From positions 1-52,130 of the forward strand of contig JAFUPA010000033.1 in NCBI GenBank assembly GCA_017481575.1: a stretch of 52,130 nucleotides of DNA, given 5' to 3'. Source of the DNA: Clostridia bacterium. GTDB lineage: Bacteria > Bacillota > Clostridia > Oscillospirales > Acutalibacteraceae. A program made the position numbers and the translations under genes. Shown here piece after piece: positions 1 through 52,130 of the stretch; positions within the stretch are counted from its first letter, which is position 1, and each line of letters begins with the position of its first letter. The notes under the pieces were generated by a model. That model had not been told where the DNA came from. It did no database searches and worked only from the letters and a program-made list of their open reading frames with translations.

Positions 1-61
1 ATTGATATGGTGTATTATATTTTCTTGTGATATTCTTTTTCATTGCAAGTAAATTATATCA

Positions 62-107
62 CAAAAAGGACTACATTCCTACCTTTCGGTAAGTTTGTAG
101 TCCTTTT
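62..107 (-). terminator. Bidirectional-looking rho-independent terminator
   Basis: A 12-bp perfect stem (64-75 with 96-107) encloses a second short stem TACC-TTTC-GGTA. Read on the minus strand it ends in a T run and lies about 30 bases beyond the stop of the nucleotidyltransferase gene, so it most likely ends that transcript. A weaker T tract follows on the plus strand as well. Confidence 0.85.
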
Positions 108-139
108 CTTTTTCAGGCTGTTTTTTTACAGCCCCTTTT

Positions 140-1327
140 TTACAGCTTTTCAATTCCCGAGTCACGCTGTGCGTTCACGAGGTCGTTGTCAATTTGCAGA
201 ATTTTTACCGAATGCTTTGCTCGGTTTTTAAAACGCACGGGATAGCGGATTAGTGTTTCAAAAAATCGTATTACCCAGAAAACAGGCAGAAGGAAAATAC
301 ATTTTTTTAATATGGGATATCGGATGGACATTATTTCTTTGTCGGGGAAAATCGCACGGATAAAGTTTTTTGCTTTTTCAGTTTCCAGAGCTTCGTCGTT
401 TGCGTTAATGAATTTGTTAAGAAAAGCCTCGTTCATTGTGCCGTAAACTCCGCCCGAGATTATGTAAGCCGAAACGCTGTTAAATTCTCCGTTAAATTCA
501 CCGCCGTACCATTCGTCGGCGATGCTTTCAATTTTTTCTTGAAAAACATCCAAACCGATTTTTTGAAGTTCACCGTGAATATAGTCAAGGTCAAGGTCGG
601 GGTACGCTTTGCGGTAGATGTAAAGGTCAAGCAAGGTGCGGATTCCCGTGCCGCCGTAGCGGTAGTGCTTCGCAACGTGTGCAATAAGGAAGATATATAA
701 ATCCTCACGGCTCAATTCGTAACGGTAGCTATAGCCGTCAGCAAGCGTTGCACGCTCAAAGCCGTTGCCGAAATAACCGTTCAACGTTTCATGCTCCTCG
801 TCCACCATTGAGCGGTGAAATTCAATGTAAGCATTGCCACGCTCAACATTCGAGTGCAGGTTACCCTCACCGCAGAAGCTGAAGCCGTCCGCTTCAAAGG
901 CTTTTACAACCTCATCACAGCGGTCGGGCTCAACCAGCAGGTCGAGGTCACCCATAGTCCGCATATCGGGCGAGGGATAAAGGTTTTTGACGATGTAACC
1001 TTTAAGCGGCATATGCCGAACGCCCATTTTCTCGAGCTTGTCCATTGCATCGCAGGCTTCAATTTCCTGCTGTGCTTCAACAACAATCTTCTGCATACGG
1101 AACTCTTTTAAGTACTTAAGCGTTGTCGGGTCAGGCTTGTTTGTGAGCTTTTTACATGAATAGGCAATTATGTTCAGCACGCATTGCTTCTTTGCAAAAT
1201 CAATGATTTTTCCCCAGTCAAGATTGGCATCGTTTTCGGGCGGAACCGTGCCGTTGATAACAGATGCGACAAGATTGATAACATAAGCGCTGACACTTTT
1301 ATCGGTGTCAAATTTATTGTCCGGCAT
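140..1327 (-). CDS. Nucleotidyltransferase family protein (PF14907-like)
   Basis: Protein of 395 residues. The segment containing LKGY, then MGDLDLLV, matches the Pol-beta-type nucleotidyltransferase fold of the 'uncharacterised nucleotidyltransferase' family, where the DLD motif supplies metal-binding aspartates. The C-terminal part has a hydrophobic stretch (FLLPVFWVIRFFETLI) typical of members found near capsule or cell-surface polysaccharide genes. I chose the ATG at 1327 because GGAGGTGG lies just upstream; a longer frame reaching 1378 lacks a ribosome-binding site. The substrate is unknown. An O-antigen-ligase-like gene 0.6 kb away hints at a surface-polysaccharide context, but the two are not co-transcribed with the intervening gene, so this is only suggestive. 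Confidence 0.75.
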   Translation of the reverse strand: MPDNKFDTDKSVSAYVINLVASVINGTVPPENDANLDWGKIIDFAKKQCVLNIIAYSCKKLTNKPDPTTLKYLKEFRMQKIVVEAQQEIEACDAMDKLEKMGVRHMPLKGYIVKNLYPSPDMRTMGDLDLLVEPDRCDEVVKAFEADGFSFCGEGNLHSNVERGNAYIEFHRSMVDEEHETLNGYFGNGFERATLADGYSYRYELSREDLYIFLIAHVAKHYRYGGTGIRTLLDLYIYRKAYPDLDLDYIHGELQKIGLDVFQEKIESIADEWYGGEFNGEFNSVSAYIISGGVYGTMNEAFLNKFINANDEALETEKAKNFIRAIFPDKEIMSIRYPILKKCIFLLPVFWVIRFFETLIRYPVRFKNRAKHSVKILQIDNDLVNAQRDSGIEKL

Positions 1328-1402
1328 AATTCCACCTCCGTTGACTTTTATTTTTCCTTGTGGTAACATAATGAACATAAACCGATTACAAGGGGAATAA
1401 AT

Positions 1403-1957
1403 ATGGCTTATGATATAGTTCGATGGGTTGCAGGTGTTCTTTTGTTTTTCCTGCTCATCGCGGTTTTGGTTTTGTTTGTAAAAAAAGCGGGTAAGGCTGT
1501 CTTGATTGCGGCTCTTACATCAGTCAGTCTTGTTGCGGTGTCACTTCTTGTGCCTGTTGAAAATTTCTTTTACAGCTTCAATTCAGTTGAGGATATTTTC
1601 AACTACCGCTATCACGAGAAGCTGCTGACCTATGCCGAGTGTGACGAGGGTGTCGTCTGCGTAGGGCAGAAGGATGCCGTAAGCTATGTTTATTACTCCT
1701 TCACAAAGGATAGTGAAGGCTACAAGTTGCCGAAAAACCTTGTTACAAAAACAATTTTCCGCTCAAGCGAGCACGGAATTTATCTTTTTGAAAAGTTCGA
1801 AAACCAAACTGTTATTATGACACAGGTTCTTGACTCTGCTTACAACGGTGAAGATTTCTCGCCTTGCAGTAACGGTTATTATTCATACACCGTGGTCGAC
1901 GGAAATGTTGATTATTCCGCACTCACCTGCAAGGGCGAAAAGGTAAAGCTTATTTAA
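1403..1957 (+). CDS. Small membrane-anchored protein of unknown function
   Basis: 184 residues beginning MAYDIVRW. Two hydrophobic helices fill residues about 5-26 and 32-52, followed by a soluble domain of about 130 residues that contains four cysteines and many aromatic residues, probably outside the membrane. I do not recognise the family. The start is supported by AAGGGG 8 bases upstream. It is divergent from the nucleotidyltransferase gene, and its stop codon directly abuts the stop codon of the convergent O-antigen-ligase-like gene with no spacer, so neither gene has its own terminator between them. Confidence 0.6.
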   Translation: MAYDIVRWVAGVLLFFLLIAVLVLFVKKAGKAVLIAALTSVSLVAVSLLVPVENFFYSFNSVEDIFNYRYHEKLLTYAECDEGVVCVGQKDAVSYVYYSFTKDSEGYKLPKNLVTKTIFRSSEHGIYLFEKFENQTVIMTQVLDSAYNGEDFSPCSNGYYSYTVVDGNVDYSALTCKGEKVKLI

Positions 1958-3391
1958 TTATAAACTGATTTTAACAATATCTTCTTGCTCGGTATTGCCG
2001 CTATTTTCAGCGGCAATATTATTTTTGTCGCAGATTATAAACAGAAGAGTTGCCATAAGTCCGTAAGGCATCGGGCAGAATTCACCCGGGTTTACAAGCG
2101 ACATAAGGAAAAGTCCCGCATAGGAAATAAAGAGAGTTATGTTAAAGTGAGTTACCCTCTTCCATACGGTTTTCATTCTGTTATAGAGCTGGTAAGTATA
2201 AGCCACAACACCCAAAAGACCGAAGCTTCCGATAACCTGGAAGGGTGCGGAATGATACCAACAAAGCGCAAACTTTGCAGGGTCGTGAACGTCGGTGTTT
2301 CCCATATATCCGAGACCTCTGCCGAAAAGAATATTTGACTTGAAGTCCTCAATCGCACGTGCCATAAGTCCTGCACGGATATCCACGCTTTCAATTCGGA
2401 GAATAACGGGAACAAAGAATTCAATAAGCGGTTTTGTGAAAAGTGTAAGCACAACAACAACCACGCTTGCAATCATAACAAGAGTTTTTTTGCGGTTCTT
2501 TTTGTCAGAATAAACAACTGCAAAAAGGCAAAGCGCAAGCTCTGCCGCACCGCCCAATGCACCGCCACGTGAGCCTGTGAAAAGAATGGCGGCATACTGG
2601 AGGAAACCTAAAAACAGATAAGGGTATTTCTTTGTTGAAAGGAAAAACGAGAACGGCATGGTGAGCATCAGTATGGTGGAAACATTGTTTCTCCATTGGA
2701 AGTTGAGCGGGCTCATTTTTTCCATAAATCTGTCCCAGAAAAGTATGTAGTGATTAGCTATCATAAACACACAGAACAGACCGACAACCGTCATAATAAA
2801 AGCAAAGTGAAAACGCAGAACATAGTGCTTGCTTTTAGGCTTATAGTATGAGTTCATAATAAAATAAGTCAGAAGCATACCGAAGCCGAGACCTATTGTG
2901 TGATAAAGTGCAGAAAGGTTGAAATATTCGGGTACCGTGATTTTGCCCAGACCGCCGAGAGTAACTGCAACAGAAACTGCGGCAATACCTTTCCACGTTT
3001 TGCCTAGGTCGAATTTTTGGCGGTAAACTATCATGTGGAAAAGGAATGCGATTACGGGAATGGGAACAAGCCAGACAAAATTTATAAAAAAGTCAAAAGA
3101 GTCGTAGCATTGAATTGCAACCGAGCACATAAGCCATGCCGGCAGGAGTGTTGCTATAATGTCGTCACAGACAATAAGGTTGAAGCTCAGAATAAGACCA
3201 ATGGCAATGATTGCGTAGCCGAGCATAGTGTACCCGCCGAGACCGTCAAAAACGGGCAGGTCACGCATAATTACAAAAGCTGCGGCAATAACAGCCTGTA
3301 TAACCATAAATGTTTTAGAAAGAATAAACTTGCGGAGAATACCGATAGTTTTGTTTTGCTCCATTTTATCAGAAAGTCTGGTTTTAATCAT
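1958..3391 (-). CDS. O-antigen ligase-like polytopic membrane protein
   Basis: 477 residues with roughly ten to twelve hydrophobic segments. The long periplasm/exterior-type loop holding LFGRGLGYMGN and CWYHSAPFQVIGSFG resembles the Wzy/O-antigen ligase (PF04932) signature, in which a His in the large loop is functionally important. Such proteins polymerise or transfer lipid-linked glycans at the outer face of the cytoplasmic membrane; in a Gram-positive cell this would concern a capsule or wall teichoic-type polymer. Start at 3391 follows GAGGTGG; the longer frame to 3415 lacks a site. No glycosyltransferase cluster surrounds it here, so the actual polymer cannot be deduced. Confidence 0.72.
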   Translation of the reverse strand: MIKTRLSDKMEQNKTIGILRKFILSKTFMVIQAVIAAAFVIMRDLPVFDGLGGYTMLGYAIIAIGLILSFNLIVCDDIIATLLPAWLMCSVAIQCYDSFDFFINFVWLVPIPVIAFLFHMIVYRQKFDLGKTWKGIAAVSVAVTLGGLGKITVPEYFNLSALYHTIGLGFGMLLTYFIMNSYYKPKSKHYVLRFHFAFIMTVVGLFCVFMIANHYILFWDRFMEKMSPLNFQWRNNVSTILMLTMPFSFFLSTKKYPYLFLGFLQYAAILFTGSRGGALGGAAELALCLFAVVYSDKKNRKKTLVMIASVVVVVLTLFTKPLIEFFVPVILRIESVDIRAGLMARAIEDFKSNILFGRGLGYMGNTDVHDPAKFALCWYHSAPFQVIGSFGLLGVVAYTYQLYNRMKTVWKRVTHFNITLFISYAGLFLMSLVNPGEFCPMPYGLMATLLFIICDKNNIAAENSGNTEQEDIVKISL

Positions 3392-3492
3392 AATCCACCT
3401 CTCAAACAAAAACATACTATTATAAATATAGCATATAAAACTGTATTTATCAATTATATTTTAATTCGTGTTGTGAAATCAGCAAATTTTCT

Positions 3493-3531
3493 TTGTCACA
3501 ACATTGACAAACGACGCAAAAATGATATAAT
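3493..3531 (+). promoter_or_regulatory. fba promoter with overlapping 18-bp dyad
   Basis: TTGACA (3504-3509), 16-base spacer, TATAAT (3526-3531). The -35 hexamer sits inside the dyad TTGTCACAACATTGACAA (3493-3510), whose TTGT-N10-ACAA outline matches the 18-bp layout of Rex (NADH-sensing repressor) operators. The promoter is seen directly; the Rex assignment is a guess. Confidence 0.75.
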
Positions 3532-3572
3532 CGTTAGTGTGTAAATTATAAAATTATTTAGGAGTGATTTAA

Positions 3573-4508
3573 ATGCCACTTGTAAACACAAAAGAAATGT
3601 TTAAGGCAGCTTACGAAGGCGGTTACGCTATCGGTGCCTTCAACGTAAATAACATGGAGATCATTCAGGGTATTGTTGAAGCAGGTAAGAAGCTCAACGC
3701 TCCCCTTATTCTTCAGGTATCAAAGGGTGCAAGAGCTTATGCAAACCACACATACCTTGTAAAGCTCGTTGAGGCTGCTGTTGAAGAAACAGGTCTTCCC
3801 ATTGCACTTCACCTTGACCACGGCCCGGATTTTGAAACATGTAAGTCCTGCATCGACGGCGGCTTTACATCAGTTATGATCGACGGTTCACACCTTCCTT
3901 ACGAGGAGAACGTTGCTCTCACAAAGAAGGTTGTTGATTATGCTCACGCACACGGTGTTACTGTTGAGGGTGAGCTCGGTCAGCTTGCAGGTGTTGAGGA
4001 TGACGTTAATGTTTCTGCTGAAGACGCTTCTTACACAAATCCTGATCAGGTTTACGATTTCGTAACACGCACAGGTGTTGACTCTCTTGCTATCGCTATC
4101 GGTACAAGCCACGGCGCATACAAGTTCAAGCCCGGTCAGAAGCCGCAGCTTCGTTTTGACATCCTTGAAGAAGTTTCAAAGAAGCTTCCCGGTTTCCCGA
4201 TCGTTCTTCACGGCGCATCATCAGTTGTTCCCGAGTTTGTTGAGATTATCAACAACTACGGCGGAGAGATGCCCGACGCTATCGGTATCCCCGAGGAAAT
4301 GCTCCGTCAGTCAGCTCAGATGGCAGTTTGTAAGATCAACATCGACTCTGACCTTCGTCTTGCAATGACAGCAGCTATCAGAAAGTATATGGCAGAGAAT
4401 CCGAGCCACTTCGACCCCCGTCAGTACCTCAAGCCCGCTCGTGAGGCTATCCAGGGTATGGTTGAGCACAAGATCAACACAGTTCTCGGTTGCGGCGGCA
4501 AGGCATAA
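3573..4508 (+). CDS. fba: Class II fructose-1,6-bisphosphate aldolase
   Basis: 311 residues, the usual length for the class IIB enzyme that cleaves fructose-1,6-bisphosphate into dihydroxyacetone phosphate and glyceraldehyde-3-phosphate in glycolysis (cytosolic). Diagnostic sequence: AFNVNN near the N-terminus, LHLDHGPD with the catalytic Asp82 and zinc ligand His83, VEGELG, GTSHG and LHGASS. AGGAG precedes the ATG at a good distance, and a consensus promoter lies 42 bases upstream. A strong terminator follows at once, so the gene is monocistronic. Codon use (strong bias to a few codons) is that of a highly expressed gene. Confidence 0.97.
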   Translation: MPLVNTKEMFKAAYEGGYAIGAFNVNNMEIIQGIVEAGKKLNAPLILQVSKGARAYANHTYLVKLVEAAVEETGLPIALHLDHGPDFETCKSCIDGGFTSVMIDGSHLPYEENVALTKKVVDYAHAHGVTVEGELGQLAGVEDDVNVSAEDASYTNPDQVYDFVTRTGVDSLAIAIGTSHGAYKFKPGQKPQLRFDILEEVSKKLPGFPIVLHGASSVVPEFVEIINNYGGEMPDAIGIPEEMLRQSAQMAVCKINIDSDLRLAMTAAIRKYMAENPSHFDPRQYLKPAREAIQGMVEHKINTVLGCGGKA

Positions 4509-4525
4509 GCAAATCAAATTCAGTT

Positions 4526-4558
4526 CAGGCAGTTGCGAAAGTGACTGCCTGTTTTTTT
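4526..4558 (+). terminator. Rho-independent terminator of fba
   Basis: Stem CAGGCAGT / ACTGCCTG with loop TGCGAAAGTG, followed by seven T residues. Confidence 0.93.
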
Positions 4559-4572
4559 GAGAGGTGAGGTTT

Positions 4573-5631
4573 ATGTTAAATAAACTTATTTCAATGTTAC
4601 CCAAAAATGTTGACGGAGTTCTGATTATCTCCGAAACCAACCGACGCTATTTTACATCATTCCGGTCAAGTGACGGAATTTTGCTTGTGACTAAAAACGG
4701 ATCGGTTTTTCTGACGGACAGCAGATATATTGAAGAAGCACAGAACACAATTAAGTGCTGTGAGGTTGCGGAGCTGAAAAAAGCATCGGAACAGCTTCCC
4801 GAGTTATGCAAAAAATTCGGTTGTCGTACACTTATGGTTGAATCCGACCGGCTTACTGTTTCACAGCACAAGGCTTATCGCAAAGTGTTAAAGGGTATTT
4901 TGCTCACAACAGTCGGTACGGATAAGCTGATTGATGAGCTCCGAATGGTTAAACGTGAATATGAAATTGACTCTGTGGTGAAAGCACAGCGGATAGCCGA
5001 AAAAGCCTATGACCACATTCTGGGCTTTATCAAGGAGGGGGTAACCGAGCATGAAATTGCTCTTGAGCTTGACTTCTTTATGCTCAAAAACGGTGCAGAA
5101 GCAATTTCTTTTGAAACTATTGCAATTTCAGGTGCTAACACATCAAAGCCGCACGGCGTTCCGACAGATAAGAAGGTATGCCGAGGCGATTTTGTCACAA
5201 TGGACTACGGTGCTGTGGTTAACGGTTATCATTCGGATATGACACGCACGGTTGCTGTCGGCTCGGTCTGCGATGAGCAGGTGAGGGTTTACAATACCGT
5301 ACTCGAAGCGCAGTTAAAAGCGTTGGCTGTGTTAAAAGAGGGCGTAAAATGCTCCGACGCAGACAAGGCGGCAAGAGACTTTATAAATGAAAACGGATAC
5401 GGAGAATTCTTCCGTCACTCCACGGGTCACGGAGTAGGGCTTGAAATTCACGAAAAGCCCAATCTTGCCCCGAGGTCGGATTTGATATTGAAAGCAGGAA
5501 ATATCGTCACGGTTGAGCCGGGAATATACATTCCGGGCAAATTTGGCGTCAGAATTGAGGATATGGCAACAATTACAAAATTTGGTTGTGAAAATTTAAC
5601 AAAAATTTCGAAGAAATTGGCAATATTATAA
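4573..5631 (+). CDS. M24-family Xaa-Pro peptidase
   Basis: 352 residues. The N-terminal creatinase-like domain (about 1-125) precedes a pita-bread catalytic domain with the metal-binding series: DYGAVVNGYHSDMTRT (two aspartates), HSTGHGVGLEIHE (histidine), EPGIYIPG and RIEDM (glutamates). This is the Xaa-Pro aminopeptidase/prolidase type that removes an N-terminal residue before proline during cytosolic peptide turnover. ATG 4573 has GAGGTGAGG just upstream; an in-frame GTG at 4564 lies within that ribosome-binding site and is unlikely to be used. It commonly sits next to efp in Firmicutes; here the efp gene is 1.8 kb downstream with a secreted-protein gene between. Confidence 0.92.
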   Translation: MLNKLISMLPKNVDGVLIISETNRRYFTSFRSSDGILLVTKNGSVFLTDSRYIEEAQNTIKCCEVAELKKASEQLPELCKKFGCRTLMVESDRLTVSQHKAYRKVLKGILLTTVGTDKLIDELRMVKREYEIDSVVKAQRIAEKAYDHILGFIKEGVTEHEIALELDFFMLKNGAEAISFETIAISGANTSKPHGVPTDKKVCRGDFVTMDYGAVVNGYHSDMTRTVAVGSVCDEQVRVYNTVLEAQLKALAVLKEGVKCSDADKAARDFINENGYGEFFRHSTGHGVGLEIHEKPNLAPRSDLILKAGNIVTVEPGIYIPGKFGVRIEDMATITKFGCENLTKISKKLAIL

Positions 5632-5634
5632 GTA

Positions 5635-5675
5635 TTGACCAAAAGGTTACAATATGTTACAATTGGTAACGAATT
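5635..5675 (+). promoter_or_regulatory. Promoter with direct repeats, dockerin-protein gene
   Basis: TTGACC (5635-5640), 17-base spacer, TACAAT (5658-5663). GTTACAAT occurs twice, 10 bases apart, and GTTAC-AATTG-GTAAC forms a dyad over and after the -10. Repeats one helical turn apart over a promoter suggest binding of a dimeric response regulator; no regulator can be named. Confidence 0.7.
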
Positions 5676-5697
5676 GTAAAACGAAAGGAATGTGCAA

Positions 5698-7230
5698 ATG
5701 GCTAAACCCATATCGACAAAAAAGGTGATAATGCTAATGCTTTCAATTGCATCAGCAGTTGTCATTTTCTTTGCAATGAGTTTGAGTGCAAGCGCAGCAT
5801 CGTATCCGACGATTAAGCTTGATGTGCCTCGAATCAGTCAGGCGCCCGGCAGAGGCGACTGTGCAATTGCATCAATGGCAACCATTGAGGCTTATTGCCA
5901 CGATCTTCCTGCAGGTGACCACAATTCAAAAGCATACCAGGCAGTTTATTCGGCTAACGGATACTCCTCGAGTGCAATGTGGTCAAAGCTCGGTTATAAA
6001 ACAATCGATGGCTTTAACAAAACCACAGTATACAATCAGCTTAAGACAGGCTACCCCGTCATCGTCCACAGAACATCACAACACTACTCGGTAATTTACG
6101 GCTACGACGGAAGCACAACAAGCCTCGAGCTTTCAGGCTTCCTTGTCGTTGATGTTGACGATTCCTACAACACCAAGAGCCCTTATTTCAGACTTGATTC
6201 ATGGATTCGAGGCTCACTTGACAGAATGGTAGTCCGTCTGGACGGTCTCGCAATTTCAACAGATGAGCTTAAAATCACCACTAACCATCCTGCAAAGGAA
6301 ATGGCAAAGGGTGAGGCTTTCACGGCTAAAGGTATGGTCGTTTCCGACGAAAAGATTACGTCCGTGTCAGTTTCGGTAAATAATGCGGCTGGCGCACAGA
6401 AGTTGTCCTACACCGCAAATCCGAACACGACAAGCTTCGGTCTTTCGGCGGCTAACAGCAAAGTTGATATCTCATCACTTTCAGCAGGCAGTTATGTTTA
6501 CTGGATTACTGCAAAGGATGCTTCGGGTGACGTGAAGTCGTACAAATATAACTTCAGCATAAGCTCTAAAGCTTATGAAGAGCCGAAGCTTGAAATTACA
6601 GAGGTTTCTTACACAGCGATTGTTAAGGCTGACCCTTATCTTAATATGAGAAAGGGTGCAGGCATGGAGTATTCGGTTATCGACACAATTCCCGACGGTG
6701 AAAAAATCAGCGTTACGGGTGAGTGTGACGGTTGGGCAAGAGTTTCCTACGGCGGCAAGGTTGGCTGGGTATCAATGGCGTATATTGAGAAATATGTCGA
6801 AAACCCGAACCTCAACCAGAGTCCGTCAACGCCCTCTGTTCCCGATACCTTCGTCAGCTACTATGCAAGATTGACTGCGAACGGCTTGCTTAAGGAGAGC
6901 GCAAATGTCTTCTCCTCAACTGTAGCAACCGTTCCCAAGAACACTGTTGTTAAAGTTCTCGGTGAATCTGACGGCTGGATAAAGTTTGCTTATAACGGCA
7001 CAGTCGGCTGGTTGCGTTCAACATCATGCGTTTCCAATGTCGGCGACGTTGACGGCGGCGGAGCGGTGAATTCAACCGACGCACTGCTTATACTCAAAAC
7101 ATCAACAGGAAGCCTTACGTTGACCGACAAGCAGAACCTGGTTGCCGATTTTAACGGTGACGGAAAAGTCAATTCAGTTGACGCACTCATAGTTTTGCAG
7201 GTTGCAACAGGCTCAAAGAAGTTTGATTGA
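5698..7230 (+). CDS. Secreted C39-like peptidase with SH3 domains and dockerin
   Basis: 510 residues. Order: signal peptide (hydrophobic residues about 10-28, cut after SASA); a C39_2-type cysteine-peptidase-like domain (about 36-180) with GDCAIASMAT (Cys55) and a downstream His129; a beta-rich linker (190-290); two bacterial SH3 modules (about 300-365 ending GWVSMAYIEKY, and 380-445 ending GWLRSTSC); and a type I dockerin (448-510) with two calcium loops, GDVDGGGAVNSTDA and ADFNGDGKVNSVDA. Dockerins bind cohesins on cellulosome scaffoldins, and SH3b modules usually bind cell wall, so the protein is probably displayed outside the cell. ATG 5698 has GAAAGGA upstream; an in-frame GTG at 5692 is too close to it. 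The scaffoldin is not in this window. Whether the peptidase is active is unknown. Confidence 0.85.
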   Translation: MAKPISTKKVIMLMLSIASAVVIFFAMSLSASAASYPTIKLDVPRISQAPGRGDCAIASMATIEAYCHDLPAGDHNSKAYQAVYSANGYSSSAMWSKLGYKTIDGFNKTTVYNQLKTGYPVIVHRTSQHYSVIYGYDGSTTSLELSGFLVVDVDDSYNTKSPYFRLDSWIRGSLDRMVVRLDGLAISTDELKITTNHPAKEMAKGEAFTAKGMVVSDEKITSVSVSVNNAAGAQKLSYTANPNTTSFGLSAANSKVDISSLSAGSYVYWITAKDASGDVKSYKYNFSISSKAYEEPKLEITEVSYTAIVKADPYLNMRKGAGMEYSVIDTIPDGEKISVTGECDGWARVSYGGKVGWVSMAYIEKYVENPNLNQSPSTPSVPDTFVSYYARLTANGLLKESANVFSSTVATVPKNTVVKVLGESDGWIKFAYNGTVGWLRSTSCVSNVGDVDGGGAVNSTDALLILKTSTGSLTLTDKQNLVADFNGDGKVNSVDALIVLQVATGSKKFD

Positions 7231-7231
7231 T

Positions 7232-7321
7232 AGTTAGGGTGACGGTAATAATCCGAAAAGCCGAAAAGCACTGAAAAGGCTCGCTTTCGGGCCGGTTCAG
7301 ATTATTACTGTCACCCTGACT
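7232..7321 (+). repeat. Long imperfect inverted repeat (90 bases)
   Basis: Immediately after the dockerin gene stop, 7232-7257 pairs with 7296-7321 over 26 positions; two of the departures are G-U wobbles in the plus-strand RNA and one is a C-A mismatch. The centre can fold a further stem GGCTCG-CTTT-CGGGCC. It lacks a T run, and a separate terminator follows directly. Confidence 0.75.
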
Positions 7322-7324
7322 TTA

Positions 7325-7361
7325 AATAAAAGTCCGTTTTTTAACGGGCTTTTATTGTTTT
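7325..7361 (+). terminator. Rho-independent terminator
   Basis: A 14-bp stem (7325-7338 with 7343-7356, one G-U) closed by a TTTT loop and followed by G and five T residues. Confidence 0.9.
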
Positions 7362-7374
7362 TGTATGAAAACAC

Positions 7375-7403
7375 TTGAAAAAGACAATAAAATGGTATAA
7401 AAT
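7375..7403 (+). promoter_or_regulatory. Likely efp promoter
   Basis: TTGAAA (7375-7380), 17-base spacer, TAAAAT (7398-7403), about 75 bases before the efp start. Confidence 0.6.
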
Positions 7404-7480
7404 AATAACGTTAATAAATATGTCGGGGCTGTTTATTTCGCCTCGTGTATATCAAGAAACAAAAACGGAGGAATAACAGT

Positions 7481-8038
7481 ATGATTTCAGCAGGTGATTT
7501 CAGAAACGGTGTAACATTTGAAGAGGACGGCAACGTTCTTCAGGTTGTTGAGTTCCAGCATGTTAAGCCCGGTAAGGGTGCAGCTTTCGTAAGAACAAAG
7601 ACAAAGAACGTTCTTACAGGTGCTGTGACAGAAAAGAGCTACAACCCCTCAGCAAAGTTCCCGACAGCTTTCATTGAAAGAAAGGATATGGAATATTCTT
7701 ATAACGACGGTGGTCTTTACTACTTTATGGATCAGGAGACTTACGAGCTTGAGCCTATCAACGAGTCTGACCTTTCAGACAACTTCAAGTTTGTTAAGGA
7801 CGGTATGGTTTGTAAAGTTCTTTCCTACAAGGGCAAGGTATTCGGTGTTGAACCGCCGACATTCGTTGACCTTCAGGTTATAAAGACAGACCCCGGCTTC
7901 AAGGGTGACACAGCTACAAACACAACAAAGCCCGCTACACTTGAAACAGGTGCAGAGGTTAAGGTTCCTCTCTTCATCGACGAGGGCGAAATGATTCAGA
8001 TTGACACACGTACAGGCGAATATCTCGGCAGAGCATAA
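7481..8038 (+). CDS. efp: Translation elongation factor P
   Basis: 185 residues, normal length. EF-P enters the ribosomal E site and relieves stalling at consecutive prolines. The three barrels are clear: an N-terminal KOW-like domain with [12 protein letters not shown], whose loop lysine (KPGKG) is the residue usually modified or left bare at the tip contacting the peptidyl transferase centre; the middle OB domain; and the C-terminal OB domain ending [14 protein letters not shown] 7481 has CGGAGG upstream; a longer frame from 7445 has none. It probably forms an operon with the following small acidic protein gene 25 bases downstream. Confidence 0.97.
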
Positions 8039-8063
8039 TCGCTAACGAAAGGATGATTTTACA

Positions 8064-8498
8064 ATGATGACAGTTACAGAAAAGGCTGCATATCTTAAGG
8101 GTCTTGCAGAGATGGCTCACCTCGATGCTGATAAGGACGAGGTTAAGCTCATCAAGGCTATGGTAGACACAATCGAAGAGATGGCTCTCACAATTGCTGA
8201 CCTTGAGGACGAAATCGCAATGCTCGAAGAGCTTGTTGACGAAATCGACGAGGATCTTGGCGACGTTGAAGAGTATGTTTTTGACGAGGACGATTGCGAC
8301 TGCGATTGTTGTGATGACGATTGCGATTGCTGCTGCGACGACGATTATGTTGAGGTTGAGTGTCCTGCTTGCCACGAGATTATCTGTCTTGACGACAGCA
8401 TTCTCGACGAGGAGACAATTCAGTGCCCCGCTTGCGGCGAAACACTTGAGTTTGAGTTCGATTGCGACTGCGATTGCGATTGCGACGACGAAGACTGA
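8064..8498 (+). CDS. CD1247-type protein with zinc ribbon and Asp/Cys-rich tracts
   Basis: 144 residues. Residues 1-65 form a negatively charged helical coiled-coil-like domain (TEKAAYLKGLAEMA...DLEDEIAMLEELVDEID) resembling the CD1247 N-terminal domain of Clostridia. Residues about 75-95 are an almost pure Asp/Cys tract. Then a zinc-ribbon with two CPAC knuckles (ECPACHEII and QCPACGETL) and a second repeating DC tract at the C-terminus. The protein is very acidic and holds about 20 cysteines, so it probably binds metal. Genes of this type often follow efp in Clostridia; the function is not established. Start chosen at the first of two adjacent ATGs, after GAAAGGATGA. Confidence 0.75.
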   Translation: MMTVTEKAAYLKGLAEMAHLDADKDEVKLIKAMVDTIEEMALTIADLEDEIAMLEELVDEIDEDLGDVEEYVFDEDDCDCDCCDDDCDCCCDDDYVEVECPACHEIICLDDSILDEETIQCPACGETLEFEFDCDCDCDCDDED

Positions 8499-8516
8499 TT
8501 TTTAATTTACCAGATT

Positions 8517-8590
8517 TGTGGCACACTCCGTAAGGACGTGTGCCACAGTTATATTCGCTGTGGCGAGTGATATTGCCGTCGGCAGTTTTT
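8517..8590 (+). promoter_or_regulatory. Multi-hairpin segment before the Nudix gene
   Basis: TGTGGCACAC (8517-8526) pairs with GTGTGCCACA (8538-8547), but GCCACAG (8542-8548) can instead pair with CTGTGGC (8558-8564). A third small hairpin, TGCC-GTC-GGCA, followed by GTTTTT, lies just before the ribosome-binding site. The first hairpin may end the efp transcript despite a weak T run; the competing pairings look like an attenuator. Confidence 0.5.
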
Positions 8591-8605
8591 ATTGGAGAGT
8601 TACAG

Positions 8606-9151
8606 ATGAATCTTGATGAAAAAATCGTTAAGAAAAACTATATTTATAACGGAAAGATAATCAACGTCCGCCGTGACGATGCCGAGCTTCCGAACGGTAA
8701 GCCGTGCATCCGTGAAGTGGTCGAGCATCCGGGCGGAGTCTGCGTTGCCGCATTGACCGACGAGGACGAGCTTCTTTTTGTCCGTCAGTTCCGCTATCCG
8801 TATATGGAGGTTGTTGCGGAGCTTCCTGCAGGTAAGCTTGAAAAAGGGGAGGACCCGTTCGAGAGCGGAAAGCGTGAGCTTGAAGAAGAGGCAGGCTGTG
8901 TTGCTGAAACCTACCGTGACCTTGGCAAGTTTTATCCCACTCCCGGTTATTGCGGGGAGATAATTCACCTTTATGCCGCAAAGGATCTGACTTTCACAAA
9001 GCAGAATCTTGACGAGGACGAGTTTCTCAATGTTGAGCGAATTCCGCTTGAAAAGGCAGTTGAAATGGTGCTTAACAACGAGCTTCGTGACGGCAAAACA
9101 CAGGCGGCAGTGCTGAAAGTGAAACTTCTCAAGGATAAGGGGCTGTGGTGA
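8606..9151 (+). CDS. Nudix hydrolase, ADP-ribose pyrophosphatase type
   Basis: 181 residues. The Nudix box begins at Gly76 and reads G-x5-E-x7-REL-x-EE-x-G, with REL-EEE carrying the Mg-binding glutamates. The upstream AELPAGK and downstream FYPTPGYCGE match the ADP-ribose pyrophosphatase subfamily, which hydrolyses ADP-ribose to AMP and ribose-5-phosphate in the cytosol. ATG 8606 follows GGAGAG; the frame is open back to 8540 without a site. The stop TGA overlaps the ATG of maf by one base, so the two house-cleaning enzymes are translationally coupled. Confidence 0.9.
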   Translation: MNLDEKIVKKNYIYNGKIINVRRDDAELPNGKPCIREVVEHPGGVCVAALTDEDELLFVRQFRYPYMEVVAELPAGKLEKGEDPFESGKRELEEEAGCVAETYRDLGKFYPTPGYCGEIIHLYAAKDLTFTKQNLDEDEFLNVERIPLEKAVEMVLNNELRDGKTQAAVLKVKLLKDKGLW

Positions 9152-9711
9152 TGGCTGATATCATTCTTGCATCTGCTTCACCCAGAAGAAGAGAGCTTCT
9201 CGCCCTTGCAGGCGTTGATTTCAGTGTAAAGGTTGCAGATGTTAACGAGGTTATACCCGAAAATGCAAAGCCTGACGAAGTGGTAATGTCGCTTGCAATG
9301 CAAAAAGCACAGGCTGTTGCAAACGAAAACCCCGACAGCATCGTAATCGGTTCAGATACGGTGGTTGCCCTCGACGGTGAAATTCTCGGTAAGCCGAAGA
9401 GTGAAGAAAATGCGGCGCAAATGCTGACTATGCTTTCGGGCAGAAGTCACACGGTTTATACGGGTGTTGCGATAATTCACGGCGAAAAAACAAAAAACTT
9501 CTGCGAAGCAACAGAGGTTGTTTTTCATAACCTTACCGAAAAAGAAATTTGCAATTACATTGCAACAGGCGAGTGTATGGATAAGGCAGGAGCTTACGGA
9601 ATCCAGGGCAAGGGCTGTGTACTTGTTGAAAAAATCAACGGTGACTACTTCAATGTAGTTGGTCTGCCCGTATCAAAGCTTTACAGAGAATTGAGGGATT
9701 TTAATGTTTAA
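9151..9711 (+). CDS. maf: Maf-family nucleotide pyrophosphatase
   Basis: 186 residues. Maf proteins hydrolyse non-canonical or modified dTTP/UTP/CTP-type nucleotides to monophosphates. The signature is ASASPRRRELL at residues 6-16, followed by SDTVV, LGKP, LSGRSHTVYTGV and DKAGAYGIQG. The start overlaps the Nudix stop as TGATG. The downstream small membrane protein gene starts inside the maf 3' end (8-base overlap), completing a tight three-gene unit. Confidence 0.95.
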   Translation: MADIILASASPRRRELLALAGVDFSVKVADVNEVIPENAKPDEVVMSLAMQKAQAVANENPDSIVIGSDTVVALDGEILGKPKSEENAAQMLTMLSGRSHTVYTGVAIIHGEKTKNFCEATEVVFHNLTEKEICNYIATGECMDKAGAYGIQGKGCVLVEKINGDYFNVVGLPVSKLYRELRDFNV

Positions 9712-9946
9712 ATTAATGAATTTACTTGCAATCGGTGTTACAGATTCTTCAAGCGGATTGACTGCCGAGGAGATTGCTCAGCAGACACAGGAATTGCAGG
9801 ATAAGAAAATCTGGCTTGCAATTCTGATAGTGCTTTTAGTTGTTGAGATAATAGTTGCAGTTGCCATTCCGAGAATTAAAAAGCAGAGAGCCGAAAAAGC
9901 AGAACAAAAAGCAAAACGCAAACCCCGACATTCAAAGAAGAAATAA
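9704..9946 (+). CDS. Small single-pass membrane protein
   Basis: 80 residues. A short N-terminal part, an amphipathic segment (LTAEEIAQQTQELQDKK), one transmembrane helix (about residues 36-55, IWLAILIVLLVVEIIVAVAI) and a strongly basic tail rich in Lys/Arg that should face the cytoplasm. It overlaps maf by 8 bases and is followed by a terminator, so it belongs to the Nudix-maf unit. No family recognised; the translational coupling argues that it is real. Confidence 0.6.
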   Translation: MFKLMNLLAIGVTDSSSGLTAEEIAQQTQELQDKKIWLAILIVLLVVEIIVAVAIPRIKKQRAEKAEQKAKRKPRHSKKK

Positions 9947-9950
9947 AAAA

Positions 9951-9987
9951 CAGAGCTTTGAGTAAAAACTCAAGGCTCTGTTTTTTT
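9951..9987. terminator. Bidirectional terminator between convergent genes
   Basis: CAGAGCTTTGAGT pairs with ACTCAAGGCTCTG around an AAAA loop; T runs follow on both strands. It serves the Nudix-maf operon and the convergent XRE gene, whose stop lies at its edge. Confidence 0.92.
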
Positions 9988-10297
9988 AATTAGAAATCAA
10001 GTCGAGAATAAGTTTTACGGCTTGCTTTTTTTCTTCTGACAAACATTCTATTTTATCGCATAATTCTTTGTCATTTGATTTATCAAAGCCGTTTCCAAAC
10101 ATTATTATCTGTTCTTCGATTTTGAAAATATCCGAAACTTTTTCAATCAGACTAAGGCTTGGTCTGTATGATCCCGTTTCTATCCTGCTTAAATGTTCCG
10201 TAGAAATGTTTAACATTTCTGCAAGCCTTTCTTGCGTTAAACCATTTTCTTTGCGTATACGCTTAATTCTTTGGCCTATTGCTTTGAAATTTATCAT
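9986..10297 (-). CDS. XRE-family transcriptional regulator
   Basis: 103 residues. Residues 5-60 are a Cro/C1-type helix-turn-helix: IGQRIKRIRKENGLTQERLA, then STEHLSRIETGSYRPS, the recognition-helix segment. The short C-terminal half is probably for dimerisation. GTGAGG lies upstream of the ATG. It is divergent from the zinc-ribbon membrane protein gene, and the intergenic region carries a perfect inverted repeat over that gene's -35, so it plausibly controls its neighbour. Base composition is clearly more AT-rich than the flanking operons. Confidence 0.9.
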   Translation of the reverse strand: MINFKAIGQRIKRIRKENGLTQERLAEMLNISTEHLSRIETGSYRPSLSLIEKVSDIFKIEEQIIMFGNGFDKSNDKELCDKIECLSEEKKQAVKLILDLISN

Positions 10298-10359
10298 AAG
10301 CTAAACCTCACAAACAGCAGTTTTGATTTATTTTATCAATATTGTTTCTTGATGTTAAT

Positions 10360-10405
10360 GATTTTAAATATTATTATTGACATTTAAAATCAACAATGAT
10401 ATAAT
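10360..10405 (+). promoter_or_regulatory. Consensus promoter with palindromic operator
   Basis: TTGACA (10377-10382), 17-base spacer, TATAAT (10400-10405): a perfect sigma-A promoter. GATTTTAAAT (10360-10369) and ATTTAAAATC (10382-10391) are perfect inverted 10-mers that bracket the -35, as expected for an operator of the adjacent XRE regulator. Confidence 0.8.
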
Positions 10406-10437
10406 CTTGATAATTTAAAAATAGAGGAGTTTTGAAA

Positions 10438-10980
10438 ATGATTTGTAAAAATTGTGGCAAAGAACTTTCTGCAAACGAAATGTTTTGCTCTGCGTGTGGT
10501 ACGAAAAATTTAGTATTATCACAGCCGGTCACCGAACCTGTTGAAGATGCTGTAATTAAAAAAATTGATTCTGCTCGAGCAGGAAAAACGAAAGCTATAT
10601 CAATGATAGCTGTAGGTGTACTTTTGGCTATTGAGGGTGTAATTTATATGGATATGGGTCATTCGGCATTGGAGTCTTTGGGAAAATTTTTTATATTTTT
10701 AGGTGTAGTTATAAGTGTTTTGTCAGTATATACTTATATGTTATATCAAAAAAGATTTTGTTTAATTAAATCAAATTCTGTTTGTGGTGTTACCTGCGGA
10801 AATATTGATTTGATGAATGAAGATTTTGAATTCAAGTATGATGATGTTGTTTCTGTTCAAAAGAAGAAACTTATGCAAACTATTTGTGTTCAGACAAAAT
10901 ATAAAAAAGTAAATATTTTTCTTCCTAAGAAAGATATGGACTATGTTTATGATATTATTCAGCAGAAAGCAAAAATGTAA
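10438..10980 (+). CDS. Zinc-ribbon membrane protein
   Basis: 180 residues. Residues 1-25 form a zinc ribbon with two knuckles, CKNCG and CSACG. Two transmembrane helices follow (about 52-72 and 84-104), then a cytosolic domain of about 75 residues with FKYDDVVSVQKKK. Such zinc-ribbon/two-helix proteins are common in gut Clostridia but have no assigned function. ATG 10438 follows GAGGAG. It is preceded by a perfect sigma-A promoter carrying a probable operator and lies 59 bases before the lectin gene, possibly in one transcript. The gene is AT-rich relative to its surroundings. Confidence 0.75.
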   Translation: MICKNCGKELSANEMFCSACGTKNLVLSQPVTEPVEDAVIKKIDSARAGKTKAISMIAVGVLLAIEGVIYMDMGHSALESLGKFFIFLGVVISVLSVYTYMLYQKRFCLIKSNSVCGVTCGNIDLMNEDFEFKYDDVVSVQKKKLMQTICVQTKYKKVNIFLPKKDMDYVYDIIQQKAKM

Positions 10981-11039
10981 TATTTAGATGCTGATAGTGT
11001 TCCATTGACTAATGTATTAAGAAAGGAATAGAAATAAGT

Positions 11040-11939
11040 ATGAAAAGAAAAATTGCATTAATTATGTCGATAGTATTGTGTTTATCTATTTTTTTGAGCG
11101 TGACTTCTTTTGCAGCCAAAGAAGTGTCAGTAAAAGAGGGTATTTACACAATAGAGTCATGTTTGAAAGAAGATATGATGTTGGATATTAAAGGCGCTTC
11201 AAAATCTGCTGGTGCTAATGTTCAGTTATATAGGTATAATGGAACAACAGCTCAAATGTATTGGGTTGAAAAGGCTGGTAGTAAATATAGAATTACATCT
11301 GTGAATTCTGGTATGGTATTAGATGTTCAGGGCGGAAATGTAAAGTCAGGTTCAAATGTCCAACAGTACAAATTTGATGACACTAATGCTCAAAAATGGA
11401 AGTTTTATAACGCAGGAAAAAACAAATACTATATTGGTTGTGGGAATTTTGCTTTGGATGTCTGTGGCGGCGGTACACAGAATGGTACGAATGTTCGAAT
11501 TTATAAACCAAATTCTACTGTTTCGCAAGCTTGGAAACTTAACAAAATAGCCACACCTAAAGAAATTGATTCTTTTAGGGCAGACACAGGTTCTGGTAAT
11601 TATTGCATCGTCAGAATATATGATAGTTTAATGTATAAGAGTGGAAAGCAAAAAGCAAAAATAAAATTGAGTACATACAGCCAAAATGGTAAAAAGTCAA
11701 CAAACGGTAAAGTTGTTGTAACGTTAAGAGATATGTCAGGTAAGTATATTTGGAGCGGTGTAAAAAAGGGTGGAGACACAATTAAGTTGGATGATGGTAA
11801 TTATATTTACAAGGTTTATATTTCTAACTATGACTCTGGTGATAATTTTATAGATAACGGCAATGATTTTGTTAATGTTGGTAAGACAGCAGAATTTGGA
11901 ATAACTGCAAAATCGGGTTGTTCATTATATAAAAAATAA
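11040..11939 (+). CDS. Secreted ricin-type beta-trefoil lectin protein
   Basis: 299 residues. Signal peptide 1-25 (KRKIALIMSIVLCLSIFLS, cut after SFA). Residues about 33-175 are a ricin B-like beta-trefoil with three repeats, each showing the pattern L-D-(I/V)-x-G ... N-V-Q-x-(Y/W) ... Q-x-W: MMLDIKG/NVQLYRY/AQMYW, MVLDVQGG/NVQQYKF/AQKWKF and FALDVCGG/NVRIYKP/SQAWKL. The C-terminal 120 residues look like an all-beta domain of unknown type. The protein probably binds carbohydrate outside the cell. AAAGGAA precedes the start. No catalytic domain is recognisable. Confidence 0.82.
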   Translation: MKRKIALIMSIVLCLSIFLSVTSFAAKEVSVKEGIYTIESCLKEDMMLDIKGASKSAGANVQLYRYNGTTAQMYWVEKAGSKYRITSVNSGMVLDVQGGNVKSGSNVQQYKFDDTNAQKWKFYNAGKNKYYIGCGNFALDVCGGGTQNGTNVRIYKPNSTVSQAWKLNKIATPKEIDSFRADTGSGNYCIVRIYDSLMYKSGKQKAKIKLSTYSQNGKKSTNGKVVVTLRDMSGKYIWSGVKKGGDTIKLDDGNYIYKVYISNYDSGDNFIDNGNDFVNVGKTAEFGITAKSGCSLYKK

Positions 11940-11962
11940 GTTGTAAAAACTATGTAAAGATA

Positions 11963-12003
11963 AATAGCAGAAACACAGTTCTTCTTGTGTTTCTGCTATT
12001 TTC
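11963..12003. terminator. Terminator between lectin and phosphatase genes
   Basis: A 15-bp stem (11963-11977 with 11987-12001) with a short loop, followed by T residues; the A run on the other side makes it usable on the minus strand too. Confidence 0.88.
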
Positions 12004-12019
12004 AATTATAACTTTGATT

Positions 12020-12484
12020 TTATGTCATCAAGCCCAATAGTAACTCCTTGCACCCCTCAAGCACGTCACGGTAGGTGATGTCGAAGCTTCTTGTGTACCA
12101 CGGGTCGGCAACATCACCGCCACGGTCGGTGTAATCCATAAGCTTGCGGATTTTACCCTCGGGGTCGCCTCCGAGAATACGGTGCATATTGCGTATGTTT
12201 GCGCTGTCCATTCCTATAAAAAGGTCGTATTTTTCATAATCTTCACGTTTTAACTGAACGGCACGCTTGCCCTCACACGAAATTCCGTGTTTTGCTAGCT
12301 CTGCTTTTGCAGGAGGGTAGACAGGGTTGCCGATACCGTTCCATATCTCCTCCGTGCTTGTGGCAGAGGATTTAATCAGAAAATCCTTTTCTTTGCCTTG
12401 CGCCTTCACAAGGTCTTTGAGAATAAACTCCGCCATCGGCGAACGGCAAATGTTGCCGTGGCAGACGAACATAATTCTAATCAT
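12020..12484 (-). CDS. Low-molecular-weight protein tyrosine phosphatase
   Basis: 154 residues, the standard size. The catalytic P-loop CHGNICRSP near the N-terminus has the C-x5-R-S pattern (nucleophilic Cys, phosphate-binding Arg), and the general acid lies in DPWYT near the C-terminus. These cytosolic enzymes dephosphorylate tyrosine (or arginine) residues and in Firmicutes often affect polysaccharide production. ATG 12484 has AAAGGAAC upstream; the longer frame to 12523 overlaps the preceding gene's stop. It is 35 bases downstream of the GH27 gene and may be co-transcribed, although the functions do not obviously link. Confidence 0.93.
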   Translation of the reverse strand: MIRIMFVCHGNICRSPMAEFILKDLVKAQGKEKDFLIKSSATSTEEIWNGIGNPVYPPAKAELAKHGISCEGKRAVQLKREDYEKYDLFIGMDSANIRNMHRILGGDPEGKIRKLMDYTDRGGDVADPWYTRSFDITYRDVLEGCKELLLGLMT

Positions 12485-12519
12485 ACTTTTTACTGTTCCT
12501 TTTCTGCTATGCGGATTTT

Positions 12520-14217
12520 TCAATCCGCCTTAATTTTGTAAAGCTTAACGCTGTGTGGGTTGAGCTTGGCGGTGTGGGAGCTTTTGATTTCAAATTCCTT
12601 GTCTTCCCAAACGTCATAAACTTCATATTCATCAGCGTTCGGCAGGTCAACAAAGCTTTCCTTGATGATATCCTTTATATTAAATGAAACTTCCATCTCT
12701 TTCGGACATTTGTTAAGAAGGCAGACGGCGATTTCCTTGTTTTCAAGCGGTTTTACCAGCACGTCTGTAAGACCGTTTGTTTTTACTCTGCGGCACTGAA
12801 TTCCTCGCTTGTCCTGATTTATTGCAATTGCCGCCTTGTTGGAGATGATTTTTAAAACCTTGTTGTCGGTGTCTACACTTCCGTCAGGACGGATGAATTC
12901 TCTCAGGTCGTTACCGAGTATCAGCGGTGCGGTGAGCATACACCAGAGCGAAAAATGCGCTCTGTTCTCGTCGTCTGTCAGCTTGCCGTTACCGACCTCA
13001 AGCATATCGGGGTCATTCCAGTTGCCGACACCTGCGTGTTTATAAAGTCGGACGGTCGCTTCGTAAATACCGATTATCGAAACCCACACGGGCTTGATGT
13101 CGGGTGTAGTCCTCCAAAGGTTGCCTGCAGTATGACCCCATATCCACGGCTTGTTCCAGCCCCATTCGCAAATCGAGAAGCAAATCGGCTTTTCTTCTTT
13201 TCCTTCTCTTTCGGCAACAAGCTTTGTCGCACGCTGAAGCTCCTTGCCCATATTGCGGTATTGCTTTGCGGCAGAGTCCATTTTTGAAGCAACGGGATTA
13301 TGGAATTTGAAAGAGTTTTTGCCGGCCTTAAGCTCGACGGTTATCTGATTTCTGCCGTCGTGGGTAAAGCCCTTTGTACCGGGCTCGGTGAGAGTGTAAA
13401 CGTCCGTGTCGTTTATGACGATTTCAAGGTATTTGTCTTTAAGTCCTGCCTTGTGAAGTCCGAGCGTGAGGGTATATGTGCCGTCCTCGTCAATGTCAAC
13501 ATTGTTGAAATACATTGAGCCTCCGCCTGCATCAAGACCGCTTATGTACTTGCCCGTGCCTGCCATTTTTTCATCGGTAAGCAGGATTGCATCACCTCTA
13601 AGCTCGGCATCCTCTGCGTGAAGCGTAATTCCGTCACGGCAGTTAGGCTTTGTGAGTGTAACTGTTGAAATTTCGGGAGCATTTGTCGGAATGGGAATGT
13701 TGTGGCAGAAATCGTATTTGAAATATTCAATTCCCCACTCGGCGAAGGTTTCTGCATCCGTGCGCTCGTGGTAAAGGCTTGACGGCAAATCCTCGCAGGT
13801 GAGGGTGCCGTTAGATGTATAAATGCCGAGCTTCAGCCCGAGTGCATTGACTTTCTCCGCAAGTGCTTTTATTCCGTGCGGAAATGTTGCAAGGTCACCC
13901 TGAAGTCTGCCGTTAGCATCTCTTGCAGAGGACATCCAGCAGTCGTCGATGTTGACATACTGATATCCGCAGTCAGTAAGACCCGACTTCTGCATTGCGT
14001 TTGCAATCTCTTCAATCAGGTTTTCGTTGATGTGGTTTCTGAAAAGATTCCAGCTTGCCCAGCCCATAGGCGGAGTGAGGGCAGTACCGTTGTAAAATCT
14101 GTCCGCACCGTTCAAATGAATCTGTGTTGCCGCCGCAAGCTTTTTAGCCGCACAGACGGGACAGACCTTATTTTTTCGCAAAAATTTTGCTACCGCATTG
14201 TTTTTGATGTCAGCCAT
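12520..14217 (-). CDS. GH27 alpha-galactosidase with inserted beta-sandwich domain
   Basis: 565 residues. After an unusual 45-residue N-terminal extension with CPVC comes the GH27 barrel: TPPMGWASWN (48-57), NIDDCW, then YFKYDFCH with the nucleophile Asp169. Residues about 183-308 interrupt the barrel with a CBM35/CBM6-like beta-sandwich (AEDAELRGDA, GTGKYISGLDAGG, FNNVDIDEDGTYTLTL). The barrel then resumes with SICEWGWNKPW and LWRTTPDI, whose Asp373 corresponds to the acid/base, and GNWNDPDMLEVGN. A beta-rich C-terminal domain closes it. There is no signal peptide, so the enzyme should be cytosolic and hydrolyse alpha-galactosides taken up by the cell. GGGAGG precedes the ATG. It is divergent from a sodium/solute symporter that may import its substrate. 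Confidence 0.9.
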   Translation of the reverse strand: MADIKNNAVAKFLRKNKVCPVCAAKKLAAATQIHLNGADRFYNGTALTPPMGWASWNLFRNHINENLIEEIANAMQKSGLTDCGYQYVNIDDCWMSSARDANGRLQGDLATFPHGIKALAEKVNALGLKLGIYTSNGTLTCEDLPSSLYHERTDAETFAEWGIEYFKYDFCHNIPIPTNAPEISTVTLTKPNCRDGITLHAEDAELRGDAILLTDEKMAGTGKYISGLDAGGGSMYFNNVDIDEDGTYTLTLGLHKAGLKDKYLEIVINDTDVYTLTEPGTKGFTHDGRNQITVELKAGKNSFKFHNPVASKMDSAAKQYRNMGKELQRATKLVAEREGKEEKPICFSICEWGWNKPWIWGHTAGNLWRTTPDIKPVWVSIIGIYEATVRLYKHAGVGNWNDPDMLEVGNGKLTDDENRAHFSLWCMLTAPLILGNDLREFIRPDGSVDTDNKVLKIISNKAAIAINQDKRGIQCRRVKTNGLTDVLVKPLENKEIAVCLLNKCPKEMEVSFNIKDIIKESFVDLPNADEYEVYDVWEDKEFEIKSSHTAKLNPHSVKLYKIKAD

Positions 14218-14318
14218 AATAAAACCTCCCGATGATTTTTTAAAATTGTATCATAATGGAAGAAAAATAACAAGACAGGCGATTTTTAAAGAAAAAAGTA
14301 AAAAAATGTAAAATGCTA

Positions 14319-14373
14319 TTGACTTTAGCGATTAAAAGTGTTAAAGTATTAAAATGAAAGCATTGCGCTTACA
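14319..14373 (+). promoter_or_regulatory. Symporter promoter with dyad operator
   Basis: TTGACT (14319-14324), 17-base spacer, TAAAGT (14342-14347). TGAAAGC-ATTGC-GCTTACA (14355-14373) is a near-perfect dyad at about +1, a typical repressor position. The half-site resembles LacI/CcpA-type operators, but the 5-base centre is wider than a normal cre. Confidence 0.6.
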
Positions 14374-14408
14374 CATTGCAAGTCAATATTTTGAGGAGGT
14401 AAAAATTC

Positions 14409-15959
14409 ATGAAAGATGCACAACTTTACACGATTATTGCTCTTTGCGTCTATGCATTGGCAATGGCACTCATCGGCTGTATCAGTTACGGCAAGTCTAA
14501 AACCCTTGACGGCTTCCTTATCGGCGGACGAAATATCGGTGCTTGGGTAACAGCTTTTGCTTACGGTACTACATATTTCTCGGCAGTTGTATTTGTCGGC
14601 TACGCAGGTCAGCACGGCTGGAACATCGGTGTCGGCAGTATATGGATAGGTGTCGGCAATGCTGTTTTAGGCTGTTTGATTTCATGGCTGTTATTTGCTA
14701 ACCGTACAAGAAAGATGACCAAAAAGCTCGAAGCAAAAACCATGCCCGAATACTTTGAAAAGCGTTATGCTTCAAAGGGTATGAAGATTTTGGCGTCAAT
14801 TATCATCTTCGTTTTCCTTGTTCCGTATTCTGCGGCTGTTTACAAGGGACTCGGTTCACTTTTCAGTGCAGTTTTCCCGGGTGTTGAAACTTGGGTATGG
14901 ATGCTTATTATCGCTTGCCTTACTGCGGTTTACCTTGTTGCAGGCGGATATGTAGCAACAGCTTACACTGACCTTGTTCAGGGTATCATTATGATCGTCG
15001 GCGTTGTATGCCTTGTTTTTGCGGTTCTCAATCACGAGAATGTCGGCGGTGTTGCAGGATTTATGGAAAATCTCCGTGCTTTTGAATCCTTACCGAACGA
15101 CCCGAATCCCACAACAGGCGAACAGCTTACAAATATCTTCGGTGGTTCATCATTCAAGTTCCTTTGCGTTAACATTATGCTTACAAGCTTCGGTACATGG
15201 GGACTTCCGCAGATGATCGGTAAGTTCTATGCAATCAAGGACACAGCAGCTATCAAGCGAGGTACTGTTATTTCAACATTGTTCTGCGTTATCATCGGTT
15301 GCGGTGCATACCTTGTCGGCAGTACATCAAGACTTATCCTCGACGGCCAGCTTCCCGAGGGCGGTGTTGACGCTGTTATTCCTGCAGTTCTTATGGAAGT
15401 TCTCGGCGGCGGCACACTCGGAATCATTCTTTTGGCTGTTATTATGATTCTTCTTCTTTCAGCTTCAATGTCCACACTTGAGGCAGTTGTTCTCACATCA
15501 GCTTCTGCAGTTGCTGTTGACCTTATTCCGTCAATCAGAAAGAAGGAAACAAAGCCCGAAACACAGATGCTTCTCACCAGAATTCTCTGCCTTGTTTTCG
15601 TTGCTTGCTCCTTTATCTTCGCAACACAGAATATTCCGATTATCGTTAGCCTTATGTCATTCTCCTGGGGCGTTGTTTCAGGCTGCTTCATTGGTCCGTA
15701 CATCTGGGGTCTCTTCTCCAAGAAGATTACAAAAGTCGGTGCTTATGCAGGTATGATTGCAGGTCTTCTTACAGTCGGCGGTGCAACTCTTGTAATTACT
15801 CTTACTTCAGACTTCTCGGCAGCTGCTGCAAAATCTCCTGAAATGGGCGTTATCGCAATGGCAGTTTCTATGGTTGTTGTTCCTGTTGTAAGTCTTATCA
15901 CAAAGAACAAGGATACAAAGAGAGTAGACGAAATCTTCACTTGCTATAACGAGAAATAA
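14409..15959 (+). CDS. Sodium:solute symporter (SSS family)
   Basis: 516 residues with about 13 transmembrane helices. The N-terminal pattern (ISYGKSKTLDGFLIGGR, then GTTYFSAVVFVGYAGQHGW) and the central YLVAGGYVATAYTDLVQG match the SSS/SLC5 fold, in which these helices bind Na+ and substrate. GAGGAGGT precedes the ATG. The substrate cannot be read from sequence; the divergent GH27 alpha-galactosidase makes a galactoside or other sugar a reasonable guess. A terminator follows directly. Confidence 0.9.
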   Translation: MKDAQLYTIIALCVYALAMALIGCISYGKSKTLDGFLIGGRNIGAWVTAFAYGTTYFSAVVFVGYAGQHGWNIGVGSIWIGVGNAVLGCLISWLLFANRTRKMTKKLEAKTMPEYFEKRYASKGMKILASIIIFVFLVPYSAAVYKGLGSLFSAVFPGVETWVWMLIIACLTAVYLVAGGYVATAYTDLVQGIIMIVGVVCLVFAVLNHENVGGVAGFMENLRAFESLPNDPNPTTGEQLTNIFGGSSFKFLCVNIMLTSFGTWGLPQMIGKFYAIKDTAAIKRGTVISTLFCVIIGCGAYLVGSTSRLILDGQLPEGGVDAVIPAVLMEVLGGGTLGIILLAVIMILLLSASMSTLEAVVLTSASAVAVDLIPSIRKKETKPETQMLLTRILCLVFVACSFIFATQNIPIIVSLMSFSWGVVSGCFIGPYIWGLFSKKITKVGAYAGMIAGLLTVGGATLVITLTSDFSAAAAKSPEMGVIAMAVSMVVVPVVSLITKNKDTKRVDEIFTCYNEK

Positions 15960-15981
15960 AAACCAAATTCAAGCATAACAA

Positions 15982-16014
15982 AACGACCCGAACAGCGTTC
16001 GGGTCGTTAACTTT
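15982..16014. terminator. Bidirectional terminator
   Basis: AACGACCCGAAC / GTTCGGGTCGTT stem with loop AGC, then ..CTTTT. It separates the symporter gene from the convergent unknown gene, whose stop is at 16020. Confidence 0.9.
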
Positions 16015-16019
16015 TGCGT

Positions 16020-16565
16020 TTAAACCTCTTCAAAGGTTGTTTCGTTTATCAGTTTGTCAAAATACTGTCTGCCCTCGGTGAAAATCCGCTTGCCGAGGTC
16101 TGCGATTTCGGGCCAGCTTATGTTGCAAAGCATCGAAAACTGCTTGCCGATGTTTTCGGCGGCATCTCCGTCCTTTTTAAGAGCAAGGAGGTAGAATGTG
16201 AATGCACCGCCGTCGGAGATGTTGTCGTAATATCCACGTTCATTTGCCTTGAGATAATCGTACATTGCAGAGCTTACGGTGTCTGCAAGGAACTCGACTG
16301 CAATATTCTTCTGAACAGAATACTCAGCAGTAAAGGTAAGGAGAACTCTTGTCTGGTAAAGAAGCGCCGCAGTCATATTAAAGCCGCTCAGGTCAATGAT
16401 GTTGTCCTCGGGCTTAATCTTTGCCATTTTTTCACCAAGAGCGACCGCTTTTTCTTTATTACCGTTTGCAATATGAAGCTGAATTTCCTCGGTAATGCAC
16501 TTGAATTCGGTTGTCTCGCTCATTGGTTTTTTGACATAGATTTTAATATCTCTGTCGTCAGCCAT
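16020..16565 (-). CDS. Conserved-looking protein of unknown function
   Basis: 181 residues starting MADDRDIKIYVKKPMSETTE. Predicted mostly helical and acidic, with TPR-like spacing in the middle (EEIQLHIANGNKEKAVALGEK), and no membrane segment or signal. I do not recognise the family. GGGAGAAG lies upstream of the ATG, and the gene follows the PHP phosphoesterase gene by 22 bases, so the two are probably one operon and may act together. Confidence 0.65.
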   Translation of the reverse strand: MADDRDIKIYVKKPMSETTEFKCITEEIQLHIANGNKEKAVALGEKMAKIKPEDNIIDLSGFNMTAALLYQTRVLLTFTAEYSVQKNIAVEFLADTVSSAMYDYLKANERGYYDNISDGGAFTFYLLALKKDGDAAENIGKQFSMLCNISWPEIADLGKRIFTEGRQYFDKLINETTFEEV

Positions 16566-16587
16566 TTTAAATCTTCTCCCAATGCAA

Positions 16588-17457
16588 TTATTTTTCTTCG
16601 GCAGCGTTTTTCTTTTGCTGTCTGCGGATTTTAGCCTTATAGTTGTTGAATTCGCTGTAATTTGATTCGGGTGTAGTGTACGAGCCGAGAGTTACGCAAT
16701 AATTATTGTTTCTGCCCTTGAAGTCGCTTCCGCCAACAGCAAGCAAGCCGTTTTTCTTTGCAAACTTTGCAAGGCGCTCGGCTGTTTCTTCGTCGTGCTG
16801 GGGGCACCAGACTTCAATTCCGTCAAGTCCTGCAGCAACAAGCTTTTCAATCACGTTTGTGCCGTCAAATGTGCCTGCATATGCAAGAATTGCAATGCCG
16901 CCTGCGTCGTGAATTGCCTCGATAACCTCTTCAGGCTCGGAGAGCTTCGGGCGCACAAGAATGCTTTGCTCGCCACCCTCGGTGAAAAGAGAATTATAAA
17001 GCTCACCGTAAAGCTCGGTTGTCATTCCGCTTTCCATAAGAGCGGACATTATATGTACAGGGTAAACGTTTGTTGAACCCTGGGCACATTTAAGAACAAG
17101 GTCAGCAGAAATCGGGAATTTCTGTGCCGCTTTTATCATCATATACTGTGCCGCACGCTTTCTTGCAATAAGGTTACGGTGGCACAAGCCCTCAAGACGG
17201 TCGGGAGAATCGCTTAAGTAGCCGATAATATAAACTTCCGACTTGTTTTCGCTGTCGTAAGAAGAGAGCTCAACACCCGGAATAACCTTAATTCCGTGTC
17301 TTTCACCGATAAGCTTTGCTCTTACAGTACCTGCAAGGCAGTCTCGGTCGGTGATAGCAAGGGTGTCAACACCTCGTTTTTGTGCCAGAATTATGATGTC
17401 GTCGATACCCATTGAGCCATCGGACAGCTTTGTGTGACAATGTAAATCTGCCGTCAT
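16588..17457 (-). CDS. PHP-domain phosphoesterase
   Basis: 289 residues. PHP motif 1 is DLHCHTKLSDGS (metal-binding histidines), motif 2 ITDRD (more usually TDHD, so one ligand is replaced by Arg), motif 3 the Glu in PGVELSSYD, and later YAG and GGSDFKG, the last giving the Asp of the final motif. The length and layout match the stand-alone TrpH/RNase AM-like PHP proteins, which hydrolyse 3',5'-bisphosphonucleotides or short RNA; the exact substrate is uncertain. ATG 17457 was chosen because GGGAGG lies upstream and the conserved DLHCH begins at once; the frame is open to 17484. Confidence 0.88.
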   Translation of the reverse strand: MTADLHCHTKLSDGSMGIDDIIILAQKRGVDTLAITDRDCLAGTVRAKLIGERHGIKVIPGVELSSYDSENKSEVYIIGYLSDSPDRLEGLCHRNLIARKRAAQYMMIKAAQKFPISADLVLKCAQGSTNVYPVHIMSALMESGMTTELYGELYNSLFTEGGEQSILVRPKLSEPEEVIEAIHDAGGIAILAYAGTFDGTNVIEKLVAAGLDGIEVWCPQHDEETAERLAKFAKKNGLLAVGGSDFKGRNNNYCVTLGSYTTPESNYSEFNNYKAKIRRQQKKNAAEEK

Positions 17458-17519
17458 TTTTTCAATATCCTCCCAATTACACATAAAAAGCCGATATATA
17501 GCGATATTAGCCTAATGCT

Positions 17520-17548
17520 ATTATAACGCAAAACCACTTAAAATGCAA
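17520..17548 (-). promoter_or_regulatory. Promoter of the PHP gene operon
   Basis: On the minus strand TTGCAT (17548-17543), 17-base spacer, TATAAT (17525-17520). Confidence 0.78.
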
Positions 17549-17604
17549 GCGATTATTTGGTGATATTGGCTGAAAAAATGACGAAATGCAATATTTTTGT
17601 TAAA

Positions 17605-18528
17605 TCAAAAGGTGCTCTCTATGACCTTTGAACATTCAACGGGAGAATACACCCAATGGTCAATATGGTCGGATTCCGTGTAATATTTAATCGGCGGATT
17701 TGGGTATTCGGCTTCGAATGCGTCAACGATAATGAGCTTTATTTTCATTCGCTCGGGCAGCATACTTTTTATATATACCCCTGCGTGACAGCCTGCTGTT
17801 ATGCCCTCGGAATACTCCGCAAGTCCTGCAAGGTTTGGTGTAAGCTCAACAAAGATGCCGTAGCTTTCAATCGAACGCACAATTCCGGGCACAGTCTCTC
17901 CGGGGGAGAATTCACCTGCGTTCTGCTCCCAAGTGCCGAGCAGTTCCTTGTGAGAGAAGGTTATTCTGCCGAGGTCATCAACACTGCGTACAACAACCTT
18001 TATCATCTGACCGATGTGGAAACGCACGGACGGGTGAGGGATACGGGAAACGGAAATGCTGTCAATCGGCAAAAGACCGTTTATGCCTGCACCGATGTCG
18101 AGAAACACGCCGAAGCTTTCCATATGAGCAACCTTTGCCTCTACAACGTCGCCGGGACGAAGCTTTGAAACGTAGTTATCGATACAGTCCTGTTGAACGG
18201 AACGTCGGCTTAAAATAGCATACTCCCTGTCGTTTGAGTCCCGACGGAAGCCGAGAATGTGAAACATAACGGGTTTGTTCACTCGGGAAATGAGTGCAAT
18301 ATCCCTGACCGAGCCGTCGCTGATACCCACAGCGCCTTCGTCGTGCGGAATGATTCCGTACATACAGCCGAGATCCACACGCAGGTCGTGATTTTTGTCG
18401 CACAAAAGGGCACGTGCTTCAACGGTTTCGCCCGTGAGAAAAGCCTCGTGCAGAGCGTTGGATGAGGAAAGGATTGCCTGATTTGAGGGTGCCAGAATAA
18501 GCTGACCCTCGGGTTTGTAAGTTTGCAT
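17605..18528 (-). CDS. S1 RNA-binding domain protein
   Basis: 307 residues. At least two S1/OB modules are clear: one at about 125-200 (RPGDVVEAKVAHMESFGVFL...GLLPIDSIS...RFHIGQMIKVVV...RITFSHKELLG) and one at about 205-275 (FSPGETVPGIVRSIESYGIF...GLAEYSEG). A degenerate module lies N-terminal (GETVEARALLC...). The protein resembles ribosomal protein S1-like accessory RNA-binding proteins of Clostridia but is shorter than S1 itself. I chose the ATG at 18528, preceded by AAAGGTGG; a GTG at 18543 falls inside that site. A specific target is not known. Confidence 0.85.
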   Translation of the reverse strand: MQTYKPEGQLILAPSNQAILSSSNALHEAFLTGETVEARALLCDKNHDLRVDLGCMYGIIPHDEGAVGISDGSVRDIALISRVNKPVMFHILGFRRDSNDREYAILSRRSVQQDCIDNYVSKLRPGDVVEAKVAHMESFGVFLDIGAGINGLLPIDSISVSRIPHPSVRFHIGQMIKVVVRSVDDLGRITFSHKELLGTWEQNAGEFSPGETVPGIVRSIESYGIFVELTPNLAGLAEYSEGITAGCHAGVYIKSMLPERMKIKLIIVDAFEAEYPNPPIKYYTESDHIDHWVYSPVECSKVIESTF

Positions 18529-18701
18529 AATATGTTTTACCACCTTTGTTTTCAGCGGTGTTACACCGCCTGCAGTTTATTTTTCTACTTAAAATATATG
18601 AATGTTTTGCCCGTTAATGACAAAAAATGTATACATTCAGTCGGAGTTGTGTTATAATATATAATTAACAACAATATTTTTTAAAAATCGGAGGGATAAT
18701 G

Positions 18702-18899
18702 ATGGATGTTCGTGTAGGTGACAAGCTCGTGATGAAAAAGAATCACCCGTGCGGCTGTAACACCTTTAATGTTCTGCGTTCGGGAATGGATTTTAAAATC
18801 AAATGCGAAAAGTGCGGACATGAGGTTATGGTGCCCAGAGTAAAGGCAGAAAAGAATATCCGCAAAATCCTCCGTGGGGACGAGGAGATTAAAAAGTAA
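18702..18899 (+). CDS. DUF951 family small zinc-binding-type protein
   Basis: 65 residues beginning MDVRVGDKLVMKK. The HPCGCN segment and CEKCGH provide four cysteines in two pairs, the DUF951 pattern; RSGMDFKIKCEKCGHEVMVPR is typical of the family. Function is unknown, though the family is widespread in Firmicutes and often lies near DNA-replication or translation genes. GGAGGG precedes two adjacent ATGs; the second (18702) has the better spacing. It begins a run of co-directional genes reaching prfA. Confidence 0.9.
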   Translation: MDVRVGDKLVMKKNHPCGCNTFNVLRSGMDFKIKCEKCGHEVMVPRVKAEKNIRKILRGDEEIKK

Positions 18900-18912
18900 A
18901 GGGAGAATTAAA

Positions 18913-19530
18913 ATGAAGAAACTGACAAAAACCAAAAAAATAGTGATTGCAATACTTGCTGTTATTATTTTGTTGGCGGGTGTACTTTTTTGGAATATTG
19001 ATAAGATTCTTTTTCCTTATGACAACATTTCGATTGAACCCTATGCCGAAATGCTTTTGGAAAGAGAGGCTGTAGAGATATACGTATCCGAGACAAACCA
19101 TATTAAAGAATATGGTGTAGTCCAATATGCTTCAAAATGGGAAAACTTTATTGCAGAAAGCGATGAAAATAAGGAAAGCTCGGTTATGGTTGCGTGGACA
19201 ACAATGTTGTCCGATGAAAACGTGACCGTGGATTTAAAAACAGTAAGCTTTGACGGAGAAAAATACACATTGGTTTGTGACGGTCACTATGAGCAAATTG
19301 ATTATGAGCTTTTTGAAGTAGATTGTACTGAAATAAAAGAGAAGAACTTTAAATACTTAAAAGAATTTGAGGGGAAAACTACTCTAAAAAATGAAGATGA
19401 GTACGAATATTATTATTGTGTTCTTACCAATGATGAAAATTTAAGTGCTGAACAGTATCTTGAAGAAATGAAGAATACTCAAAGTGATATATATAAATCT
19501 ACACATTTGATTTATGCTCAGACAAATTAA
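18913..19530 (+). CDS. Membrane-anchored protein of unknown function
   Basis: 205 residues. A basic N-terminus (KKLTKTKK) and one transmembrane helix (about 9-29) lead to an acidic extracytoplasmic domain rich in Glu and Tyr. No lipobox and no recognised family. AGGGAG precedes ATG 18913. It follows DUF951 by 13 bases and precedes prfA by 79 bases. Lower GC and a looser codon choice than its neighbours suggest a rapidly evolving or acquired gene. Confidence 0.6.
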   Translation: MKKLTKTKKIVIAILAVIILLAGVLFWNIDKILFPYDNISIEPYAEMLLEREAVEIYVSETNHIKEYGVVQYASKWENFIAESDENKESSVMVAWTTMLSDENVTVDLKTVSFDGEKYTLVCDGHYEQIDYELFEVDCTEIKEKNFKYLKEFEGKTTLKNEDEYEYYYCVLTNDENLSAEQYLEEMKNTQSDIYKSTHLIYAQTN

Positions 19531-19549
19531 CAGACAAAGAACTTGTAAG

Positions 19550-19586
19550 AGGAGATTAAAAAATGTAAAAATAATCCGTTTTACAT
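19550..19586 (+). promoter_or_regulatory. Start-stop mini-ORF in a hairpin before prfA
   Basis: AGGAG (19550-19554) is followed 8 bases later by ATG-TAA (19563-19568), an initiation codon directly followed by a stop. The same bases form the 5' arm of a perfect 8-bp hairpin, ATGTAAAA / TTTTACAT (19563-19570 with 19579-19586). It lies 24-47 bases before the prfA start. The layout is seen directly; a regulatory role is inferred. Confidence 0.45.
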
Positions 19587-19609
19587 ATTAAAAATAATCG
19601 GAGGATTTT

Positions 19610-20677
19610 ATGCTTGATAAATTGAAATCGGTTGAAGAAAAGTTTGAGGACATAAACGCACAGCTTTGCGACCCCGACGTGGTGTCGGACATTGACAAAT
19701 ACCGAAAGCTGATGCAGGATGTAAAGCATCTTACACCGATAGTTGAAAAATACCGTGAATACAAAAAGGTTGTCGCTGACCTTGACGAAGCAAAAATGCT
19801 GCTCGACGAGGGCGGACTGGACAAGGATTTCCGTGAAATGGTGCTTGACCAGCTCGAGGAGTCCAAGCAGCAGGTCGAGGTTATCGGCGAGGAGCTCAAA
19901 ATTCTGCTTCTTCCCCGTGACCCGAACGACGACCGAAATGTTATTATCGAAATCCGTGGAGGCGCAGGCGGTGAGGAATCTGCTCTGTTTGCTAACTCGC
20001 TTTTCAGAATGTACTCGATGTACGCCGAGGCTCGTGGCTGGAAGCCCGAGATTTTAAGTGCCAACCCGACAGAGCTTGGCGGTTTTAAGGAAGTCAGCTT
20101 TATGATAAGCGGTGACGGTGCATACTCACGCTTCAAGTTTGAAAGCGGTGTTCACCGTGTTCAGCGTGTGCCCGAAACGGAGTCGCAGGGACGAATTCAC
20201 ACTTCCACCGTTACGGTTGCCGTTCTGCCCGAGGCGCAGGATGTTGATGTTGAAATCAACCCTGCCGACCTGCAGATAGACACCTTCCGTTCAAGCGGTG
20301 CAGGCGGTCAGCATATCAACAAAACCGAGTCTGCTATCCGTATCACTCACTTGCCGACAGGTACTATTGTCGAGTGTCAGGACGAACGAAGCCAGCACAA
20401 GAATAAGGACAAGGCAATGAAAATTCTTCGTTCCCGAATTCTTGAAGCCGAGCGTGAAAAGCAGAACAAGGAAATTGCAGGCGAACGCAAATCGCAGGTC
20501 GGAACAGGTGACCGAAGCGAGCGTATCAGAACCTACAACTATCCGCAGGGTCGTGTGAGCGACCACAGAATCGGACTTACTTTATATAAATTGGAGGCTA
20601 TTCTCAACGGCGACCTTGACGAGGTAATCGACGCACTTATAACTGCCGATACCGCCGAGAAGTTGAAATCGGAATAA
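19610..20677 (+). CDS. prfA: Peptide chain release factor 1
   Basis: 355 residues. RF1 recognises UAA and UAG in the ribosomal A site and triggers peptide release. The class-defining stop-codon tripeptide P-x-T is PET at 188-190 ([14 protein letters not shown]), which distinguishes RF1 from RF2. The catalytic GGQ is at 232-234 ([14 protein letters not shown]), where Gln is normally N5-methylated by PrmC. CGGAGG precedes the ATG. prmC, commonly next to prfA, is not here; the next gene, 16 bases on, is the TsaC-CoaE fusion. Confidence 0.98.
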
Positions 20678-20693
20678 GCCCCGAGGTGATGTT

Positions 20694-22283
20694 TTGAAAA
20701 CAAAGTTTTATGAAAAGTGCGACGAAGCAGAATTGCTCGAAGCCGCACAGATATTAAAGAAAGGCGGACTTGTTGCAATTCCGACCGAAACAGTTTACGG
20801 TCTTGCGGCAAATGCCTACAACGGCGAGGCGGTATCAAAGGTCTACGAGGCAAAGGGCAGACCGACGGATAACCCGATGATTGTCCACATCTCGTCGCTT
20901 GAAGAAATTTATCCGCTTGTGACGGATTTTCCTGACAAGGCAAAACAGCTTGCCTCGGAATTCTGGCCGGGACCGCTGACGATGATTTTACCGAAATCCG
21001 ACCTTGTTCCCCGTCAGGTTGCACCCCGACTTGAAACAGTTGCCGTGCGTATGCCGTCGCACCCGATTGCACGAAAGATAATCGAGCTTGCAGGTGTACC
21101 GCTTGCCGCACCGTCGGCAAATTCCTCGGGCTCACCAAGCCCGACCACCGCACAGCACGTGCTCCACGACCTTGATGGCAAAATTGATGCCGTTGTTGAC
21201 GGCGGAGAGTGTGATGTCGGAATTGAATCAACAGTAATAACTCTTGCGACCGACCCACCGAGACTTCTTCGTCCGGGCGGAATTACCGTTGATGAGCTTG
21301 CAAGTGTGCTCGGTCACATTGATGTTGACCCTGCCGTTCTTTCAGAGCTTAAAGACGGTGTTGCTCCCGCTTCACCCGGAATGAAATACAAGCATTATTC
21401 GCCGAAAGCCGAAGTATATATTGTTGAGGGAAGTCTTGAAAGCTTCAAGTTCCTTATCGACAGCGAAAGCGAAGTGGGCGATATGGCACTCTGCTTCAAC
21501 GGTGAAGAGACGGACATCCCCGTGCCGTGTCTGCCGTTCGGTGATGAGGGTGACCTCAACAGTCAGGCACATCTGCTTTTTGCAGAGCTTCGCAGATTTG
21601 ACGAGCTTGGAGCAAAGCGAGTGTTTGTCCGTGCGCCGTCAAGCGAGGGTGTCGGCTTGGGAGTTTATAACCGGCTTCTGCGTGCCGCCGCTTTCAAGGT
21701 GATAACACCGCCTGTCATTTACGGACTTACGGGGCAGACGGGCGCAGGCAAAAGCACAGTTGCAAAAATGCTTGAGGAGAAAGGCTACCTCGTTGTGGAC
21801 GGTGACGTTGCCGCACGTGAGGTTGTCCGAAAAGGCTCACCCGTGCTTGCCGAGCTTGCAGAGGCTTTTGACTCGGATATCCTTGACGAAAACGGCGAGC
21901 TTATCCGTTCTGCACTTGCAAAAAAGGCGTTTGCCACCGAAGAAAACCGACAGAAACTCAACAGCATCACTCACCCTGCTGTTACCAAGTGGTCGATTGA
22001 TTTTATAAAGAAAAATCTCACAAAAGAACACAAGGGTGTTGTGATTGATGCGGCGGCGATTTTTGACAGCGACATTCAGCGTTACTGCACAAAAATGATT
22101 GTCGTTACCGCACCCGAGGAGGAAAGGCTCAAGCGCATTCTCGAGCGTGACGGACTTACTCACGAGGCGGCAATGCTCCGCATAAAAGCACAGAAAAATG
22201 AGCAATACTATATTGAAAGAGCAGACATAATTGTAAGAAATTATGCACCGCACAATCTTGCGCAGGAGCTGAAATTATTATAA
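20694..22283 (+). CDS. TsaC/Sua5 - dephospho-CoA kinase fusion
   Basis: 529 residues in one frame. Residues 1-200 are a YrdC domain (GGLVAIPTETVYGLAANA, KGRPTDNP, SANSSGSPSPT), the L-threonylcarbamoyl-AMP synthase that makes the precursor of tRNA t6A37. Residues 225-335 match the Sua5 C-terminal domain (SPGMKYKHYSPKAEVY). Residues 342-529 are a complete dephospho-CoA kinase (CoaE) with P-loop GQTGAGKST (347-355), the VVDGD aspartates, and ITHPAV/VVIDAA; CoaE phosphorylates dephospho-CoA in the last step of CoA synthesis. Start is TTG with GAGGTGAT at good spacing; a nearby ATG in another frame meets a stop at once. Coupled to prfA. No frameshift or stop separates the domains, so the fusion is genuine in this sequence. 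Confidence 0.92.
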   Translation: MKTKFYEKCDEAELLEAAQILKKGGLVAIPTETVYGLAANAYNGEAVSKVYEAKGRPTDNPMIVHISSLEEIYPLVTDFPDKAKQLASEFWPGPLTMILPKSDLVPRQVAPRLETVAVRMPSHPIARKIIELAGVPLAAPSANSSGSPSPTTAQHVLHDLDGKIDAVVDGGECDVGIESTVITLATDPPRLLRPGGITVDELASVLGHIDVDPAVLSELKDGVAPASPGMKYKHYSPKAEVYIVEGSLESFKFLIDSESEVGDMALCFNGEETDIPVPCLPFGDEGDLNSQAHLLFAELRRFDELGAKRVFVRAPSSEGVGLGVYNRLLRAAAFKVITPPVIYGLTGQTGAGKSTVAKMLEEKGYLVVDGDVAAREVVRKGSPVLAELAEAFDSDILDENGELIRSALAKKAFATEENRQKLNSITHPAVTKWSIDFIKKNLTKEHKGVVIDAAAIFDSDIQRYCTKMIVVTAPEEERLKRILERDGLTHEAAMLRIKAQKNEQYYIERADIIVRNYAPHNLAQELKLL

Positions 22284-22363
22284 TCTCGTTTTAATGCGTA
22301 AGTTGTCAAAAGTGCAGACAACAAAATATATATTTTAGTCAATAAATGTAAGGAGGACTCGAA

Positions 22364-23770
22364 ATGAGCGAAGAAAAAACAGAAGTTCAGCTTCTTCAGG
22401 AAAAATTGTTGATGGATAAAAAACACGCCGCCAAGGTGATTGACGACGCAGAGTTGCAGAAGGCTATGGACTTTGCAGAGGGATATAAAAAATTCCTCAA
22501 CGACAACAAAACGGAGCGTGAGGTTGCTTCATTCATTGTTGAAGAGGCAAAGAAAAGAGGTTTTGTTGAGTTTGATAAATTCGGCGAGTACAAGCCGGGT
22601 GACAAGGTTTACTACCTTAACCGCAAAAAGGCGGTTATCCTTGCGGTAATCGGTAAAAAGAGCATAGGTGAGGGTGCACATATTGCGGCGGCTCACATTG
22701 ACTCTCCGAGAATTGACCTCAAGCCAAATCCGCTCTACGAGTCAAACGAAATCGCACTTTTCAAGACTCACTACTACGGCGGAATCAGAAAGTACCAGTG
22801 GCCGACAGTTCCTCTTTCGATGCACGGTGTAATCGTTCGCAAGGACGGCACCGAGGTTCAGGTTAACATCGGTGAAAAAGAGGGCGAGCCGCAGTTCATT
22901 ATCACAGACCTTCTTCCGCACCTTGCACGTGAGCAGAGCGAGAGAAAGCTCGGTCAGGGCATCAAGGGCGAGGAGCTCAATGTTGTTGTCGGCTCACTTC
23001 CGTTCAAAGCAGATTCAGGCAGTGAGCTTGTGAAGCTCAACGTTATGAAAATGCTCAACGACAAGTACGGCATTGTTGAGGAGGATTTCCTCACAGCCGA
23101 GCTCGAAATGGTACCCGCAACAAAGGTTAACGATATCGGCTTTGACCGCAGTCTTATCGGCGGTTACGGTCACGACGACCGTGTCTGCGCTTACCCCGAG
23201 CTTATGGCTATTCTTGACCTTGAAGAAGCACCCGAGCATACAGCGGTTGCAGTTTTTGCTGACAAGGAAGAAACAGGCTCCGACGGCAACACAGGTCTTC
23301 ACTCGTCATATCTTCGTTACTTCATTGCAGACCTTGCAAGACTTGAGGGTCTTATGGGCAGAGATGCACTTTCAAAGTCAAAGTGCCTTTCAGCAGACGT
23401 AAATGCGGCTTATGACCCGACATTCCCGTCACCCTTTGAGAGCGCAAACTCCGCATACATTAATAAGGGTATTGTTGTAACAAAGTACACAGGCTCGGGC
23501 GGCAAGGGCGGCACATCGGACGCAAGTGCAGAGTTCGTTGGCGAAGTTACAAGAATTTTCAACAACGCAGATGTCTGCTGGCAGATGGGTGAGCTCGGTG
23601 CTGTTGACGCAGGCGGCGGCGGAACAGTTGCAAAGTACGTTGCAAACCTCGATATCGACGTTGTTGACGTAGGTGTTCCCGTTCTTTCAATGCACGCACC
23701 TTATGAAGTTGTATCAAAGCTCGATGTCTATATGACAAACAAAGCTGTTGCGGCTTTCTTTAAGGCGTAA
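22364..23770 (+). CDS. M18 family aminopeptidase
   Basis: 468 residues. Zinc-dependent M18 (aspartyl-aminopeptidase type) signatures: AAHIDSPRIDLKPNP near 105-120 (zinc-ligand His and Asp), ADKEETGSDGNTGLHS (catalytic Glu pair), SADVNAAYDPTF, and the last ligand His in VLSMHAPYEVVSKLD near the C-terminus. These cytosolic, typically dodecameric enzymes remove N-terminal residues from peptides. AAGGAGG precedes the ATG. It lies 80 bases after the TsaC-CoaE gene without an intervening terminator but could have its own promoter. Confidence 0.95.
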   Translation: MSEEKTEVQLLQEKLLMDKKHAAKVIDDAELQKAMDFAEGYKKFLNDNKTEREVASFIVEEAKKRGFVEFDKFGEYKPGDKVYYLNRKKAVILAVIGKKSIGEGAHIAAAHIDSPRIDLKPNPLYESNEIALFKTHYYGGIRKYQWPTVPLSMHGVIVRKDGTEVQVNIGEKEGEPQFIITDLLPHLAREQSERKLGQGIKGEELNVVVGSLPFKADSGSELVKLNVMKMLNDKYGIVEEDFLTAELEMVPATKVNDIGFDRSLIGGYGHDDRVCAYPELMAILDLEEAPEHTAVAVFADKEETGSDGNTGLHSSYLRYFIADLARLEGLMGRDALSKSKCLSADVNAAYDPTFPSPFESANSAYINKGIVVTKYTGSGGKGGTSDASAEFVGEVTRIFNNADVCWQMGELGAVDAGGGGTVAKYVANLDIDVVDVGVPVLSMHAPYEVVSKLDVYMTNKAVAAFFKA

Positions 23771-23795
23771 AAGAAAACAAAATACGTATGATTAT

Positions 23796-23836
23796 AAAAA
23801 GTGCCTTGTTTGGGATTTTCCAACAAGGCACTTTTT
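23796..23836. terminator. Bidirectional terminator between M18 and ileS
   Basis: A 15-bp perfect stem (23796-23810 with 23822-23836), ending in T5 on both strands. Confidence 0.93.
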
Positions 23837-23882
23837 GCTTTATTTTGTTTCTTTTGGTCTTCGCTTAGTGAGACAGTCCGTC

Positions 23883-26800
23883 TTATTCTGAAACCTTTAC
23901 GCCGAGGGTTACCTTCTCGCCGTTGATGTTCCATTCTGCTGTGTGACCGTCTGCTTCGCCGCACTTGATTTCGTCTGCAACAACTGTTGTAAAGATGAAA
24001 TCCTTATTCTTCTCGATAAGCTCGGCGATCTTGTCGTTGCCTGCTACCGTGATGATGATGTGGTCTGTTACGTTGAAGTCAGCATCCTTACGCATTGTCT
24101 GGATTTTGCTGATGATTTCACGCACGAAGCCTTCTTCAATAAGCTCGGGTGTGAGCTCTGTGTCGATTGCAACTGTTACACCGAAATCGGAAACGGAGAA
24201 GAGACCGCTCTTCTGGATTGCTTCGATAAGAAGATCGTCTGCTGTAAGCTCAATTTCACCGATGCTGATGTTCAGCTTGATGCAACCGTTAGTGTCAAGC
24301 TCCTTCTTTGCGGCTGTACCGTCAAGGCTTGTGAGGAGATTACGGATTTCGCCGAGCTGCTTGCCGTACTTCGGACCGAGTGTCTTGAGCTGCGGCTTGA
24401 AGTTGTAGCTCATAAGCTCGTCTGCCTCGTCAACAAATGTGATTTCCTTAACGTTGAGCTCGTCCTTGATGATGTCTGCAAAGTATCCGTCAAGCTTTAC
24501 GCCTGCGTTAACAAGCATTGAGCCGAGCGGCTGGCGGTTCTTGATGTTTGCGCCGTTTCTTGCGGTACGTCCGAGACCAACGATGTTGAGAACCTCGTCC
24601 ATATTTTTCTCAAGGTCAGCGTCAATGTAATCCTCGTTTACCTCGGGGAAAGAGCAAAGGTGGATGCTTTCTTCTGCTGTCTTATCAACAGAACATACAA
24701 GGTTCTGGTAGATGTCCTCTGCCATAAACGGAATCATCGGAGCGGCTGTCTTTGCAACTGTAACAAGTGCGTTATAAAGTGTGAGGTAAGCGTTAATCTT
24801 ATCCTCGTCAAGCTCCTGCTTCCAGTAACGCTCACGGCAACGGCGAACATACCAGTTACTCATCTCGTCAACAAATTCCTGAAGTGCCTTGCAAGCCTCG
24901 GGGATTTTGTAGTTTTCAAGGTTATTGTCAACAACCTTAACCATTGAGTTGAGCTTTGAAAGAAGCCACTTGTCCATTACTGAAAGGCTCTGGTAGTCAA
25001 GCTCATACTTTGTCGGGTCAAACTCGTCAATGTCTGCATAGAGAACATAGAAAGCGTATGTGTTCCAGAGTGTACCCATAAACTTACGCTGACCCTCTGT
25101 AACAGCCTTGCCGTGGAAACGGTTGGGAAGCCACGGAGCAGAGTTTGTATAGAAATACCAACGGATTGCGTCTGCACCGTAGGTTTCAAGTGCCTCAAAC
25201 GGGTCAACTGCGTTACCCTTTGACTTACTCATCTTCTGTCCGTTTTCGTCCTGAACGTGACCGAGAACGATAACATTCTTGAACGGAGCCTTGTCAAAGA
25301 TAAGAGTAGAAATAGCAAGAAGTGAATAGAACCAGCCTCTTGTCTGGTCAACAGCTTCTGAAATGAAGTCTGCGGGGAACTGTGACTCGAAGAGCTCCTT
25401 ATTCTCGAACGGGTAGTGATGCTGTGCAAAGGGCATTGAGCCTGAGTCAAACCAACAGTCAATAACCTCAGGAACACGGTGCATCTCTCCGCCGCACTCG
25501 GGACACTTGATTGTTACAGCGTCGATGTACGGACGGTGAAGCTCGATGTCGTCGGGGCAGTTTGAGGACATTGACTTAAGCTCCTCAATGCTTCCGATTG
25601 AATGACGGTGACCGCATTCACATTCCCAGATATTAAGCGGAGTACCCCAGTAACGGTTACGGCTGATGCCCCAGTCCTGAACATTTACAAGCCAGTCACC
25701 AAAGCGGCCCTTACCGATGCTTTCGGGAATCCAGTTGATTGTGTTGTTATTCTTAATAAGGTTATCCTTAACCTTGGTCATCTCGATGAACCAGGACTCT
25801 CTTGCGTAGTAGATAAGCGGAGTGTCACAACGCCAGCAGAACGGATAGTCATGCTCAAACTTCGGAGCGGAGAAGAGAAGCTTTCTGTCTTCAAGGTCCT
25901 GAAGGATGGGCATATCTGCATCCTTTACAAAAAGTCCTGCAAACGGAGTTTCCGCTGTCATATTACCTGCACCGTCAACAAACTGAACAAACGGGAGATC
26001 GTATTTTCTGCCGACCTTGGAGTCGTCTTCACCGAATGCGGGAGCAATGTGAACGATACCTGTACCGTCTGACATTGTAACGTAATTATCGCAGGTTACG
26101 AAAAATCCCTTTTTCTTTTGCTTTGCGGCAACTTCGCCTGCGCAAGCGAAAAGGGGCTCATATTCTTTTCTTTCAAGGTCTGTACCGACATACTTTTCAA
26201 GGATTTCGTAAGCCGGTGCGTCCTCTGTTGCAAGAGAGCAGAGAACCTTGTCAAGAAGCTCAACTGCCATATAATATGTGTAGCCGTCAGCCGCCTTAAC
26301 CTTTGCATACTCGTCTGTCGGGTTTACGCAAAGTGCGACGTTTGACGGAAGTGTCCACGGAGTTGTTGTCCATGCAAGGAAGTAAGCATCCTCGCCGACA
26401 ACCTTGAAGCGGACGATTGCAGAACGCTCTTTAATGTTCTTGTATCCCTGTGCAACCTCGTGAGAGGAGAGGGGAGTTCCGCAACGGGGACAGTAAGGAA
26501 CAATCTTAAAGCCCTTGTAGATAAGACCCTTGTCATAAATCTGCTTGAGTGCCCACCACTCGGATTCAATGAAGGAATTGTGATATGTAACGTACGGGTT
26601 GTTCATATCCGCCCAGAAGCCGACTGTGAAAGAGAAATCCTCCCACATTCCCTTGTACTTCCAAACACTTTCCTTACACTTCTCAATGAAAGGCTCAAGA
26701 CCGTACTGTTCAATCTGCTCCTTGCCGTCAAGGTTAAGAAGCTTTTCAACCTCAAGCTCAACGGGGAGACCGTGAGTATCCCAACCTGCCTTACGGGGAA

Positions 26801-27029
26801 CCTGATAGCCCTTCATTGTGCGGTAACGGGGAATCATATCCTTGATAACACGGGTAAGCACGTGACCGATGTGCGGCTTGCCGTTTGCTGTCGGCGGACC
26901 GTCATAGAAAACATAGGACGGGCCCTGCTTCTCGCAGGTCTTTTCAAAAATCTTGTTGTCTGCCCAGAACTTTTCGGTAGCCTTTTCTCGCTCCACAAAG
27001 TTCAGGTTTGCCGGAACTTTCTTATACAT
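23883..27029 (-). CDS. ileS: Isoleucyl-tRNA synthetase
   Basis: 1048 residues. Class I enzyme charging tRNA-Ile. The HIGH motif is HIGH at 53-56 (PPTANGKPHIGHVLTR), the editing CP1 domain lies in 200-400 (LAWTTTPWTLPSNVAL), KMSKS is at about 599-603 (GQKMSKSKGNAVDPF), then the anticodon-binding domain and a long C-terminal extension. The length and the DTHGLPVE-type sequence fit the longer (type 2, eukaryote-like) IleRS group found in many Clostridia, a group often less sensitive to mupirocin; that assignment is from memory of the family. Start ATG 27029 follows GGAG within the T-box transcript; the frame is open further upstream through the leader. Confidence 0.97.
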   Translation of the reverse strand: MYKKVPANLNFVEREKATEKFWADNKIFEKTCEKQGPSYVFYDGPPTANGKPHIGHVLTRVIKDMIPRYRTMKGYQVPRKAGWDTHGLPVELEVEKLLNLDGKEQIEQYGLEPFIEKCKESVWKYKGMWEDFSFTVGFWADMNNPYVTYHNSFIESEWWALKQIYDKGLIYKGFKIVPYCPRCGTPLSSHEVAQGYKNIKERSAIVRFKVVGEDAYFLAWTTTPWTLPSNVALCVNPTDEYAKVKAADGYTYYMAVELLDKVLCSLATEDAPAYEILEKYVGTDLERKEYEPLFACAGEVAAKQKKKGFFVTCDNYVTMSDGTGIVHIAPAFGEDDSKVGRKYDLPFVQFVDGAGNMTAETPFAGLFVKDADMPILQDLEDRKLLFSAPKFEHDYPFCWRCDTPLIYYARESWFIEMTKVKDNLIKNNNTINWIPESIGKGRFGDWLVNVQDWGISRNRYWGTPLNIWECECGHRHSIGSIEELKSMSSNCPDDIELHRPYIDAVTIKCPECGGEMHRVPEVIDCWFDSGSMPFAQHHYPFENKELFESQFPADFISEAVDQTRGWFYSLLAISTLIFDKAPFKNVIVLGHVQDENGQKMSKSKGNAVDPFEALETYGADAIRWYFYTNSAPWLPNRFHGKAVTEGQRKFMGTLWNTYAFYVLYADIDEFDPTKYELDYQSLSVMDKWLLSKLNSMVKVVDNNLENYKIPEACKALQEFVDEMSNWYVRRCRERYWKQELDEDKINAYLTLYNALVTVAKTAAPMIPFMAEDIYQNLVCSVDKTAEESIHLCSFPEVNEDYIDADLEKNMDEVLNIVGLGRTARNGANIKNRQPLGSMLVNAGVKLDGYFADIIKDELNVKEITFVDEADELMSYNFKPQLKTLGPKYGKQLGEIRNLLTSLDGTAAKKELDTNGCIKLNISIGEIELTADDLLIEAIQKSGLFSVSDFGVTVAIDTELTPELIEEGFVREIISKIQTMRKDADFNVTDHIIITVAGNDKIAELIEKNKDFIFTTVVADEIKCGEADGHTAEWNINGEKVTLGVKVSE

Positions 27030-27065
27030 TCTGAAATACACTCCTTTTTGAATAGGACGAATTTG

Positions 27066-27292
27066 ATAAAAATAAAAAACCCGTCCCGTGTGAAACAGGA
27101 CGAGAGAACTCGCAACCACCTATTCAACATACTATAATATGCGTTCCCTGTAACGGAGGAAATCCGTCGAAGCTTACTGCTTTCAGCCCGAGGCTCGGAA
27201 GTGATTTTCGGCAATGCGTACATCATATCGGGCTTACACCGTCCCCGACTCGCTCTGACTTCACGCAAGGCTTACTGTCTTCGTCAATGCCG
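27066..27292 (-). promoter_or_regulatory. T-box riboswitch of ileS (isoleucine)
   Basis: The minus-strand leader shows AGTA and GAA-type S-turn elements of stem I, a candidate specifier ATC followed by A (27205-27203, Ile), a stem-III-like hairpin CGGA..TCCG, the T-box core TAGGTGGTTGCGAG (27122-27109) with TGGT to pair with the tRNA ACCA end, and a terminator (27104-27080) followed by T6. It lets uncharged tRNA-Ile turn on ileS. The core departs from the common AGGGTGG-ACCGCG. Confidence 0.88.
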
Positions 27293-27470
27293 CTAATTAT
27301 TACATTATAGATAAAGATATCATAAAAGTGTTGCAGTGTCAAGGGTTAAAAGGTATTGAAAATGCGGCAAAAGTCAAGGCAAAATGCCAAAATGACAATC
27401 ATTTAACAAATTACACAAAAAAATATTGAATAAAAATCCATATTTGACAAAGTTTTTTCCATTTTAATGG

Positions 27471-27499
27471 TTTACATCTTCCGATAAAAGTGTTATTAT
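27471..27499 (+). promoter_or_regulatory. nifJ promoter
   Basis: TTTACA (27471-27476), 17-base spacer, TATTAT (27494-27499), 58 bases before the start. The stretch 27293-27470, between the start of the T-box transcript and this promoter, holds AT-rich sequence with no other feature that I can recognise, except a 14-mer shared with the upstream region of the 600-residue protein gene. Confidence 0.72.
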
Positions 27500-27557
27500 T
27501 TACGGTGGTAAAGTAAATTGCTGAATTTATCAATACAATTTAGGAGGAAAAACCAAA

Positions 27558-30500
27558 ATGGCAAGAATGAAACAAACCATGGACGGTAATACCGCTGCTG
27601 CTCACGTATCTTATGCGTTTACAGAAGTTGCAGGTATTTATCCTATCACTCCGTCCAGCCCGATGGCAGACTATGTTGACCAGTGGTCAGCACAGGGCAG
27701 AAAGAACATCTTCGGCACAACAGTTAAGGTTGCAGAGATGCAGTCTGAAGCAGGTGCTGCAGGTACAGTACACGGCTCACTTGCTGCAGGTGCTATGACT
27801 ACAACTTACACAGCTTCACAGGGTCTTCTTCTTATGATCCCGAACATGTACAAAATCGCAGGTGAATTGCTTCCCAGCGTTTTCCATGTTTCAGCTCGTT
27901 GCGTAGCTTCTCATGCTCTTAATATCTTTGGCGACCATTCAGACGTTTATGCCTGCCGTCAGACAGGTTTCGCAATGCTCGCTGAAACAAACACACAGGA
28001 AGTTATGGACCTTGGCGCAGTTGCTCACCTTACAGCAATCGAAAGCCGTGTTCCGTTCATCAACTTCTTCGACGGTTTCCGTACATCTCATGAGCTCCAG
28101 AAGATTGAAATCTGGGATTATGAAGATCTTAAGGAAATGTGCGATATGGATGCTGTTAACGCATTCCGTGCACGTGCACTCAACCCCGAGCATCCCGTAA
28201 TGCGTGGTTCTCACGAGAACGATGACATCTTCTTCCAGCATCGTGAGGCTTGTAACAAGTACTATGACGCAGTTCCTGCAATTGCTGAAAAGTACATGGA
28301 CAAGGTTAACGCAAAGCTCGGCACAGACTATAAGCTTTTCAACTACTACGGTGCAGAGGACGCAGAGAACGTAATCGTTGCTATGGGTTCAATCTGTGAC
28401 GTTGCAGAAGAAGTTATCGACTACCTCCTTGCAAAGGGCGAAAAGGTTGGTCTTATCAAGGTTCGTCTTTACAGACCTTTCTCAGTTGAGCATTTTGCAG
28501 CAGCAATTCCTGCATCATGTAAGAAGCTCGCTGTTCTTGACAGAACAAAGGAGCCCGGCTCAATCGGTGAGCCTCTCTATCTTGACGTTATCGCAGCTCT
28601 TGCAGCAGCAGGTAAGTCAGGCATCCGGGTAATCGGCGGCCGTTACGGTCTCGGTTCAAAGGATACACCTCCGTCAAGCATCTTCGCAGTATATGATGAG
28701 CTTGCAAAGGATGCTCCGAAGGCACACTTCACAATCGGTATCAACGACGACGTTACTTACCTCTCACTTGAAGAGAAGGAAGCTCCGAACACAGCTGCAG
28801 AAGGCACAATCGAGTGTAAGTTCTGGGGTCTCGGCGGCGACGGTACAGTTGGTGCTAACAAGAACTCAATCAATATTATCGGTGACCACACTGATAAGTT
28901 TGTTCAGGCATACTTCCAGTATGACTCAAAGAAGACAGGCGGTATCACAGTTTCTCACCTTCGTTTCGGTGACAAGGCTATCAAGAGCCCCTACTATGTA
29001 AACAAGGCAGACTTCGTTGCTTGTCACAACCCCTCATACATCGAAAAGGGCTTCAAGATGGTTAACGACGTTAAGCCCGGCGGTGTATTCCTTATCAACT
29101 GCCAGTGGGATGCTGCTGAGCTTGCAGAGAAGATGAATGCTGAAACAAAGCAGTACATCGCAAAGAACAACATCAAGCTTTACACTGTTAACGCTATCGA
29201 CCTTGCACAGAAGGTTGGTATGGGCAAGAGAACAAACACAATCCTTCAGGCTGCATTCTTTGCTCTTGCAAAGGTTATGCCTATCGAGGAAGCTGTTGAC
29301 TACATGAAGGCAGCTGCTAAGAAGTCATACGCTAAGAAGGGTGACGACGTTGTTAAGTGCAACTGGGATGCTATCGACGCAGGTGTTTCTGCATATGTAG
29401 AAGTTGAAGTTCCTGCAGAGTGGGCAAACGCTGCTGACGCTGCTGTTGAAACAAAGACAGAGGGTCCTGCAAAGCTCACAAAGATGGTAGACAGCATCAT
29501 GAAGCCTGTTGGTCGTATGGACGGTTACAGCCTTTCAGTTTCAGACTTTATGGATCACGCTGACGGTACATTCGAGCAGGGTGCATCAGCATACGAGAAG
29601 CGTGGCGTTGCAGTTATGGTTCCCGAGTGGAATGCAGAAACTTGCGCAAAGTGTAACAAGTGTGCTTATGTATGTCCGCACGCTACAATCAGACCTTTCG
29701 CTCTCAACGATGAGGAAGTTGCAGCTGCTCCCGCAGTAATGAAGAAGGCTCCGAAGCCGGTTGTTAAGACAAACTACACTTACACTCTTGCAGTATCTCC
29801 GATGGATTGTATGGGTTGCGGCGTCTGCGTAGGCGTTTGTCCCACAAATTCACTCGTTATGGTATCTCGTGAGAGCCAGGATGCACAGCAGGAAGCATTT
29901 GACTACTGTGTAGCTAATGTAACAGAAAAGGCAGAAACAACAGAGAAGATGACTGTTATTTCCAGCCAGTATAAGAAGCCGTTGCTTGAGTTCTCAGGCT
30001 CATGCGCAGGTTGTGCAGAAACAGCTTATGCTCGTCTCATTACACAGCTCTTCGGCGACAGAATGTATATCTCCAACGCAACAGGTTGTTCATCAATCTG
30101 GGGTGGTCCGGCAGCTACATCACCGTATACAACAGACAAGAACGGTCACGGTCCTGCTTGGGCTAACTCACTCTTCGAGGATAACGCAGAGCACGGCTAC
30201 GGTATGTACCTTGGTCAGAACGCTATCCGTAACAGCCTCATCGAAAAGGTTAAGGCTGTAGCAGAGAGCGACAAGGCTTCAGCAGAGCTTAAGGCAGCTT
30301 GCGAAGGCTACCTTGCAACAGTTGCTGACGGTTCAAAGAACGGTGCTGCAACAGATGCTCTTGTAGCTGAACTCGAGAAGTGCGGCTGCGATTGCGCAAA
30401 GGATATCCTTGCACAGAAGGAATACCTCTCCAAGAAGTCAGTTTGGATCTTCGGCGGCGACGGTTGGGCATATGACATCGGCTTTGGCGGTGTTGACCAC

Positions 30501-31100
30501 GTTCTTGCATCAGGCGACGATGTAAACATTATGGTATTCGATACAGAGGTTTACTCAAACACAGGCGGACAGGCTTCAAAGGCTTCACAGGTTGGTCAGG
30601 TTGCACAGTTTGCTGCAGCAGGTAAGGCAATCGCAAAGAAGAGTCTTGCAGAAATCGCAATGTCTTACGGTTACGTTTACGTTGCACAGATCGCTATGGG
30701 TGCTGACATGAACCAGACACTCAAGGCAATCATGGAAGCTGAAGCATATCCGGGACCGTCAATCATCATCGGCTACGCTCCTTGTGAGATGCACTCAATC
30801 AAGGGCGGTATGGTTAACTGCCAGGCAGAGATGAAGAAGGCTGTTGACTGCGGTTACTGGAATATGTTCCGTTACAACCCGGCACTCAAGGCACAGGGCA
30901 AGAATCCGTTCTCAATGGATTCAAAGGCTCCTGCGACAGAGGGCTACCGTGCATTCCTCCTCAACGAGGCTCGTTATGCATCACTTACACGTTCCTTCCC
31001 CGAAAGAGCAGAAGCTCTCTTCGCAAAGGCTGAAGCAGACGCAAAGGATCGTTATGCTCACCTTGAGAGACTTGCAAAGCTTTACGGCACAGAGGAATAA
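27558..31100 (+). CDS. nifJ: Pyruvate:ferredoxin (flavodoxin) oxidoreductase
   Basis: 1180 residues, the full-length single-chain homodimeric enzyme. It oxidises pyruvate and CoA to acetyl-CoA and CO2 while reducing ferredoxin. Domain order: pyruvate/TPP domain I (GIYPITPSSPMAD, 25-37), domain II, the CoA-binding region, a two-cluster ferredoxin domain (CAKCNKCAYVCP at about 696-707 and CMGCGVCVGVCP at about 751-762), then the TPP-binding domain with CAGCAETAYARL, carrying the proximal-cluster cysteines, and FGGDGWAYDIGFGG. AGGAGG precedes the ATG. It is monocistronic with its own promoter and terminator. Its ferredoxin probably feeds the hydrogenase encoded near the end of the window. Confidence 0.98.
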   Translation: MARMKQTMDGNTAAAHVSYAFTEVAGIYPITPSSPMADYVDQWSAQGRKNIFGTTVKVAEMQSEAGAAGTVHGSLAAGAMTTTYTASQGLLLMIPNMYKIAGELLPSVFHVSARCVASHALNIFGDHSDVYACRQTGFAMLAETNTQEVMDLGAVAHLTAIESRVPFINFFDGFRTSHELQKIEIWDYEDLKEMCDMDAVNAFRARALNPEHPVMRGSHENDDIFFQHREACNKYYDAVPAIAEKYMDKVNAKLGTDYKLFNYYGAEDAENVIVAMGSICDVAEEVIDYLLAKGEKVGLIKVRLYRPFSVEHFAAAIPASCKKLAVLDRTKEPGSIGEPLYLDVIAALAAAGKSGIRVIGGRYGLGSKDTPPSSIFAVYDELAKDAPKAHFTIGINDDVTYLSLEEKEAPNTAAEGTIECKFWGLGGDGTVGANKNSINIIGDHTDKFVQAYFQYDSKKTGGITVSHLRFGDKAIKSPYYVNKADFVACHNPSYIEKGFKMVNDVKPGGVFLINCQWDAAELAEKMNAETKQYIAKNNIKLYTVNAIDLAQKVGMGKRTNTILQAAFFALAKVMPIEEAVDYMKAAAKKSYAKKGDDVVKCNWDAIDAGVSAYVEVEVPAEWANAADAAVETKTEGPAKLTKMVDSIMKPVGRMDGYSLSVSDFMDHADGTFEQGASAYEKRGVAVMVPEWNAETCAKCNKCAYVCPHATIRPFALNDEEVAAAPAVMKKAPKPVVKTNYTYTLAVSPMDCMGCGVCVGVCPTNSLVMVSRESQDAQQEAFDYCVANVTEKAETTEKMTVISSQYKKPLLEFSGSCAGCAETAYARLITQLFGDRMYISNATGCSSIWGGPAATSPYTTDKNGHGPAWANSLFEDNAEHGYGMYLGQNAIRNSLIEKVKAVAESDKASAELKAACEGYLATVADGSKNGAATDALVAELEKCGCDCAKDILAQKEYLSKKSVWIFGGDGWAYDIGFGGVDHVLASGDDVNIMVFDTEVYSNTGGQASKASQVGQVAQFAAAGKAIAKKSLAEIAMSYGYVYVAQIAMGADMNQTLKAIMEAEAYPGPSIIIGYAPCEMHSIKGGMVNCQAEMKKAVDCGYWNMFRYNPALKAQGKNPFSMDSKAPATEGYRAFLLNEARYASLTRSFPERAEALFAKAEADAKDRYAHLERLAKLYGTEE

Positions 31101-31118
31101 TTCCCTGAAAAATAAATC

Positions 31119-31149
31119 AAAGGCAGTCGGAAATTCCGGCTGCCTTTTT
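31119..31149 (+). terminator. Terminator of nifJ
   Basis: A 14-bp stem (31119-31132 with 31134-31147, one G-U) followed by T5. Confidence 0.9.
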
Positions 31150-31281
31150 GCATATAATGAAAAAGAGGCGTGAGAAAATTTGACAAAAATGTGACAAAAT
31201 GAATTATTCACAGCAATATTCATAGTGAAAAAAAGTTTGTTTTGAGCTTGAAACTTTAAAAACATTTAAAATTATCGTCAA

Positions 31282-31336
31282 TTTGCACAAATATTCTAGT
31301 TTTATCCAACAGTTTGGGCACTATATGTTGTGCAAA
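31282..31336. repeat. Widely spaced inverted repeat TTTGCACAA / TTGTGCAAA
   Basis: Perfect 9-base arms at 31282-31290 and 31328-31336, 37 bases apart, centred about 70 bases upstream of the -35 of the next gene. The remaining sequence from 31150 to 31380 is AT-rich with no recognisable gene. Confidence 0.45.
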
Positions 31337-31380
31337 ATGATAAAAATAGCCAAAATTGAATAAAAATCAGTAAAATTTAC

Positions 31381-31409
31381 TTGCAAAATAACGGACTGTA
31401 TATTATAAT
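31381..31409 (+). promoter_or_regulatory. Strong promoter of the 600-residue secreted protein gene
   Basis: TTGCAA (31381-31386), 17-base spacer, TATAAT (31404-31409). The expected start of transcription, near 31416, falls just before the structured leader. Confidence 0.85.
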
Positions 31410-31416
31410 TTGAATC

Positions 31417-31525
31417 GAGGAAAGTGTTTCCAGCGGTGTTGTTTTCGGATAACTTAGCCTAAAAGCGGTACTAACGTTATACCACTTTCCGGACATTGGG
31501 AGCGCAAGCCTCAAATATTTATTAG
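31417..31525 (+). ncRNA. Structured 5' leader, class unknown
   Basis: An outer stem pairs GGAAAGTG (31419-31426) with CACTTTCC (31482-31489). Inside it lies a long hairpin (about 31449-31480: ATAAC-TTAG-CC pairing with GG-CTAA-GTTAT). After it come a small GAG-C-GCAA-G-CCTC hairpin and the ribosome-binding site. The transcript starts almost exactly at the outer stem, as in riboswitches, but the sequence matches no class that I can recall with confidence. Confidence 0.5.
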
Positions 31526-31536
31526 GAGGAATTGTT

Positions 31537-33339
31537 ATGGCCACTAAAATCATTTCATTCATCTTGTCAATTGTAATGCTTGTTATGACCAGCATCTTCC
31601 CGGGCTTCGTATGGCCCGGCACAGAGATAATGGAAACAGGCGAATTCTTGGCACAGGTTGGTAAGGCATTCGGTTACGCAGTACCGGACACAGGCGACAC
31701 ATACTATGGTGTTGAGCCCGGCGACGAGTATTATGACGCTGTTGCTGCAGCGGCAGAATATGACGTTCTCGTTGATTACGATGTAATCGATGTACAGAAA
31801 TCAGCTAACACAGAATTCGTTGCAACTGTTCTCGTTAACGCTGCAGGTCTCGAAATCGACGAGTCAGCAGAAATCGCTAACGCAGACGACTTTGCAAACA
31901 TTGCAAAGGTTTCCACAGCTGTTAATAACGGCATCATCCCCGTTGAGGAAGACGGAACAGTAAGTACTGCTGCCATGTCCGTAAACGATATCACAGCTGC
32001 TATCGCAGTAGCTGCAGGTCTTCGTTTCGTACCTGAAGACGCTCTCGATGAGCTTGAGCTCGTTGAAGGCGTTAAGACAGTTGATACTTACGAAGTAGCA
32101 GAAGACGCTATCGTTCTTGACGCAGCTTCAGACATTGAAGAGGGCGACATCTACGTTCTTGAGCAGTCAGATGCTATCGTTACAGGTGCTGCTTACAAGG
32201 CAGAGTCTGTTGAAGTTGTTGACGGTCAGAAGATCGTTACAAACTCAGAAGTAGCTATTGACGAAGTTATCGAGAAGATTGACTACGAAGGTTCAACAGA
32301 CGTTAACTTTGGCACAGCTATGATCATCGACGGTAACGGCGAAGTTATCAGCGATGGTTACTTTGAGACAGAAGGTCTCAGCGCTGAAGAGATTGATAAC
32401 ATCATCCATGGTATCCTTCTCACAATCGGCAACATCAGCTTCTCAATCGGTGATTTCGACATCGATGCAGAAGTTACAAAGACAGGTATTGACTTTGGTG
32501 TTTCAACATCTATCGTTGACGGTGTTACACTTTCAAAGGAATACTCTCTTTCAAACCTTTCAATTGATGCTAAGGCTGACATGAACATCAAGCAGCTCAA
32601 CATCAATGAAGCTTATCTTAACTTTGAGTATGACCTTGTTGACAAGACCACACTTGCAGGTTCTTATTATGAAGAGTTCGGCGAGATGGTAGAGACAACA
32701 GGCGAGAAGCTTGAAGGCAAGAATAAGTTTGAGGAGCTCGTTAACGAGTACATCCTCAGCGAGTTTGACACTCAGTCAATCAAGCTCTTCACAGTAGTTG
32801 TTCCTCTCGGCACAACTCCGCTCACAATCAACTTTGATATTCTCCTTAACATCAGCGTTAACGGTAGAATGACAATCACTGTTACATCAGAAGAGTTCCA
32901 CGGCATTTCTGTTATCAACAACAAGGTAAGCAAGGTTGACGACGTTAAGGTTCTTGACCGTGTAGTTGATATCTATGGCTCATTCGAAATCAAGCTTGGT
33001 CTTGGTCTCGGTCTCGGTCTCTTCGGATACACAGTTATCGACGTTGAAGTATTCGGCGGTATCGGTGCATGGGTAGAAGCACAGGCTAAGTTCGTTGACG
33101 CTGACGGTAACGTTATCCAGTCAACTTACGCAGTTCCGGTTGACTACCTTGCAGAGGTTGCTGCAGGTATGGACGTAGAGGGCGAAATCTACATTTCAGG
33201 TCATGCTGAAATTTACGGCATCCTTGAAATAGGTCTTGGCAACAACAGCGTTCTCAGCATGGTTGGTCTTTGCGAGACATGGACTATCTATGGCAGAGAT
33301 AACGGTGTGTTCGCTACATTCGATTTCTCTAACATCTGA
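31537..33339 (+). CDS. Secreted acidic protein, possible divergent SLH-like N-terminus
   Basis: 600 residues. The N-terminus (TKIISFILSIVMLVMTSIF) is a signal peptide or anchor. Residues about 35-160 show spacing reminiscent of S-layer homology modules (EYYDAVAAAAEYDVLVDYD, then NTEFVATVLVNAAGL, and a second unit ADDFANIAKVSTAVNNGI..MSVNDITAAIAVAAGL), but the match is weak. The rest is beta-rich, very acidic (repeated DxE/ExD), with a hydrophobic KLGLGLGLGLFGY strand near 490. Cysteine is almost absent, as in exported proteins. AGGAGG precedes the ATG; a strong promoter, structured leader and strong terminator, plus highly biased codons, point to an abundant surface or secreted protein. I do not recognise the family as a whole. 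Confidence 0.7.
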   Translation: MATKIISFILSIVMLVMTSIFPGFVWPGTEIMETGEFLAQVGKAFGYAVPDTGDTYYGVEPGDEYYDAVAAAAEYDVLVDYDVIDVQKSANTEFVATVLVNAAGLEIDESAEIANADDFANIAKVSTAVNNGIIPVEEDGTVSTAAMSVNDITAAIAVAAGLRFVPEDALDELELVEGVKTVDTYEVAEDAIVLDAASDIEEGDIYVLEQSDAIVTGAAYKAESVEVVDGQKIVTNSEVAIDEVIEKIDYEGSTDVNFGTAMIIDGNGEVISDGYFETEGLSAEEIDNIIHGILLTIGNISFSIGDFDIDAEVTKTGIDFGVSTSIVDGVTLSKEYSLSNLSIDAKADMNIKQLNINEAYLNFEYDLVDKTTLAGSYYEEFGEMVETTGEKLEGKNKFEELVNEYILSEFDTQSIKLFTVVVPLGTTPLTINFDILLNISVNGRMTITVTSEEFHGISVINNKVSKVDDVKVLDRVVDIYGSFEIKLGLGLGLGLFGYTVIDVEVFGGIGAWVEAQAKFVDADGNVIQSTYAVPVDYLAEVAAGMDVEGEIYISGHAEIYGILEIGLGNNSVLSMVGLCETWTIYGRDNGVFATFDFSNI

Positions 33340-33356
33340 TTAGACTAAATCTTCCG

Positions 33357-33385
33357 GCCGTTGGGGGCAACCCCAACGGCTTTTT
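33357..33385 (+). terminator. Strong terminator
   Basis: Perfect 10-bp stem GCCGTTGGGG / CCCCAACGGC with a GCAA tetraloop, followed by T5. Confidence 0.96.
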
Positions 33386-33539
33386 CTTTTTTTCGGCAGA
33401 AAGAGCCGGCATTTTTGTTCATAAAATCTTTTAATTTGTTTTATATCTGTTTAAAAAATAAATGTAATTATATTGAAAAACAATCCAATTATGTATGTGT
33501 GTGAAAAATTTTCAATAATTTGATAAAAATAACTCTAAA

Positions 33540-33572
33540 AGCATTTGCAAACGCTCATAAAAGTGCTATAAT
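33540..33572 (+). promoter_or_regulatory. MFS gene promoter with 16-bp palindrome
   Basis: TTTGCA (33544-33549), 17-base spacer, TATAAT (33567-33572). The palindrome AGCATTTGCAAACGCT (33540-33555, one mismatched pair) covers the -35, suggesting a LacI-family sugar repressor. The leader to 33690 (about 110 bases) holds a further palindrome, TGTGATTTATCACA, at 33653-33666; upstream, 33386-33539 is AT-rich with nothing recognisable. Confidence 0.72.
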
Positions 33573-33690
33573 ACTTTTAACTATCATCAGGTAGTGTGCT
33601 TTTCTGAAGAGTGCCTGCCGTGGCTGACGGTTATTATCAAATTTGTTTCAACTGTGATTTATCACAAATCGTTTTGAAAGGATTGTTTTT

Positions 33691-35565
33691 ATGGCTGAAA
33701 AAATGAAGCTTAATTACAAGAAAACCATCCTCACAGGATTCGGTTTCCTTGCAACTTCAATCGCTTGGGCTATTTATGACCCTTACATCACAAAGATTCT
33801 TAACAAGATTCTTTCCGAGAGCGATATGGTTTCCCGTTGGAGCCAGGCTTTAGGTGAGGCTATCCCATGGATTGGCAAGTTTGCTGAAGCGCAGGGTGAA
33901 AGCACTGTTTCTCTCGGCGGCGGATTTACGCTTGTTCCGCTCTTTATCGGTATTATTATGACTTTTGATAACATCTTCGGTGTTATCTTCCAGCCCACTT
34001 TCGGCAAGCTTTCGGACAACTGTCATTCAAAGCTCGGCAAACGCCGTCCTTTCATTGTGGCTTGTGCTCCGATTTCAGCAATTCTCTTCACGCTTGTTCC
34101 GTTGGTTGCGCTTAACGTTCAGGGCGAAGCTCGACTTCCGCTTACAATGCTTGTGGTTATCTTGTTTGTTTTCTCAATGTCATTGTGGCGTGCACCTGTT
34201 GTTGCGCTTATGCCCGACCTCACACCGCCGCAGCTCCGTTCAGAGGGTAACGCAGTTATCAACCTTATGGGCGGCATCGGTTCTGCAGTCGGTATGGTTG
34301 CAGGTACACTCGGTATTGCACTCTGCACACTTTTTGCAGGCTACACAAAGGCAGAAATCAAGGCAAACGAAACACTTTCCTTCCCGTATGTTTTTGCTGT
34401 CGGTTCGGTAGTTATGATTATAGGTATGCTCGTTCTGCTCTTCTTTGTTAAGGAAGAGGACACAAGCATCAAGCTCAAGGGCGAAGCTAACCAGTACGCT
34501 GACGCAAAGGCAAAGAGAAAGGCTGAAAAAGAAGCCGCAAAGGCACACAAGGCCGCTCTTAAGGCAGAGAAGCTTACAAAGGGCGAAAGAAAGAGCCTTC
34601 TCTTTATGCTCGGCTGTCTTTTCTTCCTCTTCTGCGGTACAAACGCTATCACAACATTCTTCTCGTTGTTTGCACAGGAAATCCTTCATATGATTACCTC
34701 TGAAGCAACATTTATTATGCTCATCTTTGCAGTTTGCTCAGGTGCGGCGGCTCTTCCTGCAGGCAAGCTCGGCAAGAAGTTCGGCAGAAAAAAGACTATC
34801 CTTGCAGGTATTTCTGTTTTCCTCACAGCATTCATCGTTTTCTTCGCAGTGTTCCTTGTAATGCTTGGCGGCGAAGACCTTTCAATCAAAAACTATGTTG
34901 AGGTTAACAACTCTTACATCGCAGTTAATGACCAGATTAACGAATACAATTCTCACGCAAGTGACCTTGCAAAAGAAGAAGGCAGAGATCTTACAGAAGC
35001 AGAGGTTCTCAATATGGATGGCTTCATCGAGTACAGAATTGCACTTGAAGAAGGCAAGGCTCTTGACGAGTACAAATACTATGCAGAGTTTGACAAATAC
35101 TTTGCAGAGAATTCGGGCGCAGATATCGAAAAGGCTGTTATCGCAGTTTCCGAGAATATCCTTGCAGTTGAAAACGGAAGCTTCGGTGTGTCCTTGAAGG
35201 CTGTTTCCGATTCAGTTGCAACCATCACAAAGATTCTCCGTGTTCTCATTTATCCCGTTCTTATCCTTGGCGGTGCGGCTAATATGTTCATCACCGTTAA
35301 CACTCTTCCGCTTGTTCTTGACATCGGCGGTGTTGAAAAGGTCGGAACATTCACAGGCTATTACTACACAGCAACCTTCTCTGCACAGATTGCTTCACCG
35401 ATTATCTACGGCTTTATCCGAATGTTTGCAGGCACATATATGTCGCTGTTCTATTACAGCCCCGTAATGTTTGCCTTGGCAATCATGCTTCTCCTCTTCG
35501 TTAAGCACGGCGAGTCAAAGGTAACAGACGATATGATTAAAGAAGCAAGAATGGCAGAAGACTAA
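33691..35565 (+). CDS. MFS/GPH-type sugar transporter
   Basis: 624 residues, about 12 transmembrane helices. FGKLSDNCHSKLGKRRPFI is the loop 2-3 signature of the GPH/SLC45-like branch of the MFS, and PPQLRSEGNAVINLMGGIGS matches the conserved helix 5-6 region of sucrose/melibiose-type carriers. A second signature, LPAGKLGKKFGRKKTI, opens the C-terminal half. Unusual features are a charged cytosolic loop (about 260-300, Lys/Ala-rich) and a roughly 115-residue hydrophilic acidic insertion (about 390-505) between late helices, which explains the extra length. GAAAGGA precedes the ATG. Probably cation-coupled uptake of a sugar; the substrate is unknown. Confidence 0.87.
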   Translation: MAEKMKLNYKKTILTGFGFLATSIAWAIYDPYITKILNKILSESDMVSRWSQALGEAIPWIGKFAEAQGESTVSLGGGFTLVPLFIGIIMTFDNIFGVIFQPTFGKLSDNCHSKLGKRRPFIVACAPISAILFTLVPLVALNVQGEARLPLTMLVVILFVFSMSLWRAPVVALMPDLTPPQLRSEGNAVINLMGGIGSAVGMVAGTLGIALCTLFAGYTKAEIKANETLSFPYVFAVGSVVMIIGMLVLLFFVKEEDTSIKLKGEANQYADAKAKRKAEKEAAKAHKAALKAEKLTKGERKSLLFMLGCLFFLFCGTNAITTFFSLFAQEILHMITSEATFIMLIFAVCSGAAALPAGKLGKKFGRKKTILAGISVFLTAFIVFFAVFLVMLGGEDLSIKNYVEVNNSYIAVNDQINEYNSHASDLAKEEGRDLTEAEVLNMDGFIEYRIALEEGKALDEYKYYAEFDKYFAENSGADIEKAVIAVSENILAVENGSFGVSLKAVSDSVATITKILRVLIYPVLILGGAANMFITVNTLPLVLDIGGVEKVGTFTGYYYTATFSAQIASPIIYGFIRMFAGTYMSLFYYSPVMFALAIMLLLFVKHGESKVTDDMIKEARMAED

Positions 35566-35597
35566 TACCCCGACGTTTCGGGATTGGAGGAAAAATA

Positions 35598-36302
35598 ATG
35601 AGTGAGACTTTATTAAAAGTCAGAAATCTGAAAAAAAGCTACGGCTCACATCAGGTGCTTAACGGCGTATCCTTTGATGTACCCGCAGGCAAAATTGTCG
35701 GTCTGCTCGGCCCTAACGGTTGCGGCAAGACTTCGATGATTAAGTCTATCGTCGGTCTAATTAACGACTACGAGGGTAAAATTCTGGTGAACGGCAAGGC
35801 TCCCGGAGTAGAGTCAAAGGCAATCGTTGCTTATCTGCCGGAAAAGAATTACCTTGCACCGTGGATGACACCGAAGAACGCTATCAACTATATGGCAGAT
35901 TTCTATAAGAATTTTGACAAGGAAAAAGCTCTTAAAATGGCACAGACCTTTGACCTTGACTTAAAGCAGAAAATAAAGACAATGTCAAAGGGTCAGCAGG
36001 AGAAGCTTCAGCTCATCCTCGTAATGTGCCGCAAGGCAGACCTTTATATCCTTGACGAGCCTCTTGGCGGCGTTGACCTAGTTTCAAGAGAATTTATCCT
36101 TGACACGATTTTGAAAAATCACTCGGAAAATTCCACAATCCTTTTGTCAACACATCTTATCTATGATATCGAGCGAGTCCTTGACCGTGTTCTTATGGTC
36201 AAGGGCGGTGAGCTTGTCGTTAACACGGATGTTGAAAAGATTACTTCAAACGGCAAGAGCGTTGAAGATTTGTTCAGGGAGGTGTTCAGCTATGCTGGCT
36301 AA
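35598..36302 (+). CDS. ABC transporter ATP-binding protein
   Basis: 234 residues. Walker A GPNGCGKTS (about 39-47), Q-loop region YLPEKNYLAPWM, signature MSKGQQEKLQL (a variant of LSGGQ), Walker B LYILDEPLGGVD and the H-loop STH. The sequence groups with short ABC-2 export-type ATPases (YtrB/BcrA-like). GGAGG precedes the ATG. Its 3' end overlaps the permease start by 11 bases, so they are translated together. The cargo is unknown; such pairs often act in peptide or drug export or envelope stress. Confidence 0.95.
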   Translation: MSETLLKVRNLKKSYGSHQVLNGVSFDVPAGKIVGLLGPNGCGKTSMIKSIVGLINDYEGKILVNGKAPGVESKAIVAYLPEKNYLAPWMTPKNAINYMADFYKNFDKEKALKMAQTFDLDLKQKIKTMSKGQQEKLQLILVMCRKADLYILDEPLGGVDLVSREFILDTILKNHSENSTILLSTHLIYDIERVLDRVLMVKGGELVVNTDVEKITSNGKSVEDLFREVFSYAG

Positions 36303-37125
36303 GCTTTTAAAGCACGAGTTTATTGCAACAGGCAGAATTATGGGTGTGCTTTATTCAGTTGTGCTTATCATCATGGGCTACATCCTCGGTTCATACTACA
36401 TCGGACGTGACACTTCCGAAGCCGCAACAACAGCGCAGGTGCTCGGTATGATGGTACTTATGATTATCTCTGCCTGCAACTTTATACTTACAACCGTTGT
36501 AATGGTAACCAATTTTCAGAAGTCACTTTACGGTGATCAGGGTTATTTAAGCTTTACTCTTCCTGTCAAGAGTGTTTCTCTTCTTGCTTCAAAGGTTATC
36601 GTCTCAACAGTATGGTTCATAGCGGCTTTTGCTTGCCTGATGGGCACAATGGCTATTATGTACTACGTTATCAGAGAGGACTACATCGGTCAGGAAAGCT
36701 ACGCAATGATTGAGTCAATGCTTCCGATTCTTCTCGGCGGCAAATCACTTGCAACTGTTATTGCCAGCACCGTAATTTCGCTCATTTCTTTCTTTGTACG
36801 TTTTGCAGTGCTTTCAATAGAGGTTTATTTTGCAATCAGTCTTGCTAACACCAGACTTTTCCAAAAGAGATATCTTCTCTGGACAATCGTTTTCTCAATG
36901 GGTACTATTTACATTGCAGAGAGTCTTTCAAAGCTTATTGCAGACGAAATCGACTTCGGTCTTTCCGTAACTGCGGATTCAATTAAGCTTGTAACAGATT
37001 ATCTTCAGGTTGATGCAGGCGCATCGTTTATCAACCTGACAACCCTTGTGGTTTCACTTGTTTTCGGTGCGGCATTCTTCTATGCAACACACTACGTTAT
37101 GAATAAAAAGGTTAACATAAGATAA
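36292..37125 (+). CDS. ABC-2-type permease subunit
   Basis: 277 residues with about six transmembrane helices: one after LAKLLKHEFIATGR (the typical N-terminal amphipathic start of ABC-2 permeases) and the rest distributed to the C-terminus. ATG 36292 has GGGAGGTG upstream, lying within the ATPase gene; the frame is open further back but only as a shadow of that gene. The stop TAA overlaps the ATG of nadD by one base, tying the transporter pair to the nadD-yqeK-rsfS operon. Confidence 0.85.
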   Translation: MLAKLLKHEFIATGRIMGVLYSVVLIIMGYILGSYYIGRDTSEAATTAQVLGMMVLMIISACNFILTTVVMVTNFQKSLYGDQGYLSFTLPVKSVSLLASKVIVSTVWFIAAFACLMGTMAIMYYVIREDYIGQESYAMIESMLPILLGGKSLATVIASTVISLISFFVRFAVLSIEVYFAISLANTRLFQKRYLLWTIVFSMGTIYIAESLSKLIADEIDFGLSVTADSIKLVTDYLQVDAGASFINLTTLVVSLVFGAAFFYATHYVMNKKVNIR

Positions 37126-37727
37126 TGCGTATCGGTATTTTCGGCGGAACATTTGACCCTCCGCACGCAGGACACAAGAAATATGCTGACGAGTTTAAAG
37201 AAAAGCTTTCGCTTGACAAGCTTCTTGTAATCCCGACGGCAACGCCGCCGCACAAAAGCAACGAGCAAACAGCCGACAGTTCAGACAGGCTGAATATGCT
37301 CAAAATCCTTTTTGACGGTGACAGCAGGTCAGAGGTCAGCGATATGGAAATTGCACGTGGCGGCAAGAGCTACACCTACGAAACCGTAACTCTTCTGCGT
37401 GAGCAATACCCCGATGACGAGCTGATTTTTCTGCTCGGGTCAGATATGCTTTTATCCTTTCATCGGTGGTTAAACCCCGATACAATTCTTGAAAAAGTAA
37501 AAATCTGTGCCGTTACACGAAGCGGCGAGATTGACGAAGAAAATTTGTCGGGATATATCGACGAATACTTCCCCGACAAAAAGGACAGATTCATCATCTG
37601 CGAGTTTGAGCCGATTGAACTCAGCTCAACCGAAATCCGAAATGCAATCAAAAACGGATTGTCGGTTGACGGGCTTCTCGACGAGCAGGTTTTGAAATAC
37701 ATAAAAGAAAAGGAGTTATACCTTTGA
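37125..37727 (+). CDS. nadD: Nicotinate-nucleotide adenylyltransferase
   Basis: 200 residues. Converts nicotinate mononucleotide and ATP to deamido-NAD in NAD synthesis. GIFGGTFDPPHAGH (3-16) is the nucleotidyl-transferase (T/H)xGH motif, and ELSSTEIRNAIKNG near the C-terminus is the SSTxIR ATP-binding motif. Start and stop overlap their neighbours by one and four bases. The order nadD-yqeK-rsfS is the classic Firmicutes arrangement. Confidence 0.96.
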   Translation: MRIGIFGGTFDPPHAGHKKYADEFKEKLSLDKLLVIPTATPPHKSNEQTADSSDRLNMLKILFDGDSRSEVSDMEIARGGKSYTYETVTLLREQYPDDELIFLLGSDMLLSFHRWLNPDTILEKVKICAVTRSGEIDEENLSGYIDEYFPDKKDRFIICEFEPIELSSTEIRNAIKNGLSVDGLLDEQVLKYIKEKELYL

Positions 37728-38323
37728 ACGGCTGGACTGATGAAAAAATCATTGAACTCATAAGGTCGAAGCTGGAGTTAAGACGTTTTCAGCACAGTCT
37801 GAATGTTGCTGAAAGTGCACGTTACCTTGCCGAAAAATACGGCGGGGATGCGGACAAGGCATACACGGCAGGACTTTTGCACGACATTATGAAAAACTCC
37901 TCACCCGAGGAACAGCTGGGGGTTATAACCGAGGCAGGGCTTGAACTTTTACCCGAGGAGCGTGCTAACAAAAAGCTTTGGCACGCAATTGCGGGTGCGG
38001 CATACATAAAAATGGTTATGGGTATTGACGACAAGGAAATTTACCGTGCCGTCAGGTACCATACGACGGGCAGGGCAAAGATGACCTTGCTTGAAAAAAT
38101 AGTTTATCTTGCAGATTACATATCAGCCGAGCGTAACTACAAGGGCGTTGACGATATGCGCCGCCTTTGCGACGAGTCTATGGACGAGGCGATAATCTAT
38201 GCGCTCGAGTTTGGTATTCCCGACCTTGTTAAAAAGGGAAGCGTCATTCACCCCGACAGCGTTGACCTTTACAATGAGGTTGTAATGAAAAAACAGGGAG
38301 GTAACAGATATGACATCACTTGA
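37724..38323 (+). CDS. yqeK: HD-domain hydrolase YqeK
   Basis: 199 residues. HD phosphohydrolase with HSLNVAE (first His), GLLHDIMK (His-Asp) and a later ADYISAERN, matching YqeK, a symmetrical Ap4A hydrolase in Firmicutes. The start is TTG at 37724 with AGGAG 9 bases upstream; it overlaps the nadD stop. No ATG fits. Its 3' end overlaps rsfS by 14 bases. Confidence 0.94.
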   Translation: MNGWTDEKIIELIRSKLELRRFQHSLNVAESARYLAEKYGGDADKAYTAGLLHDIMKNSSPEEQLGVITEAGLELLPEERANKKLWHAIAGAAYIKMVMGIDDKEIYRAVRYHTTGRAKMTLLEKIVYLADYISAERNYKGVDDMRRLCDESMDEAIIYALEFGIPDLVKKGSVIHPDSVDLYNEVVMKKQGGNRYDIT

Positions 38324-38666
38324 AACAGCAAAAAGTATTGTTAAAATTCTCGACAATAAAAAAGCAATTGACATTTCGCTCATTCAGACACAAGAGCTCA
38401 CAATTGTATCGGATTATTTCATAATCGCAAGCGGTACTTCGGGCACTCACGTGCGTGCGCTTGCCGATGAAATTGACGAGGAAATGAAGAAGCTGGGTGT
38501 TGAGCCTGACCACGTTGAGGGCAGAGCAACAGGCTGGATTTTGCTTGATTACGGCTGTGTACTTGTTCACGTTTTTGACCCGCAGTCAAGAGAGTATTAT
38601 AACCTCGAAAGACTTTGGGGCGATGCGGCAAAGGTTGACATTTCCGATATCATCACACCGGACTAA
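38310..38666 (+). CDS. rsfS: Ribosome silencing factor RsfS
   Basis: 118 residues. Iojap/RsfS family: binds ribosomal protein uL14 and blocks subunit joining when nutrients are short. The signatures are DISLIQTQELTIVSDYFIIA and EGRATGWILLDYG followed by VHVFDPQSREYYNLERLWGD. GGAGG precedes the ATG inside the yqeK 3' end. Confidence 0.96.
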   Translation: MTSLETAKSIVKILDNKKAIDISLIQTQELTIVSDYFIIASGTSGTHVRALADEIDEEMKKLGVEPDHVEGRATGWILLDYGCVLVHVFDPQSREYYNLERLWGDAAKVDISDIITPD

Positions 38667-38683
38667 TTTAAAAAGTATAGAAT

Positions 38684-38718
38684 ATTCGTAGGGGCGGATA
38701 GTATCCGCCCGTGAATTT
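38684..38718. repeat. GGGCGGATA palindromic repeat
   Basis: GGGCGGATAGTATCCGCCC (38692-38710) is a 9-bp perfect hairpin with a single-base centre, flanked by GTA/GT and short further pairing (ATTC/GAAT). It resembles the scattered GTAGGGGCGG-type intergenic repeats of gut Clostridia. It lies between rsfS and leuS, without a T run. Confidence 0.65.
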
Positions 38719-38780
38719 GTATAAATCTTATTATAATCAGCTCGTTTTCGGGCTGTGGCAAAACTCGGAGGAATATTGAA

Positions 38781-41189
38781 ATGGGTTATGATTTTAAATC
38801 AACAGAGAAAAAATGGCAGGACAAATGGGAGGAAGAAGGCGTTTTCCATGCGGCAGATTTTTCGAAAAAGCCGAAGTTCTACGCTCTCGTTGAGTTCCCG
38901 TATCCCAGCGGTGCAGGTATGCACGTTGGTCACATCAAGGCTTATTCCGGCCTTGAGGTAGTATCAAGAAAAAGAAGAATGCAGGGTTACAATGTATTGT
39001 TCCCGATTGGCTTTGATGCTTACGGCTTGCCGACAGAGAACTATGCAATCAAAACGGGTATTCACCCCCGTAAGGTAACCGATATGAATATCGAAAAGTT
39101 CTCAAGCCAGCTTAAGAGAGTAGGCTTCTCTTTTGACTGGGACCGTGTTGTTGATACAACACAGGAGGACTATTACAAGTGGACACAGTGGATTTTCCTC
39201 AAGATGTTTGAAAACGGTCTTGCTTTCAGAGATAAGACACTCGTTAACTACTGCCCGTCTTGTAAGGTTGTTCTTTCAAACGAGGACTCACAGGGCGGCA
39301 AGTGCGATATCTGCCACTCCGATATCGTTCAGAAGTCAAAGGACGTTTGGTATCTTCGCATAACAGAGTATGCCGACAAGCTTCTTGAAGGTCTTGAAAA
39401 GGTTGACTACCTCCCGAACGTTAAGCTCCAGCAGCAGAACTGGATCGGTAAGTCAACAGGTGCTTTTGTTGATTTCGAGGTAAAGGGCTCGGATAACGAA
39501 AAGCTCAAGGTTTACACAACACGTCCCGACACACTTTTCGGCGTAACATTTATGGTTATGGCTCCCGAGCATCCGATGATTGACAAGTATGCAGAGAGAA
39601 TTGCAAATATGGCAGACATCGAAGCATACAGAAAAGAGTGTGCAAAGAAGACAGAGTTCGAAAGAACACAGCTCGTTAAGGATAAGACAGGTGTACGTAT
39701 TGACGGCATTTCTGCAATCAACCCTGTGAACGGCAAGGAAATCCCGATTTACATATCTGACTACGTTATGATGGGCTACGGTACAGGCGCTATTATGGCT
39801 GTGCCTGCACACGACGACCGTGACTACGACTTCGCAAAGAAGTTCGGCATTGATATCATCGAGGTTATCAAGGGCGGCAACATTGAAGAGGCGGCTTATG
39901 CAGGCGAGGGTGAGCTCGTGAATTCCGAGTTCCTCAACGGCATCACCTCAAAGCGTGAGGCTATCGACACAATGGCTGACTATCTCCAGAAGAACGGTAT
40001 CGGAGAAAAGGGTGTTCAGTACAAGATGAAGGACTGGGCATTCAACAGACAGCGTTACTGGGGCGAGCCTATTCCTATTGTTCACTGTGACAAGTGCGGA
40101 ATGGTTGCTGTTCCTTATGACGAGCTTCCGCTCAAACTTCCGAAGGTTGAAAACTTTGAGCCCGGCTCTGACGGCGAAAGCCCGCTTGCAAAGATTGACT
40201 CTTATGTAAACTGCAAGTGCCCGAAGTGCGGTGCAGATGCAAAGCGTGAAACTGACACAATGCCGCAGTGGGCAGGATCATCGTGGTACTTCCTTCGTTA
40301 CATCGACCCGAACAACAACGAGGCTCTCGCAGACAGCGAAAAGCTTAAGTACTGGGGTCAGGTTGACTGGTACAACGGTGGTATGGAGCACGTTACACGT
40401 CATATGATTTACTCACGTTTCTGGCACAAGTTCCTTTATGACCTTGGTGTTGTTCCGAACGACGAGCCTTACGCAAAGCGTACTGCACAGGGACTTATCC
40501 TTGGTCCTGACGGCGAAAAGATGAGTAAGTCAAAGGGCAACGTTGTTGACCCGAATGAGGTTGTTGACGAGTTTGGCGCAGACGTTCTTCGTGCTTACGT
40601 TCTCTTTATGGGTGACTACGAAAAGGCCGCTCCGTGGTCAGCATCATCTGTTAAGGGCTGTAAGAGATTTATCGACAGAACATGGGGTCTCCAGGATATC
40701 CTCACAGACGGTGACGAGTATTCAAAGGAGCTTGAATCACTCTTCCACAAGACAATCAAAAAGGTATCTGAAGATATTGAAAATATGAAGTTCAACACAG
40801 CGATTGCCGCTTTGATGACACTTCTCAACGCAATTTACGACAAGGGTGCAATCAACAAGGCAGAGCTCAAGACCTTTGTAACTCTCCTTAACCCGTTCGC
40901 ACCTCACGTTACAGAGGAAATCTGGGCACAGCAGGGCTTCGGCGGTATGCTTGCAAACGGCAATTGGGTAAGCTATGACGAAGCAAAGTGTGTTGATGAC
41001 GAAATCGAAATTGTTGCACAGATTAACGGCAAGGTAAGAGCAAAGCTTATGATTCCTGCTGAAATCGAAGCCGCAGATGCAATCGCTCTTGCAAAGAAGG
41101 ACGAAAAGGTTGCCGAGGCTATCGAGGGCAAAACGATTGTCAAGGAGCTCTATGTCAAGGGCAGACTTGTTAACATCGTTGTAAGATAA
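38781..41189 (+). CDS. leuS: Leucyl-tRNA synthetase
   Basis: 802 residues, a normal bacterial LeuRS. HIGH-type HVGH at 48-51 (PYPSGAGMHVGHIKAYS), the zinc-type CPSCK..CDICH segment, the editing domain with TTRPDTLFGVTFMVMAPEHP and the GTGAIMAVPAHDDRD motif, the catalytic WYNGGMEHVTRH, and KMSKS at 580-584 (GEKMSKSKGNVVDPN). CGGAGG precedes the ATG. Unlike ileS, no T-box is visible in the 114-base upstream region, which holds the palindromic repeat and a small CAGCTCG..CGGGCTG hairpin. Confidence 0.98.
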   Translation: MGYDFKSTEKKWQDKWEEEGVFHAADFSKKPKFYALVEFPYPSGAGMHVGHIKAYSGLEVVSRKRRMQGYNVLFPIGFDAYGLPTENYAIKTGIHPRKVTDMNIEKFSSQLKRVGFSFDWDRVVDTTQEDYYKWTQWIFLKMFENGLAFRDKTLVNYCPSCKVVLSNEDSQGGKCDICHSDIVQKSKDVWYLRITEYADKLLEGLEKVDYLPNVKLQQQNWIGKSTGAFVDFEVKGSDNEKLKVYTTRPDTLFGVTFMVMAPEHPMIDKYAERIANMADIEAYRKECAKKTEFERTQLVKDKTGVRIDGISAINPVNGKEIPIYISDYVMMGYGTGAIMAVPAHDDRDYDFAKKFGIDIIEVIKGGNIEEAAYAGEGELVNSEFLNGITSKREAIDTMADYLQKNGIGEKGVQYKMKDWAFNRQRYWGEPIPIVHCDKCGMVAVPYDELPLKLPKVENFEPGSDGESPLAKIDSYVNCKCPKCGADAKRETDTMPQWAGSSWYFLRYIDPNNNEALADSEKLKYWGQVDWYNGGMEHVTRHMIYSRFWHKFLYDLGVVPNDEPYAKRTAQGLILGPDGEKMSKSKGNVVDPNEVVDEFGADVLRAYVLFMGDYEKAAPWSASSVKGCKRFIDRTWGLQDILTDGDEYSKELESLFHKTIKKVSEDIENMKFNTAIAALMTLLNAIYDKGAINKAELKTFVTLLNPFAPHVTEEIWAQQGFGGMLANGNWVSYDEAKCVDDEIEIVAQINGKVRAKLMIPAEIEAADAIALAKKDEKVAEAIEGKTIVKELYVKGRLVNIVVR

Positions 41190-41242
41190 ATGTTGCAGTT
41201 CCTTTTTGCCGCAGGAAATTTTACAAAGTTGCAAATTTCGTG

Positions 41243-41271
41243 TTGACATTCAGAAAACCTTGTGTTAGAAT
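41243..41271 (+). promoter_or_regulatory. rpsU promoter
   Basis: TTGACA (41243-41248), 17-base spacer, TAGAAT (41266-41271). Confidence 0.85.
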
Positions 41272-41322
41272 AAGGTGTATATTAGAAATTTGCCCCTGCA
41301 AGTTGCGGAGGGAGGGAATACA

Positions 41323-41499
41323 ATGAGTCAGGTAAAAGTTAAGGAAGGCGAATCTTTAGATAACGCTCTCAGAAGATTTAAGAGACAGACTTCAAGAGAC
41401 GGCGTTATTCAGGAAGTTCGTAAAAGAGAACACTATGAGAAGCCGTCAGTTAAGCGTAAGAAGAAGTCTGAGGCTGCTCGTAAGAGAAAGTTCAAATAA
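41323..41499 (+). CDS. rpsU: 30S ribosomal protein S21
   Basis: 58 residues, the usual size: [20 protein letters not shown] followed by the basic tail [20 protein letters not shown]21 lies near the anti-Shine-Dalgarno end of 16S rRNA and helps initiation. ATG 41323 follows GGAGGGAGGG. A longer frame from 41275 is not supported. Own promoter and terminator. Confidence 0.97.
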
Positions 41500-41505
41500 T
41501 CAATT

Positions 41506-41535
41506 AAGTGAGTGTCTTTTGACGCTCACTTTTTT
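41506..41535 (+). terminator. Terminator of rpsU
   Basis: AAGTGAG-T-GTC pairs with GAC-G-CTCACTT, then a T run. Confidence 0.9.
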
Positions 41536-41606
41536 GTTTTCTCGTTGACAGTAAAAAATTGATGTGGTATTATTTTTACATAAACAATACAGAAAGAAGC
41601 TTTATA

Positions 41607-42458
41607 ATGAACGCATCTAAATTCAACAAGCTTATTACAAATGTGCTTGCACCGATTTTTAGGTGCAAATATCTGCCGTGCATTCACATTGTAAAACTTT
41701 TCAATAAGCCGTCAGAGGTTATCTCAATCGCAGGCAAGGGTGTGGATACACCGGACGACCCGATTTATATGACTGCACACCGTGGTGTAACTTCAATCGC
41801 ACCCGAAAATACCATTCCTGCTTACGAAGAGGCTGTAAGGCTCGGCTATTACTCCGCAGAGTGCGACATTCACCGCACAAAGGACGGGGTATGGGTTTTG
41901 ATTCACAACGATACTGTTGACAAGTATTTTTGTGAGTACGGCGAGATAAAGGAAGCTGATTTTGAAGACGTGAGAAAGTACAGCTTCAAAGGTGGCTCAA
42001 ACTTCTGGGCTTATGACGATTTAAAAATCCCGACACTTGATGAATTTCTCGATGTTTTTGTCGGCTCAAACACAAGACCGCAGATTGAAATTAAAGCATA
42101 AACCTACGATACCCTCAAAGAGGTTGTTGATGCTGTTGAGAAAAAGGGTCTTGAAGAAAGTGCAATTGTCATTTCCTTTGACCTTCAGCAGTTGAGAGAA
42201 ATTCACAAGCTTAACGATAAAATTGAGTTGTGGTATCTTGTCGGCAGAGTTACCGAGGAGAATATCGCAGAAGCAAAGTCAATTTCGGACAAGGTGTGGC
42301 TGTCTGCTCATTTTGACCAGAACGACAAACGCACAATTCAGCTTGCACTCGACCGTGGAATTGATGTTTCGTACTGGACAGTCAATACAATCGAAGATGC
42401 AAAAATGGTCTATGACCTGGGCGTAAGATATATCGAGACGGATATTCTTGCGAAATAA
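41607..42458 (+). pseudogene. Glycerophosphodiester phosphodiesterase, in-frame stop
   Basis: The first part (165 codons from ATG 41607, AGAAAGAAG upstream) holds the GDPD signature: HRGVTSIAPENT, ECDIHRTKDGVWVLIHND with its metal and catalytic residues, and QIEIKA. A TAA at 42099-42101 then interrupts the frame. Reading through it continues the same frame without any gap for 118 codons (TYDTLKEVVDAVEKKG to IETDILAK), giving the second half of the TIM barrel. A single base change (for example AAA or CAA to TAA) explains it. The enzyme would hydrolyse glycerophosphodiesters to glycerol-3-phosphate; the truncated product lacks half the barrel and should be inactive. A sequencing error is possible. 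Confidence 0.85.
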
Positions 42459-42474
42459 GATTTGAGGTGATTTT

Positions 42475-42846
42475 ATGGCTAAAGCAAAAGTCAAAAAAGC
42501 TGAAACCAAAGAGAAAAAGGAAATCAGTCAGGAAACATATTCCAAGGCTGTCTTGCTCACAGGTTTTGTTGCAAGCATAAAGAATGAACTGGCAAAAGCC
42601 GAAAAAGTTTCTGCTGTTCGTTTTGTGCCGATACTTGACGGCTATCAGGTCTTTTTCAACAACGACGGCAAGGATACCAAAATCAGCATAGAGAAAAGCA
42701 AATTTTCCAAAGGCTATAAAGTCCGCAAGCTTGAGGACGGTTTTAAGAAGAAAGCTTTATCCGTAAAAAGCGAAGAAGACCTTGAACCTGCAATCGCAAA
42801 GCTTTTCAACAAGCCCACAGAGAAACGCAAGAAAAAAGCGAAGTAA
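42475..42846 (+). CDS. Lysine-rich protein of unknown function
   Basis: 123 residues, strongly basic at both ends (AKAKVKKAETKEKKE and KPTEKRKKKAK), with a central folded-looking part (AVRFVPILDGYQVFFNNDGK). It may bind nucleic acid, but this is only inferred from charge. GAGGTGAT gives excellent initiation. It lies 16 bases after the GDPD frame, so is probably in its transcript, and a terminator follows. Confidence 0.65.
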   Translation: MAKAKVKKAETKEKKEISQETYSKAVLLTGFVASIKNELAKAEKVSAVRFVPILDGYQVFFNNDGKDTKISIEKSKFSKGYKVRKLEDGFKKKALSVKSEEDLEPAIAKLFNKPTEKRKKKAK

Positions 42847-42861
42847 GATACAAACACAAAC

Positions 42862-42894
42862 GCCATCGGTCACCCGATGGCATTGTTGTTTTTT
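42862..42894 (+). terminator. Terminator
   Basis: GCCATCGG / CCGATGGC with loop TCAC, then a T-rich tract ending in six T residues. Confidence 0.88.
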
Positions 42895-43285
42895 AGCCTT
42901 CCCCTCGAGGGGAAGGGGGACCGCTTGCGGTGGATGAGGTGGAAACATATCTTAAAATATCAGCACATACTCCATCAAAATTACTGTTTATGTCATAATT
43001 TGAATATCGCAAAACAGTAAGTCCTAATCCTTTTAAATAATTGTCTCTTTTAATGTCTTTTGCTTTTCCGGCATCTTCGTAATGCTGTGAACCGTCAATT
43101 TCAATTACCAAGTTTGTACTTGCACAGTAAAAATCAACAATGTAACTTCCAATCACTTTTTGACGGTTAAAGGTGATTGGTTGATTTTTTAAGAAATCAT
43201 ACCAAAGATGTCGTTCCTCTTTAGTCATATTTTTACGAAGATTTTGGGAGTTATTTGTCAGTTTAGAATTTGCCCTTTCGTTCAT
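42893..43285 (-). CDS. DUF559 (Vsr-like) endonuclease-domain protein
   Basis: 130 residues. LRKNMTKEERHLWYDFLKN, then FNRQKVIGSYIVDFYCASTN, LVIEIDGSQHYE and GLTVLRYSNYDI match the DUF559/PF04480 fold, a PD-(D/E)XK-type nuclease related to very-short-patch repair enzymes; the Asp of VDFYC, and the Glu and Asp of IEIDGSQH, would be the active site. The gene begins at the inner edge of one palindromic repeat, whose GATGAGGTG provides its ribosome-binding site, and its last 15 or so codons (TASGPPSPRGEG) run into the other. It appears to be cargo of, or the driver for, a repeat-bounded unit. DNA cleavage is inferred from family only. Confidence 0.85.
   Translation of the reverse strand: MNERANSKLTNNSQNLRKNMTKEERHLWYDFLKNQPITFNRQKVIGSYIVDFYCASTNLVIEIDGSQHYEDAGKAKDIKRDNYLKGLGLTVLRYSNYDINSNFDGVCADILRYVSTSSTASGPPSPRGEG
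42898..42938. repeat. Left palindromic repeat of the DUF559 unit
   Basis: Reading inward (plus strand): CTTCCCCTCGAGGGGAAG (18-bp perfect palindrome), then a small hairpin CCGC-TT-GCGG, then GATGAGGTG. It encodes the C-terminus of the DUF559 protein on the minus strand. Confidence 0.85.
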
Positions 43286-43288
43286 CTA

Positions 43289-43342
43289 AACACCTCATCA
43301 GTCACTTCGTGACAGCTTCCCCTCGAGGGGAAGCCTTTTTTG
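43289..43342. repeat. Right palindromic repeat of the DUF559 unit
   Basis: Reading inward (minus strand): CTTCCCCTCGAGGGGAAG, then hairpin GTCAC-GAA-GTGAC, then GATGAGGTG. The order equals that of the left copy but inverted, and the small hairpin has a different sequence with the same fold. On the plus strand the palindrome extends to GGC..GCC and is followed by T6, so it can also act as a terminator. Confidence 0.85.
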
Positions 43343-43350
43343 CAAGCTTT

Positions 43351-43827
43351 TTATTCTTCCGTCAGCCTTACAGTAAAATCAAAAGGAAAGGTTTTAACGG
43401 ATTTATTTTCGAAATCTATTTTGTAACCTGTTCCGTCTTTATGAAAAAATCCTGCTTTTGGCTCAATCCTGACATAACACATTGTTTCCTCTTTTTCGTT
43501 GTTATGTTCAAAATACCATTCGTGGAATACTTTTGTCAAAGTTTCTCTTAAAGCATTGTTTTCCTGCAACAACGGATGTCCGATATTGTGAGCGTATCCG
43601 CAAAACGAATGTACTTTCCTTGAAGAAAGTGCAACATTGGGGTTAGCACGAATCTCTTTTACTTTTTGCGACTTTTCATTACTTACAAAATAAAAATATT
43701 TTCCGTCAAAATAAGTGTCAATAAATCTTACTGATGGAATGTTGTCTTCAGATGTGGCAATCGCAAACTGATAGTCTTTTGAAAAGAGTTCTGACATAAT
43801 TGCTAAAGCTTTATAAAAATCACTCAA
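43351..43827 (-). CDS. Pyridoxamine 5'-phosphate oxidase-like flavin-binding protein
   Basis: 158 residues from a TTG at 43827. The split-barrel FMN-binding fold is seen in QFAIATSEDNIPSVRFIDTY, GKYFYFVSNEKSQKVKEIRANPNVAL, and GHPLLQENNALRETLTK. Family members in Clostridia begin about eight residues before the IMSE(L/R)F helix, which fits the TTG start (L-S-D-F-Y-K); the ATG at 43797 would remove that helix and also lacks a ribosome-binding site. It lies 25 bases after the GH4 gene and may be co-transcribed. The substrate is not known. Confidence 0.82.
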   Translation of the reverse strand: MSDFYKALAIMSELFSKDYQFAIATSEDNIPSVRFIDTYFDGKYFYFVSNEKSQKVKEIRANPNVALSSRKVHSFCGYAHNIGHPLLQENNALRETLTKVFHEWYFEHNNEKEETMCYVRIEPKAGFFHKDGTGYKIDFENKSVKTFPFDFTVRLTEE

Positions 43828-43852
43828 TTGTTTGCGCCCCCGTTTTATCTCA

Positions 43853-45202
43853 TCAATGATACTTCGGCATCCAATCTCCGTGAACTTCGATAAGCTCGTC
43901 AACCATTTTAACAATGTCGTCAATGGAAAGCTCTGAACCTGTGTGCGGGTCGAGCATAGCTGCCTGGTAGATGTGCTCCTTCTTCTTTGTAACTGCTGCT
44001 TCGATTGTGAGAAGCTGCGGGTTGATGTTTGTCATATTCATCGCCGCAAGCTGAACGGGAAGCTTGCCCATATGGCACGGTGTTATACCGCTCGAGTCAA
44101 CAAGACACGGAACCTCAACGCAAGCATCAGCGGGAAGGTTGTCAATAAGACCTGTGTTCAGCACGTTACCGCCGATTTTGTACGGATTGTTTGTAACCAT
44201 AGCTTCCATAATGTAAGAAGCATATTCCTTTGAACGAGTATGTGTAACCTTGCCGTCTGCAAGGATTTCGTCTCTCTGCTTTGCCCAACCTGCAATCTGC
44301 TCAATACAACGGCGGGGATACTCGTCAAGCGGAATGTTGTAGTCTGCGATAAGGTTCGGATACTTGTCCTTTATGTAGAACATATTGTACTCGGAGTTGT
44401 GCTCACTTGACTCTGTGCAGTAATAGCCGAGACGCTTGATGTAATCAAAGCGTACCATATCGCCGTGCTTATCTTCTTTCTTATCTGAAGCAAGAGCCTT
44501 TGCATTGATTTCAAGTGCACGGCGCTTGATTTCGGGGTAAAGGTCGTTGCCCTGCTTGTCGTGGATTTCAAGAAGCCATGCCATATGGTTGATACCTGCT
44601 ATTTTGTCGTATACATTGTCCTCTCCGACTTCTTCAAGCATGCCAACATGGTCGAGCAAATCTCTTGAACAGGTCTGAACGCTGTGGCAAAGACCGACGG
44701 TTTTAATGCCCGAGTATCGTGTCATATAGCCTGAAAGAATTGCCATGGGATTTGTGTAGTTGAGGAACCATGCGTCAGGACAAACCTCGTGCATATCACG
44801 GGCAAAATCCTCAAGCACGGGAATTGTACGCAAGCCACGCATAATTCCGCCGATGCCGAGTGTGTCGGCAATTGTCTGGCGAAGACCGTATTTCTTCGGG
44901 ATTTCAAAGTCTGTTATTGTGCAGGGGTCGTAAAGACCGACCTGAATTGCGTTGACAACAAAGCTTGCTCCCCGAAGCGCATCTTTGCGGTTTTCTACGC
45001 CGAGATATGTTGAAATTTTAGCTCTTGATTCGTTAACGTTTTTATTGATAGCGTTAAGGATGATTTCAGAATCCTCAAGACGCTGCTTGTCAATGTCGTA
45101 AAGTGCAATTTCTGCTTCACGCAGAGCGGGTGTGCACATACAGTCACCGAGAACATTTCTTGCAAAAACGGTGCTGCCTGCACCCATAAATGTGATTTTC
45201 AT
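43853..45202 (-). CDS. GH4 alpha-galactosidase/alpha-glucosidase (MelA-like)
   Basis: 449 residues. GH4 enzymes cleave glycosides by an oxidation-elimination mechanism with NAD+ and Mn2+. The Rossmann motif is at the N-terminus (ITFMGAGSTVFARN), LNYTNPM at 147-153, LCHSVQ with metal ligands Cys172 and His173, and GINHMAWL with His206. The CHSVQ form (rather than CN.P) points to the MelA-type branch acting on unphosphorylated alpha-galactosides or alpha-glucosides; alpha-galacturonidase is another option. ATG 45202 follows AAAGGAGTG; the frame extends to 45379 without support. A perfect consensus promoter lies 46 bases upstream. Confidence 0.9.
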   Translation of the reverse strand: MKITFMGAGSTVFARNVLGDCMCTPALREAEIALYDIDKQRLEDSEIILNAINKNVNESRAKISTYLGVENRKDALRGASFVVNAIQVGLYDPCTITDFEIPKKYGLRQTIADTLGIGGIMRGLRTIPVLEDFARDMHEVCPDAWFLNYTNPMAILSGYMTRYSGIKTVGLCHSVQTCSRDLLDHVGMLEEVGEDNVYDKIAGINHMAWLLEIHDKQGNDLYPEIKRRALEINAKALASDKKEDKHGDMVRFDYIKRLGYYCTESSEHNSEYNMFYIKDKYPNLIADYNIPLDEYPRRCIEQIAGWAKQRDEILADGKVTHTRSKEYASYIMEAMVTNNPYKIGGNVLNTGLIDNLPADACVEVPCLVDSSGITPCHMGKLPVQLAAMNMTNINPQLLTIEAAVTKKKEHIYQAAMLDPHTGSELSIDDIVKMVDELIEVHGDWMPKYH

Positions 45203-45247
45203 AGGATTAACACTCCTTTTGTTTTTTAGCATTTTTTGCTTAATTTG

Positions 45248-45276
45248 ATTATAAATTTCAAGCTGTCCTTTGTCAA
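45248..45276 (-). promoter_or_regulatory. Perfect consensus promoter of the GH4 gene
   Basis: Minus strand TTGACA (45276-45271), 17-base spacer, TATAAT (45253-45248). Confidence 0.9.
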
Positions 45277-45301
45277 TAAAACATTTGATTTTTCTCGTTT
45301 C

Positions 45302-45330
45302 TTGACACGAAAAATTTGTTGTGTTAAATT
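45302..45330 (+). promoter_or_regulatory. Amidohydrolase gene promoter
   Basis: TTGACA (45302-45307), 17-base spacer, TAAATT (45325-45330); back-to-back with the GH4 promoter. Confidence 0.72.
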
Positions 45331-45355
45331 TAAAACAAGAAACGGAGGTTTTATT

Positions 45356-46156
45356 ATGATTTTTGCAAACCATGCTCATGTTTTTCCCGAGGACATTAAA
45401 CCCGTCGGTTCAATCGACAACCTTAAAAGACTTATGGACGATTGCGGAATTGACAAATGCGTCTGCTTTGCACCGTTTTCGGACAGATTTGAGGAGTCCT
45501 CACGCACGGACACACCTAACGAGTGGCTTGCAAAGGCCATAAAAAACGACCCCGATCTTTACGGCTTCGGCACGGTTGATTTCACAAAAAATCTGCGTGA
45601 CGAGGTTGACAGAATTGCAGATTTTGGCTTCAAGGGTATCAAAATGCATCCACCGTATCAGGAGTTTGACATCGACGGCGAGGACGCCTTCAAGGTATAC
45701 GAAAGGGCAGAGGAGTTGGGACTTTTTATCTCCTTCCATTGCGGAATGCATTGGCACAGGTTAAAGGGTGTAAAGCCCATACTTTATGATGAAGTCGGCT
45801 GGTTTTTCAAGAATCTTCGTTTTAGCCTGGAGCACCTCGGAGGTTATCATTTCTTTAACGAATCTCTTGCCGTAATGTGCAACAATTCACGCGGAGGAAT
45901 TCAGCCGAGGGTTTTTGCAGGTTGGACATCTGTCAGCGACCGTGACGGAAAGGACGAATGGACACTCACAAACGAACAGCTTGAAACAATCGTTTTCCAG
46001 ACGAATGACGAAAGCAGTATCTTCGGTCTCGATTTTCCATACAAGGATGCCGATTATATCAAGTATGAAATGGAACGTTACAAGAGCCTGAATATTTCCG
46101 ACACCGCAAAAGAAAATTTGTTTGGCGGCACACTCAAAAAGGTGTTGGGAGTTTAA
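45356..46156 (+). CDS. Amidohydrolase-superfamily (PF04909-type) TIM-barrel protein
   Basis: 266 residues. The metal-binding HxH is at residues 6-8 (ANHAHVFP); KGIKMHPPYQ, FHCGMHWHR and LEHLGGYH give the later histidines, and IFGLDFPY the C-terminal Asp. This is the layout of amidohydrolase-2/decarboxylase-like metal-dependent hydrolases. CGGAGG precedes ATG 45356. It is divergent from the GH4 gene, so the two may be co-regulated in sugar or uronate use. The reaction is not known. Confidence 0.82.
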   Translation: MIFANHAHVFPEDIKPVGSIDNLKRLMDDCGIDKCVCFAPFSDRFEESSRTDTPNEWLAKAIKNDPDLYGFGTVDFTKNLRDEVDRIADFGFKGIKMHPPYQEFDIDGEDAFKVYERAEELGLFISFHCGMHWHRLKGVKPILYDEVGWFFKNLRFSLEHLGGYHFFNESLAVMCNNSRGGIQPRVFAGWTSVSDRDGKDEWTLTNEQLETIVFQTNDESSIFGLDFPYKDADYIKYEMERYKSLNISDTAKENLFGGTLKKVLGV

Positions 46157-46291
46157 TTTGAATATATTTCGGCAGGGAGGCGAAAATCCTCCCTGTTTTT
46201 GTCGACAAATTAAAATTTATACTATCAAGGAAACTCCTTCTGTGGAGTTGTTAAAAATTTGACCTTTACCAAATAATTTTGTAGAAAGTTG

Positions 46292-46320
46292 TTTACTAAT
46301 TGATTTCGTTGTGTTATAAT
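46292..46320 (+). promoter_or_regulatory. Hydrogenase operon promoter
   Basis: TTTACT (46292-46297), 17-base spacer, TATAAT (46315-46320). The 46157-46291 stretch upstream is AT-rich with no gene; a weak Rex-like half-dyad TTGTTAAAAATTTGACC lies near 46249. Confidence 0.7.
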
Positions 46321-46326
46321 ACAATG

Positions 46327-46430
46327 AACATTATTATAATGTTGTAGTGCGGCTATAGAATGTTAAAAAAATAACATTCTTTTCCAGGGCGACGATTTCG
46401 GGTGCTCTCGGACTTGAAAATGTCGCCTGT
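46327..46430 (+). promoter_or_regulatory. Structured leader with terminator-like hairpin, hydrogenase operon
   Basis: Four mutually pairable segments: AACATTA (46327-46333), TAATGTT (46337-46343), AGAATGTTA (46357-46365) and TAACATTCT (46372-46380, followed by TTT). The last two form a perfect 9-bp hairpin; the alternatives 1:3 or 2:4 would prevent it. A further hairpin pairs CAGG-G-CGAC with GTCGCCTG (46385-46429) before the ribosome-binding site. Confidence 0.5.
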
Positions 46431-46465
46431 AATTTTGAAAATTGTTGTAAAGGAGGAACAACTCA

Positions 46466-46963
46466 ATGCTCAAAAAAATCAGCAAAATCCCTTTCAAAGG
46501 AACACCTGAGCAGGAGGCACAGTTGCGTGCTGTTATTGAGGAGTGTAAGGACGACAAGAGCATGCTTATGCATGTAATGCAGCAGGCACAGTCAATCTAC
46601 GGTTATCTTCCCTTTGAGGTTCAGACCATGATTGCAGACGGTATGAACATCCCGCTTGAAAAAGTTTACGGTGTTTCTACTTTCTACGCTCAGTTTGCAC
46701 TCTCTCCGAAGGGTGAGTACAACATCTCTGTTTGCCTTGGTACAGCTTGCTATGTTAAGGGCGCACAGGAACTTATTGACAGAATCTGTGAGAATCTCGG
46801 TATCGGCGCAGGTGAGTGCACAGACGACGGAAAATTCTCTGTTGAGGCTTGCCGTTGCATCGGTGCTTGCGGTCTTGCTCCCGTTCTTACTGTTAACGAC
46901 GAGGTTTACGGTAAGCTTGTTGCAGACGACATCGACGGTATTCTTGCAAAGTATAAAGCATAA
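46466..46963 (+). CDS. hydC: Bifurcating hydrogenase subunit C (NuoE-like)
   Basis: 165 residues. Thioredoxin-fold [2Fe-2S] protein of the NuoE/HydC type with cysteines in VCLGTACY and CRCIGACGLAPV. It is the small electron-transfer subunit of the HydABC complex, which couples exergonic ferredoxin oxidation to endergonic NADH oxidation for H2 production. AAGGAGG precedes the ATG. First gene of a five-gene operon. Confidence 0.95.
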   Translation: MLKKISKIPFKGTPEQEAQLRAVIEECKDDKSMLMHVMQQAQSIYGYLPFEVQTMIADGMNIPLEKVYGVSTFYAQFALSPKGEYNISVCLGTACYVKGAQELIDRICENLGIGAGECTDDGKFSVEACRCIGACGLAPVLTVNDEVYGKLVADDIDGILAKYKA

Positions 46964-46991
46964 TTTTTCAGCTTGATTTACGGAGGAGCTT

Positions 46992-47543
46992 ATGCGGGAA
47001 TTATCTTTGAATGTTCTTGATATTGCCCAGAATTCCATTTCCGCCAACGCACCGCTTATTGAAATTGAGGTGCTCGAAAATACCGAGAAGAAAGAACTCT
47101 TAATCGGCATTTACGACAATGGCAGGGGAATGACCGCAGAGCAGGTGCAAAACGTTAAAGACCCGTTCTTTACCACACGCACCACACGCAAGGTCGGCAT
47201 GGGTATTCCGCTTTTCAAGATGGCGGCTGAACAGACAGGCGGCTCGCTTGATATCACGTCCGAAGTCGGCAAGGGTACACGGGTTACGGCTGTTTTCAAA
47301 ACAGACAGCATCGACTTTACCCCCATCGGCGATATGGACTCCACCGTTTTAACGCTGATAACAATGAATACCGACCGTGATTTTATTTACCGTTTCGGTA
47401 TTGATGACAGAATATTCACTCTTTCCACACAGGAATTGAAAACAATTCTCGGCGACGTTCCGCTCTCGGAGCCGTCGGTTTCAATGTGGATTAAAGAGTA
47501 CCTTGAAGAACAAACACAAAACATTCGTGGAGGTGTACTATAA
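46992..47543 (+). CDS. GHKL ATP-binding protein of the hydrogenase operon
   Basis: 183 residues. Only a histidine-kinase-type ATPase domain: N box VLDIAQNSISA, G1 DNGRGM, F box FFTTRT, and G2 KVGMGIPLF, then a C-terminal part of about 70 residues without a phosphoacceptor His or membrane segment. Such ATPase-only proteins recur between hydC and hydB in Clostridia; a partner-switching (anti-sigma-like) or assembly role is only inferred. GGAGGAG precedes the ATG, and its stop overlaps the next ATG (TAATG). Confidence 0.9.
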   Translation: MRELSLNVLDIAQNSISANAPLIEIEVLENTEKKELLIGIYDNGRGMTAEQVQNVKDPFFTTRTTRKVGMGIPLFKMAAEQTGGSLDITSEVGKGTRVTAVFKTDSIDFTPIGDMDSTVLTLITMNTDRDFIYRFGIDDRIFTLSTQELKTILGDVPLSEPSVSMWIKEYLEEQTQNIRGGVL

Positions 47544-47917
47544 TGAAATCACTTGAAGAATTGATGGCTATCCGTGACAAGGCAAGAGCTGCAATGACTG
47601 ACCGTGAGGGTAACGGTGATGGAATTCGTATTGTTGTCGGTATGGCAACTTGCGGTATTGCGGCAGGTGCAAGACCTGTTCTCAACGCTTTTGTTGATGA
47701 GGTTGCAAAAAGAGGCCTCAAAAATGTTACGGTTGCTCAGACAGGCTGTATCGGTATGTGCCAGTTCGAGCCCATCGTTGAAGTATTTGAACCGGGCAAG
47801 GAAAAGGTTACTTATGTTAAGATGACCGCTGAAAAGGTGCCCGAAATCGTAGCTAACCACATCGTTAACGGCAACCCCGTTCTCGAGCAGACAGTTGGCG
47901 CAGTAGTAAAAGATTAA
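47543..47917 (+). CDS. [2Fe-2S] thioredoxin-like ferredoxin
   Basis: 124 residues. Cysteines in ATCGIAAGA and QTGCIGMCQFEPIV give a 2Fe-2S site like the one in NuoE and the N-terminus of HydB. It probably passes electrons within, or adds to, the bifurcating complex. Translationally coupled to the GHKL gene; 12 bases before hydB. Confidence 0.92.
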   Translation: MKSLEELMAIRDKARAAMTDREGNGDGIRIVVGMATCGIAAGARPVLNAFVDEVAKRGLKNVTVAQTGCIGMCQFEPIVEVFEPGKEKVTYVKMTAEKVPEIVANHIVNGNPVLEQTVGAVVKD

Positions 47918-47929
47918 GGAGGAAAAACA

Positions 47930-49717
47930 ATGTATCGTTCACACGTTCTTGTCTGCGGCGGTACCGGTTGTACCTCCTCTCACAGTAACGAGATTATCGA
48001 AGCTCTTGAGTCAGAACTCAAGGCAAAGGGTCTCGAAAATGAGATAAAGGTTATTAAAACCGGTTGCTTCGGACTTTGTGCATTAGGCCCGATTATGATC
48101 GTTTACCCCGAAGGCTGTTTCTACAGCGAGGTTAAGGTTGAGGATGTTCCCGAAATCGTTGAAGAGCATCTTCTCAAGGGTCGTATGGTTAAGCGTCTTA
48201 TCTATGATGAGACAATCACAAAGGATGAAATTAAGCCTTTGAATGAAACAAACTTCTATAAGAAGCAGAAGAGAATTGCTCTTCGTAACTGCGGTGTTAT
48301 CGACCCCGAAAGCATCGAGGAATACATCGCAATGGACGGTTATCAGGCTCTTGCAAAGTGCCTTACCGAAATGACACCTGAAGATGTTATCCAGGTTGTT
48401 AAGGATTCAGGTCTTCGTGGCCGTGGCGGCGGCGGATTCCCGACAGGCCTTAAGTGGAGCTTCACAGCAAAGAATGCAGCAGACCAGAAGTATGTTGTAT
48501 GTAACGCTGACGAAGGTGACCCGGGCGCATTCATGGACCGTTCAGTTCTTGAGGGTGACCCCCACTGTATCGTAGAAGCAATGACTATCTGCGGTTACGC
48601 AACAGGCGCAACAGAGGGTTACGTTTACGTTCGTGCAGAGTATCCCATCGCTGTTAACCGTCTTGATAAGGCTATCAGAGATGCACGTGAAAACGGACTT
48701 CTTGGTAAGAACATCTTTAATTCAGGCTTTGACTTTGACCTTCACATCCGTCTTGGTGCGGGCGCATTCGTTTGCGGTGAGGAAACAGCTCTCATGACTT
48801 CAATCGAAGGTAACCGTGGTGAGCCTCGTCCCCGTCCTCCGTATCCGGCAGTTAAGGGTCTCTTTGGCAAGCCGACAACAGAAAACAACGTTGAGACATT
48901 TGCTAACATTCCGCAGATTATCCTTAACGGTGCAGAGTTCTTCTCATCAATGGGTACAGAGAAGTCTGCAGGTACAAAGGTATTTGCTCTCGGCGGTAAG
49001 ATTAACAATACAGGTCTTGTTGAAGTTCCGATGGGTACAACTCTTCGTGAGGTTATTGAAGATATCGGTGGCGGTATCCCCAACGGTAAGAAGTTCAAGG
49101 CTGCACAGACAGGTGGTCCCTCAGGCGGATGTATTCCTGCATCTCTTATGGATACACCTATCGACTACGACAACCTTACAGCAATCGGCTGTATGATGGG
49201 TTCAGGCGGACTTATCGTTATGGACGAAGACAACTGTATGGTTGACATCGCAAAGTTCTTCCTCGACTTCACAGTTGATGAGTCTTGCGGTAAGTGTACT
49301 CCGTGCCGTATCGGTACAAAGAGAATGATGGAAATCCTTGAGAAGATTACAGACGGTAAGGCTACTCTTGAGGATCTTGACGAGCTTGAAAAGCTTGCAT
49401 ATTACATCAAGGAAAACTCACTCTGCGGTCTCGGTCAGACTGCTCCCAACCCTGTTCTTGCAACACTTCGTTTCTTCAAGGATGAGTATATTGCTCACAT
49501 CGTTGACAAGAAGTGTCCGGCAGGCGTATGTAAGGCTCTTCTCAGCTACTCGATTGTTGAGGATAAGTGTAAGGGTTGTACACTTTGTTCAAGAAAGTGC
49601 CCCGTTGGTGCAATTTCAGGTACAGTCAAGAACCCGCATACAATCGATACAACAAAGTGCATCAAGTGCGGCGTTTGTATGGATTCATGTAAGTTCGGTG
49701 CAATTATTAAGAAATAA
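47930..49717 (+). CDS. hydB: Bifurcating hydrogenase subunit B (NuoF-like)
   Basis: 595 residues. N-terminal thioredoxin-like [2Fe-2S] domain (VCGGTGCTSS, GCFGLCALGP), then the NuoF core: RGRGGGGFPTGLKW (about 161-174, FMN/NADH glycine loop), NADEGDPGAFMDRS, GAGAYV-like GAGAFVCGEETAL, and the cluster SCGKCTPCRIG; and a C-terminal two-[4Fe-4S] ferredoxin (CKGCTLCSRKCP and CIKCGVCMDSCK). It holds the FMN where NAD(H) reacts and bifurcation takes place. GGAGG upstream. Confidence 0.97.
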   Translation: MYRSHVLVCGGTGCTSSHSNEIIEALESELKAKGLENEIKVIKTGCFGLCALGPIMIVYPEGCFYSEVKVEDVPEIVEEHLLKGRMVKRLIYDETITKDEIKPLNETNFYKKQKRIALRNCGVIDPESIEEYIAMDGYQALAKCLTEMTPEDVIQVVKDSGLRGRGGGGFPTGLKWSFTAKNAADQKYVVCNADEGDPGAFMDRSVLEGDPHCIVEAMTICGYATGATEGYVYVRAEYPIAVNRLDKAIRDARENGLLGKNIFNSGFDFDLHIRLGAGAFVCGEETALMTSIEGNRGEPRPRPPYPAVKGLFGKPTTENNVETFANIPQIILNGAEFFSSMGTEKSAGTKVFALGGKINNTGLVEVPMGTTLREVIEDIGGGIPNGKKFKAAQTGGPSGGCIPASLMDTPIDYDNLTAIGCMMGSGGLIVMDEDNCMVDIAKFFLDFTVDESCGKCTPCRIGTKRMMEILEKITDGKATLEDLDELEKLAYYIKENSLCGLGQTAPNPVLATLRFFKDEYIAHIVDKKCPAGVCKALLSYSIVEDKCKGCTLCSRKCPVGAISGTVKNPHTIDTTKCIKCGVCMDSCKFGAIIKK

Positions 49718-49731
49718 GGAGTGTGTCAGAT

Positions 49732-51477
49732 ATGGAAATGATTAATATTAAAATAAATGGCATGCCCTACAGTGTGCCTAACGGTATTACAATTCTTGAG
49801 GCTGCTCGCTATGCAGGAATCGAGATTCCTACACTCTGCTACCTTAAGAAGATTAACGAAATCGGCGCTTGCCGTATTTGTATGGTTGAAGTTAAGGGCG
49901 CAAGAAGCCTTGTTTCAGCCTGCGTTTTCCCCGTAAACGAGGGAATGGAAATTTCAACAAACTCACAGAAGGTTCGTGACTCAAGAAAGATGACTCTTGA
50001 GCTCATCCTTTCAACACATAACCGTAAGTGCCTTTCTTGTGTAAGAAGCGGCAACTGCGAGCTTCAGAAGCTTTGCAAGGAGTACGGTGTTGAGAACGAA
50101 GGCCGTTTCGACGGTGTTACACCTGACTATGCTTTTGACGATTCAATGGCTCATATGGTTCGTGATAACAGCAAGTGTATCCTTTGCCGCCGTTGCGTTG
50201 CAGCTTGCGACAATCAGGCTATCTCTGTTATCGGTGCTAACTCACGTGGCTTCGACACAAGCATCACTTCTCCGTTTGAGAGAAAGATTCAGGAATACTC
50301 TTGTATTTCTTGCGGTCAGTGTATCGTAAACTGCCCGACAGGCGCTCTTTATGAGAAGGACAGCACAGCAGACGTTCTTGCTGCTATCAATGACCCGGAC
50401 AAGTATGTTGTTGTTCAGACAGCTCCTGCTGTTCGTGCAGCTCTTGGTGAAGAGTTTGGCTACGAAATCGGCACAAACGTTGAGGGCAAGATGGTAACAG
50501 CACTCCGTCGCCTTGGCTTTGACAAGGTATTCGATACAAACTTCGCTGCTGACCTTACAATTATGGAAGAGTCACAGGAGCTTATCGAAAGAATTACAAA
50601 CGGCGGCAAGTTGCCGATGATTACTTCCTGCTCACCGGGTTGGATCAGATACTGCGAGTTCTACTATCCCGAGCAGCTTGACCACCTTTCAACTTGTAAG
50701 TCACCCCAGCAGATGTTCGGCGCAACAATCAAGACATGGTATGCACAGAAGATGGGCATTGACCCCGAGAAGATTGTTTCTGTCAGCGTAATGCCGTGTA
50801 CAGCTAAGAAGTTCGAAATCGGCAGAGACGACCAGAATGCGGCAGGTGTTGCTGATGTTGATTATTCAATCACAACACGTGAGCTTGCAAGAATGATCAA
50901 GGGTGCAGGCATTAACTTCAATATTCTTCCTGAAGAAGCATTCGACAGCCCGCTTGGCGAGGGTTCAGGTGCTGCAGTTATCTTCGGTGCAACAGGCGGT
51001 GTTATGGAGGCAGCTCTCCGTACCGCAGTTGAGAAGATTACAGGCAAGACTCTTGAGAACGTTGACTTCACAGAGGTTCGTGGTATGGAAGGCGTTAAGG
51101 AAGCAACTTACACAGCAGGCGACCTTCAGGTTAAGGTTGCTGTTGCAAGCGGCACAGCTAACGCAAAGACACTCATGGAGAAGGTTAAGGACGGTACAAG
51201 CGAGTACCACTTCATCGAGATCATGGGTTGCCCGGGCGGATGTATCAACGGTGGCGGTCAGCCGATTATTGATGCAACAACACGTAACTTTGAAGACTTC
51301 AAGGCAAAGCGTGCTTCTGCTCTTTATACTATCGACAAGAACAACGCAAACCGCAAGTCACATGAGAATGAGGCTATCAAGCGTGTTTACAGTGAGTTCT
51401 TCGGCGAGCCCGGAAGCCACAAGGCACACGAAATTCTTCACACATCTTATGTAAAGCGTGGACTTTACAACAACTAA
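49732..51477 (+). CDS. hydA: Bifurcating [FeFe]-hydrogenase catalytic subunit
   Basis: 581 residues. N-terminal [2Fe-2S] (YAGIEIPTLCYLKKINEIGA..CRICMVE), a NuoG-like cluster segment (HNRKCLSCVRSGNCELQKLC), two [4Fe-4S] sites (CILCRRCVAAC and CISCGQCIVNCP), then the H-cluster domain with L1 TSCSPGW (about 298), L2 MPCTAKKFE (about 354) and L3 IMGCPGGCINGGGQP (about 497). The layout matches group A3 trimeric hydrogenases. AGGAG lies 10 bases before ATG 49732; a GTG at 49723 is in frame but too near. HydE/F/G maturases are not in this window. Confidence 0.97.
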   Translation: MEMINIKINGMPYSVPNGITILEAARYAGIEIPTLCYLKKINEIGACRICMVEVKGARSLVSACVFPVNEGMEISTNSQKVRDSRKMTLELILSTHNRKCLSCVRSGNCELQKLCKEYGVENEGRFDGVTPDYAFDDSMAHMVRDNSKCILCRRCVAACDNQAISVIGANSRGFDTSITSPFERKIQEYSCISCGQCIVNCPTGALYEKDSTADVLAAINDPDKYVVVQTAPAVRAALGEEFGYEIGTNVEGKMVTALRRLGFDKVFDTNFAADLTIMEESQELIERITNGGKLPMITSCSPGWIRYCEFYYPEQLDHLSTCKSPQQMFGATIKTWYAQKMGIDPEKIVSVSVMPCTAKKFEIGRDDQNAAGVADVDYSITTRELARMIKGAGINFNILPEEAFDSPLGEGSGAAVIFGATGGVMEAALRTAVEKITGKTLENVDFTEVRGMEGVKEATYTAGDLQVKVAVASGTANAKTLMEKVKDGTSEYHFIEIMGCPGGCINGGGQPIIDATTRNFEDFKAKRASALYTIDKNNANRKSHENEAIKRVYSEFFGEPGSHKAHEILHTSYVKRGLYNN

Positions 51478-51489
51478 ATGATGTTTTTC

Positions 51490-51523
51490 TCCCTCTTCAG
51501 CGCAAGCTGAAGAGGGATTTTTT
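51490..51523 (+). terminator. Terminator of the hydrogenase operon
   Basis: A 12-bp stem (51490-51501 with 51506-51517) with a GCAA tetraloop, then T6. Confidence 0.95.
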
Positions 51524-51593
51524 GAGGTAATAAGCAAGAGTGAATATATAATAAGTCAAGCAAAAAAATAATAAATTTTTTTCGAAAAAAGTG

Positions 51594-51622
51594 TTGACAA
51601 AAGGGTTTTCGTATGGTATAGT
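51594..51622 (+). promoter_or_regulatory. tRNA promoter
   Basis: TTGACA (51594-51599), 17-base spacer, TATAGT (51617-51622), 16 bases before tRNA-Thr. Confidence 0.88.
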
Positions 51623-51638
51623 ATACGAGCGTTGAGAC

Positions 51639-51714
51639 GCTGGTGTAGCTCAGTTGGTAGAGCAGCTGATTTGTAATCAGCAGGTCGGGGGTTCGAGTCC
51701 GTCCACCAGCTCCA
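51639..51714 (+). tRNA. tRNA-Thr (UGU)
   Basis: Acceptor GCTGGTG / CACCAGC, D-arm with AGTTGGTAGAG, anticodon stem GCTGA-TTTGTAA-TCAGC with anticodon TGT, T-arm GTTCGAGTC, and an encoded CCA end. Confidence 0.97.
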
Positions 51715-51724
51715 TTTTTTATAT

Positions 51725-51809
51725 GGGTGAGTTCCCGAGTGGCCAAAGGGAACAGACTGTAAATCTGTCGTCAGTGACTTCGGTGGTTCGAATCCACCCT
51801 CACCCACCA
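51725..51809 (+). tRNA. tRNA-Tyr (GUA)
   Basis: Acceptor GGGTGAG / CTCACCC, anticodon stem CAGA-CTGTAAA-TCTG with anticodon GTA, a long class II variable arm, T-loop GGTTCGAATCC and encoded CCA. It follows tRNA-Thr by 10 bases under the same promoter. Confidence 0.97.
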
Positions 51810-51811
51810 TT

Positions 51812-51854
51812 TCGAGTGTTCATAACGGATTTCGTGTGAACACTCGACTTTTTT
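51812..51854 (+). terminator. Terminator of the tRNA transcript
   Basis: TCGAGTGTTCA / TGAACACTCGA stem with a 14-base loop, then T6. Confidence 0.9.
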
Positions 51855-51885
51855 GTTTAATTTCATAGTTTCATCAATATGTATC

Positions 51886-51911
51886 GAGCAGGTTTGTCGC
51901 CTGCTCTTTTT
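51886..51911 (+). terminator. Hairpin next to the recombinase end
   Basis: GAGCAGG / CCTGCTC with a 7-base loop, then T5. It may be a second terminator or belong to the mobile-element end. Confidence 0.6.
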
Positions 51912-51912
51912 G

Positions 51913-52130
51913 TTATGCAGTGAGATATTCCACCGCTACACCCTGACGGGTATCTGCTTTGTAATTATCTGCATTTGACGGGATTTCAATATATCCCACA
52001 AAGCGATAATGAATTACAATTCGCTGTGTTCTGTTTTTGCCTGTGCCTTCAGTTTCATAAATGTCAATGTGGTCTATAAGCTCATGAAGGAGTGGTGCTG
52101 TTAAGGTTTCCATTTCCATAAACTTACGAA
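51913..52130 (-). CDS. 3' end of a large serine recombinase (DUF4368), partial
   Basis: The visible C-terminal 70 or so residues (RKFMEMETLTAPLLHELIDH, then IDIYETEGTGKNRTQRIVIH, YRFVGYIEIP, YKADTRQGVAVEYLTA) match the DUF4368 tail of TnpX/Tn4451-type large serine recombinases that move integrative elements in Firmicutes. The frame is still open at the window edge (R-K-F before the first ATG), so the gene continues beyond 52130; the internal ATG is not its start. The element therefore extends to the right, with this gene pointing toward the tRNA pair. Confidence 0.85.
   Translation of the reverse strand, partial: RKFMEMETLTAPLLHELIDHIDIYETEGTGKNRTQRIVIHYRFVGYIEIPSNADNYKADTRQGVAVEYLTA

What the first reader, a model, noticed from the sequence alone, without database searches (positions are those of the whole stretch)
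42893..43342. DUF559 nuclease gene boxed by inverted two-hairpin palindromes: a possible REP-like mobile or selfish unit
Seen: both ends read inward as CTTCCCCTCGAGGGGAAG, then a small hairpin, then GATGAGGTG. The small hairpins differ in sequence (CCGC-TT-GCGG versus GTCAC-GAA-GTGAC) but keep the fold, which suggests structure is selected. The right copy's GATGAGGTG is the gene's ribosome-binding site, and the left copy encodes its C-terminus, so gene and repeats are one unit of about 450 bases. Known: REP elements in proteobacteria are moved by RAYT (Y1) transposases associated with flanking REPs. Inference: here a Vsr-like PD-(D/E)XK nuclease may play the comparable role, nicking or cutting at the structured ends.
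Basis: partly seen in the sequence, partly recalled or inferred. Interest (0 to 1): 0.82.

Follow-up and report, generated by a model that had tools for sequence, protein, structure and literature searches.

The report
Nuclease gene boxed by triplex-forming repeats
A small DNA-cutting-enzyme gene sits between two mirror-image DNA repeats that look able to fold into triple helices, and the same pairing recurs in many bacterial phyla and some archaea, even inside essential genes, which points to an overlooked kind of mobile DNA.

Summary
The 450-bp unit is an intact DUF559 (YcjD-like, Vsr-fold) nuclease gene between two inverted, non-identical repeats, the only two such motifs in the 52-kb window. 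The repeats are not RAYT-type REPs. Each is a hairpin whose purine arm is mirrored by the downstream tail, the layout of intrastrand-triplex (BoxC/PIT) motifs, near which a survey found no mobility genes (PMC4666352). Tails track their own arms. In loci fetched from across prokaryotes, 49 of 71 testable have such motifs on both sides, and density near the gene is about 41 times that beyond 1 kb. Weak family relatives lack them (0 of 30 both-sided). In the genus, four repeat types match four protein clades. Units sit in frame inside HsdR, HsdM, Acs, UvrA, riboflavin synthase and, in two assemblies, the only full leucyl-tRNA synthetase found. The nearest solved relative with a known role is a mobile-intron protein. 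Most likely this is a mobile element whose nuclease acts on its triplex-type ends; cleavage and triplex folding are unproven.

The parts
42897..42941 (+). Left end (3' of the gene): triplex-type repeat; palindrome 42897-42916 (CCTTCCCCTCGAGGGGAAGG), linker with small hairpin 42917-42931, mirror tail GGATGAGGTG 42932-42941
42893..43285 (-). DUF559 / YcjD-like (Vsr-fold) nuclease gene, 130 aa, ATG at 43285; last codons lie in the left repeat
43291..43334 (-). Right end (5' of the gene): triplex-type repeat; palindrome 43315-43334 (GCTTCCCCTCGAGGGGAAGC), linker with small hairpin 43301-43314, mirror tail TGATGAGGTG 43291-43300
43291..43296 (-). GAGGTG, probable Shine-Dalgarno of the nuclease gene, formed by the tail of the right repeat (5 nt before ATG)
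   Evidence: sequence; function inferred
43351..43923 (-). Neighbour gene (pyridoxamine 5'-phosphate oxidase-like), context only; in sister species G013 it is conserved without the DUF559 gene

Best explanation
The unit is a minimal mobile element: one Vsr-fold/EDxHD-like nuclease gene (DUF559, YcjD type) between two inverted, non-identical triplex-type repeats. The nuclease is the dedicated partner of its own repeat type. Proposed mechanism (inferred): when an end is single-stranded or extruded (replication fork, supercoiling) it folds into hairpin plus reverse-Hoogsteen third strand; the nuclease recognises this structure and its flank, nicks or cuts there and at a target, and host repair copies or joins the unit into the new site without a target duplication. 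Gene-less repeats and repeat pairs with similar two ends (BoxC/PIT-like) would be its non-autonomous derivatives. Shown here: the unit, the repeat layout, protein-repeat co-inheritance, and presence at unrelated sites including in-frame insertion into conserved genes. Not shown: triplex folding of these copies, cleavage, ongoing transposition.
For: Association: inverted flank match better than same-locus controls at p<=0.05 in 58 of 77 tested loci (80 fetched); triplex-type motifs on both sides 49, one side 8, none 14 of 71; 3.47/kb near vs 0.085/kb far; 19 of 21 named phyla sampled have a both-sided locus. Specificity: inverted score >=30 in 0 of 30 weak PF04480 relatives vs 10 of 14 YcjD-type genes that were not the reason their genome was chosen. 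Structure: third block fits as mirror better than as direct copy 176 vs 34 of 390 hairpins (rest ties); own arm 5.41 vs swapped arms 3.77 sd 0.08; outermost arm base/tail base G-G 20, C-T 12, 2 others explained by a chance extra pair. Partnership: four repeat types on four protein clades, 4 changes against 14.3 in shuffles (types assigned by eye); blind Mantel rho 0.41, 0 of 2000 permutations. Insertion: DUF559 in frame in a larger ORF in at least 30 of 80 loci (29, L093), 21 of the 29 checked against Pfam or PDB; only full LeuS found in two assemblies carries it; L003, L004 and L054, same type, share outer edges at different sites; G003 has 8 gene-less pairs with closely similar two ends. Enzyme: profile hits 3hrl, then 3r3p 'Mobile intron protein' E=4.6e-6.
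Against: No cleavage, binding or transposition data. Genus member G006 (95% complete) has 18 repeat matches but no DUF559 match; G013 has 2 and none. Only 18 of 31 genus loci beat all 20 shuffles in the simple inverted-match test. Bacteroidota pass the strict finder in 9 of 28. Four of 14 YcjD-type genes fall below the inverted-score cut (L180, L224, L225, L226). G168 and G175 carry DUF559 but have no match to the one repeat pattern. In E. coli the finder sees a motif on the 3' side of ycjD only (L149, L150). Some units are vertically inherited (L039/L050 at one site; HisF fusions in Pedobacter). No target-site duplication was seen. Many loci are metagenome bins. 16 of the 30 weak relatives lie in ORFs of roughly 900 codons or more, where gene ends are far from the domain, so only the 14 in shorter ORFs are a full control.
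Confidence: 0.68

Rival explanations
1. Passenger model: BoxC/PIT-like repeats spread by another process (replication template switching, recombination, an unlinked transposase) and the nuclease gene is a frequent cargo that happens to tolerate being boxed.
For: Repeats occur away from the gene in the same genomes and in G006 without any DUF559 match; single repeats nest inside other repeats without a gene (L004 and L052).
Against: The same gene family is boxed in 19 of 21 named phyla sampled while weak PF04480 relatives are not; repeat type tracks the protein clade, also among genes of one genome.
Confidence: 0.17
2. Regulatory or housekeeping model: the repeats are structured control elements (terminator, ribosome-binding-site masking) of a resident Vsr-like repair nuclease, or the nuclease removes triplexes that block replication.
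For: The right tail fits the ribosome-binding site; Caulobacter VsrA (DUF559) is reported to be functionally linked to a 5mC methyltransferase and to cause a DNA damage response without it (PMC12907096, passages); E. coli ycjD sits at one fixed locus.
Against: Does not explain units at unrelated sites, in-frame units inside LeuS, UvrA and HsdR, gene-less pairs with similar two ends, or repeat-type/protein co-inheritance.
Confidence: 0.09
3. Domain-recruitment model: DUF559 is a functional nuclease domain of restriction enzymes and other hosts, not an insertion.
For: 11 HsdR frames (5 of them checked by Pfam) and 6 HsdM frames (all 6 checked) carry it at a few recurrent positions.
Against: Positions differ, the inserts carry the palindromic repeats, and hosts include LeuS, UvrA and RibE whose solved homologues align on both sides of the insert with few or no residues missing.
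Confidence: 0.03
4. Pure homing-endonuclease model: the nuclease cuts a specific empty site and the unit is copied by homology; the repeats are remnants or cargo.
For: Homology to a mobile-intron protein; a DUF559 gene is assigned to the EDxHD homing family in PMC9403480 (one passage); recurrent insertion points in HsdR and HsdM across phyla.
Against: Same-type units sit at unrelated sites; two different LeuS positions; repeats go with the protein clade.
Confidence: 0.15

Closest known systems
BoxC / PIT elements / intrastrand triplex motif TM (Holder et al. 2015, PMC4666352; abstract, passages and sections 15 and 18 seen)
   Same: Purine-arm hairpin plus mirror third block; in E. coli two linker types that pair up in inverted dimers; wide spread over bacteria.
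   Different: That paper reports 23 E. coli copies, always intergenic, and no transposase or integrase remnants near them; its main text has no 'ycjd' or 'endonuclease'. Here the repeats box a nuclease gene and also occur inside genes, and the window copies have a 14-15-nt linker with its own hairpin.
REP/REPIN with RAYT (GTAG REPs; Di Nocera et al. 2013, PMC3733652, abstract and passages)
   Same: Short palindromic repeats in inverted pairs flanking a gene for a DNA-cleaving enzyme, plus many gene-less copies.
   Different: Enzyme is a PD-(D/E)XK-type (Vsr-like) protein, not an HUH tyrosine transposase; ends carry a mirror tail instead of a GTAG tag.
CGTC REPs (same paper)
   Same: Stated there to lack a dedicated transposase; the linker hairpin of many ends here is flanked by TGG and GACG, which resembles their CCA/CGTC tags on the other strand.
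   Different: No mirror tail is mentioned in the passages seen; CGTCAT-type sites were not systematically at the edges of DUF559 genes.
EDxHD/Vsr-like homing endonucleases (3r3p 'Mobile intron protein'; the name I-Bth0305I is recalled)
   Same: Detectable sequence homology of the nuclease (E=4.6e-6); selfish, insertion into conserved genes.
   Different: No intron or intein splicing part found; unit bounded by palindromic repeats; frame stays open when inside a gene.
Rickettsia palindromic elements (recalled; RPE repeats are mentioned in PMC3733652)
   Same: Palindromic repeats inserted in frame inside protein-coding genes (recalled).
   Different: No nuclease gene of their own is known to me.

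Membership tests
Intrastrand-triplex motif (BoxC/PIT/TM) | Hairpin with purine arm plus third block that mirrors it | tested here: met
   window: 1 and 2 mismatches of 10; mirror over direct 176 vs 34 of 390
Intrastrand-triplex motif (BoxC/PIT/TM) | Folds into a triplex | not testable with these tools
   in vitro triplex is reported for the E. coli motif (PMC4666352), not for these copies
Intrastrand-triplex motif (BoxC/PIT/TM) | Loops of 1-6 nt (search rule of PMC4666352) | tested here: not met
   window linker is 14-15 nt with its own hairpin; short linkers occur in other phyla. So the window copies are filed as a variant layout, not as members under that rule
REP/RAYT (REPtron) | Y1 (HUH) tyrosine transposase gene | tested here: not met
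   only DUF559 and MTES_1575 match
REP/RAYT (REPtron) | GTAG tag at the foot of the palindrome | tested here: not met
   no GTAG in either end
REP/RAYT (REPtron) | Enzyme gene flanked by inverted repeats that also occur dispersed | tested here: met
DUF559 / YcjD (PF04480) | Full-length domain over the curated cut-off | tested here: met
   110.8 bits, cut-off 20.6; E24, D51, E62, D64, H68 invariant in 43 rows
NCBIfam PRK09767 equivalog (DUF559 domain-containing protein) | Score over its cut-off | tested here: not met
   76.5 bits, cut-off 218; a relative, not the equivalog
Homing endonuclease (EDxHD) | Sequence homology to a known member | tested here: met
   3r3p E=4.6e-6 with the family profile
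Homing endonuclease (EDxHD) | Cuts a specific empty allele | not testable with these tools
   needs biochemistry
DDE-type transposon or MITE | Target-site duplication | tested here: not met
   no direct repeat seen at the edges of L003, L004, L054, L055 (by eye, 4 units)
Intein | Self-splicing domain around the nuclease | tested here: not met
   Pfam scans of 17 in-frame host ORFs at E<=1e-5 list no intein domain

The most novel reading that the evidence does not exclude
YcjD-type DUF559 nucleases are the missing mobility factor of BoxC/PIT-like intrastrand-triplex repeats, and together form a previously unrecognised, very widespread class of mobile element in bacteria and archaea: a single Vsr-fold nuclease gene with triplex ends that inserts without target duplication, can sit in frame in essential genes because its ends read as flexible linkers, and sheds gene-less repeat pairs.
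Probability: 0.58. Interest if true: 0.93.

Novelty: categorically new. Interest (0 to 1): 0.88.

Why it matters
BoxC was found in the 1990s, and the survey in PMC4666352 found no mobility genes near its E. coli copies; CGTC REPs likewise lack a known transposase (PMC3733652). If a Vsr-fold nuclease is the partner of such repeats, a common, unnamed gene family gets a function, another enzyme chemistry joins the short-palindrome mobile elements, and a non-B DNA structure becomes a candidate transposon end. In-frame insertion into the only full leucyl-tRNA synthetase gene found in two assemblies is also a striking case of selfish DNA inside an essential protein. It is directly testable with E. 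coli K-12 ycjD and BoxC.

Tried and rejected
CGTC-REP idea: sites beginning CGTCATT or CGTCATC were listed within 1.5 kb of the 80 loci; they were scattered (the clearest REP-like one is 192 bp downstream in L081) and not at the gene edges in general, so the claim that DUF559 serves CGTC REPs was dropped. Rfam: one sub-threshold hit on 42500-43700. Defence-system reading: PADLOC gives only partial matches (DpdF, mREase_II). E. coli as a strain-level empty-site test: 3361 of 5426 genomes have one place covering at least 80% of the sapF-ycjD-fabI stretch; the three others that I opened carry an efflux operon beside sapF (PMC12817139 passages), so it is a locus replacement, not a clean empty site. 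Window empty site: sister G013 keeps the right-hand genes and has only a relic palindrome, but its left neighbour differs, so edges cannot be read there. Phylum-wide PF04480 search: 43 of 149 genomes match but only G000, G086 and G126 have the strong type; most of the rest that came as loci served as controls. Domain recruitment into restriction enzymes was rejected for the reasons given under rivals. That open reading through the repeats is built into the unit was rejected: outside host ORFs 3 of 26 units read through both ends.

Full report
WHAT IS THERE. The unit spans about 42897-43334. Two exact copies of CTTCCCCTCGAGGGGAAG point inward, each followed by a small hairpin and GATGAGGTG; between them lies an intact 130-aa DUF559 gene on the minus strand. 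The right tail fits its ribosome-binding site and the left repeat encodes its last residues. A scan for hairpin-plus-mirror-tail motifs over the whole 52 kb finds these two and nothing else. The inverted flank match reaches 37; 3 of 1999 control intervals reach that.

WHAT THE REPEAT IS. The tail is a mirror copy of the purine arm: arm GAGGGGAAGG, mirror GGAAGGGGAG, tail GGATGAGGTG (1 mismatch if T counts as A; 2 at the other end). That is the layout of an intrastrand purine triplex (G.GC, A.AT, T.AT), described as BoxC, PIT or TM (PMC4666352: abstract, passages, sections 15 and 18). Over 390 purine-arm hairpins near DUF559 in 94 loci the mirror reading beats the direct reading 176 to 34 (rest ties), and a tail fits its own arm (mean 5.41) better than arms of other loci (3.77, sd 0.08, 20 shuffles). 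A palindrome can be counted from both strands in that set, so many entries have no tail. Where a tail motif was found in genus ends, an arm ending in G goes with tail G (20) and in C with tail T (12); the two other cases carry one chance extra pair. The window copies differ from the published search rule (loops 1-6 nt) by a 14-15-nt linker holding its own hairpin; Planctomycete G171 has long-linker motifs in inverted pairs with short-linker ones, and in E. coli the five inverted pairs reported always join the two linker types (PMC4666352).

HOW WIDE. The assembly has four DUF559 genes, all with repeats on both sides when read by eye, in two repeat types; L001 has a compound pair on its 5' side and L004 a nested repeat. 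The palindrome of the window type occurs at 18 places (one with a mismatch), the reversed pattern at none; 15 of the 18 are not beside a DUF559 gene, several of them at contig ends. In the genus, 14 of 18 genomes have DUF559. A second repeat pattern gives 269 matches in the 18 genomes against 3 for the reversed pattern: 3 to 41 in each of the 14 genomes with DUF559, and 18, 2, 0 and 0 in the four without (G006, G013, G016, G017). The inverted flank match exceeded all 20 shuffles in 18 of 31 genus loci (three of the 31 were cut by contig ends; some of the others show repeats). One collection scan with a three-sequence profile gave 80 loci, the best of 570 confirmed. Of 77 with enough flank, 58 had p<=0.05 and 63 p<=0.1 against sliding same-locus controls. 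With the strict finder 49 of 71 have motifs on both sides, 8 on one, 14 on none; density 3.47/kb within 300 bp against 0.085/kb beyond 1 kb. By phylum, 19 of 21 named phyla and the unassigned group have a both-sided locus, including 2 of 2 archaeal loci; Bacteroidota are the weak group, 9 of 28. In 13 of these genomes taken whole, each with 1-5 PF04480 matches, one repeat pattern is present in 11, up to 250 times, reversed control 0.

SPECIFICITY. Weak PF04480 relatives are not boxed: inverted score >=30 in 0 of 30, motif on both sides in 0, on one side in 1. About half of them (16) lie in ORFs of roughly 900 codons or more, where the gene ends are out of reach; the 14 in shorter ORFs are the full control. 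Strong, YcjD-type genes that were not the reason their genome was chosen: 10 of 14 with score >=30, 5 with motifs on both sides, 4 on one (a fifteenth was too short). In the genus the four repeat types fall on four protein clades with the minimum of 4 changes over five labels (shuffled mean 14.3, 0 of 200 as low; 28 rows, labels assigned by eye). A blind test on the same 28 loci, 356 between-genome pairs, gives Spearman 0.41, 0 of 2000 permutations as high. One genome can carry several types, so the unit, not the genome, is what is inherited together.

SIGNS OF MOVEMENT. In 29 of 80 loci translated, and in L093, the DUF559 frame is part of a larger ORF: HsdR, HsdM, DUF1156, Acs, Type ISP enzyme, EPSP synthase/NUDIX, LeuS, UvrA, RibE, Dxr, and four N-terminal HisF fusions. 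I checked 21 of the 29 (17 by Pfam; 4 against PDB); the rest are named by eye. Solved homologues align on both sides of the insert in LeuS twice (template 486/496 and 242/252), UvrA (255/260) and RibE (106/117). In the genomes of L109 and L136 the interrupted gene is the only full LeuS editing-domain match; the second, weak match lies in an 881- or 916-codon ORF that I take to be ValS. UvrA is not the only copy in its genome. At least one insertion breaks its host (L072, HsdR halves in separate ORFs). Insertion points recur in HsdR and HsdM. Units of the same type at different sites share outer edges AGCC..GGCT without a visible target duplication (L003, L004, L054). Single repeats are nested in the L004 end and the L052 palindrome compared with L003 and L044. 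G003 has eight gene-less pairs of about 145 bp (two cut by contig ends, two subfamilies) whose two ends closely resemble those of its DUF559 unit L168, though their similarity to each other runs roughly 40-60 bp beyond the palindromes. Sister G013 lacks the gene and keeps a relic palindrome beside the conserved right-hand neighbours. Against constant movement: L039 and L050 are one site in two species, and HisF fusions are shared among Pedobacter.

ENZYME. Invariant residues in 43 family rows include E24, D51, E62, D64, H68. A family profile finds 3hrl ('Endonuclease-Like Protein', E=2.9e-33) and 3r3p ('Mobile intron protein', E=4.6e-6), then hits at E>=0.12. YcjD was linked to Vsr by HMM in PMC1189080 (passages). 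PMC9403480 assigns a DUF559 gene to the EDxHD homing family (one passage). PMC12308824 reports three repeated segments with a transposase and a DUF559 gene as recombination hotspots (passages). PMC12907096 gives an experimental role to a DUF559 protein, VsrA (passages), so some members may be domesticated.

E. COLI. ycjD lies between sapF and fabI (MG1655 1351407-1351760); 3361 of 5426 genomes hold at least 80% of the stretch in one place. In strains H240 and KE47 (L149, L150) the finder sees a BoxC-type motif about 200 bp from the 3' side of the gene and none on the 5' side, so it looks like a decayed or domesticated unit, but it offers the best laboratory test.

NOVELTY. Searches for DUF559 (14 papers), DUF559 with palindromic (2), REPIN/RAYT/endonuclease (5), ycjD (8), BoxC (8), COG2852 (4), intrastrand triplex (19), EDxHD (3) and the REP phrase with Vsr (0) showed no title, abstract start or read passage that joins this nuclease to these repeats; only open-licence papers were searched, and ten were opened, none in full.

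JUDGEMENT. Association, specificity and in-frame insertion are strong. That the nuclease acts on the ends is the most economical reading but is inference.

Noticed in passing
L111 6375-8648; L086 6738-8813: HsdM genes carry, besides the DUF559 unit, what look like gene-less repeats read in frame (e.g. KRPHPQPLSQRERG, APLPLGE), so the same loops seem to collect several insertions.
   Followed up: partly
window 41559-42458: A glycerophosphodiester phosphodiesterase-like frame (named by eye) left of the unit is split by a stop at 42099-42101 (..IEIKA*TYDTLKE..); ORFs 41559-42101 and 42192-42458 look like one broken gene or a sequencing error.
   Followed up: no
L006-L034 (own genome): Repeat pairs of the opposite, tail-out arrangement lie inside a longer repeat with CAAATTTTAATTTGTCGGG-like ends.
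   Followed up: no
L148 (Neisseria gonorrhoeae record): The DUF559 gene there is flanked by long near-identical repeats in direct, not inverted, orientation (CCCCAACAGCCGACCCGTCC..GGCAACAAGC), read by eye.
   Followed up: no
genus ends, and 88 listings: Linker hairpins of many right ends read TGG-stem-GACG, which on the other strand resembles the CGTC/CCA tags of CGTC REPs.
   Followed up: partly
G000 contigs C1, C19, C41, C67: Four contigs of the window's genome begin within about 80 bases of a repeat, so the repeats seem to break the assembly.
   Followed up: no
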